DNA of 34,808 nt from Chloroflexota bacterium (GTDB lineage Bacteria > Chloroflexota > Anaerolineae > DSLN01), in NCBI GenBank assembly GCA_902812335.1, contig CADDZL010000006.1:1-34808 (forward strand), read 5' to 3'. This document shows positions 1 through 34,808 of the stretch, piece after piece (position 1 is the first letter of the stretch; every line of letters begins with the position of its first letter). The position numbers and the translations under genes were made by a program. The notes beneath the pieces were generated by a model. That model searched no databases and was not told the origin of the DNA. It was given only the letters and a program-made list of their open reading frames with translations.

Positions 1-140
1 CGGCTGTATTTGCCGCTGGTACTTAAGTAGGCGTTGCCTCCGGCTGAGCTATTGCGGCATAGGACTTGCACCCCAGATCTAGATGCGCCACACTTCAGGC
101 CCTGCGCGGGCCGGGTGGGGCGCAGGTGAGGGGGTAACGC

Positions 141-2105
141 ATGCGCGGCTTGATTTCATTCTCTCGCCGAGGACGGCGTTGGGCTATCCTGGTGCCGCTG
201 GCCCTGCTGTTCGCCCTTGGGGCTCCGCGTGCCCGGCCGGTAGTCCAGGCCGGGCACGGCATGCCGCCGGCCGACGGGTCGCCTGAATTGGTCTACGCCG
301 AGACGGCCAGCGACGGCCTGACGACGCTCTGGGCGGCTCCGGTGGCCAAGCCGCAGGCGCGGCGGGCGCTGTGGACGGTCAGGACCCTGCCGGGCTATGG
401 CATCCGGGCAGCGGTTGCGCCGGATGGGAGCCGCTTCGCCGCCCTGCTGTTGCCGCCGGGAGCATCCAATCACGCCGACCGGTTCTCCGGCGCTGAGCTG
501 TGGCTTGGCGGAGATGGCCTGGCCTCGCGGCGCGTGGCGCACGGCCTGAACCTGTACACACTCTTGTGGTCACCTGACAGCACGACCGTACTCGTCCAGC
601 GCGAGGTCCCGGCCCTTCCCAGCCGCACGCCGACACCTTACTCAACTGACCTGATCGCCATCGCTGCTGATGGCAGCAGCGCGCGCCGTCTCGTGGCGGA
701 CAATGCGGCCTACGGCGTGCATCCGGTCGGCTGGTCGGCCGATGGCAAAAGCCTGGTCTATGATCGCATCGATCTCGATGGCATTCATACCCTCTGGTCG
801 GTGGATGTCGCCAGCGGGTTGGCCCGCCCCGCAGCGGTGCTCGGTCGGGGCCCAATCCTGAGCCTGCGTCCATCGCCCGATGGCGGCCGGCTGGCTGTGT
901 TGACGCAGGTGGGAAGCGGCCCGGCTCGATACTCACTGGACGTGGTCTCTGCCACCACTGGTCAGCACATGGTTGTGCGCCAGGGTGCGCGGGGCACCGC
1001 AGCCGATGATTATTATGTGCCCATCTGGGCACCCGATGGGGCAACTCTGACCGTAGGCGGCCCGGCCGGTATCGAAACGGTTGATCCAGCCAATGGGGAG
1101 GGTCAGACACTGGTCGAGCGCGATGCCTCCGGTGCCCTGTCGCCACTGTCCTGGTCGCCCGATGGCCATTGGCTGGCGCTGGCGCGGCGCAGATCTCAAG
1201 GGACGGATATGCTTGTGCTGGGGCCGGAGGGCAACCTGATAAGTGTGGCCGAGGGAGGGCGTGCCATCCTCACCTTCGCCGGTTGGCTGGCACGACCGGT
1301 CACCCTGGAAGGGAGTCATCTGCCGGAGAACGCGCCACTGACGTGCCCGGTATCGGCTGCCTGGGGCCGCCAGCCCTATCCGTCGGAGCTAGGGCCGATA
1401 TTCGACCTGGCCGGGGGCAATCTGCTGGGCGATCTGGGCCCGCCTCTGCCGCTGGTCAACTATGGGCTGCCACCGAACATGACCCAGATCGATCCGTTTG
1501 TCCCCTGCGTGCTGCTCAAGGCCATTGGCTATACCGAGGCGGCGTGGCAGCAGTTTAACGCTGGCTATGGGCAGTACGGCTGGACGCTGATCAGTTTCGA
1601 CTGTGGCTATGGGATTATGCAGATCACGTCATACATGGGTGGGGGTGGCGGCTTTGATCCGGCGCGTGTGGCTGGCGAGCCGGCCTATGACATCGGCACG
1701 GGGGCGCTCATCCTGATTGACAAGTGGAACTGGGTGCCCTTCATTGGTGTGAATGACCCCCACATTGCCGAGGAATGGTATTATGCGACCTGGGCCTACA
1801 ACGGGTGGGGCTATGTCAATAACCCCAACAATCCGATCTACCCACCCGACCGGCCGCCATGGACGGGTGCGCCGGGCCAGAATCGCTCGGATTATCCCTA
1901 TCAGGAGCTGGTGTGGGGCTATGCAGCTAACCCGCCGGGTTCCGGCTTCTGGTCGGCGGTGGCTCTCACGCTGCCGGACCGCAGCCTGATCACTGATCCC
2001 CCGCCGTACTGGATTGCGGAGCCGACGCCCTGGCATACGGGGACGTGTGGGTCAACAGTGTCGCCCTACGACTTGTTCTTTCCTTTGATGCGCCGCGGTT
2101 ACTAA
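141..2105 (+). CDS. Secreted TolB-like beta-propeller fused to lytic-transglycosylase-like domain
   Basis: The 654-residue product has a basic N-terminus and hydrophobic stretch (about residues 9-35) typical of a signal peptide. At least six blades follow to about residue 400, each marked by a variant of W-S-P-D-G (WSPDS, WSADG, PSPDG, WAPDG, WSPDG), as in TolB/WD40-like propellers. The C-terminal third resembles the SLT lysozyme-like fold: LLKAIGYTEAAW carries a candidate catalytic Glu466, and GYGIMQIT (489-496) matches the GxxGxMQI motif of soluble lytic transglycosylases. It is therefore probably an envelope protein that binds or cleaves peptidoglycan; this is inferred from motifs only. 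The chain ends in LFFPLMRRGY, a tail of the type seen on many exported Chloroflexota proteins. The ATG at 141 is chosen because GAGGGGG lies seven bases upstream. Confidence 0.8.
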   Translation: MRGLISFSRRGRRWAILVPLALLFALGAPRARPVVQAGHGMPPADGSPELVYAETASDGLTTLWAAPVAKPQARRALWTVRTLPGYGIRAAVAPDGSRFAALLLPPGASNHADRFSGAELWLGGDGLASRRVAHGLNLYTLLWSPDSTTVLVQREVPALPSRTPTPYSTDLIAIAADGSSARRLVADNAAYGVHPVGWSADGKSLVYDRIDLDGIHTLWSVDVASGLARPAAVLGRGPILSLRPSPDGGRLAVLTQVGSGPARYSLDVVSATTGQHMVVRQGARGTAADDYYVPIWAPDGATLTVGGPAGIETVDPANGEGQTLVERDASGALSPLSWSPDGHWLALARRRSQGTDMLVLGPEGNLISVAEGGRAILTFAGWLARPVTLEGSHLPENAPLTCPVSAAWGRQPYPSELGPIFDLAGGNLLGDLGPPLPLVNYGLPPNMTQIDPFVPCVLLKAIGYTEAAWQQFNAGYGQYGWTLISFDCGYGIMQITSYMGGGGGFDPARVAGEPAYDIGTGALILIDKWNWVPFIGVNDPHIAEEWYYATWAYNGWGYVNNPNNPIYPPDRPPWTGAPGQNRSDYPYQELVWGYAANPPGSGFWSAVALTLPDRSLITDPPPYWIAEPTPWHTGTCGSTVSPYDLFFPLMRRGY

Positions 2106-2121
2106 GGAGCCGATAACAGAT

Positions 2122-2170
2122 AGTGGCCAGTAGTCGGAGAGCTGGAGCCGGCTGGTGACTACTGGCCACT
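2122..2170. terminator. Perfect 14-bp inverted repeat between convergent genes
   Basis: Arms 2122-2135 and 2157-2170 are exact reverse complements separated by 21 bases. The hairpin lies between the propeller gene (plus) and the tRNA (minus), 17 bases beyond the propeller stop and 9 bases beyond the tRNA 3' end. It could end transcription from both sides. There is no clear U-tract, so a mobile palindromic repeat is the alternative. Confidence 0.5.
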
Positions 2171-2178
2171 GCTGTCGG

Positions 2179-2262
2179 TGGGCCAGGAGGGAGTCGAACC
2201 CTCACGTCCTTGCGGACACAACATTTTAAGTGTCGCGTGTCTGCCGATTTCACCACTGGCCC
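2179..2262 (-). tRNA. tRNA-Leu (anticodon UAA)
   Basis: On the minus strand a 7-bp acceptor stem pairs GGGCCAG (2256-2262) with CTGGCCC (2180-2186). The anticodon arm CGACA/TGTTG encloses the loop CTTAAAA with anticodon TAA (UUA codons). A long variable arm TGTCCGCAAGGACG identifies a class II tRNA, and GGTTCGACTCC gives the T arm. The discriminator A is at 2179. CCA is not fully encoded because the next bases read CCG, so the 3' end needs the CCA-adding enzyme. Confidence 0.97.
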
Positions 2263-2269
2263 ACTGCAC

Positions 2270-2298
2270 ATTGTAGCAGCGGGCCGGTGGCCTGTCAA
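2270..2298 (-). promoter_or_regulatory. Consensus promoter of tRNA-Leu
   Basis: On the minus strand TTGACA (2293-2298), a 17-bp spacer and TACAAT (2270-2275) precede the tRNA 5' end by seven bases, so transcription should begin at or next to the mature 5' end. Confidence 0.8.
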
Positions 2299-2459
2299 TG
2301 GGGCGAGTGCCGTTTGCAGGGCGATTTCAGGCTTCGCCACTTGGCCCGTTCAACAGTCAGCCCTGTTGCATCCTCATAGTGCTACGAGGTAGGGTTGAGG
2401 CGGTGAGTTAGACCGATCACAAGAGGAAAGTAGAGAGTGGCATGGGGGGGGAGGTAGCC

Positions 2460-2636
2460 ATGAGCACGAAAGCAAAGTGGGCAAGAGGGTTCTTGGTCGC
2501 AGAGGTCGTCCTGGCTGGGCTCACCCTCAGCTACGCGGTTTTCGTCCTGGACCGCGCGCCATCGGCACTATCCCCGGAACAATATGCCGCCTGGGCGGAG
2601 GGGATTTTCGGCATGGATGCGAAGACGTCACCATAG
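2460..2636 (+). CDS. Small single-pass membrane protein, unknown function
   Basis: A 58-residue product beginning MSTKAKWARG. It has a positively charged N-terminus, one hydrophobic helix (about residues 10-29, LVAEVVLAGLTLSYAVFVL) and an acidic C-terminus, so it is probably a membrane peptide with its N-terminus inside. GGAGGT five bases upstream selects the ATG at 2460 over the one at 2442. No family is recognised. Support is the ribosome-binding site and the membrane-protein-like composition. Confidence 0.5.
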   Translation: MSTKAKWARGFLVAEVVLAGLTLSYAVFVLDRAPSALSPEQYAAWAEGIFGMDAKTSP

Positions 2637-2803
2637 TGGCGTTGCGGGGGTTGGCCCAAATATGGCCCCACTCATGTGAGGTCTATCGCCAGAGGCTGGG
2701 CCAGTCAGCTTGGTCCAGCCCCTGGCCACTTCAACTGATTGCAATCTACAGACCGCCAACTTGATACGGCGCTGTGCTGTTTGAGTGGCGACCTCAACCG
2801 CTG

Positions 2804-3502
2804 CTATGGCTCGCTCAGGTAGTAGCCCACTCCCCATTCGGTGCGCAGAAACTGGGGGTTGCGTGGGTCTGTTTCGATCTTCTCGCGCAGGTAACGGACG
2901 TAGAGCTTGACGTAATTGACGCGGTCTACATACTGCGGCCCCCACACCTCAAGTAGCAGATAGTGATGGGGCAGGACGCGCCCGGCATGGCGGTGCAGGC
3001 AGGAGAGCAGGCGGAACTCAATCGGGGTGAGTTCGACGCTTTTGCCGTGCACCGTCACCGTTTGACGGGTGGGGTCGAGCAACAGGCTGTGACCACGCTG
3101 CGAGGTCAGGCGCTGATGATTGGATGGCTGTCCGTTCAGGCTGGCGCGACGGAGCAGGGCCTGCAGGCGCGCCAGCAACTCATCCCAGTTGAAGGGCTTG
3201 GTCACAAAATCATCCGCGCCCAGGTTCAGGGCGCGCACCAAATGGCTCTTGGTCGTGCTGGCGGTGAGCGTCATAATCGGCACGTTCGACATTTCGCGCA
3301 GGCGCTGGCATACGGTCCAGCCATCCAGGTCGGGCAGGCTCAGATCCAGGATGACGGCATCGGGCTGGATGCGATAGGCCTGTTGTAGTCCCTCTAGGCC
3401 GCGCAGGGCAACAGTCGCCTCAAAGTTGGCCCCTTCCAGGCGCATCTTCAGGAGCTGTGCCAGATCGGGGTCGTCATCTATGATGAGGATTCGGCGTTTC
3501 AT
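2804..3502 (-). CDS. OmpR/PhoB-family response regulator (canonical receiver)
   Basis: A 232-residue DNA-binding response regulator. The receiver (about 1-115) has the acidic pocket D9-D10-D11, phospho-acceptor D53 in VILDLSLPD, switch Thr80 and Lys102 in the TKPF motif. The winged-helix domain (about 135-232) has the usual ELTPIEFRLLSCL and the C-terminal hairpin WGVGYYL. It should therefore be phosphorylated normally and bind DNA as a dimer. No histidine kinase lies nearby. It is divergent from the next regulator across 276 bases. The region just upstream reads AAAGGGATG, so the Shine-Dalgarno sequence is poorly placed and the start rests mainly on the standard MKRRILIIDDD beginning. Confidence 0.93.
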   Translation of the reverse strand: MKRRILIIDDDPDLAQLLKMRLEGANFEATVALRGLEGLQQAYRIQPDAVILDLSLPDLDGWTVCQRLREMSNVPIMTLTASTTKSHLVRALNLGADDFVTKPFNWDELLARLQALLRRASLNGQPSNHQRLTSQRGHSLLLDPTRQTVTVHGKSVELTPIEFRLLSCLHRHAGRVLPHHYLLLEVWGPQYVDRVNYVKLYVRYLREKIETDPRNPQFLRTEWGVGYYLSEP

Positions 3503-3778
3503 CCCTTTTTCTAACCCTGTTTTTGCTCTTTCCCTACTTTAATCTCTTATGATTATAAACGCCGGGTAAGCGATGGCCTGGCCCATTGTGCCTACGTCCC
3601 ACCTTACGGAGGCACGGAGCTGCGGCTGAGGGGGCGGCGCAAGCCGCACGAGCCACCTGTCGTTATTATACGACCAGAGGCATCGGAGAACCATCATCCG
3701 TTTGCCGTATTCTGAGGTACGCTATTCTACGTAGTTGAACCGAACCGATCTTTAAGCTGAGGCCATCATAGCGCTGCG

Positions 3779-4519
3779 ATGCGTGAGGATATGCACAACT
3801 CTAGAGAACGTAGCAGCCGTCCAACCATCCTGGTCATTGATGACGATGACGGACTCACCGGGCCGTTGCGACGTCTGCTTGAGGAAGAGGGTTTCGCGGT
3901 AGTCTTAGCCGGCGATGGTGCCGACGGCCTGCGGCTGGCCTATCAACTGTACCCTCATCTTATCCTCCTGGACCTGGTGCGTCCAAAGTTGCGCGGCCTT
4001 CAGGTGTTACGCAGGTTGCGCCAAATCTCCAGCGTGCCTGTCATAGTCATTGGCGAACGGGCCGCTCACCAGGCGCTGGTGGAGGGTCTGCACGCTGGCG
4101 CGGATGATTTCGTCAGCATCCCCTACGCACCGGCGGAACTTGTGGCGCGGGTGCGGGCGCTACTGCGCCGGGTCTCCAGGCCCTCGTCTTGGGTGTGTAA
4201 CCCCGATGCCTTGCGTACCGTTGGGCAGATGGTGGTGGATTATGAGACGCGTTCAGTAACGGTGCGTGGCCGGGATATCCCTCTGACACCGACAGAGTTC
4301 CGCCTATTGACCTGCCTGCTCTCAAGTGTAGAGGCAACCGTATCATACCAGTCGCTCACCCGCGAAGTGTGGGGCGCGAATGATCCCAGTTACCAGCGCC
4401 ATCTGCGCCTGTACATCGGCTACCTGCGCCACAAGATTGAGGATGATCCTTCCCATCCGAAGTATATTCTGACCGACCGACGGCGGGGCTATCGTTTGTC
4501 TACGCCTCCCCCGTCCTAA
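3779..4519 (+). CDS. OmpR-family response regulator with atypical receiver
   Basis: A 246-residue receiver plus winged-helix protein. The acidic cluster DDDD (21-24) and phospho-acceptor D65 (LILLDLVRP) are present. The conserved switch Thr/Ser is Gly92 (VIVIGER), and the near-invariant Lys of the KPF motif is Ile114 (DFVSIPY). That Lys normally contacts the phosphoryl group, so phosphorylation-dependent switching is doubtful. The DNA-binding half looks intact (LTPTEFRLLTCL, REVWGAN, DRRRGYRL). The start is uncertain: ATG 3779 has no Shine-Dalgarno sequence, while ATG 3791 follows GTGAGGAT closely. It lies 63 bases upstream of another regulator of the same family and may be co-transcribed with it. 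Confidence 0.9.
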   Translation: MREDMHNSRERSSRPTILVIDDDDGLTGPLRRLLEEEGFAVVLAGDGADGLRLAYQLYPHLILLDLVRPKLRGLQVLRRLRQISSVPVIVIGERAAHQALVEGLHAGADDFVSIPYAPAELVARVRALLRRVSRPSSWVCNPDALRTVGQMVVDYETRSVTVRGRDIPLTPTEFRLLTCLLSSVEATVSYQSLTREVWGANDPSYQRHLRLYIGYLRHKIEDDPSHPKYILTDRRRGYRLSTPPPS

Positions 4520-4582
4520 CCTTTTTTAACCACCCTCGCACTCCAATCTGATTTTGTACTTATATGATGGGAAATCAGATAC

Positions 4583-5326
4583 ATGCTGCCGTCCAAGAAG
4601 CTGCTGATCGTTGATGGCGATCCTGATACCCTGCACCTGCTGCACTCGTATCTGAGCGCGCGGGGCTATGAGGTGTACACGGCGCAGGGAGGCGAGGAGA
4701 GCCTGGTCACCTTCGTCCGCTGCCAGCCGGACCTGGTGATTCTGGATATTGTGCTGCCCGACATGGACGGCTTTGCGGTGTGCCGCTGGCTGCGCGAACG
4801 ATCGCAGTTACCCATCGTCTTTCTGACGGCCCGTACGGGTGTTTCCGACCTGGTTCGCGGATTGGCGTTAGGTGCGGACCAGTATATCACCAAGCCGTTC
4901 GATCTGGATGAGTTGGAGGCCCGGCTGGCGGCATTGCTGCGCCGTGCAACGCACCTGACGGACCCGAGTCGGCCGCGTTCACAGCAGGCCCCAGCCGGCG
5001 CAGATTACAACGATGGCCGATTGGTAGTTGATCTGAGCCGACGTTCGGTGACTCTCGACGGCCAGCCCGTCATGCTCACCGCCACCGAGTTCAGGATTCT
5101 GGCCTGCCTGGTCAAACGGGCCGGCATCGTTGTGCCCCACGACGAATTGCTGAGTCAGGTATGGGGGCCGGAGTACATCGGCGATGTGGCCTTTCTCAAG
5201 ACCTATATTCACCATCTCCGGCGTAAGTTGAGAGATCACAGCCGTTCTTGCCCCTACATTCTCAACAAATGGGGAGTGGGCTATCGCCTGCGAGCCCAGA
5301 CCGAACGATGTGAATCGGATGGTTGA
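4583..5326 (+). CDS. OmpR/PhoB-family response regulator
   Basis: A 247-residue receiver plus winged-helix regulator. The receiver has D55 (VILDIVLPD), the switch Thr in FLTAR and the Lys in TKPFDLDEL, so it should be phosphorylatable. The first acidic cluster reads D-G-D, with one of the usual paired Asp residues replaced by Gly. The effector domain carries MLTATEFRILACLV, SQVWGPEY and KWGVGYRL. It closely resembles the minus-strand regulator at 2804-3502, which suggests local duplication. The gene ends nine bases before the convergent pfkA stop, and no partner kinase is in the window. Confidence 0.92.
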   Translation: MLPSKKLLIVDGDPDTLHLLHSYLSARGYEVYTAQGGEESLVTFVRCQPDLVILDIVLPDMDGFAVCRWLRERSQLPIVFLTARTGVSDLVRGLALGADQYITKPFDLDELEARLAALLRRATHLTDPSRPRSQQAPAGADYNDGRLVVDLSRRSVTLDGQPVMLTATEFRILACLVKRAGIVVPHDELLSQVWGPEYIGDVAFLKTYIHHLRRKLRDHSRSCPYILNKWGVGYRLRAQTERCESDG

Positions 5327-5335
5327 TCATGATGG

Positions 5336-6307
5336 TCATCGCGCCAGCACGTGCGCCAGTTCGATCAAGCGCGGATCGAGCGTCTTCTTGTTCGCCACGA
5401 CCTCAGTGAGTGGCGTTGTCTGGATCTCACCTTTCAGCAGGCCGATCAGAACACCGGACTTCCCTGCGGCCAGTGCATCCACCGCCGCTGCGCCAAAGCG
5501 GGTGCCGAGTATGCGGTCGAAGGCGCCGGGCGCGCCCCCTCGTTGCACGTGTCCCAGCGTTGTTACCCGCAGTTCGAAGCCCAGCCGGTCACGGTGCTTG
5601 CGGACGTAGCGCGCTAATTCCTCAGCATTGTAGCGGGCACCTTCGGCTACTACCACCAGGGCATGCGCCTTACCCCGTTCGTAGGCGGCGCGCAGCTCGC
5701 TGGTCAGGGCTTCGGGGTCTGTCTCGACTTCAGGGATGACGATAGCCTCTGCCCCGCCAGCGATGCCGGCCATCAATGCCAGGTAGCCGCAGTCACGGCC
5801 CATGACCTCGACCAGAAAGGCGCGCTGGTGCGATGAGGCGGTGACTTTGAGCCGGTCTATGGCTTCCAGGGCGATGTTCAGCGCCGTATCGGCCCCGATG
5901 GCGATCTCGGATCCGTACAGATCGTTGTCAATCGTCGAAGCCACGCCGACCACGGGGAAGCCCATCTGGGACAGCGCCAGAGCGCCGGTCTGCGACCCAT
6001 TGCCCCCGATAACAACCAGGCCCTCGACGCCCTGCTGATGCAGCGCCCGGACCGCTTTGAGGCGTCCCTCCTCGGTCTTGAATTCGGGGCTACGGGCACT
6101 GCCCAGGACCGTGCCGCCCTGTTGGATGATACCGCCTACGTCCCTGGCCCCCAAAGACTGGAAGTTGCCGGCGATGAGGCCGGCGTAACCATGCCGGACA
6201 CCGAAGACCTCCCAGCCTTTGTGCAGGCCGGTCCGCACGACTGCCCGGATGGCGGCGTTCATGCCAGGGGCGTCGCCCCCGCTGGTCAAGACGGCGATGC
6301 GCTTCAT
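5336..6307 (-). CDS. pfkA: 6-phosphofructokinase
   Basis: A 323-residue enzyme, close to the usual 320, phosphorylating fructose 6-phosphate to the 1,6-bisphosphate in glycolysis. Visible motifs are LTSGGDAPGMN (7-17), the catalytic segment STIDND with D127, SSHQR and MGRDCGYLAL, and the C-terminal RGGAPGAFDRILGTR. The donor-site motif reads GGNGS (101-105), where ATP-dependent enzymes have GGDGS. N103 thus replaces the Asp that helps hold Mg-ATP. G104 argues against a PPi-type enzyme, which has GGDD. AGGGAGG lies just upstream of the ATG. Confidence 0.94.
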   Translation of the reverse strand: MKRIAVLTSGGDAPGMNAAIRAVVRTGLHKGWEVFGVRHGYAGLIAGNFQSLGARDVGGIIQQGGTVLGSARSPEFKTEEGRLKAVRALHQQGVEGLVVIGGNGSQTGALALSQMGFPVVGVASTIDNDLYGSEIAIGADTALNIALEAIDRLKVTASSHQRAFLVEVMGRDCGYLALMAGIAGGAEAIVIPEVETDPEALTSELRAAYERGKAHALVVVAEGARYNAEELARYVRKHRDRLGFELRVTTLGHVQRGGAPGAFDRILGTRFGAAAVDALAAGKSGVLIGLLKGEIQTTPLTEVVANKKTLDPRLIELAHVLAR

Positions 6308-6439
6308 GTGCCCTCCCTACTGCCTTTCTGGCGCTTCATTGTACCACGAAGGCATCCGGAGCGGGGAATGCCGCCGGACGGCGGTCGCCGCTGGCGCAGG
6401 TATCGCTGGAACTGGTATGCGATGATAGCCGGCGCGGGA

Positions 6440-7306
6440 TCAGTACAGCACGTTTGCCAGCCGTGAGCGATACTCGCGGGCGAGGGGGTTATCTTGACCA
6501 AGCAGATCGAAGATAGCCAGCATGGCTTTGCGCGCCCCGCCATTGCGGTAAGCGCGGTCGCCCCGGATGATATCCAGGTAGTGTTGCAGGGCCTCTTCGT
6601 ACTGTCCTTTGGCCGCCAGGCGGGTCGCCAGCGCCCAACGAGCATCCAGGTCACCGGGATTGGCGGCCAGCCGTTTGCGGCTGGTCATCTCGTCGGGCAG
6701 GCGGCTGGCTTCGATCTGGAATGCCAGCCGGGCGCGCAGACGGGTCACCTGGGGAGCGACACTGGCCTCGGGTGGAAGCTGGTTGAGCAGACGGTCGGCC
6801 TCTTCTGCCTGGCCGCGCACTGCCAGCACCTCGGCCAATCCGGTCAGGGCGGCAGTATTGGTTGGCTCTGCCGCCAGCACCTGGCGGTAGAGTGCCTCGG
6901 CCTCGGCCAGTGCGCCGGCAGCAACGCGGGCCTGAGCCTGAGCGACCCGGCCGTCGCTGGGGGGAGGTGCAAGGCGGCGCAGGAAGCTGCGCACGTACGG
7001 CTCCGGCTGGGCGCCGACGAATTCGGCCACGACCCGGCCATCCCGAAACGCTTTGACGGCGGGGATCCCCTGCACGCCGTAGCGTGCGGCCACATCGGGG
7101 TTCTCGTCTACGTTGATCTTCACCAGGCGGAAGCTGCCGTTGGCTTCTTGGGCCAGCCGTTCCAAGATGGGCCCGAGCATGCGGCAGGGGCCGCACCAGG
7201 GCGCCCAGAAATCCACCACTACCGGTACCTCACGCGAACGTGCCAAGACTTCCTGCGCGAATGTCGCGCTCGATACATCCAAAACCTTCGATCCAGCTAC
7301 ACTCAT
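6440..7306 (-). CDS. Thioredoxin-domain protein with C-terminal TPR region (CnoX/YbbN-like)
   Basis: The N-terminal thioredoxin fold (about residues 1-110) contains the redox-active WAPWCGPC motif, the cis-proline segment GIPAVK and the usual FRDG turn. The C-terminal half is helical and Ala/Leu-rich with TPR-like repeats (ALAEAEALYRQVLAAEP, GQYEEALQHYLDIIRGD). This architecture matches CnoX/YbbN, a folding co-chaperone that guards proteins against oxidation. Unlike Escherichia coli CnoX, this one keeps both active-site cysteines. The start at 7306 is preferred because GGAG lies nine bases upstream. An ATG at 7321 adds five residues but has its AGGTGA only two bases away. Confidence 0.9.
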   Translation of the reverse strand: MSVAGSKVLDVSSATFAQEVLARSREVPVVVDFWAPWCGPCRMLGPILERLAQEANGSFRLVKINVDENPDVAARYGVQGIPAVKAFRDGRVVAEFVGAQPEPYVRSFLRRLAPPPSDGRVAQAQARVAAGALAEAEALYRQVLAAEPTNTAALTGLAEVLAVRGQAEEADRLLNQLPPEASVAPQVTRLRARLAFQIEASRLPDEMTSRKRLAANPGDLDARWALATRLAAKGQYEEALQHYLDIIRGDRAYRNGGARKAMLAIFDLLGQDNPLAREYRSRLANVLY

Positions 7307-7487
7307 CCGGTCTTTCTCCATTCACCTTAGGTTAAGTTAACTCTATTTTCCCCATTGTTGAGGCTGGCGTCAAGCCCCAACGGGAGCCGCTGGGCCCTAA
7401 CTCTGTCCCTTTCAATGCATTCGTAGTTCAGTGGTCCTGTGGTAAGCTGCTATTGGTGTAGCGAAGCCATAAGTACATGTGCTTGCC

Positions 7488-7868
7488 TCAGAAGCCGGCG
7501 GCCTGGCCGGCGGTGAAATTGGCGCGCAGGCCGATGCCGACCAGGAACAGGCACAGCAGGCCGTAGATGAGCGCCTCGCGGCGCGTCGTCCGGCCGCCGG
7601 TGTAGAAATACACGAACGGGATCATGATCACCGACACCACGCCGTACAGGATGTGAACCCAGCGGGCCGGCGCGCCCACTGTGATCCACAGGAAGACGCC
7701 AAGGGTGCCCTGTACCAGTGCTAGCGTCTCGCCGATCAGCAAAGCGCCCAGGTAGCCGGGGCTCACCTCGCGTTTGAGCGCGTATAGCCCCAATGCCCAG
7801 AGTCCACAGGCGAGCATGAACAGGATCAGGGAGTTGCCCAATCGGGCATGAATCTCGTTAAGCGGCAT
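7488..7868 (-). CDS. Four-helix integral membrane protein, function unknown
   Basis: The 126-residue product is almost wholly membrane-embedded, with four hydrophobic segments (about 9-30, 40-62, 68-90 and 98-117). A conserved-looking His near the N-terminus (EIHARLG) and another before helix 3 (WVHILYGV) recall half of a haem A synthase (CtaA/Cox15) or another haem-binding four-helix unit. That is a resemblance only. ATG 7868 is preceded by AGGT. It sits on the same strand as the thioredoxin-TPR gene but 182 bases upstream of it, with its own promoter candidate. Confidence 0.75.
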   Translation of the reverse strand: MPLNEIHARLGNSLILFMLACGLWALGLYALKREVSPGYLGALLIGETLALVQGTLGVFLWITVGAPARWVHILYGVVSVIMIPFVYFYTGGRTTRREALIYGLLCLFLVGIGLRANFTAGQAAGF

Positions 7869-7932
7869 TCGGACCTATCACCGTCTCACCTCATAGGCTA
7901 TGCAAACCGTATCGGGCTGAGGGAGTGTCCGG

Positions 7933-7961
7933 ATTATAGTGCGAGTAGGCGAAGTGAGCAA
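7933..7961 (-). promoter_or_regulatory. Candidate promoter of the four-helix membrane protein gene
   Basis: On the minus strand TATAAT (7933-7938) is preceded after 17 bp by TTGCTC (7956-7961), a weak -35. Predicted transcription starts about 58 bases before the ATG at 7868. Confidence 0.45.
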
Positions 7962-8065
7962 TAATCCGATGGTGCCCGATGTCTGCAAGGCATTGGCCAC
8001 GGCGTGGCGGGCAAGGGCTAAGCCGGTGAATGCCGGGGAGCGCTGGGGATATTGTTGTGCGGCAA

Positions 8066-8103
8066 TTCGGGGTCTGCCACCCCAGTCTGTGGCAGACCCC
8101 GAA
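8066..8103. terminator. 15-bp GC-rich perfect hairpin downstream of bacterioferritin
   Basis: Arms 8066-8080 and 8089-8103 are perfect complements around an eight-base loop. The hairpin lies 47 bases beyond the bacterioferritin stop on the minus strand. No good U-tract follows on either strand, so it may be a terminator, an mRNA-stabilising hairpin or a dispersed palindrome. The rest of 7962-8149 shows no gene. Confidence 0.5.
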
Positions 8104-8149
8104 AGCGAGGCCGAACCTATGTAGATATTTTGTCGGTGCGCGGCGCAGA

Positions 8150-8629
8150 TTAGTCGCTGGCCCCCTCAGTCTGATTGGTCAGGTAGTTCTGCAGTCCCAT
8201 CTGCTCGATTTGGTCTCGCTGCTTCTCGGCCCAATCCTCATGCCCCTCTTCCATCTTAAGGATGTCGATCAGCAGGTCCACAGTGACCTGATCGTCCACC
8301 TCGTGGGCGAGACGGATGGCGTCGTTGTAGGCGCGAATGGCTGCGACCTCTGCCTCCTGGTCGTTGCTGACCATCTCCAACACGGTCTTGCCGATCCGCA
8401 TGGGATTGAGCTTGGAGACGGCCGGTGTGCCTTCGAGGAAGATAATGCGCTGGATGAGCCACTCGGCATGGTGCATCTCGTCGAAGGCCTGCTTCTCGAT
8501 GGCTTTATGGAGCTTACTGTAACCCCAGTTGTCGCACATCTCCGAGTGCACCATATACTGGTTGATGGCGGTTAATTCATCCGCCAGAAGTTGGTTCAGA
8601 ACGTTGATAAGTTTCTCGTTGCCTTTCAT
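8150..8629 (-). CDS. bfr: Bacterioferritin
   Basis: A 159-residue iron-storage ferritin forming a haem-binding 24-mer that oxidises Fe(II) and stores it as a mineral core. All ferroxidase ligands sit at the classical positions: E18, E51, H54, E94, E127 and H130, with Y25 next to the site. M52, the haem-bridging ligand, is also present. Length matches the family (about 158). AGGAGGT six bases upstream gives a strong ribosome-binding site. The gene follows a Fur/PerR-type regulator with a 34-base gap, implying a shared iron- or peroxide-responsive transcript. Confidence 0.97.
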   Translation of the reverse strand: MKGNEKLINVLNQLLADELTAINQYMVHSEMCDNWGYSKLHKAIEKQAFDEMHHAEWLIQRIIFLEGTPAVSKLNPMRIGKTVLEMVSNDQEAEVAAIRAYNDAIRLAHEVDDQVTVDLLIDILKMEEGHEDWAEKQRDQIEQMGLQNYLTNQTEGASD

Positions 8630-8663
8630 GCTGACCTCCTGTGTGTTTAGATTGGTTTGTCAG

Positions 8664-9134
8664 TCATCTGCCGTTCTGGCAGCGCGGACACAAGCCATAG
8701 TATACGACCCGCGCGCCGCGCAGTTGATAGCCGGAATCTTCCATAACGCGGCGCGCGACATCGGCCAATGACACGCCGGCAAGGTCTTCAACGCGATGGC
8801 AGCGGATGCAGATCAGGTTGACATGCGGCGAGGAATCGGCATCGTAGTGGACCACGCCATCGCCTGCCGCGCCTAGCTCCTGCACCAACCCGGCCTCTAC
8901 CAGCGTCCGCAGTGTGTTGTACACGGTCGCCCGGCTGAGCGAAGGGAATCTGGGCCGCAGTTGGGCGTAGAGCGCCTGAGCCGTGGGATGCTCTCGGCTG
9001 TGGACCAGGGTGCGACAGATGGCCAGCCGCTGTGGCGTGAGGCGCAGTCCGGCTCGCCGGAGCGCAGCGATCAATTCATCCGTGCGCGTATCGCTGCCGG
9101 CGGGGGTGGTGCAAGTAGATTCAGGCGCATCCAT
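8664..9134 (-). CDS. Fur-family metalloregulator (PerR-like)
   Basis: A 156-residue repressor with an N-terminal winged helix (about 20-90; LTPQRLAICRTL, LSRATVYNTLRTL) and a C-terminal metal-binding dimerisation domain. Structural zinc cysteines are present as CIRC and CPRC. The segment before the first CxxC reads PHVNLIC, where Bacillus subtilis PerR has HYHAIC. The second regulatory-site His is therefore Asn, and the sensory metal chemistry may differ. The gene directly precedes bfr, and a PerR-box-like palindrome lies on its own promoter, so autoregulation and control of bfr are likely. Fur, Zur or PerR cannot be separated by sequence alone; PerR is favoured by the operator. Confidence 0.92.
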   Translation of the reverse strand: MDAPESTCTTPAGSDTRTDELIAALRRAGLRLTPQRLAICRTLVHSREHPTAQALYAQLRPRFPSLSRATVYNTLRTLVEAGLVQELGAAGDGVVHYDADSSPHVNLICIRCHRVEDLAGVSLADVARRVMEDSGYQLRGARVVYYGLCPRCQNGR

Positions 9135-9154
9135 AATCTGGATTTATTCCTTGT

Positions 9155-9197
9155 TTAGAATCAATCTAATTATATAGCGAATCTGTGCCGCTGTCAA
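9155..9197 (-). promoter_or_regulatory. Consensus promoter with overlapping PerR-box-like operator
   Basis: On the minus strand TTGACA (9192-9197), 17 bp and TATAAT (9169-9174) form an ideal promoter for the regulator-bfr pair. Directly after the -10 box, at 9155-9169, lies the imperfect palindrome TTAGAATCAATCTAA (as read on plus). It fits the 7-1-7 layout of Fur-family boxes, with six of seven arm positions complementary, and differs from a PerR box TTAGAATNATTCTAA at one position. It covers the predicted transcription start, a natural repressor site. Confidence 0.75.
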
Positions 9198-9290
9198 GGG
9201 GGGAGGGTGCCGATCTCCACAGCCGGTCAGGTTTCGCCTCTCGATTGACAGCGGGGCAAGCCTATGCTAGTCTGACGATGGAGGTTTGCC

Positions 9291-11078
9291 ATGCGCATGT
9301 CGCAACTGTTCGGGCGCACACTCAGAGAAGCGCCGGCCGAGGCCGAGCTGGCCAGCCACCGGCTGGCGCTCCGGGCCGGGCTGATCCGGCCGCTGGCGGC
9401 GGGGCTGTACACGTTCCTGCCGCTGGGGTGGCGGGCAATACAGAAGATCGCGGCCATCCTGCGTGATGAGATGGATGCGCTGGGAGGGCAGGAGATGCTC
9501 ATGCCGGTGCTGCAGCCGGCTGACATTTGGGCGGTGACGGGGCGGCTGGCCTCGGTTGGGCCGGCGCTCATGCGCTTGCGCGACCGCAATGGGCGCGAGA
9601 TGGTGCTGGCGATGACGCACGAGGAGGCGGTCACAGCGCATGTCCAGACCGAAATCAAGTCATACCGCGATCTGCCGCGCGTCATTTACCACATCCAAAC
9701 CAAGCTGCGCGATGAGCCCCGGCCGCGCGGCGGGCTGCTGCGCGTGCGTGAGTTCTTGATGAAGGATGCCTACAGTCTCCATACAGATGCCGCCGATCTC
9801 GACGCCTTCTATCCCCGCATGGTCCAGGCCTACCGCAATATCTTCCAGCGCTGCCAGGTACCGGTGGTGGAGATCGAAGCCGATGTGGGCGTGATGGGCG
9901 GCACCGGCTCACACGAGTTCGTAGCTGTGCATCCGGCCGGTGAGGATACCATTATCCGCTGTGGAACGTGTGGCTACGCGGCCAACGCTGAGGCGGCAGT
10001 ATTCGACAAGCTCTCTCCCCCTCCCCTCACAGAGGAGGGGAGTAAGAGGAGAAGTGGACCGACTAAGGTGGCGACGCCGGGGTGTACGACGATCGCGAGC
10101 CTAGCGGCCTATGTAGGTGTGCCGACAAGCCAGACGCTCAAGGCGGTGTTCTACAGCGCGAGCAAAGCCGGGCACGATGAGCTTGTCTTCGCCGTCATCC
10201 GCGGTGACCTGGAGGTGAACGAGGTCAAGCTGTTGAATGCGCTGGCCGCAGATGCTCTCAGGCCAGCGACCGACGCCGAGATCCGGGCAGCCGGGGCCGA
10301 ACCGGGCTATGCTTCGCCGGTGGGGTTGCCGGTGCGTCAGGGAGGTGAGCCGGGGGTCCTCGTCGTCGCCGATGAATCAGCGGTCGCGGACATGGATTTC
10401 GTTGCCGGCGCGAATGAGGCCGGTTACCATCTGATGGGTGTGCATTATGGGCGCGACTTCAGCGCGACCGTGGTCACTGACATCGCATTGGCGACCGCCG
10501 GTCAGCGCTGCGCCCGCTGTGGCGGTACGCTAGCGGCCGAGCGGGGAATTGAGCTGGGTCATTGCTTCAAGCTGGGCACGCGTTACAGCGCGCCGACGGG
10601 CACAACCTACCTGGATACGAATGGCCAGGAGCAGCCCGTCGTCATGGGCTCCTATGGCATCGGCCTGGGGCGGCTGTTGGCGGCTATCCTGGAGTTTCAC
10701 CACGATGAGCGAGGCATCGTCTGGCCGCCGACACTAGCGCCGGCGCAGGTGCACCTGCTGGCAGTGGGGCGGGATGAGGATGTGCGCCGGGCTGCAGAGG
10801 AACTGTACGCCGACCTGCGCAGTCGGCGCGTCGAGGTGTTGTACGATGACCGCGACGAGAGCCCGGGCGTCAAGTTCGCCGACGCCGACCTGATCGGCCT
10901 GCCCCTGCGCCTGACGGTGAGCCGTCGCAGCCTGGAGGCTGGTGGGGTCGAGGCCAAGTGGCGCTGGGAAGAGGAGAAGCAGGTGGTGGCGATGGCCGTG
11001 GCAACTGATATGCGCTATAATGATTACATAATTAGCCGATATCGCGCTAGGCGGAGAGGGTGGAGGACTTGCGAGTGA
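9291..11078 (+). CDS. proS: Prolyl-tRNA synthetase, bacterial type with editing insertion
   Basis: A class II synthetase of 595 residues, longer than the roughly 570 of Escherichia coli. It charges tRNA-Pro and clears Ala-tRNA-Pro. The N-terminal catalytic half has the motif-2-like KLRDEPRPRGGLLRVREFLMKDAYSLH stretch in two parts, with TGSHEF afterwards. The YbaK-like editing insertion (about 240-390) includes TLKAVFY and DLEVNEVKLLNAL. Motif 3 and the anticodon domain follow (MGSYGIGLGRLLAAILE, VLYDDRDESPGVKFADADLIGLP). ATG 9291 follows GGAGG. Residues about 241-256 (LSPPPLTEEGSKRR) are encoded by an inserted palindromic repeat. Confidence 0.97.
   Translation: MRMSQLFGRTLREAPAEAELASHRLALRAGLIRPLAAGLYTFLPLGWRAIQKIAAILRDEMDALGGQEMLMPVLQPADIWAVTGRLASVGPALMRLRDRNGREMVLAMTHEEAVTAHVQTEIKSYRDLPRVIYHIQTKLRDEPRPRGGLLRVREFLMKDAYSLHTDAADLDAFYPRMVQAYRNIFQRCQVPVVEIEADVGVMGGTGSHEFVAVHPAGEDTIIRCGTCGYAANAEAAVFDKLSPPPLTEEGSKRRSGPTKVATPGCTTIASLAAYVGVPTSQTLKAVFYSASKAGHDELVFAVIRGDLEVNEVKLLNALAADALRPATDAEIRAAGAEPGYASPVGLPVRQGGEPGVLVVADESAVADMDFVAGANEAGYHLMGVHYGRDFSATVVTDIALATAGQRCARCGGTLAAERGIELGHCFKLGTRYSAPTGTTYLDTNGQEQPVVMGSYGIGLGRLLAAILEFHHDERGIVWPPTLAPAQVHLLAVGRDEDVRRAAEELYADLRSRRVEVLYDDRDESPGVKFADADLIGLPLRLTVSRRSLEAGGVEAKWRWEEEKQVVAMAVATDMRYNDYIISRYRARRRGWRTCE
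10011..10052. repeat. C/T-rich palindromic repeat inserted in frame in proS
   Basis: An 8-bp stem CTCCCCTC (10021-10028) / GAGGGGAG (10035-10042) is flanked by C/T-rich and purine-rich edges. The same design occurs in ileS, upstream of alaX and in the M28 peptidase gene. It adds low-complexity residues to ProRS at the start of the editing insertion without breaking the frame. Confidence 0.7.
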
Positions 11079-11283
11079 ATGGCGTTCAACCAGGGCGAGG
11101 CGCGTACTTGCGGCACTGCTCCGGATCGGTTGAAGTGTCAAGCGCCAGACTGGTTTCCATCGCGTCCTGTCACGCCCTGGTTGGCGCGATGTCGTTTTTC
11201 TGTTCCGCGACAACGAGGAAATTGGCCCTCTGATGCTCCGTATATCCGTGTCGCGCTCCCAGCGCCCGCTGGGGTAAGTCCCG

Positions 11284-14200
11284 TCAGGCTTTCTTTGTCA
11301 ACCCCACGACCAACTCCTCCCCCTCAAACCGGAAGTTCTCCACCGCCTCGCCGGACGGCTCCAGGATTTCGCTTAGTGATTCCGATAGCGTCTCCACAGC
11401 GATGCTTGCAGCGTGGGCGGCGATAGCGGCAGCCAGGCGTGGGCTGGCCCGGTAGGTTGTTATGATACGGTCGGCGATATTGAAGCCCGCCGTCTTGCGC
11501 AGGTCCTGGATGCGCCGGATGACCTCGCGCACCAATCCCTCGGCCTCCAGTTCCGGCGTCAGTGCGGTGTCCAGGGCTACGGTCATCTCGCCTTCCCTGG
11601 CGATGGCATAGCCGCTACGCGGCTCGGTCTCGATCAGCACCTCGTCGGATGCAAGTTCGACCGCACCGCCTTCCAGATTCAGCCTAAGCGACTGTCCGGC
11701 CCGCAACGTGGCGACGTACTGAGAGGCCGTTGCCTGGTCGGCTGCTGCCAGCGCGGCGCGCACTTTGGGCGTGCGCGGTCCCAGCCTGGGGCCGAGCTTC
11801 TTCAGATCGGGCAGCAGACGGTAGGCGACCAACTCCGATTCCTGTGAGGCGAACTCTAACGCCTTGACGTTGAGTTCATCGGCGATGATGTCCCCCAGGT
11901 GCGTCAGAGCCTGGCGTTGGTCCTCAGTGGCGACGACAATGGCGCGGGCGAGCGGCTGGCGCACCTTTAACCCTGCGGCGGCGCGGGCGGCGTGGCCGGC
12001 CGCGACCACCCGCCGCGCCAGAGCCATCTCTTCCAGCCCCGTCACGTCCTCCGCCAACAAGGGGCTAGCTTGTGGCCAGGCACAGTGATGCACGCTCTCC
12101 GGCGCATCGGCCAGCACTTCACGCACCAGATTCTGATACATCGCCTCGGTTACGAAGGGTACGAACGGCGCGAGCAGCTTGGATAGTGTCACGAGGATGT
12201 GGTAGAGCGTGCTGTAGGCCGCGTTCTTATCGGCATCATGCTCGCTTTTCCAGAAGCGCCGCCGCGAACGCCGCACATACCAGTTGGAGAGATCGTCCAG
12301 GAAAACCTCGACCGCCCGCGTGGCGCTATCGGCATCGTAGTCCTCCAGGCACGCGGTCACCTCAGCCACTACCTGGTTCAGCCGGGCCAGTACCCACTGG
12401 TCCAGGATATTGCCTCTCCCCTCCCCTGATAAGGGTGGGGAAGAGGGGGAGGTCACTGCCCGCTGTCCACTGTCCGGGGGCTGCCAGCCGTCGAGATTGG
12501 CATAGGTCACGAAGAAGCTGTATACGTTCCACAGGGGGATCAAGAAACGGCGGCGGGTTTCGTCGGCCAGGTGATAGCCGAACCACAGGTCTTTCTCCGG
12601 CCGGTGGGCGCAGAACATCCAGCGCATCACATCCACGCCGATTTGCTCAGCCCCCTCATGGAAATCAATAGCGTTGCCCCAACTCTTGTGCATAGGGCGT
12701 CCGTCCTCGCCCAGAAGGGTGGCATACCCCAGAACTGTCTTGAACGGCGGGCGGTTCTCCAGCACGGTGCTCATCGCCAACATGCTGTAGAACCAGTTGC
12801 GGAACTGGCCGGGGAAGCTCTCGGTGATGAAATCGGCCGGGAACCACTTCTCCCAGTAAGAGCGGTCGTCGCGGTAGTGCAGCGTCGAATAGGGCACGAT
12901 GCCGGCATCCAGCCAGGGGTTGCCCACGTCGGCGATGCGCGACGATAGCCCACCGCACCGGCTACACATGATCTTGACCGCATCAATCCACGGACGATGG
13001 GGGGTGTGGCCCTTAAATGTCTCCCAGCCGGCGACGGCCCGCTCTTCCAACTCACGTTCGGAGCCGATAACCTCAAAATGGCCGCAGTTTTCGCACGTCC
13101 AGATGGGCAGCGCCAAGCCCCAGTAGCGCTTCTTCGAGATCATCCAGTCGTGCATGTTGCGCAACCAGTCCAGCTCGCGGTCCAGGCCGAACTCGGGTAT
13201 CCAGCGAATCTGCTCGGTCACGTCCATCATCTGATAGCGCAGGCTGCGGCTCTTCTCCTCCGGTGTCAGCGCCTCGCGGGGCTTATCGTAAACCTGGCCC
13301 ATCGAGATGAACCACTCGTCCACCAGGCGGAAGACGAGCGGCGTCTGGCAGCGCCAGCAGACCGGATAGCGGTGGGTGTAGTCCTCCAGCCGGTAAAATA
13401 CCCCCTTGCGCTTGAGATCGGCGACGATAGGCTGGGTCACGTCGGCCACATCCATGCCGCTGAGCCAGCCGAACCCCTCTACGAAGACGCCGTCCTCATC
13501 CAGGGGGGCCAGCACCGGCAGGCCATAGCGCTGGCCCAGTTGGAAGTCCTCAGCACCGCAGCCGGGGGCGATATGGACGATCCCCGTGCCCTCTTCTTCA
13601 CCCACCTCCTCCCATAGCACGACGCGGTGGGCCTGGATAGAGCCGGAGGCTTGCTGAGCCGGCAGATCATCAAAGGGGCCGTCATAGGCCCAGCCTCCCA
13701 GGTCGCGGCCGGACAACTCGCCCAGGACCTGGTATGGGCCGATCAGCATATGGGTCGTGCCCTTGGAGAGGTACAGCACCTCATCACCCTGGCGGACCTT
13801 GAGATAGGTCAGTTGCGGTCCGACGGCGGCGGCGACGTTGCTGGTCAGTGTCCACGGCGTTGTCGTCCAGACCAGCAGGCTCTGGCCGGGCCGGCCGCGC
13901 AAGGGGAAGCGCACCGTCAGCCCGGGGTCCACCTTCTCGACGTAGCCTTCGGTGACGATCTCATGCTGGCTGATGCCGGTGCCGCAGCGTGGGCACCAGG
14001 GCATGACGTCGTGGCCCTTGTAGATCCAGCCGCGTTCCCAGCAGCGCTTGAGAAAGCCCCAGATCTGGTAGTTGTTCTCGTTGGAGAAGGTGAAGTACGA
14101 TCCACCCAACTCGGCTGTGCCCAACCGCCCGATGATCTGCTCGACGGTATCGGTCACCGGGCCGCGTGGCCCCTGGACGGTGATGACCTGGCCGGGGTCT

Positions 14201-14679
14201 TCGCCCAGCTTGTCGCGCAGCCAGCGCAGCAGGTCAGGGTCGTTCCAGTCCATCCACTGGCCCAGTCGGATGGATTGCTCGGTGATGATGGCCGAGTAAG
14301 TCAACACGCGCTGCTTGCACAGTTTGACGAACTCGGCCAGCCCGAAGGTCTCGATGTCGCGCTTGGAACGGAAGCCCAGGTCGCGTTCGACGTTGACCTC
14401 GACCCACAGGCCCTGGCAGTCGAAGCCGTTCTGCCAGCGCTGGTCGTAACCCTGCATGGCCTTGAAACGCTGCCACAGGTCCTTGTAGGTGCGGCCCCAG
14501 GCATGATGAATGCCGGCCGGATTATTGGCGGTGATTGGCCCGTCGAGGAATGACCAGCGCGGGCTGCCGGCGCGCAGGGCACGCAGTTTCTCAAAGGCGT
14601 TGGTCCGCCGCCAGAAATCCAGGATGGCGTGCTCTTGGGCGGCGAAGTCTATGGTGTTGGGGACGTCTTTGAACGGCAT
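11284..14679 (-). CDS. ileS: Isoleucyl-tRNA synthetase with altered signature motifs
   Basis: A class I synthetase of 1131 residues, larger than typical bacterial type 1 IleRS (about 940) and closer to the long type 2 enzymes. Aligned to the usual DGPPYANGSIHIGH segment, residues 46-59 end in G-I-H-H (56-59): the first His and the Gly of HIGH are exchanged. The KMSKS loop reads P-M-H-K-S (662-666), keeping the second Lys. Zinc-type Cys pairs (CPRC, CWRC, CENC, CSRC), the editing domain region and the anticodon-binding C-terminus are present. It follows alaX by 71 bases under the T-box leader. AAGGAGG lies five bases before the ATG. A palindromic repeat encodes about residues 742-757. Confidence 0.95.
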   Translation of the reverse strand: MPFKDVPNTIDFAAQEHAILDFWRRTNAFEKLRALRAGSPRWSFLDGPITANNPAGIHHAWGRTYKDLWQRFKAMQGYDQRWQNGFDCQGLWVEVNVERDLGFRSKRDIETFGLAEFVKLCKQRVLTYSAIITEQSIRLGQWMDWNDPDLLRWLRDKLGEDPGQVITVQGPRGPVTDTVEQIIGRLGTAELGGSYFTFSNENNYQIWGFLKRCWERGWIYKGHDVMPWCPRCGTGISQHEIVTEGYVEKVDPGLTVRFPLRGRPGQSLLVWTTTPWTLTSNVAAAVGPQLTYLKVRQGDEVLYLSKGTTHMLIGPYQVLGELSGRDLGGWAYDGPFDDLPAQQASGSIQAHRVVLWEEVGEEEGTGIVHIAPGCGAEDFQLGQRYGLPVLAPLDEDGVFVEGFGWLSGMDVADVTQPIVADLKRKGVFYRLEDYTHRYPVCWRCQTPLVFRLVDEWFISMGQVYDKPREALTPEEKSRSLRYQMMDVTEQIRWIPEFGLDRELDWLRNMHDWMISKKRYWGLALPIWTCENCGHFEVIGSERELEERAVAGWETFKGHTPHRPWIDAVKIMCSRCGGLSSRIADVGNPWLDAGIVPYSTLHYRDDRSYWEKWFPADFITESFPGQFRNWFYSMLAMSTVLENRPPFKTVLGYATLLGEDGRPMHKSWGNAIDFHEGAEQIGVDVMRWMFCAHRPEKDLWFGYHLADETRRRFLIPLWNVYSFFVTYANLDGWQPPDSGQRAVTSPSSPPLSGEGRGNILDQWVLARLNQVVAEVTACLEDYDADSATRAVEVFLDDLSNWYVRRSRRRFWKSEHDADKNAAYSTLYHILVTLSKLLAPFVPFVTEAMYQNLVREVLADAPESVHHCAWPQASPLLAEDVTGLEEMALARRVVAAGHAARAAAGLKVRQPLARAIVVATEDQRQALTHLGDIIADELNVKALEFASQESELVAYRLLPDLKKLGPRLGPRTPKVRAALAAADQATASQYVATLRAGQSLRLNLEGGAVELASDEVLIETEPRSGYAIAREGEMTVALDTALTPELEAEGLVREVIRRIQDLRKTAGFNIADRIITTYRASPRLAAAIAAHAASIAVETLSESLSEILEPSGEAVENFRFEGEELVVGLTKKA
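12411..12455. repeat. C/T-rich palindromic repeat inserted in frame in ileS
   Basis: CTCCCCTCCCCT on one side faces AGGGTGGGGAAGAGG on the other, an imperfect version of the repeat in proS. It encodes SPSSPPLSGEGRGN in IleRS, at a low-complexity junction between the catalytic core and the anticodon-binding domain where an insert would be tolerated. Confidence 0.65.
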
Positions 14680-14750
14680 GACTCCTCCTTAATTCCTCAC
14701 CGCAAAGACTGCAGAAGTTCTGGCCTTATCCTCGCCGGTGTTCTCTGCGG

Positions 14751-15467
14751 TTAAGCCGTACCCTCTAGTTCCACGACGATGCGCTTGTTGATCTTGCCCT
14801 TGCTCATGTAATCGGCGATCCGGATTGGGCCGACCTCGCGGGTGTTGGCGACGTGTGTGCCGCCGTCAGCCTGGAGGTCCAGTCCGGCAATCTCCACCGT
14901 GCGCACCTCCTGGATCCCCTCCGGTAGCAGGTTGATCTTGGTGCGAATCAGGTCAGGGATCTGGAAGGCCTCGGCGCGTGGCAGAATCTTGACACGAACC
15001 GGGCGCGCGGCAGCGACCTCAGCGTTGATCTTCGCCTCGATTTCATGCACAAGCTCCTGGCGCAGGCCCTCGAACTCGAAATCCATCCGGCCGCGCAGTG
15101 GCTCCATGTTGCCGCCTGTGACGGATGCGCCATAGTCGCGCCAGATGACGCCGCACAAGATGTGCATCGCCGTGTGGGTACGCATGAGCTGGTAACGCCG
15201 TTCCCAATCAATCTGGCCATGTACCGTCGTCCCGGCGGCCGGCGGCTCGCCCTCCACCTCGTGCCACACATCGGGACCGGCTTTGCGCACCCTCGTCACC
15301 CGCCAGGTGTAGCTACCAGCGGTGAGGGTGCCCGTGTCGTGGGGCTGACCACCGCCGCCGGGGTAGAAGGCTGTCCGGTTGAGGGTGACGGCGTTGCCCT
15401 CTACACCGGTCACGATGGCATCGAACTCCCGCAGATAGCTGTCGGTCTGATACAGGGCTTCGGTCAT
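14751..15467 (-). CDS. AlaX-like tRNA-editing protein
   Basis: The 238-residue product matches the AlaRS editing-domain family (AlaX), which hydrolyses mischarged Ser/Gly-tRNA-Ala. Visible are the family start RTAFYPGGGGQPHDTG, the zinc pair HTAMH and the C-terminal DGGTHVANTREVG. Family members often have CGGTHV there, so the third metal ligand Cys is Asp here. It lies between the T-box leader and ileS on one transcript, which ties an Ala-type editing factor to isoleucine supply. AGGAGG lies seven bases upstream of the ATG at 15467. Whether it acts on tRNA-Ala or another tRNA cannot be read from sequence. Confidence 0.9.
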   Translation of the reverse strand: MTEALYQTDSYLREFDAIVTGVEGNAVTLNRTAFYPGGGGQPHDTGTLTAGSYTWRVTRVRKAGPDVWHEVEGEPPAAGTTVHGQIDWERRYQLMRTHTAMHILCGVIWRDYGASVTGGNMEPLRGRMDFEFEGLRQELVHEIEAKINAEVAAARPVRVKILPRAEAFQIPDLIRTKINLLPEGIQEVRTVEIAGLDLQADGGTHVANTREVGPIRIADYMSKGKINKRIVVELEGTA

Positions 15468-15483
15468 TGTTTCTCCTCCTACC

Positions 15484-15512
15484 TCTTCCCCTCCCTTATC
15501 AGGGGAGGGATC
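15484..15512. repeat. C/T-rich palindromic repeat between T-box and alaX
   Basis: Arms CCCTCCC (15489-15495) and GGGAGGG (15503-15509) match the repeat family found in proS, ileS and the M28 peptidase gene. This copy lies in the untranslated leader after the T-box terminator and before the alaX ribosome-binding site. Confidence 0.65.
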
Positions 15513-15540
15513 AGGGCATTCTCCCCAGGGGTTCAGAACG

Positions 15541-15572
15541 AAAAGACTCTCGCCCCAACAGGGACGAGAGCC
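15541..15572 (-). terminator. Intrinsic terminator of the T-box leader
   Basis: On the minus strand a 12-bp stem (15561-15572 with 15545-15556, one G-U pair) closes a four-base loop and is followed by TTTT (15541-15544). It lies eight bases after the T-box sequence, the usual position for the regulated terminator. Confidence 0.88.
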
Positions 15573-15866
15573 AGGACTCCCGCGGTACCACCCTTATTGG
15601 CAATGGCCATCGGCTGAGACCGGTGGCTACTGCCCACTCTATCGGGCACGTGTTCATGCCCGCGTCCCGCTAACGGGGGACGAGTCCGGCGTTCTTACTG
15701 ATCGGCAGCGACTACACCATAAACGGTGTAGCTTCAGTTTGACGTTCAGATTGCGGCTCCGGAAGGATTTTCGGTGGGAGTCACGCGCCTGGCTTCCACC
15801 CTCCCAGGCTCGCTATGCGCTACGCCCCACTTACTCGTTTCCATCAGCGCCTTTGACTGTAACGGT
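15541..15866 (-). promoter_or_regulatory. T-box riboswitch leader of alaX-ileS, probable Ile specifier
   Basis: The minus strand contains the hallmark T-box AAGGGTGGTACCGCG (15581-15595), followed by a terminator. In Stem I, AGTA (15832-15835) and GAAA (15769-15772) form the S-turn of the specifier loop. It is closed above by GTGGG/CCCAC (15826-15830 / 15774-15778) and below by GGAA/TTCC (15839-15842 / 15761-15764). The loop displays ATC (15766-15768), an Ile codon, which agrees with ileS downstream. AAT one base earlier cannot be excluded by eye. CTACACC/GGTGTAG (15712-15730) gives a further hairpin. Uncharged tRNA-Ile should stabilise the antiterminator and switch the operon on. Confidence 0.9.
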
Positions 15867-15872
15867 AGACGC

Positions 15873-15901
15873 ATGTTACCACAGGCGGGGATCGTTGTCA
15901 A
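15873..15901 (-). promoter_or_regulatory. Promoter of the T-box/alaX/ileS transcript
   Basis: On the minus strand TTGACA (15896-15901), 17 bp and TAACAT (15873-15878). Predicted start is near 15866, just before Stem I. Its -35 box overlaps the -35 box of the divergent mobA promoter. Confidence 0.75.
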
Positions 15902-15923
15902 GGGACACGGGTCGTTTTATACT
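15895..15923 (+). promoter_or_regulatory. Promoter of mobA
   Basis: TTGTCA (15895-15900), 17 bp and TATACT (15918-15923) on plus. Transcription would begin about 15930, two bases before the mobA ATG at 15932, so the mRNA would be leaderless. Confidence 0.7.
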
Positions 15924-15931
15924 AGCGTTCG

Positions 15932-16552
15932 ATGGCTGAGGCAGTGTCTTGCGTTGTGCTGGCAGGCGGCAAGTCGTCGCGTATGGGGACGGACAAGTCG
16001 TTCCTTCCCATCCTCGGACGTCCGCTCATCGAGGAGGTGCTGACACGGGTAGAGGGGCTGGGCGTGGAGACGCTGATTGTGACCAACCGTCCCGATGATT
16101 ACCGTTACCTGGGCCTGTCCCTTTTCACCGATGCTGTTCCCAACCAGGGTGCATTGGGCGGCATCTACACCGCGGTTCAAGCCGCCCGTGCCCCCTTTGT
16201 GCTGGTAGTCGCCTGCGATATGCCCTTCCTTAATCGTGATCTGCTGGCGTACCTGGTGAGCTTGCGCTCGGGTTACGACGTGGTCGCGCCGCGCCTGGGA
16301 GGTGTGCCCGAGCCGCTGCACGCCGTCTACGCCAGGAGTTGTCTGGAACCGATGCGCCGCAGTATGGAAAGCGGTATGCTCAAGATCATCGCCTTTTACC
16401 CTGAGGTCCGGCTGCGCTATGTGGACGAGCCGGAGATTGACCGCTTTGACCCCCAGCACCTGTCCTTTATGAACGTCAATACCCCGCAGGAACTGGCCCA
16501 CGCGCGGGCACTGGCGACCCGCATGGGAGGCCCTTCCCATTCATCTGCCTGA
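15932..16552 (+). CDS. mobA: Molybdenum cofactor guanylyltransferase
   Basis: A 206-residue nucleotidyltransferase that attaches GMP to molybdopterin, giving the MGD form of the cofactor. The N-terminal LAGGKSSRMGTDK (10-22) is the family GTP-binding signature, and VACDMPFL carries the metal-binding Asp. NQGALGGIYTAV and the C-terminal NVNTPQEL segment are also typical. Length is normal (about 195-210). There is no Shine-Dalgarno sequence; the predicted promoter places the transcript start almost on the ATG. No other Mo-cofactor gene is nearby, so it is isolated from its pathway here. Confidence 0.93.
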   Translation: MAEAVSCVVLAGGKSSRMGTDKSFLPILGRPLIEEVLTRVEGLGVETLIVTNRPDDYRYLGLSLFTDAVPNQGALGGIYTAVQAARAPFVLVVACDMPFLNRDLLAYLVSLRSGYDVVAPRLGGVPEPLHAVYARSCLEPMRRSMESGMLKIIAFYPEVRLRYVDEPEIDRFDPQHLSFMNVNTPQELAHARALATRMGGPSHSSA

Positions 16553-16595
16553 GAAATAGCTCTCTGATCCTACTGCCTCCCGCCTATTTGTGGCG

Positions 16596-16601
16596 TATAA
16601 T
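16596..16601 (+). promoter_or_regulatory. -10 box upstream of the receiver-GAF gene
   Basis: A perfect TATAAT lies 65 bases before the ATG at 16666. The position for a -35 box (about 16573-16578, CTGCCT) is weak, so only the -10 element is supported. Confidence 0.45.
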
Positions 16602-16665
16602 GAGAGAGCGATAACCTCTCGAACAGGGTAGCACAACGGGATAGCGCCCGGGGAAGGGACGATCT

Positions 16666-17859
16666 ATGGCTGGCGAACGAGTCCTGGTATTTGATACGCG
16701 GCAGGTAAACCGTGACTTCTTTCTGTATCAGGTGCTGCGCCCCGCAGGCTATGTGCCGATCATCGCAGATTCGTGGGACGCTGCCTTGCGCCAGGCATTG
16801 GATTCGCCCCCGGACCTGATGATCCTGCCACTGACCGCCGATGGCCAATTGCCGGCCGACCTGATCCGGAAAGTGCTCCAACGCAGCCCTGAGACCGCCG
16901 TCCTGGTGATGACACCGCAATGGAGCGAGCAACTGGCTGTCCAGTGCCGCGAACTGGGGACGCAGGTCACCGGTCATCTATCCTTCCCACTCAATGTGGC
17001 CGCCAGCATCGCCGCTATCGAGCGTGGGCTATCGAAGGTGCGCATCCAGCGCGAGGTCAGGCGTTTGACCGCTCCGCTGGCGGCGGCCAACCAGGAGACA
17101 CAGAACCGTGTGCGCGAACTGCAGGTGCTGATCGCGGTCATCCGTTCGGTGACATCGCTGATGGACTTGCAACAGGTGCTGGTGCGGGTAGTCGAGGCAG
17201 CCGTGTATCTGACCGGCGCCGAGGAGGGCTCCCTGTTGCTGGTGGATGAGGAGTCGGGCGAACTGTACATGCGGGCGGCCAAGAACTTCGACCAGGAGTT
17301 CGCCAAGACCTTCCGTCTGCCGGCTCAGGATAGCCTGGCGGGCCGCTGTGTCCGCTCCGGCGAGCCAGTGATGGTCAGCCAGCGCGGTCGGCAGAAAATC
17401 AAGACCGCTTATCTGGTCCAGTCCATCCTGTATGTGCCCATCACCGTGCGCAGCACGACCATTGGTGCGCTGGGCGTGGACAATCGCATCTCGACGAGAG
17501 CCTTCACGCCCTGGCACACGCGTGTCCTCCAGGCGCTGGCCGACTCAGCCGCCGTCTCTATTGAGAATGCCAAGCTGTATGAGGCGCTACAGGCCAAGGT
17601 ACGCACGCTGGAGGTAGCCTACGCTCGTGCCGTCGAGGCCGACAAGACTAAGACGATGGCGCTGGAAGGCACTGTCAGCGCCTTGTACGCCCGGCTAGAT
17701 GCGCTGCGCACGGTGCTCACGACGGCAGGCGGCGATAGCGGGCGTGGCCAGGCGATGCGTGAAGTCCGCAGTGAGATTGATGGCCTGGCCGATATACTCA
17801 AAGGGCTGCTGCCGGTCCCGGCGCACACTGGTCGAACCGACCCGCTTAAGACGCCATAG
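16666..17859 (+). CDS. Degenerate receiver plus GAF-domain protein
   Basis: A 397-residue cytoplasmic signalling protein. Residues about 4-122 have a receiver fold, but the phospho-acceptor strand reads LMILPLTADG with no Asp where ILxD is expected, so it is probably a pseudo-receiver. A helical linker leads to a GAF domain (about 170-305; VVEAAVYLTGAEEGSLLLVDEESGELY split by a turn, AGRCVRSGEPV, VPITVRSTTIGALGVDN). A heptad-like coiled coil follows (about 305-370). There is no kinase, cyclase or DNA-binding domain, so it probably acts by binding partners. The gene has a purine-rich GAAGGGA before the ATG and stands alone. Confidence 0.87.
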   Translation: MAGERVLVFDTRQVNRDFFLYQVLRPAGYVPIIADSWDAALRQALDSPPDLMILPLTADGQLPADLIRKVLQRSPETAVLVMTPQWSEQLAVQCRELGTQVTGHLSFPLNVAASIAAIERGLSKVRIQREVRRLTAPLAAANQETQNRVRELQVLIAVIRSVTSLMDLQQVLVRVVEAAVYLTGAEEGSLLLVDEESGELYMRAAKNFDQEFAKTFRLPAQDSLAGRCVRSGEPVMVSQRGRQKIKTAYLVQSILYVPITVRSTTIGALGVDNRISTRAFTPWHTRVLQALADSAAVSIENAKLYEALQAKVRTLEVAYARAVEADKTKTMALEGTVSALYARLDALRTVLTTAGGDSGRGQAMREVRSEIDGLADILKGLLPVPAHTGRTDPLKTP

Positions 17860-17968
17860 CCACGCCGAATACGACCTGGCGTCGGTCCTCGGCCAGGCGG
17901 TAACGCCTACAGATCAGCGCTTGGGCGCGCAGGGCGGCCAGCGGGTCAGCGGCGTCTTCGATGGTCAT
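17846..17968 (-). CDS. Possible 40-residue small protein
   Basis: An ATG-started minus-strand frame encodes 40 residues (beginning MTIEDAADPLAALRAQAL) with protein-like Arg/Ala-rich helical composition. It overlaps the 3' end of the receiver-GAF gene tail to tail by 14 bases and follows the HypE-like gene by 40 bases. There is no ribosome-binding site and no family is recognised, so it may be chance. Confidence 0.25.
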   Translation of the reverse strand: MTIEDAADPLAALRAQALICRRYRLAEDRRQVVFGVAMAS

Positions 17969-18008
17969 GAAATTATGGTAACCCGGCTACAGCGGTGCAA
18001 CCATCAGA

Positions 18009-19025
18009 TCAGGCCTGCTCGAACAGGCGCGTGATCTCGTCGCGTTCGAAGGATGGCAAAGGCCGCCGTTCCGATCCCTGCCGCAGCCACAGTCCGTCCC
18101 CGGCCGGCAAGACACGACCGATGACACTGGCAGCGATGCCGGCAGCTTGCAAAGCGGCGGTGATGGCGGCGGCGTCTTCCGCGGCGACGGCCAATAGTAG
18201 TGCGCCCGACGCGATGGCACCGGCCGGGTCGAGCCCGAAGTGGGCACACAGCGCCGCTGTCTCCGGCAGGATCGGCACTACTTCGGCGTCCACCTCCAGC
18301 CCTACCTCCGATGCCTGTGCCAGTTCCTGCAATCCGGTTGCCAATCCCCCTTCAGTCGGGTCATGCATGGCATGCACCCGCCCTGCGCCCAGCGCCACCT
18401 GGGCGTCACGCATGACACTGATCCCCGGTTGGTACAGGAAGTTGCGGCAGCGTTCCAGGAACTCCGGTGGGAGCAGGCCGGCGAGCGCCTCGGCCCGCTC
18501 GCGGGCGATGATGGCTGTCGCTTCGATGGCGATGCCTTTGGTCAGGATGAGCGCATCGCCGACGCGTGCTCCGCCAGCCGTCACAAGTTGCGCCGGGGCG
18601 ACCTCGCCCAACATGGTGCCGACGACGATGGGCCGGTCCAGGCCGTAAGTGATCTCGGTATGACCGCCGACCAGGCTGATGTCGAGTGCACGGCAGGCCG
18701 CGCCGATCTGGGTGAAGATAGCTTCAGCCAGTGCCACCTCGGTGCGGCCTTCGGGCAGGAGCAGTGTCGCCAGAAACCAGCGTGGCGTGGCTCCGGTGCA
18801 GGCAATGTCATTGGCATTGATCTGGACGGCGTACCAGCCGATGGCGTCGCTGGCGAAGGTGATCGGGTCTGTCTTGGCGACCAGATAACGGTCGCCCAGG
18901 TCAAGGACCGCGGCGTCCTGACCCACGCCCGGGCCAACAATGACGCGGGGATCGCTCGGCGACACCGCCTCAAGCAAACGGGCGAGCAGTGGAGCGGGCA
19001 GTTTGCCCAAAGGTAACAAACCCAT
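18009..19025 (-). CDS. AIR synthase-related protein (HypE-like)
   Basis: The 338-residue product has the PurM/HypE/ThiL/SelD two-domain ATP-binding fold. GPGVGQDAAVLDLG (about 31-44) is the N-terminal phosphate/metal segment. INANDIACTGATPRW, GGHTEITYGLDRP and MHDPTEGGLATGL are the matching family blocks. It resembles HypE most, but true HypE ends in a thiocarboxylate-accepting Pro-Arg-Ile-Cys tail and this protein ends FEQA. It therefore probably does not make the hydrogenase cyanide ligand, and no hyp or sel genes are nearby. Its substrate is unknown. The ATG follows a terminator U-tract within five bases and has no Shine-Dalgarno sequence. Confidence 0.85.
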   Translation of the reverse strand: MGLLPLGKLPAPLLARLLEAVSPSDPRVIVGPGVGQDAAVLDLGDRYLVAKTDPITFASDAIGWYAVQINANDIACTGATPRWFLATLLLPEGRTEVALAEAIFTQIGAACRALDISLVGGHTEITYGLDRPIVVGTMLGEVAPAQLVTAGGARVGDALILTKGIAIEATAIIARERAEALAGLLPPEFLERCRNFLYQPGISVMRDAQVALGAGRVHAMHDPTEGGLATGLQELAQASEVGLEVDAEVVPILPETAALCAHFGLDPAGAIASGALLLAVAAEDAAAITAALQAAGIAASVIGRVLPAGDGLWLRQGSERRPLPSFERDEITRLFEQA

Positions 19026-19030
19026 CGGTC

Positions 19031-19068
19031 GGAAAAGACAAAGGGCCGCCCTTGGGGGCGACCCTTTG
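19031..19068 (-). terminator. Intrinsic terminator directly before the HypE-like gene
   Basis: On the minus strand CAAAGGGTCGCCC (19056-19068) pairs with GGGCGGCCCTTTG (19039-19051), followed by TCTTTT. It ends five bases before the downstream ATG, so it must be bypassed for expression from the upstream promoter. Confidence 0.75.
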
Positions 19069-19082
19069 CTCGCGCCGTAGCA

Positions 19083-19136
19083 TCAATCCATGACTGGAGG
19101 TGATGCTACGGCGCGGCGCGAACTGTGATTACACAT
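19083..19136 (-). CDS. Putative 17-residue leader peptide
   Basis: The frame reads MCNHSSRRAVASPPVMD and stops with TGA inside the 15-bp hairpin. AGGAGG lies ten bases upstream, slightly far but strong. A Cys codon is second, followed by Asn, His, Ser, Ser, Arg, Arg; no single amino acid dominates. The reading frame, ribosome-binding site and position between promoter and terminator support a regulatory peptide. Confidence 0.5.
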   Translation of the reverse strand: MCNHSSRRAVASPPVMD

Positions 19137-19215
19137 GGTGGCACCACCTCCTATGGATAAAGATGGCAGATTGAAAGAAGATGCTCGTGCGGCCGGGCCG
19201 CACCTTCATGGCCCT

Positions 19216-19244
19216 ATTATCGCAAAAACAGGCCAGCCTGTCAA
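19216..19244 (-). promoter_or_regulatory. Consensus promoter of the attenuator leader
   Basis: On the minus strand TTGACA (19239-19244), 17 bp and GATAAT (19216-19221), five of six in the -10 box. It gives a leader of about 185 bases before the HypE-like ATG. Confidence 0.75.
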
Positions 19245-19271
19245 CTCACCAAAGGTCCTGGCCAGGACAGC

Positions 19272-19317
19272 CAGAGCCGGTTGTCCCTACGCGGCCCGGC
19301 AGGGACCTCTGGCTCTG
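19272..19317 (-). terminator. Hairpin downstream of the DUF5679-like gene
   Basis: CAGAGCC/GGCTCTG (19272-19278 / 19311-19317) and GTCCCT/AGGGAC (19283-19288 / 19301-19306) form a two-part stem 31 bases after the stop of the minus-strand gene and before the leader promoter. No U-tract is visible. Confidence 0.35.
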
Positions 19318-19348
19318 ACTGCCCAGCCAGCCCTGGCTGCGTTGGCAC

Positions 19349-19504
19349 CTACTTCTTCATAGACACAAATTTGTTCATGGGCGCGCCGCACACGGAGCAT
19401 GTGCCCTTTAGCATGCGCCGTCCGTTCTTGGTCGTCACTTCCTTCGGGTCCTTCATCACGCGCATCGTCTTTTCCTTGACACAGAAGGCTTCGACCTGAT
19501 CCAT
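19349..19504 (-). CDS. Small DUF5679-like zinc-ribbon-type protein
   Basis: The 51-residue product begins [20 protein letters not shown]. It contains the pattern [20 protein letters not shown] seen in the DUF5679 family of short basic proteins in Chloroflexota, Actinobacteria and archaea. The C-terminal CxxC (C36, C39) is present. The N-terminal pair is reduced to a single Cys (C8) with Lys-Glu-Lys after it, so a full four-Cys zinc site is missing. AAGGAGG lies six bases upstream of the ATG. The family's function is unknown. Confidence 0.85.
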
Positions 19505-19544
19505 GGTGGGCCTCCTTCCCACATATGTTGGGGCGGCCCGTCCG

Positions 19545-19730
19545 CTAGGGCCGCTTGGGTTGCCTCATCCCGCTGCGGCGACCGCTCGCAACAGGACACA
19601 ATGTGCCCATGACGTCGGGCACTGCTGTCCGGCAGAGGCTAACGGCGACGAACGATGCCAGGCCTATTCCAGCGATGGAGGGTGCCTCAGACAGGGCCGG
19701 AAGCGCAGTGAGGCCGGCGACGCGAGCCAT
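19545..19730 (-). CDS. Possible leaderless 61-residue protein or upstream ORF
   Basis: A minus-strand ATG at 19730 lies seven bases after the TATAAT box at 19737-19742, so it coincides with the predicted transcription start. The 61-residue frame begins [13 protein letters not shown] and has a moderately hydrophobic stretch ([14 protein letters not shown]). The same promoter probably drives the DUF5679-like gene 41 bases beyond its stop, so this may be a co-transcribed small gene or just untranslated leader. No family is recognised. Confidence 0.3.
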
Positions 19731-19736
19731 AAAGCC

Positions 19737-19742
19737 ATTATA
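19737..19742 (-). promoter_or_regulatory. Extended -10 promoter toward the DUF5679-like gene
   Basis: On the minus strand TGTGG immediately precedes TATAAT (19737-19742), an extended -10 element. No -35 box is convincing. It is back to back with the trmFO promoter. Confidence 0.6.
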
Positions 19743-19773
19743 CCACAAGCCTACCCCCTAAGACCAATTGCCT

Positions 19774-19801
19774 TTGCCCGGCTTAGCGGGTGTGGTAAAA
19801 T
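19774..19801 (+). promoter_or_regulatory. Extended -10 promoter of trmFO
   Basis: TTGCCC (19774-19779), 16 bp and TAAAAT (19796-19801), preceded by TGTGG. Predicted start is about 19808, next to the ATG at 19809. Confidence 0.6.
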
Positions 19802-19808
19802 GGTCAGT

Positions 19809-21203
19809 ATGATGGAGAAGTTAACTGTCGTTGGCGGTGGGTTGGCTGGGGTCGAGGCGGCCTGGCAGGCCGCCGAACGGGGCGTCGAAGTGGACCTGTA
19901 CGAGATGCGCCCGCTGCGCACGACGCCAGCACACCTCACCGACCGACTGGCCGAACTGGTGTGTTCCAATTCACTGGGCTCTGACTTGCCCGACCGGGCA
20001 GCGGGGTTACTTAAGGCTGAGTTGCGCCGGCTGGGATCGCTCATCCTGACCTGCGCCGATGCCGCGCGCGTCCCGGCGGGTGGGGCGCTGGCCGTAGACC
20101 GTGAAGAGTTCGCGGCCCAGGTGACGCGGGCGATAGACAGCCATCCCCGCATCCGCCTGGTCCGGCAGGAGGTCATGGAAGTCCCTGCTGGGCCGGTCAT
20201 CATCGCCAGCGGCCCGCTGACATCGCCCGCGCTGGCTGCAGCCATCGCCCGGCTGACCGGCGCAGACTATCTGTACTTCTATGATGCCATGGCGCCCATC
20301 GTCTATCTGGATAGCGTCAACCTGGATGTCGCCTTTCGCGCTTCGCGCTACGATCGCGGCAGCGAGGACGCAGGAGACTATCTCAACTGCCCGCTCTCCC
20401 GCGCCGAGTACGAACGCTTCGTAGACGAACTGCTGGCTGCCGAACGCATCGAGCTACGCGACTTCGAACGTGATATCGCCGATGGCCGGGTAGGGGCAGC
20501 GGCCTGTGGGCTGGAGCCAGACCGCTTCTTCGAGGGATGCCTGCCGATTGAGGTTCTGGCGGCGCGTGGGCGCCAGGCGCTGGCCTTTGGCCCGATGCGA
20601 CCTGTCGGTCTGATCGATCCGCGTAGCGGCCGCCGCCCCTATGCGGTGGTACAGCTTCGCCGCGACAACCTGGCCGGGACGCTATATAACCTGGTCGGCT
20701 TCCAGACCAACCTGAAGTGGCCGGAGCAGAAGCGCGTCTTCCGTTTGATCCCGGGGCTGGAGGAGGCGGAGTTTGCTCGCTATGGGCAGATGCACCGCAA
20801 TACCTTCCTCAATGCGCCCATGCTGCTCCGGCCGACCCTGCAGTTCCGAGGGCGCGCTGACCTGTTCTTCGCGGGGCAGATCACCGGCGTGGAGGGTTAC
20901 GTTGGCAACGCCGGCACGGGCCTGGTGGCGGGGGTGAACGCGGCGCGGCTGATACGGGGAGAAGCGCCGCTCGTCTTCCCCATCGAGACCATGTTGGGTG
21001 CGCTGTGCCATTACGTCACGCATGCCGATCCCGCCAGCTTCCAGCCGATGAAGGCCAACTTCGGGCTGCTGCCACCGTTGGCAAATCCGCCACACGGAAA
21101 GCGCGAACGCTACGCTGCCTACAGCCGGCGGGCGCTAACAGTGCTGGATCGGTGGATGGCAGAGGTGGGGATGGAACTTGTGAGCGTGCGGGCCTTCGCA
21201 TAG
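19809..21203 (+). CDS. trmFO: TrmFO, folate/FAD-dependent tRNA m5U54 methyltransferase
   Basis: The 464-residue enzyme methylates U54 of tRNA to ribothymidine using methylenetetrahydrofolate and FADH2. The N-terminal dinucleotide fold reads [13 protein letters not shown] (GxGxxG at 9-14). The conserved cysteines are in [11 protein letters not shown] (C52) and FEGCLPIEV (C244). The C-terminal [20 protein letters not shown] is the second FAD block. The open frame extends upstream to 19503, but that part is not protein-like, and the family always starts just before the GGG motif. No Shine-Dalgarno sequence is present; the extended -10 promoter suggests a leaderless start at 19809 (19812 possible). 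Confidence 0.95.
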
Positions 21204-21208
21204 CCATT

Positions 21209-22213
21209 ATGCCTCGTCTAGCCCGGCCTGTGGTCCCCCGGCGGCACATAACCCAGAATCTGCGTCACCGGCTTGCACTGCTCCTGGCGACCCTGCTCCT
21301 GATCGCATGTGGGCCGGCCAACCCATCCCCTGCGCTCTCCCCTGTCAGGGGAGGGGAGATAAGGGAGAGGACGGCCGGCGCGCCGACGCCCGTGCCCACA
21401 CCATCGCCCGGCCCGTTCAGCGGTGAGCGGGCTTACGCCGATGTACTTAAGCAGATGGCGTTTGGGGCCAGGCCCACCGGCTCGCCCGCGCTGCGACAGA
21501 CCGGTGACTATATCAAGTCTGAACTGGAGAAAAGCGGTTGGACTGTTGAAGAACAAGAGTTTACCTATAAGGGGACACTGGTGCGCAATCTGATCGGGCG
21601 CAAAGGCGAGGGGCCGGTGGCACTGTTGGGCGCCCATTACGACACGCGCCGCCGTGCTGACCGTGACCGGGCTGACCCGACCGCGCCGGTGCCTGGTGCT
21701 AACGACGGTGCCAGTGGTGCTGCCGTCTTGCTCGAGCTCGCCCGCACCCTGGATATGTCACGCATTCCCTATCAGGTGTGGTTGGCCTTCTTCGACGCCG
21801 AGGACGACGGTGACCTCGATGGCTGGGAGTGGACGGTCGGCTCGGCTTATCTGGCCGAGCATCTTACCGTCCAACCGCGCTTCGTCATCGTCGTGGATAT
21901 GATCGGCGATACCGACCAGCAGATTTTTCTGGAGCGCAATTCGACGCCGGCGGTTCGCGATCGTATCTGGGCGGTTGCCGCCGATCTGGGCTACGGTACG
22001 GCTTTCATTAACCAGCCGCGCTACGCCATGCTCGATGATCATACTCCTTTCTTGCGGCGCGGCCTTCCAGCCGTGGACATCATTGACTTCGACTACCCTT
22101 ACTGGCACACCACGGCCGATACGGCCGACAAGGTGAGCCCAACCAGTCTGGAGCGGGTCGGGCGCACGCTGCAAGCCTTTCTAGAACGAGTGCCTCCTTC
22201 AACTCTGCCATAG
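21209..22213 (+). CDS. M28-family metallopeptidase / glutaminyl-cyclase-like lipoprotein
   Basis: A 334-residue exported lipoprotein. A basic start and hydrophobic core end in the lipobox LLIAC (about 29-33). A low-complexity Pro/Ala/Thr linker follows, then the zinc hydrolase domain with ligands in GAHYDTR, GANDGASG, FFDAEDDG, DMIGD and YWHTTADT, plus DDHTPFLRRG. The last two recall bacterial glutaminyl-peptide cyclotransferases as well as M28 aminopeptidases, so either activity is possible. It should act outside the membrane. The ATG at 21209 follows the trmFO stop by five bases with no ribosome-binding site, suggesting coupling to trmFO translation. The linker contains a palindromic repeat. 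Confidence 0.9.
   Translation: MPRLARPVVPRRHITQNLRHRLALLLATLLLIACGPANPSPALSPVRGGEIRERTAGAPTPVPTPSPGPFSGERAYADVLKQMAFGARPTGSPALRQTGDYIKSELEKSGWTVEEQEFTYKGTLVRNLIGRKGEGPVALLGAHYDTRRRADRDRADPTAPVPGANDGASGAAVLLELARTLDMSRIPYQVWLAFFDAEDDGDLDGWEWTVGSAYLAEHLTVQPRFVIVVDMIGDTDQQIFLERNSTPAVRDRIWAVAADLGYGTAFINQPRYAMLDDHTPFLRRGLPAVDIIDFDYPYWHTTADTADKVSPTSLERVGRTLQAFLERVPPSTLP
21336..21368. repeat. C/T-rich palindromic repeat inserted in frame in the M28 peptidase gene
   Basis: CTCCCCT (21337-21343) and AGGGGAG (21347-21353) are perfect arms around GTC, followed by more purine-rich bases. The insert lies in the linker right after the lipobox and encodes ALSPVRGGEIRER. Confidence 0.7.
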
Positions 22214-22240
22214 GGCATGTACATAGCTGCAAGTCAGTGG

Positions 22241-22299
22241 TATTATCCTGCCAGGTGTCCAGGTGACCGGCTAGGCCGGGGCAAGCCTGAGACACCTGG
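22241..22299 (+). promoter_or_regulatory. Extended -10 promoter and leader hairpin of hflX
   Basis: AGTGG precedes TATTAT (22241-22246). Arms CCAGGTGTC (22251-22259) and GACACCTGG (22291-22299) are perfect complements at the very start of the predicted transcript, with GC-rich inner pairing. The hairpin ends 12 bases before the AAGGAG ribosome-binding site, so it could affect hflX stability or translation. Confidence 0.5.
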
Positions 22300-22326
22300 A
22301 AGGATAGTGAAAGGAGAGAGTGGACT

Positions 22327-23742
22327 ATAGCACGCATCATTGAGACAACTGAGGCCCGCCCGGCGCGCACCTTCCTGGTCGGCATTGAGGTCAAAGGAGA
22401 TGAGGGCCTGCTTTCGGTCGAGGATTCGCTGGCCGAGCTGGCCCAACTGGCCCGCACCGCGGGACTGGATGTGATTGGGCAGACCTACCAGCGCGTTCAG
22501 GAGATCGATCCGGCCACGTTCATCGGCTCAGGCAAGGTCGAAGAGATTGCCTCGATGGTTGAGGACCTGCGCGCCGACCTGGTCATTTTCGACGACGAAC
22601 TCTCACCGCGCCACCAGCGCGAGTTGGAGAAGGCCTTCGGCGATGACGTCCAGGTGCTCGACCGGACCGCACTCATTCTGGACATTTTCGCTCAGCACGC
22701 CCACACGCGCGAGGGTGCGCTCCAGGTGGAGTTGGCCCAGTACGAGTATCGCCTGCCGCGGCTGACGCGCCGCTGGACCCACCTGGCGCGTCAGGCTGGC
22801 GGCGGCTCAGCGCGTGGCGGCTCGGCTGGCGTGGGTCTGCGCGGGCCCGGCGAGACGCAGCTTGAGGTAGACCGGCGCGAGATCAGCAAGCGCATCACCC
22901 ATCTCAAACGCGAGATCGAGGAGGTGCGGGCCCACCGCCAACGCTACCGGGCCAAACGGCGGCGGGCGGCATTGCCTGTCGTTGCCATCGTTGGTTACAC
23001 CAACGCCGGCAAGTCCACACTGCTCAATGCGCTCGCGGGAGCCCATGTCTATACCGCCGACCAGCTCTTCGCGACGCTCGACCCCACAACGCGGCGGGTG
23101 CGCCTGCCTGCCGGGCGCATGGCGCTATTCACCGACACGGTCGGCTTCATCCAGAAGCTGCCTACGGCGCTGGTCGCAGCCTTTCGGGCCACGCTCGAGG
23201 AGATCGGCGAGGCTGACCTGCTGCTGCACGTATTGGACGTGACCCACTCGAACGCCATCGAGCAAGGTCGGGCGGTGGAGGAGACGCTGGCTGAACTGGG
23301 CGCTGCCGACAAGCCGGTGGTCACGGCGCTGAACAAGATCGATGCCCTGAAGGAGAGGCCAGCACCAACCGGGCTGAAGCCCGGTACTGGGGGGCCGGGT
23401 GTTGGAGAACCACTGCTGGAGATGCTGATGGCCCGCTTCCCCAACGCCGTGCCTATCTCTGCCGAGAAGCGCACCAACCTGGCTGCCCTGCTGGCCCGCA
23501 TCGAGTACGTTTTGTTTGAGAGTCTGGTGCCGGTCGAGGTGCGCCTGCCTTATACGCAGGCTCAGTTGCTCTCGCTTCTATATGAGCACGGCGTTGTCGA
23601 GCGCGAGGAGCATGGGCGCGACGAGGTGCTTGTCGTCGGGCGGGTGCCGGTGCGCTTTCTGGAGCCGCTCAGGCCCTACCTGGTATCGGTTCAACCGCAA
23701 CAGATTGCCGATGGGGCGGGAGGCAACAGGCGCGATGCTTGA
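22327..23742 (+). CDS. hflX: GTPase HflX, apparently with an ATA start codon
   Basis: A ribosome-associated GTPase that splits stalled ribosomes. The N-terminal domain has ARIIETTEARPARTFLVG and DPATFIGSGKVEEI. A Gly-rich hinge GLRGPGETQLEVDRR follows, then the G domain: GYTNAGKST (P-loop), TLDPTTRRV, TDTVGF, NKID and SAEK. The first ATG/GTG-type codon in frame is GTG 22471, but homology clearly continues upstream to ATA-GCA-CGC at 22327, where relatives have ATG. AAGGAG lies ten bases before that ATA. About 471 residues result. A non-standard start, or a sequencing or natural ATG-to-ATA change, are the options. A palindrome encodes a short insert before PLLEMLMARF. Confidence 0.93.
   Translation: MARIIETTEARPARTFLVGIEVKGDEGLLSVEDSLAELAQLARTAGLDVIGQTYQRVQEIDPATFIGSGKVEEIASMVEDLRADLVIFDDELSPRHQRELEKAFGDDVQVLDRTALILDIFAQHAHTREGALQVELAQYEYRLPRLTRRWTHLARQAGGGSARGGSAGVGLRGPGETQLEVDRREISKRITHLKREIEEVRAHRQRYRAKRRRAALPVVAIVGYTNAGKSTLLNALAGAHVYTADQLFATLDPTTRRVRLPAGRMALFTDTVGFIQKLPTALVAAFRATLEEIGEADLLLHVLDVTHSNAIEQGRAVEETLAELGAADKPVVTALNKIDALKERPAPTGLKPGTGGPGVGEPLLEMLMARFPNAVPISAEKRTNLAALLARIEYVLFESLVPVEVRLPYTQAQLLSLLYEHGVVEREEHGRDEVLVVGRVPVRFLEPLRPYLVSVQPQQIADGAGGNRRDA
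23368..23385. repeat. GGGCTGAAGCCC palindrome in frame in hflX
   Basis: ACCGGGCT and AGCCCGGT pair perfectly around GA. It encodes TGLKPG in a loop between the NKID and SAEK motifs of HflX. A similar, less perfect palindrome lies downstream of the gene. Confidence 0.55.
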
Positions 23743-23754
23743 GCATCGTTCTGA

Positions 23755-23866
23755 AAGAGCGAAGCCCCTGTGGGGCTGAGGAAGACCTCTCTCCCTCACG
23801 GGATGGCCTCAAGCCACGCGCCGTGCAACTGCCGGCAGTCAGCCCGGAGCTTCAGTTCCGGGCCGT
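23755..23866. repeat. Cluster of short GC palindromes after hflX
   Basis: AGCCCC/GGGGCT (23763-23777) and GCCCGGA/TCCGGGC (23842-23863, with CTTCAG in the loop) lie between hflX and the aminotransferase promoter. The first may end hflX transcription. No gene is seen in 23743-23955. Confidence 0.45.
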
Positions 23867-23880
23867 GCTCCTCAATTGTT

Positions 23881-23909
23881 TTGCAGGAACCGCCCGGGTT
23901 GCATATAAT
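23881..23909 (+). promoter_or_regulatory. Promoter of the aminotransferase-pckA operon
   Basis: TTGCAG (23881-23886), 17 bp and TATAAT (23904-23909). Start near 23916 gives a 40-base leader with GGGGGAG before the ATG at 23956. Confidence 0.75.
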
Positions 23910-23955
23910 AGGTCAATTCGTGAAAGTTTCCACTGAGCATGAGGGGGAGCTGTCT

Positions 23956-25173
23956 ATGAGCATCAGCACACTCGCCAAGTCCATCGCCGAATCGCCGACC
24001 TTGAAGCTCAATGAAGAAGCTGCTCTTTTGAGAGAGCGGGGCGAAGCCGTTATCCATCTGGGCATCGGTGAGCCCAAGAACAAAGCCCCGATCACCGCCC
24101 TCCTCAGCGCCGCGGCGAAGCTCAATACCGGGGACATCAAATATGCGCCCACGGACGGCCTTCCTTCGCTGAAAAAAGCCATCATCCGCTACACCGAGGA
24201 GAATTACGACAGGTTGGTGGGGCCTGAGAATGTGATCGTCTCGGCGGGTGCCAAACAGTCCATCTTCAACGTGCTATATACGCTGCTCAACCCGCAAGAG
24301 GAGGTCATCCTGCTCGCGCCTTACTGGGTCAGTTACCCTGAGATGGTCAAGATGGTCTACGGTGTTCCGGTGATTGTCACTCCCGAAGACGGCAGCTTTC
24401 ATCCCCGGCTGAGAGATATTGAAAGAGCGGTCAGTTCATCTACTAAAGCCATCATCGTCAATAGCCCCAACAATCCGTCGGGGGTTGTGTTCTCAGAGGA
24501 ATTCATCGCCGAGATCGTTGACTTCTGTGAGCACAAGGACATCTATCTCATCATGGATGACATCTACCACAAGCTTGTCTTTGATGGCCGGAAAGCGCCC
24601 TCGGCTTATAAGTTCACCAACAAGGACATTGAATCCACCCGGGTTATCGTCATTAACGGCATATCGAAGATGTATGGGATGACCGGCTTCCGCGTTGGTT
24701 GGGCCATTGCTCCCAGCAAACTGGTGGAAGTCATGACGAATGTGCAGGGACAAATGACTTCCTGCGTATCGCCCTTCTTGCAGGCCGCTGCCGAGGGGGC
24801 GTTGAATGGGCTTCAGAGCATTGTTGAGAGCCTGCGGCTGACCATGGAGAACAACCGCAACGTCATCATGCAAGAGCTGGGCTCCTTCAGCGGCATCCGG
24901 GTGACCAGGCCGGAAGGCACATTCTACTGCCTGCCGGACTTCCGGGCCTACAGCAACGACTCGGTGGCGCTATCCAGTTTCCTTTTGAAAAAGGCTCTGG
25001 TAGTCACGGTCCCCGGCAGAGAGTTTGGCATGGAAGGGCACCTCAGGTTGAGCTACGCCGGGACGGTCAAGGACTTGACCGAAGGCATCGCGCGCATGAA
25101 ATGGGCGCTTGACCCCAATTCGCCCAATGAGATTTACATCGGCGACAAAAAACTTGTCAGGGACTGGCTATGA
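23956..25173 (+). CDS. Class I PLP aminotransferase (aspartate aminotransferase-like)
   Basis: A 405-residue fold-type I aminotransferase. GIGEPKNKAP near the N-terminus, NSPNNPSGVVF, the cofactor-binding DDIYHKLVF, the Schiff-base Lys238 in NGISKMYGMTGFRVGW and the substrate-binding Arg near GHLRLSYAG are visible. These are typical of aspartate/aromatic aminotransferases of subgroup I-gamma. The stop overlaps the pckA start (ATGA), so the two are translated together. This favours aspartate-to-oxaloacetate conversion feeding PEP carboxykinase. The open frame extends upstream to 23770, but GGGGGAG and the promoter select ATG 23956. Its base use is visibly less GC-rich than its neighbours. Confidence 0.93.
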   Translation: MSISTLAKSIAESPTLKLNEEAALLRERGEAVIHLGIGEPKNKAPITALLSAAAKLNTGDIKYAPTDGLPSLKKAIIRYTEENYDRLVGPENVIVSAGAKQSIFNVLYTLLNPQEEVILLAPYWVSYPEMVKMVYGVPVIVTPEDGSFHPRLRDIERAVSSSTKAIIVNSPNNPSGVVFSEEFIAEIVDFCEHKDIYLIMDDIYHKLVFDGRKAPSAYKFTNKDIESTRVIVINGISKMYGMTGFRVGWAIAPSKLVEVMTNVQGQMTSCVSPFLQAAAEGALNGLQSIVESLRLTMENNRNVIMQELGSFSGIRVTRPEGTFYCLPDFRAYSNDSVALSSFLLKKALVVTVPGREFGMEGHLRLSYAGTVKDLTEGIARMKWALDPNSPNEIYIGDKKLVRDWL

Positions 25174-26813
25174 ACAACATCTTGGACATCAAAACACCGG
25201 CTCAACCCCAGGCCACAGCTCTCAAGAGCGACTACGGTCTCGACAATCTTGGATTGACGAACCTGGGCCAGGTGTATTGGAACCTGCCCACGGAGGCCCT
25301 CTATGAGGAGATCGTCTTCCGCAATGAGGGCAAGATCACCCACCTTGGCCCGGTTGTCGTGAATACCGGCAAGCATACCGGTCGGTCGGCGAGCGACAAG
25401 TTTATCGTCAGAGAGCCGACGACCGAAGGGCATGTGTGGTGGGGCCAGTACAACCGTCCCTTCGCTGCGGACAAGTTCAATGAGTTGTTCAATCGGGTGC
25501 AGGGCTTCCTCCAGGGCAGGGACGTCTTTGTTCAGGACTGCTATATCGGGGCCGATCCGGAATACCGCATGCCGGTCCGGATCATCACCGAACATGCCTG
25601 GCATAGCCTGTTTGCGCGCAACATGTTCATCCTGCCGCAGACGAACGAAGCATATCGGCGGCACATCCCTGAGTTCACCGTCATCGCTGTGCCGTCGTTC
25701 AAAGGGATGCCGCAGATTGATGCGACGGCGACGAACACGTTCATCGTGCTCAACTTTGAACAGCGGCTATGTATCATTGGGAACACCGCCTATGCCGGTG
25801 AGATCAAGAAGTCGGTGTTCACCATCATGAACTACCTGCTGCCGTTGCAGGGGGTGATGCCCATGCACTGCTCGGCGAACGTGGGCAAGGACGGCGATGT
25901 GGCGCTCTTCTTCGGGCTGTCCGGCACCGGCAAAACGACGCTGTCGGCCGACCCGCGGCGGGGGTTGATCGGGGATGACGAGCATGGCTGGAGCGACAAC
26001 GGCGTGTTCAACTTCGAGGGCGGCTGCTACGCCAAAGTCATCAACCTGTCATCCACCGCCGAGCCGCAGATCTACGCCTGCACGCGCAAGTTCGGTACGA
26101 TCCTCGAGAACGTGATCTATGATCCGGTGACGCGCCTGATTGATCTGGACGACGACTCCCGCACCGAGAACACCCGCGCCTCGTATCCTCTGGAATATAT
26201 CGAGAATGCCATCTCCGAGAAGCGGGCCGGCCACCCGAAGCATATTGTTCTGCTGACCTGCGATGCCTCGGGGGTGCTGCCCCCGATCGCCAGGCTGACG
26301 CCCGATCAGGCCCTTTACCAGTTTATCTCGGGCTATACCTCGAAAATCGCCGGGACGGAGGCCGGGCTCGGTCAGGAACCGGAGATCACCTTCAGCACCT
26401 GTTTCGGCGCGCCCTTCATGGTGCATCACCCGTCCGTTTATGCTGACCTGCTCAAGCGCAAGGTGCTGCGCTACGGTGCGAACTGCTGGCTGGTCAACAC
26501 CGGTTGGATCGGCGGGCCGTATGGGGTGGGCAAGCGCATCAGCATCGGCTACACGCGCGCCCTGCTCAACGCCGCGCTGAGCGGAGAGCTGCTGGGGGTC
26601 GAATACTCACCCGATCCAATCTTCGGCTTCCAGGTTCCGCGCAGTTGCCCTGAGGTTCCGTCGGAGGTGCTCAACCCGGCAGCGTCCTGGCCCAGCCAGG
26701 AGGTGTACATGCAGAAGTACCGGCAACTGGCGGCCCGCTTCGTGGACAACTTCAAGAAGTTCGAAGACGCCTGCCCGCCGGAGATCGCGCGAGCCGGGCC
26801 CAGGATTCAGTGA
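25170..26813 (+). CDS. pckA: Phosphoenolpyruvate carboxykinase (ATP)
   Basis: A 547-residue enzyme (Escherichia coli 540) converting oxaloacetate and ATP to PEP and CO2 for gluconeogenesis. The substrate-site Arg is in HTGRSASDKF. MHCSANVG precedes the kinase-1 loop GLSGTGKT (249-256, Lys255), followed by SADPRRGLIGDDEHGW with metal-binding Asp residues and NFEGGCYAK. The C-terminal NTGWIGGPYGVGKRI matches the ATP-type family. The ATG overlaps the stop of the aminotransferase gene by four bases. No separate ribosome-binding site is evident, supporting coupling. A weak hairpin at 26821-26840 lies after the stop; 26841-27006 shows no gene. Confidence 0.97.
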   Translation: MNNILDIKTPAQPQATALKSDYGLDNLGLTNLGQVYWNLPTEALYEEIVFRNEGKITHLGPVVVNTGKHTGRSASDKFIVREPTTEGHVWWGQYNRPFAADKFNELFNRVQGFLQGRDVFVQDCYIGADPEYRMPVRIITEHAWHSLFARNMFILPQTNEAYRRHIPEFTVIAVPSFKGMPQIDATATNTFIVLNFEQRLCIIGNTAYAGEIKKSVFTIMNYLLPLQGVMPMHCSANVGKDGDVALFFGLSGTGKTTLSADPRRGLIGDDEHGWSDNGVFNFEGGCYAKVINLSSTAEPQIYACTRKFGTILENVIYDPVTRLIDLDDDSRTENTRASYPLEYIENAISEKRAGHPKHIVLLTCDASGVLPPIARLTPDQALYQFISGYTSKIAGTEAGLGQEPEITFSTCFGAPFMVHHPSVYADLLKRKVLRYGANCWLVNTGWIGGPYGVGKRISIGYTRALLNAALSGELLGVEYSPDPIFGFQVPRSCPEVPSEVLNPAASWPSQEVYMQKYRQLAARFVDNFKKFEDACPPEIARAGPRIQ

Positions 26814-27006
26814 AGTAAGTCGGAGAGCGAGAGCCCTCCGGCTGTTGTGTGCTTTGGGGCAACGATCTGTCTTGGTTGCTAATGGTGAGGAGATTATCAG
26901 CGAAACCCATCTTCTTCCTCAAGTACCGGAGATGTCGGAATGGTGCGGCTCGTTGTGAGGGAGCGTAGCCGGGGCCGAGGATTCGACAAAAAATCCAGTA
27001 GAGGTA

Positions 27007-27035
27007 TTGACAGAAGTCATTCTTTGTGGTATAAT
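27007..27035 (+). promoter_or_regulatory. Perfect consensus promoter of the 6S-like RNA
   Basis: TTGACA (27007-27012), 17 bp and TATAAT (27030-27035), with TGTGG directly before the -10 box. This is the strongest promoter in the window. Confidence 0.88.
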
Positions 27036-27041
27036 ATTGTT

Positions 27042-27195
27042 GAATAGTTCACAAGCGAGAATCCCTCGAATACTGGATACTCGGGCTAAATGAGGCCGGT
27101 GGAGGCATCTGGGGAGCCTACCGAAATGAGTGGGATCGATCCGGCAATAGCAAGTGGGCCCAGATAGAGGCTATCCGCTCTGGTAGAAGGTCTAT
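27042..27195 (+). ncRNA. Structured noncoding RNA, probable 6S RNA
   Basis: An RNA of about 155 bases (190 with terminator) without a credible reading frame. Its ends pair in an interrupted stem: ATAG/CTAT, TTC/GAA and AGCG/CGCT. A large internal bubble follows (about 27058-27080 opposite 27161-27173). An apical rod has GGGC/GCCC, GCCGG/CCGGC, GGT/ACC and AGGC/GCCT. Closing stem, central bubble and apical rod is the plan of 6S RNA, which mimics an open promoter and binds the housekeeping RNA polymerase. The 5' part GTTCACAAGCGAGAATCCC also resembles the Escherichia coli 6S 5' region GTTCGCAAGCGGGCCAGTCC. The identification was made by eye; another structured RNA is possible. Confidence 0.55.
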
Positions 27196-27233
27196 GGCCA
27201 GGCAGGTGTTTTGATTTGCCTGGCTATTTGTTT
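27196..27233 (+). terminator. Intrinsic terminator of the 6S-like RNA
   Basis: GGCCAGGCA (27196-27204) pairs with TGCCTGGCT (27217-27225) and is followed by ATTTGTTT. Confidence 0.85.
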
Positions 27234-27302
27234 CCCTGCTCCCCACTTGCCCCCTACTGTAGACGGCAGGCAGCACCCTATGATTGGAGAGGATAAGAAA
27301 AG

Positions 27303-27830
27303 ATGAAACGCTGGTCGAGCCTTGTGAGGGGCCTGCTTAGTCTTGTGATAGCAATAGTGTTACTTAGCGCGTGCGCCCAGCGGGAAGTTGAGTTACCGTT
27401 TGAGACCATCGAAATGAGTAAATTGCCACACGCAGGAGGAGAGCGGTACGTGGTAGAACAGCCTAAACTCGTCATCGTCGCCACTTCAGATGAGGTCTCT
27501 TCACTTAGCCCAAGTTTGTCTCCTGAGACTGGACCCGAACTCAGTAATACCGACTACAGTAGCCATTTTGTTATCGCCGTTTTCCAGGGGTTAAAGCGAG
27601 TCTATGACTACGAGGCTCGCATCGAGCGCATTACGTACGTGGACGATACTGTGAAAGTATATACTCAGTTTGTAGAGCCCACTGAGGGACAGCCGCAGCA
27701 CCTCATTGAATCCTCACCGTATCACATAGTGAGGGTGAGAAAACCCCGGGAGCTTACCGGTAAGCAATTGCGATTTATGTTGGTTGCTAATGGCCAGGAG
27801 GTTCTTAGCGAGAACCACCCAGTTCCCTGA
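27303..27830 (+). CDS. Lipoprotein with PrcB-like C-terminal domain
   Basis: A 175-residue exported lipoprotein with a basic start, hydrophobic core and lipobox LLSAC (Cys24). The mature part includes YSSHFVIAVFQGLKRVYDYEAR in two pieces and IERITYVDDTVKVYTQFVEP, then SSPYHIVRVRKP. This matches the beta-rich PrcB C-terminal domain pattern seen in many small secreted proteins. The role is unknown; in spirochaetes PrcB partners a protease, but no protease gene is adjacent. GAGAGGA lies about eight bases before the ATG. The gene is followed after 47 bases by another exported small protein and probably shares its transcript. Confidence 0.8.
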   Translation: MKRWSSLVRGLLSLVIAIVLLSACAQREVELPFETIEMSKLPHAGGERYVVEQPKLVIVATSDEVSSLSPSLSPETGPELSNTDYSSHFVIAVFQGLKRVYDYEARIERITYVDDTVKVYTQFVEPTEGQPQHLIESSPYHIVRVRKPRELTGKQLRFMLVANGQEVLSENHPVP

Positions 27831-27877
27831 GAGGTTCACCCCTATGAGGATCAGTCCTCTGATGAAAGGAGGAAGCC

Positions 27878-28219
27878 ATGAGAAGATCAGTTCAGTTCTT
27901 CATTATGATCTTCCTGTCGATGGTTGCTGCCGTTCTGGCCGCGCGATTGGAGCCGTCAGGGGCGCAGGAGGCCTGGAGTGCATATCCGCCACCTCCAAGT
28001 CTGACCCCGTCCTCATCGCCGAGGTTAGAGCAGATTGCCCTCAAGTACGTGGCTGCTCTGGAAGCAACACCTGTAACCGAATTGGTTATAGCTAACCAGC
28101 ACAATCGCCGTTACGTGCTCACGGGCCGCAATCTGCAGGCGATGACGGTATTAAGCCATCGCACAGGACGCTCCTATCATGTGCTGGTAGACCCGACGGA
28201 TGCCCGCCGGAGATCGTGA
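27878..28219 (+). CDS. Small secreted protein, unknown function
   Basis: The 113-residue product has a signal peptide (about 1-29, ending near PSGAQEA) and then a Pro/Ser-rich linker (YPPPPSLTPSSSP). A small folded part (about 50-113) contains IALKYVAALEATPV and YHVLVDPTDARRRS. AAAGGAGG lies six bases before the ATG, a strong ribosome-binding site. No family is recognised. It probably belongs with the preceding lipoprotein gene. Confidence 0.75.
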   Translation: MRRSVQFFIMIFLSMVAAVLAARLEPSGAQEAWSAYPPPPSLTPSSSPRLEQIALKYVAALEATPVTELVIANQHNRRYVLTGRNLQAMTVLSHRTGRSYHVLVDPTDARRRS

Positions 28220-28272
28220 AGGCCGGGCCGAGAATGTGATGCTGTGGGTAGACTGGCATAGTTGCTTGAGCA

Positions 28273-28297
28273 AGCCGGGGGACACCATCCCCCGGCT
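28273..28297. terminator. Convergent terminator hairpin
   Basis: AGCCGGGGG (28273-28281) and CCCCCGGCT (28289-28297) form a perfect 9-bp stem with a seven-base loop between the secreted-protein gene (plus) and the TetR gene (minus). A U-tract is missing on both sides. Confidence 0.6.
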
Positions 28298-28309
28298 CTG
28301 GCTTGACGG

Positions 28310-28957
28310 TTAGGGTAGCAGGAGAAGCGTGAGCGTCTCCGCCAACCACGTCTCATATCGCTCTCCAGGCCAGCCACGGTCCACCGTCAGCAAGCGGTAG
28401 ACCTCCGCGCTTGAGAGCGCCCACACGGTCTCGGCTGCATCGGATAGGCTCAGCCCTTCCCGGAGCGGGCCGTTGGTGGCCAGCCACTGAACAAACTGCG
28501 TCATCCCCCGCAGACGTTCCTCGAGGATGTGTTGAAGATACTCGGCGATGTCCGGCTCCGTTTTCGCGGCTGCGCGCATGAGGTCGAAAATGGGACTCAC
28601 GCGTTCCATGATCTCGCGTATGTCATGCGCAAACATCTGGACTTGACGACGCTGGTCGCGCTCTCGCCGCACCGCCTGGGGTCCGGGCCGTTCCAGCAGC
28701 GGCACAGGCTTCTCGTCCCCAACCACGGAAACGTCGAGCAGGCGAGAGAGGATGGCCCGCTTGCTGCCAAAGGCCGCGTAGATGGTTTCCACGGCGACTC
28801 CCGCGTCGCGCGCAATCGTCTCCATCGTAGTGCCCACGTAGCCACGTTCGGCGAACAGCCGGCGCGCTGCTTCCACGATCTGGCGGCGCGTCTCGGCGGC
28901 CTGCGCCTGGCGGCGCGCGGAGTGGTAACGACGTTTTGATTTGGTAATTTCGGACAT
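28310..28957 (-). CDS. TetR-family transcriptional regulator
   Basis: A 215-residue repressor. The N-terminal helix-turn-helix (about 20-68) has RRQIVEAARRLFAERGYVGTTMETIARDAGVAVETIYAAFGSK, here in broken form: IVEAARRLFAERG, TTMETIA, GVAVETIYAAFGSK. The C-terminal ligand domain is helical and not assignable to a ligand class. It is divergent from the SnoaL-cupin pair across an AT-rich 162-base region with a palindrome, so it probably controls that pair and itself. ATG 28957 is preferred; a GTG at 28963 adds two residues. No strong ribosome-binding site is present. Confidence 0.92.
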   Translation of the reverse strand: MSEITKSKRRYHSARRQAQAAETRRQIVEAARRLFAERGYVGTTMETIARDAGVAVETIYAAFGSKRAILSRLLDVSVVGDEKPVPLLERPGPQAVRRERDQRRQVQMFAHDIREIMERVSPIFDLMRAAAKTEPDIAEYLQHILEERLRGMTQFVQWLATNGPLREGLSLSDAAETVWALSSAEVYRLLTVDRGWPGERYETWLAETLTLLLLP

Positions 28958-28994
28958 ATCCACTTGACTTTCTCTGAGATCAGATGTAATATAA

Positions 28995-29009
28995 CTGTAT
29001 TCGATACAG
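28995..29009. promoter_or_regulatory. Candidate TetR operator palindrome
   Basis: CTGTAT-TCG-ATACAG is a perfect 6-3-6 inverted repeat, 38 bases upstream of the TetR start. The surrounding 28964-29119 region is strikingly AT-rich and contains TATAATTATA (29039-29048), usable as a -10 box in both directions. Repressor binding here would block both genes. Confidence 0.55.
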
Positions 29010-29119
29010 GTATACTATATCTAATATAAAGATAGTGATATAATTATAGTATAACTGGATCGGATCAGGAAATCAACTCTAAGCAACCTACACTGGTTGC
29101 GAGAAAGGAAGGAGACATC

Positions 29120-29548
29120 GTGTCAGAAGAACAGATGAAAGAGGTCTTCCGCCGTGTGATTGAGGAAGGCTTCAGCAAGGGTGACCTGGACGCACTGGAC
29201 CAGTGCTTTCCGCCCACGTTTGAAGAGCATCAATTCGGATTGCCCCCAACATTGGAGGGCCTCAAGCGCTCGATCCGAGAGCTTCGTGCCGCTTTCCCGG
29301 ACTTGAACCTCACGATTGAGGATGTCGTTATGGACGGGGACAAACTCTGGGCGCGCATGACCGCGCGTGGCACCCATCAGGGTCCGTTGATGGGGCGACC
29401 GCCCACCGGTAAGTCGTTCACGATCACCGTGATTGATGTTTGCCGCTTCGAAGAGGGGAAGATTGTCGAGCACTGGGGCGCGCCCGACCGCTTTGCTCAG
29501 ATGCACCAACTTGGTCTTTTGCCCCAGGCGCGGCAGGCAGCCGCATAA
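29120..29548 (+). CDS. SnoaL-like ester cyclase-family protein
   Basis: The 142-residue single-domain protein has an alpha+beta barrel (NTF2/SnoaL-like) pattern: an N-terminal helix pair (EVFRRVIEEGFSKGDLDALDQCF), LEGLKRSIRELRAAFPDLNLTIEDVVMDGDKLWARMTARGTHQG in pieces and the C-terminal IDVCRFEEGKIVEHWGAPD. The family includes polyketide cyclases and many uncharacterised stress or catabolic proteins. The GTG start is supported by AAGGAGG seven bases upstream. It is followed 10 bases later by a cupin gene, and both are probably repressed by the divergent TetR protein. Its last 12 codons recur downstream. Confidence 0.88.
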   Translation: MSEEQMKEVFRRVIEEGFSKGDLDALDQCFPPTFEEHQFGLPPTLEGLKRSIRELRAAFPDLNLTIEDVVMDGDKLWARMTARGTHQGPLMGRPPTGKSFTITVIDVCRFEEGKIVEHWGAPDRFAQMHQLGLLPQARQAAA

Positions 29549-29558
29549 CGGGAGTGCA

Positions 29559-30023
29559 ATGGACGCCATTATGCTCAACGCGCAGGAGGGCGACTCCCTT
29601 TGGACAATGGGCATGCTCTTCACCATCAAGGCTCACGCCGAGGATACGGGTGGCGAGTTTGCTGCGATGGAAGTGCATATGCCGTCCGGAGCTGCACCTC
29701 CGCTCCACATCCACCACAACGAGACCGAGATCAACTACCTCATCGAGGGCGAATTGCGGTACCGGTGTGGCGAGACGGTTCGCGACTGCGGCGCCGGATC
29801 GTTTATCTACCTGCCCAAAGGCGTCCCGCACGCGTTCAAGGCTGGGCCAAACGGGGCACGGATGCTCGCCCTCGTACTCCCCGGTGGCCTCGAGCGACTG
29901 TACGCGCTGGTGGGAGAGCCCGCCCAGACGCTTGAGTTGCCCACGAGTCCTCCCGAAGTGGCCGCATGGCTCGAGCACGCGAAATCCTTCGGGCTCGAGT
30001 TCATCGGTCCGCCTCTGGATTGA
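29559..30023 (+). CDS. Cupin-domain protein
   Basis: The 154-residue small barrel protein has both cupin motifs: PPLHIHHNETEINYLIEGE (metal-binding His, His, Glu) and GSFIYLPKGVPHAF (Pro, Gly, His). It should bind a metal ion and may be a dioxygenase, isomerase or binding protein; the substrate cannot be told. ATG 29559 has GGGAG five bases upstream and lies 10 bases after the SnoaL stop, so the two form an operon. The open frame upstream of 29559 overlaps SnoaL and is not used. Confidence 0.9.
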   Translation: MDAIMLNAQEGDSLWTMGMLFTIKAHAEDTGGEFAAMEVHMPSGAAPPLHIHHNETEINYLIEGELRYRCGETVRDCGAGSFIYLPKGVPHAFKAGPNGARMLALVLPGGLERLYALVGEPAQTLELPTSPPEVAAWLEHAKSFGLEFIGPPLD

Positions 30024-30029
30024 GGCTCC

Positions 30030-30082
30030 CGCTGAAGCACCGTCTTGGTCTCCTACCTCAGGCGCGGCGGGCGGCTGCATAA
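30030..30082 (+). pseudogene. C-terminal remnant of a second SnoaL-like gene
   Basis: The frame here reads LKHRLGLLPQARRAAA-stop; the intact SnoaL gene ends QMHQLGLLPQARQAAA-stop. Over the last 40 bases (30044-30083 versus 29510-29549) 33 are identical. All seven differences are transitions, and only one changes an amino acid (Gln to Arg). Nothing of the rest of the gene remains. It is a relic of a tandem or recombined paralog. Confidence 0.75.
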
Positions 30083-30169
30083 CTGAATCTCGTGACGCGG
30101 ATGGGGCGAGGGAGTACGCGGTATGCGTATTCCACCGTCCCATCCTACGCTCTCCATAGCCTCTTCGGC

Positions 30170-30175
30170 TATAAT
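30170..30175 (+). promoter_or_regulatory. -10 box of the eIF2B-like gene
   Basis: TATAAT lies seven bases before a GTG at 30182, giving a predicted leaderless transcript. The -35 region (about 30147-30152) is not recognisable. Confidence 0.5.
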
Positions 30176-30181
30176 TGGCCT

Positions 30182-31090
30182 GTGGCTGACTGGCACTCTA
30201 TTGTAGCGGCGATCGCCGCCGACAACCGCTCTGGCGCGACGGCCATCGCCGCACGGGCTGCTGAGGCGATCGCGGCTCTGGCTCAGCGCACAGACCTCGC
30301 GCCTGACGCCTGGCGGGCCCAGTTGAATGAACTGGCCCGCGCCCTGATCGCCGCGCAGCCCTCGATGGCGCCGCTGTTCAACCTGGCGAACGGCGTTCTG
30401 TGGGCGGTGGAGGGGGCCGGGCCGGATAAGTCGCGCGAGGTCGCAGGCCGTACCGCGGAGGAGCGGGCCCAGGCGATGCGGGCCAGCCCCAAGGGAATCG
30501 CTGACCACGCGGTTCAAATGATCCCTGCCGGCGGCGTCGTCCTCACCCACTCAGCCAGCGCGGCGGTCTATACGACGCTGTATCTGGTCCACCAGCGCGG
30601 GCGAACAGCAACAGTCATCTGCACCGAATCGCGACCACAGTTGGAGGGGCAGATGCTGGCGCGTGACCTGGCCGCCATCGGCCTTCCCGTCAGGCTGATC
30701 GTGGACGCTGCCGTCTACGAGGCGGTCTCTCAGGCGGATGTGGTGCTGCTAGGCGCGGATGCGCTGGCACCGGCCGGTGTGGTCAACAAGATCGGCAGCG
30801 CCGGGTTGGCGGCGATAGCTCAAGCCAAAGGCAAGCCGGTGATTGTCCTGGCCGGGCGCGACAAGGTCTGGCCGGCAGAGCTCTCGGACAAGCCCCCTAT
30901 TATAGATCGTGATCCGGCTGAGGTCTGGCCGGATGCGTCGCCGGGCGTGACGGTCATCAACCGCTATTTCGATCTCACGCCCTGGTCGGCTGTGACCCGT
31001 GTTGTGACTGAGGACAGCGCGCTGACGCCGGAGGAGGTCAAGGCGCTGGCAGCGCGGATCAGGGTACATCCGAGCCTGCGGCGGGCCTGA
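30182..31090 (+). CDS. eIF2B/MtnA/R15P-isomerase superfamily protein
   Basis: The 302-residue product begins, as proposed, at GTG (VADWHSIVAAIAADN). The C-terminal Rossmann-like part has the superfamily blocks LTHSASAAVYTTL, VICTESRPQLEG, ADVVLLGADAL and GVVNKIGSAGLAAIAQAKGKPVIVLAG in pieces. The isomerases have Cys in the THCNS-type loop; here it is Ser (THSAS), as in eIF2B regulatory subunits, so sugar-isomerase activity is doubtful. It may bind sugar phosphates or nucleotides as a sensor. The ATG at 30092 would add 30 residues that overlap the predicted promoter and are not family-like. Confidence 0.85.
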   Translation: MADWHSIVAAIAADNRSGATAIAARAAEAIAALAQRTDLAPDAWRAQLNELARALIAAQPSMAPLFNLANGVLWAVEGAGPDKSREVAGRTAEERAQAMRASPKGIADHAVQMIPAGGVVLTHSASAAVYTTLYLVHQRGRTATVICTESRPQLEGQMLARDLAAIGLPVRLIVDAAVYEAVSQADVVLLGADALAPAGVVNKIGSAGLAAIAQAKGKPVIVLAGRDKVWPAELSDKPPIIDRDPAEVWPDASPGVTVINRYFDLTPWSAVTRVVTEDSALTPEEVKALAARIRVHPSLRRA

Positions 31091-31134
31091 AGCAACGGTC
31101 TTCCCGTCCGGAAGGACTTGAATAATGAGTTAGA

Positions 31135-32133
31135 CTAGATGCGCGCCCTGGGGTCGAGGGCATCGCGTAGGCCGTCGCCGAGGAAGTTGATGCACAAGAC
31201 GGTCAGGAGGATGAACAGGCCGGGGAAGACCCACAGCCAGGGCGCAGTTTGCAGGTAGGGCTGGGCCTTGTCCAGCATGTTGCCCCAACTGGCTGTGGGT
31301 GGCTGCACACCCAGGCCGAGGTAGCTGGCGTAAGCCTCAAGCAGGATGGCGTTGGCCAGGCCCAGCGTCGCCGCCACGATGATAGGCGCGACGGTGTTGG
31401 GCAGAATGTGGGAGAGGAAGATGCGGGTGTGGCTGGCGCCCAGCGCCAGCGACGCCTGGATGTAGTCCTGCTCCTTGAGCGAGAGCACCGTGGCACGCAC
31501 AATGCGGGCCTCTGCCATCCAGTTGGTCACGCCGATGACGGCGATCACCAGCAGCACACTGCCGCTAACCTCGCGGCCCGGCAGGTGGAGCGGCGCGATC
31601 TTGGGCGCAAACATCTTGCCGACCAGGATCAGCAGGAACAGGTTGGGAATACAGAGCATGGCTTCGGTGAAGCGCATGAGCAGGCTGTCCACCCAGCCGC
31701 CCAGGTAGCCGGCCAACCCGCCGATCATCACCCCCAGGAACATCGCGATGACTACGGCCAGCGTGCCGACGGCCAGTGAGATTTGCCCGCCGTAGACAAT
31801 ACGGGCCAACTGGTCTCGGCCGACGCCGTCGGTGCCGAAGAGGTGCTGGAACGAGGGCGCTGCCCGGATGTTGGCCGGATCGGTCTGGTTGGCGGCGTTC
31901 TCCGAGAGCCAGACCGTGCCTAAGGTGATAAAGAGCAGGATGCCGGCGAGCACCAGGGCAGCCGCGAGCGCCATGCGGTGGCGGCGGAAGCGGCGCCAGA
32001 CGAGCTGGCGCGGGCTGAGCGGCGCGGCCAGCCCCTCACGGGCGAGCACATCATCCAGCCGGGTGGGGGTCAGCGGGGCAGCCCTCACCCGGCCTAAGCC
32101 AGAAGGAGGTTCGGATGCTGCCGTCTCAGCCAT
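31135..32133 (-). CDS. ABC importer permease, OppC/DppC type
   Basis: A 332-residue inner-membrane permease. A cytoplasmic N-terminal tail of about 45 residues precedes the first helix (MALAAALVLAGILLFITLG). The region after it has the family DGVGRDQLARIVYGGQISLAVG. Further helices and the EAA coupling loop (EQDYIQASLALGASHTRIFLSHILPN) dock the ATPase. The C-terminus LGDGLRDALDPRARI is the DppC signature. It starts one base after the stop of the partner permease gene. The ATPase genes are not seen downstream within the window. Confidence 0.95.
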   Translation of the reverse strand: MAETAASEPPSGLGRVRAAPLTPTRLDDVLAREGLAAPLSPRQLVWRRFRRHRMALAAALVLAGILLFITLGTVWLSENAANQTDPANIRAAPSFQHLFGTDGVGRDQLARIVYGGQISLAVGTLAVVIAMFLGVMIGGLAGYLGGWVDSLLMRFTEAMLCIPNLFLLILVGKMFAPKIAPLHLPGREVSGSVLLVIAVIGVTNWMAEARIVRATVLSLKEQDYIQASLALGASHTRIFLSHILPNTVAPIIVAATLGLANAILLEAYASYLGLGVQPPTASWGNMLDKAQPYLQTAPWLWVFPGLFILLTVLCINFLGDGLRDALDPRARI

Positions 32134-32134
32134 C

Positions 32135-33142
32135 TCAGGTTAGCCGGATGCGCGGGTCGAGGAAGGTGTAGGTAACATCCGTGATGATCTGAAACAGCAC
32201 CACCGCGACCGACACGACCAGCAGGATACCCATGACCACCGGGTAGTCGCTCTTCTGCACATGCTCCCAGAACAGCCGGCCCATGCCCGGCCAGGCGAAG
32301 ATCGTCTCGGTGACGATGGCCCCGGCCAGTGCGAAAGGCAGGTTGAGTCCCAGCAAGGTGACGAAAGGGAGCGCGGCGTTCTTCAGCGCGTGGCGCAACA
32401 GGACGATACGCTCCATCACGCCCTTGGCCCGCGCCGTGCGCACATAATCCTGCGACAGCACCTCCAGCATCGAGGAACGCAGGAAGCGGGTGTAACCGGC
32501 GATGTCGATGATGGATAGCGCCGCCACAGGCAGGACGAGGTGCCACAGATACTGCGGGATGGTGGGCCCGGCCTCCAGATCGTACATGCCGCCGGTCGGG
32601 AAATAGGGCAGGCCCCATGCTTTGAAGTTGACGGCAAAGAGATAGAGCAGCAACAACGCCAGCGTGAAGATAGGGAATGAGTAGCCGATGAACGACGCTG
32701 TAGTCAGCAGGTTGTCGAAGAACGAGTACTGCCGTGCTGCGCTATACACGCCCAGGAGCAGCGACGCCGCCAGGGTGATGGCGTAGGCCGCGCCCATCAG
32801 AATGAGGGTGTTGCCCAGGCGGCTGCCGATCATCTCCAGCACCGGCTGCTTGGTCACAATAGATTCGCCCCAGTCGAAGCTGGCAACACGCCCCAGCCAG
32901 GTCAGGTACTGCCCGGGCACGACCGTGATCTGCCGGTTCTCGTCCAGCGTGATGGCCGGCAGAACCGGCTGGTCGAGGCCGAGTTGGTGACGCAGCCGGG
33001 CGCGGTCCTCTGCCCGCACCCGGCCGCGCCCGTACGCCGCCAGGGGATCGCCCGTCAACTGGATCAGCACGAATACGACGGCGGTGATGATCAGCAGCAA
33101 GGGAATGGCTTGTAGCAGGCGGCGCACGATGTAGGTCGTCAT
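32135..33142 (-). CDS. ABC importer permease, OppB/DppB type
   Basis: A 335-residue permease starting MTTYIVRRLLQAIPLLLIITAVVF, the usual DppB beginning. Six membrane helices, the periplasmic loop after helix 1 (RARLRHQLGLDQPVLPAI) and the EAA loop (SQDYVRTARAKGVMERIVLLRHALKNA) are visible, with the C-terminus LDPRIRLT. ATG 33142 overlaps the stop of the binding-protein gene (ATGA), giving translational coupling, so the longer frame to 33187 is rejected. It forms the channel with the OppC-type partner downstream. Confidence 0.95.
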   Translation of the reverse strand: MTTYIVRRLLQAIPLLLIITAVVFVLIQLTGDPLAAYGRGRVRAEDRARLRHQLGLDQPVLPAITLDENRQITVVPGQYLTWLGRVASFDWGESIVTKQPVLEMIGSRLGNTLILMGAAYAITLAASLLLGVYSAARQYSFFDNLLTTASFIGYSFPIFTLALLLLYLFAVNFKAWGLPYFPTGGMYDLEAGPTIPQYLWHLVLPVAALSIIDIAGYTRFLRSSMLEVLSQDYVRTARAKGVMERIVLLRHALKNAALPFVTLLGLNLPFALAGAIVTETIFAWPGMGRLFWEHVQKSDYPVVMGILLVVSVAVVLFQIITDVTYTFLDPRIRLT

Positions 33143-34808
33143 TTCACGTCCCAGGCGTAGATATTCCAGTAGAAGGACGAGAACCAACCGGGCTGGAAGC
33201 CGACCACGCGATCGGCAGCAGTATAGATGTCCAGGCGGTCGTACATCGGGATGATGTAGACGTTGTCGGCCATGATCTGCTGGATCCGGTCGTAGAGCTT
33301 CTTGCGTTCGGCCGGGTCCACCACGCGCACGGCCTGCTCGAACAGCTTATCGAGTTCCGGGTTACAGACGCGATACCAGTTGGTGCCGTCGGGCTTGTCG
33401 GCGGTGGGGATTTGACCGCAGGTCCAGTAGTTGGAGCCGCCGTTGTCCGGATCAGGGAAAGCGCCGTCGGTATAGCCGGCCATCTGGTACGTGCCTGACG
33501 CCACCGGTCCGCCTTCAGTAAAACCGGCGAAGAGCGTGTCGGCCGGCACATTCTGGATCTTCATCTCGATACCTACGTCCTTGAGATTTTGCTGGACGAG
33601 GAGCTGAACGTCTTCACGGAGCTGGTTGCCGCTCTGGGTCGTGTGGGTGAAGGATAACTTCACGCCGCCTTTGGCGCGGATGCCATCGGGGCCGACCTTC
33701 CAGCCGGCGTCGTCGAGCAACTTCTTGGCCTGCTCCGGGTCGTAGGGCAGGGCTTTAATGGCGGTGTTCTCCCAATAGGTATTGTCCCAGAAGGTGCGGG
33801 CCACCTTCGTCTTGCCGAACAGGAGCTTATCCACGATGGTCTGGCGGTCAATGGCCAGGGCGATGGCCTTGCGCACATTCACGTCCTGGAAGAAGGGCGG
33901 ACCGATCTTAGGGCCGAGGTTGAACAGGTAATGCTCAACCCAGCCGGTGGGCAGGGTGACCAGCCGCACTTTGGGGGCGAGTTGCTCGAACTCCGGGATT
34001 TTCGCCTCGGTGAAGTCCACGCCGATGTCCACATCGCCGGTCTTGACGGCAGCCACCAGCCCCTCGACGTCGGGGTAGATCTTCCAGATGATGCGGTCCA
34101 GTTTGGGTCGGCCGCGCCAGTAGTCAGGGTTGGCAGCGACGGTAATGTGGTCGCCGGAGACCCACTCCACGAATTTGTAGGGACCGGCTCCGATGGGGGC
34201 CCGGTTCCAGTCGGCCTTGTCAATGCTATCCATACTGCCCAGGATGTGGGCCGGCATGATGCTGCGGAAGATCTTGGAAGCCCAGGGTGCGTACACGTCC
34301 TTGAAGTGGACCAGCGCGGTGGTGTCGTCGGGCGTGTCAATGCTCTCGATCTGGTCATAGCCGTCACGGCTGGCGACGGTGTTCTTCTCGTTCATGACCG
34401 CCTGCCAGGTGAACTTGAGGTCGGCCGAGGTCAGCGGCGTGCCATCATGCCATTTCAGGCCGGGGCGCAGCTTGAGGGTGATGGTCTTGTTATCGGCTGA
34501 GATGCCGCCGTTGGCCTGCGAGGGGACTTCGGCGGCCAACTCTGGGAAGATCTGGTTCTTATCATCCCAGTTGAACAGGCCGGGGTTGATCGTCTCGATG
34601 ACGAGTTGAGCGACCCACTCGTTGGTGTAGTCCCAATTCAGGATGTCCGGCTCCTGATGCAGGCCGATGGTCAGGCTCTTGGGCCTGGGGGTGTCCGTTG
34701 GCTTAGGGACAGGGGTCGCACTCGGTTGGGGTGGGGCCGTGGCTGGCAGGGTTGGTGCTTGGGTAGGCTGGGGCGGCGGCACCGCCGTCGGTGCAACAGC
34801 CTGTGAAC
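33139..34808 (-). CDS. ABC transporter substrate-binding protein, family 5 (partial)
   Basis: A peptide/nickel-type solute-binding protein; its N-terminus lies beyond the window. The first visible residues form a Pro/Thr/Ala/Gln-rich linker (PPQPSATPVPKPTDTPRPK) typical of lipid-anchored binding proteins in these bacteria. The frame is open to the edge. The mature domain has the family-5 blocks ILNWDYTNEW, LKLRPGLKWHDGTPLTSADLKFT (in pieces), GAGPYKFVEW, VNVRKAIALAIDRQTIV and the closing Trp-rich FQPGWFSSFYWNIYAWDVK (split). It delivers oligopeptides, or possibly another substrate, to the two permeases encoded next. A lipobox should be just upstream of the window. Confidence 0.95.
   Translation of the reverse strand, partial: SQAVAPTAVPPPQPTQAPTLPATAPPQPSATPVPKPTDTPRPKSLTIGLHQEPDILNWDYTNEWVAQLVIETINPGLFNWDDKNQIFPELAAEVPSQANGGISADNKTITLKLRPGLKWHDGTPLTSADLKFTWQAVMNEKNTVASRDGYDQIESIDTPDDTTALVHFKDVYAPWASKIFRSIMPAHILGSMDSIDKADWNRAPIGAGPYKFVEWVSGDHITVAANPDYWRGRPKLDRIIWKIYPDVEGLVAAVKTGDVDIGVDFTEAKIPEFEQLAPKVRLVTLPTGWVEHYLFNLGPKIGPPFFQDVNVRKAIALAIDRQTIVDKLLFGKTKVARTFWDNTYWENTAIKALPYDPEQAKKLLDDAGWKVGPDGIRAKGGVKLSFTHTTQSGNQLREDVQLLVQQNLKDVGIEMKIQNVPADTLFAGFTEGGPVASGTYQMAGYTDGAFPDPDNGGSNYWTCGQIPTADKPDGTNWYRVCNPELDKLFEQAVRVVDPAERKKLYDRIQQIMADNVYIIPMYDRLDIYTAADRVVGFQPGWFSSFYWNIYAWDVK

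Follow-up and report, generated by a model that had tools for sequence, protein, structure and literature searches.

Organization of the element

The window analysed here is a stretch of 34,808 nucleotides from a Chloroflexota bacterium, and the element that we describe lies on its minus strand, just upstream of an AIR synthase-related (AIRS) gene. The element starts with a sigma-70-type promoter (19216..19244) that reads TTGACA-17-GATAAT, carries an extended -10 TG and agrees with the consensus at 11 of 12 positions. It is the top of five promoter-like sites in 7 kb, where shuffled sequence yields 1.2. In the 5' leader, about 15 nt upstream of the Shine-Dalgarno (SD) sequence, alignments A2 and A3 reveal a GCYATC motif (GCCATC in the window, 19162..19167, minus strand), which is almost invariant in both. 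The SD is extended: the segment AGGAGGTGGTGC (19141..19152, minus strand), with its AGGAGG core at 19147-19152, is complementary to the 16S tail GGATCACCTCCTT, which is present in Chloroflexota genomes, and also forms the 5' strand of a helix that we call P1.

A micro-ORF of 17 codons follows on the same strand (19083..19136), encoding MCNHSSRRAVASPPVMD and ending in a stop codon. Within it, the segment GCATCACCTCC (19096..19106) mimics the 16S tail and acts on paper as an anti-SD; it provides the 3' strand of P1 and overlaps the 5' arm of a second helix, P2. The two arms of P2, CGCGCCGTAGCATCA (19101..19115) and TGATGCTACGGCGCG (19071..19085), both on the minus strand and both supported by folding and covariation, make a perfect 15-bp hairpin, whose 3' arm begins at the micro-ORF stop codon. 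An intrinsic terminator (19033..19068, minus strand) closes the element, with a 12-bp stem, CAAAGGGTCGCC/GGCGGCCCTTTG, at 19068-19039 and a short T-rich tail at 19038-19033. The 188-nt leader folds with a z-score of -7.3, and none of 200 shuffled sequences folds as well.

The AIRS gene (18009..19025, minus strand, ATG at 19025) contains the Pfam domains AIRS and AIRS_C and is HypE/ThiL/SelD-like; its product scores below every NCBIfam equivalog cut-off, so that an identity as HypE, ThiL or SelD is not established. It is a neighbour, outside the conserved unit. An earlier note on this DNA had listed the promoter, the AGGAGG with its 17-codon frame, the perfect hairpin overlapping the end of that frame and the terminator just before the ATG, all of which are present, and had read them as an attenuator of a HypE-like gene. 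This first reading is partly supported: the parts are right, whereas the control of a HypE-like gene by attenuation is wrong or unsupported.

Distribution in Chloroflexota

To follow the element in other genomes, we built a covariance model (R1) from 27 members and searched 396 genomes of the same class. R1 matches were obtained in 246 of these genomes, representing 143 of 222 genera, nearly always with one copy each; a strict sequence pattern matched 13 of the 396. The single copy per genome rules out a mobile repeat. When a strict pattern of this kind was scanned against 84,980 species genomes it returned 77 stretches, and all those with the hairpin belong to Chloroflexota (Anaerolineae, Thermoflexus and Ardenticatenia). 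The pattern scan of viral contigs gave 18 matches, none of them with the hairpin.

The weak R1 matches in other Chloroflexota classes correspond to a sister form with its parts in the same order, for which we made a second covariance model (R2). The sister form was detected by R2 in 52 of 400 genomes of the phylum, and in 48 genomes from outside the phylum R1 gave one weak match, with an E-value of 0.006 that is close to chance level. The sister-form genomes include those that we take to be Chloroflexus aurantiacus J-10-fl, C. aggregans, Roseiflexus RS-1 and Sphaerobacter thermophilus. In the putative C. aurantiacus genome (G500) the element occupies C1:1776731-1776833 on the minus strand. Cultured organisms (Chloroflexus, Roseiflexus, Sphaerobacter) thus appear to carry the element, which would make it directly testable.

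The window element matches nothing in Rfam, either at the gathering score or at a permissive E-value, the spurious microRNA and small RNA matches falling far below threshold, and an Rfam search of 12 member loci returned only tRNAs. No Chloroflexota RNA of this kind was found in the main texts of the open-access literature searched. Several structured-RNA surveys do not name Chloroflexus, Roseiflexus, Herpetosiphon, Anaerolinea or Sphaerobacter in their main text, and another such survey names Chloroflexi for other motifs only. Chloroflexota is a large and poorly studied phylum, and neither Rfam nor the papers searched offered a role for the element. A structured RNA that most genomes of a class carry in single copy, and that has relatives in further classes, is likely to have a basic role.

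Two minor points concern the matches themselves. P2 is palindromic, and the model consequently gives weak matches on the opposite strand as well, as seen at 2559-2656 on the minus strand of locus L226; second matches in a genome may be mirror matches of this kind and not second copies. At the position of GCYATC, the sister form carries GCCGTYCAGGC, which could form a tiny hairpin. In two members (L071 and L095) the -10 directly precedes GCYATC, placing the motif at the RNA 5' end there, and neither P1 nor P2 explains the role of a motif near this end.

Two competing helices

P1 pairs the SD (GGAGGUGRUGC) with the anti-SD inside the micro-ORF (GCRYCRCCUCC), and P2 pairs the stretch around the anti-SD with the strand just 3' of the stop codon, the two helices sharing one segment. 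The anti-SD is the 16S tail sequence itself: the tail GGCTGGATCACCTCCTT is present in Chloroflexota genomes, and its copy in the micro-ORF is CAUCACCUCC or a variant of it. The 16S-tail pattern had no match in the window's own draft genome.

The unit of promoter, leader, micro-ORF, hairpin and terminator that the earlier note had listed is real and under selection, and both helices covary. For P2, double changes occur at 11 of 12 pairs in the covariance-model alignment A3 (107 cells, compared with 19 in shuffles), and the helix is 97% paired; A3 is fitted to P2, which somewhat inflates these counts, and the independent MAFFT alignment A2 agrees, with six covarying pairs and 96.8% paired. Three of seven P2 pairs covary in the sister form.

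For P1, 79 rows aligned by the covariance model are 91% paired and contain 35 double-change cells (13.6 in shuffles), and sliding the strands out of register lowers the pairing to at most 66%. The covariation includes an SD position that alternates as A/G against U/C, and a 12th pair found as UA, CG or GC. In the set of 27 sequences P1 is 100% paired. Most SD and anti-SD letters were specified in advance in the first pattern scans, and the invariance of these letters in A2 is for that reason partly built in, a restriction that A3 relaxes. Four members (L233, L238, L244 and L245) have the anti-SD moved to CCUCCUC and GAGGAGG in the SD region, and the pairing is preserved. The idea of the earlier note that RNA structure gates the SD stands, but the local GGTGG/CCACC that it proposed as the gate is not conserved, most relatives having GGTGATGCYAATG; what the SD pairs with across the family is GCATCACCTCC, farther downstream at 19106-19096, and not the local CCACC.

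We compared ensembles forced to contain P1 with ensembles forced to leave the SD free. The median difference is 0.2 kcal/mol, and 66 of 93 sequences lie within 5; these folding energies ignore pseudoknots, and some members could sterically accommodate a pseudoknot of P1 and P2. The minimum free energy folds contain P1 in L046, L058 and L252 and P2 in other members, and the window sequence favours P2 by about 8 kcal/mol. As modelled, the core of the element is a bistable SD/anti-SD switch, with two states of nearly equal predicted energy.

A terminator/antiterminator pair was considered and rejected: no complementarity between P2 and the terminator is conserved, and the 15-bp hairpin and the terminator have no strand in common. 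The attenuation mechanism of the earlier note fails at this point, because the alternative helix engages the SD of the micro-ORF itself and not the terminator. The SD-proximal GGTGGTGCC is superficially similar to a T-box, a candidate dropped after Rfam gave no T-box match.

The micro-ORF

The reading frame is intact in 77 of 78 members and ends at the same position, with its stop codon in the P2 loop or at the 3' arm. The start codon is found 12-16 nt past GGAGG, and the micro-ORF has 13-22 codons. From the start to the anti-SD the distance is 31, 34, 37 or 40 nt in 71 of the 78 members and 47 nt in six from Thermoflexus, the frame being preserved by length steps in multiples of three. Across the members P1 and P2 covary and the frame is kept; the terminator-like hairpin recurs with differing sequence, and the peptide is weakly conserved.

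Such constancy of start, frame and stop could be that of a functional micropeptide gene, whose mRNA would be autoregulated by SD masking and whose product would be the peptide and not the RNA. The N-terminus, often M-D/S-x-S-S, and a last residue that is often Arg point the same way. However, the anti-SD letters are translated in at least three ways across lineages, as ASPP in most of the class, as ITS in Thermoflexus and as GIT or GVT in other classes, and the codon-position bias of nearest-pair substitutions is weak (17/12/20 and 17/8/24). Serine is encoded by AGY in 122 of 136 codons, which suggests a constraint acting at the nucleotide level. The peptides, for instance MCNHSSRRAVASPPVMD and MDEKRRTDLKEAGRRITSGER, have no common amino-acid run, and no run of codons for a single residue was found. 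The weak codon signal and the lineage-specific frame led us to reject the peptide as the sole conserved product, and we consider a micropeptide gene very unlikely overall. Since frame and stop are kept while the codon bias is weak and the anti-SD is read in different frames, selection appears to act on translation across the anti-SD segment, and to a lesser degree on the peptide sequence. The one exception, L226, has a truncated and broken micro-ORF, and translation may be dispensable there.

Two further loci of Chloroflexota family f74, not clearly members of the present RNA family, have SD-led frames of 12 codons followed by a stop, MAKSTEISETGA in L251 (~1972-2053) and MTETPQISESGA in L256 (~1964-2044), in which a perfect terminator hairpin carries the stop codon in its loop.

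Neighbouring genes and independence of the unit

The genomic context was read for 78 members, including 60 loci from R1 matches. An AIRS gene is the codirectional downstream gene in 21 of them, from several families. In about 30 of the 78 the next gene is convergent, and encodes an HNH endonuclease, RpoD (in Thermoflexus), a short-chain dehydrogenase or other proteins. Codirectional neighbours other than AIRS include homoserine dehydrogenase-like genes, tilS, which has a promoter of its own, and a gene for a TPR protein. No AIRS gene is present within 2.5 kb of the element in the Chloroflexus, Roseiflexus and Sphaerobacter-like genomes. With AIRS downstream in only these 21 members and many neighbours convergent or unrelated, an attenuator of a HypE-like gene is not what the family as a whole presents.

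The same question was approached from the gene, by searching 60 relatives for AIRS orthologs and inspecting the DNA upstream of each. The element precedes AIRS in five other relatives and is absent upstream of 17 correctly oriented orthologs; orthologs of this kind, which keep the gene and lack the element, are what the earlier note had named beforehand as evidence against its reading. Six AIRS loci (L009, L010, L023, L024, L029 and L032) were left out of this count, and in two of their genomes (G013 and G048) the coordinates place the element upstream of AIRS. Several genomes whose AIRS ortholog lacks the element upstream (G006, G018, G023 and G031) have it on a separate contig. A riboswitch for AIRS was also ruled out, because the element occurs without AIRS.

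The limits of the unit are retained where its neighbours change. A near-consensus promoter with a spacer of 16-18 bases lies upstream of nearly all 78 members, with few exceptions, and a terminator-like hairpin, differing in sequence, follows P2 in the other members. Because the downstream genes vary and are often convergent, and promoter, micro-ORF and terminator are kept, the element can be read as a stand-alone transcription unit. Judged from sequence, it is an independent gene and not the leader of a downstream gene, with an RNA of roughly 130-200 nt, for which the element itself would supply both the sigma-70 promoter and the intrinsic terminator.

In the window, the AIRS ATG follows the T-tract within a few bases, the interval has no visible promoter, and AIRS lacks an SD of its own, so the gene probably depends on transcription from upstream. 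This arrangement, and the close codirectional AIRS genes in several families, would fit a cis-acting leader in which the micro-ORF/hairpin unit controls read-through into AIRS and senses ribosome occupancy instead of an amino acid. Against this, AIRS is missing downstream of most members, many of which face a convergent gene, and AIRS orthologs without the element exist. The terminator has no visible antiterminator partner, and the AIRS genes of L052-L054 carry an SD of their own downstream of the terminator. A cis-acting leader is improbable in our judgement as the function of the family. In the window and in other AIRS-adjacent genomes, the independent gene may in addition act on AIRS by terminator read-through; in the window, the few bases after the T-tract leave no room for a promoter. 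A leader-like element beside a gene can be mistaken for its regulator until its wider distribution is seen.

Proposed mechanism and comparison with known systems

We propose that the stretch holds one copy of a stand-alone, single-copy Chloroflexota small RNA gene with a self-masking, ribosome-toggled micro-ORF switch, a reading to which we give a probability of about 0.7. During transcription, the SD and the anti-SD would leave the polymerase first, and in an RNA with no ribosome bound P1 could form and mask the start of the micro-ORF. The 3' arm of P2 would emerge later and displace the SD from the anti-SD, setting the SD free. A 30S subunit on the freed SD could then lead to translation through the anti-SD, ending just before the P2 3' arm, which would reset the fold. 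Since the two states are nearly equal in predicted energy, the RNA should switch between them when a 30S subunit or ribosome binds the SD or passes through the anti-SD in translation. The sequences show the parts and their conservation, the covariation of both helices, the constant frame limits and the independence from any single neighbour; we infer that ribosomes flip the switch, and that the act of translation would count more than the peptide. The output would be in trans, for example through exposed CACCUCC acting on the SDs of mRNAs, or through the reporting of free 30S subunits.

An alternative would be a trans-acting, SD-pairing small RNA of the C-rich-loop type, with an incidental ORF. 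With P2 formed, CACCUCC or CCUC would be exposed in the loop and could bind SDs generically, the element is a stand-alone gene, and C-rich regions of Gram-positive small RNAs such as RoxS bind SDs (PMC5419742). An incidental ORF, however, would not keep its frame and stop position, and we regard this alternative as unlikely. Returning to the ribosome-toggled switch, one specific and still tentative form of it, which we hold as a minority possibility, is a ribosome gauge: with a full-length SD and a 16S-tail mimic in one bistable core RNA found throughout the phylum, translation of the micro-ORF by free 30S subunits would determine which state the RNA adopts, and the anti-SD exposed in untranslated RNA would compete with ribosomes for mRNA SDs in trans.

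The architecture resembles that of leader-peptide and SD-sequestration switches, but without a regulated gene. Like the trp and ilvB uORF leader-peptide attenuators, the element has a promoter and an SD, a short frame, helices that exclude one another and an intrinsic terminator, all in a single leader-like unit. In contrast to them, it has no fixed target gene (AIRS in 21 of 78) and no regulatory codon run, and its competing helix masks the micro-ORF's own SD and forms no antiterminator. The erm leaders are translational attenuators, in which an SD is masked or released by helices that refold when a micro-ORF is translated. The element likewise has a micro-ORF and helices that would mask or release an SD; it differs in that the masked SD belongs to the micro-ORF itself, no second ORF is present in the RNA, and the terminator closes the transcript. 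The element unites ribosome binding, a micro-ORF and an internal 16S-tail copy in one self-contained switch with no attached gene, an arrangement that the usual logic of cis-regulators leaves unexplained.

Dual-function or peptide-coding small RNAs such as SgrS/SgrT and SR1/SR1P (PMC5521070) are also stand-alone RNAs, from promoter to terminator, with a short frame, a property that for the element is read from the DNA alone. The element is set apart from them by its internal 16S-tail mimic, by a micro-ORF whose structural constraint is phylum-wide, and by a weakly conserved peptide. The downstream-peptide motif and yfr6 RNAs of cyanobacteria (PMC2864571) are similar as structured small transcripts with a very short conserved frame, and have no sequence relation to the element by Rfam. 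In those RNAs the structure lies in the 5' UTR ahead of the frame, whereas in the Chloroflexota element the frame runs through the structure.

Other features of the window

Upstream of the promoter, a long imperfect inverted repeat (19251-19336, minus strand) separates it from the end of a small C..C-type frame, which by eye is DUF5679-like; the repeat attracts spurious microRNA matches in Rfam. Farther away, at 14751-15467 on the minus strand, the window encodes a lone AlaX-like protein, consisting of the C-terminal part of an alanyl-tRNA synthetase with a tRNA_SAD domain. Its gene adjoins a class I tRNA synthetase gene with a DUF5915 domain (11284-14679).
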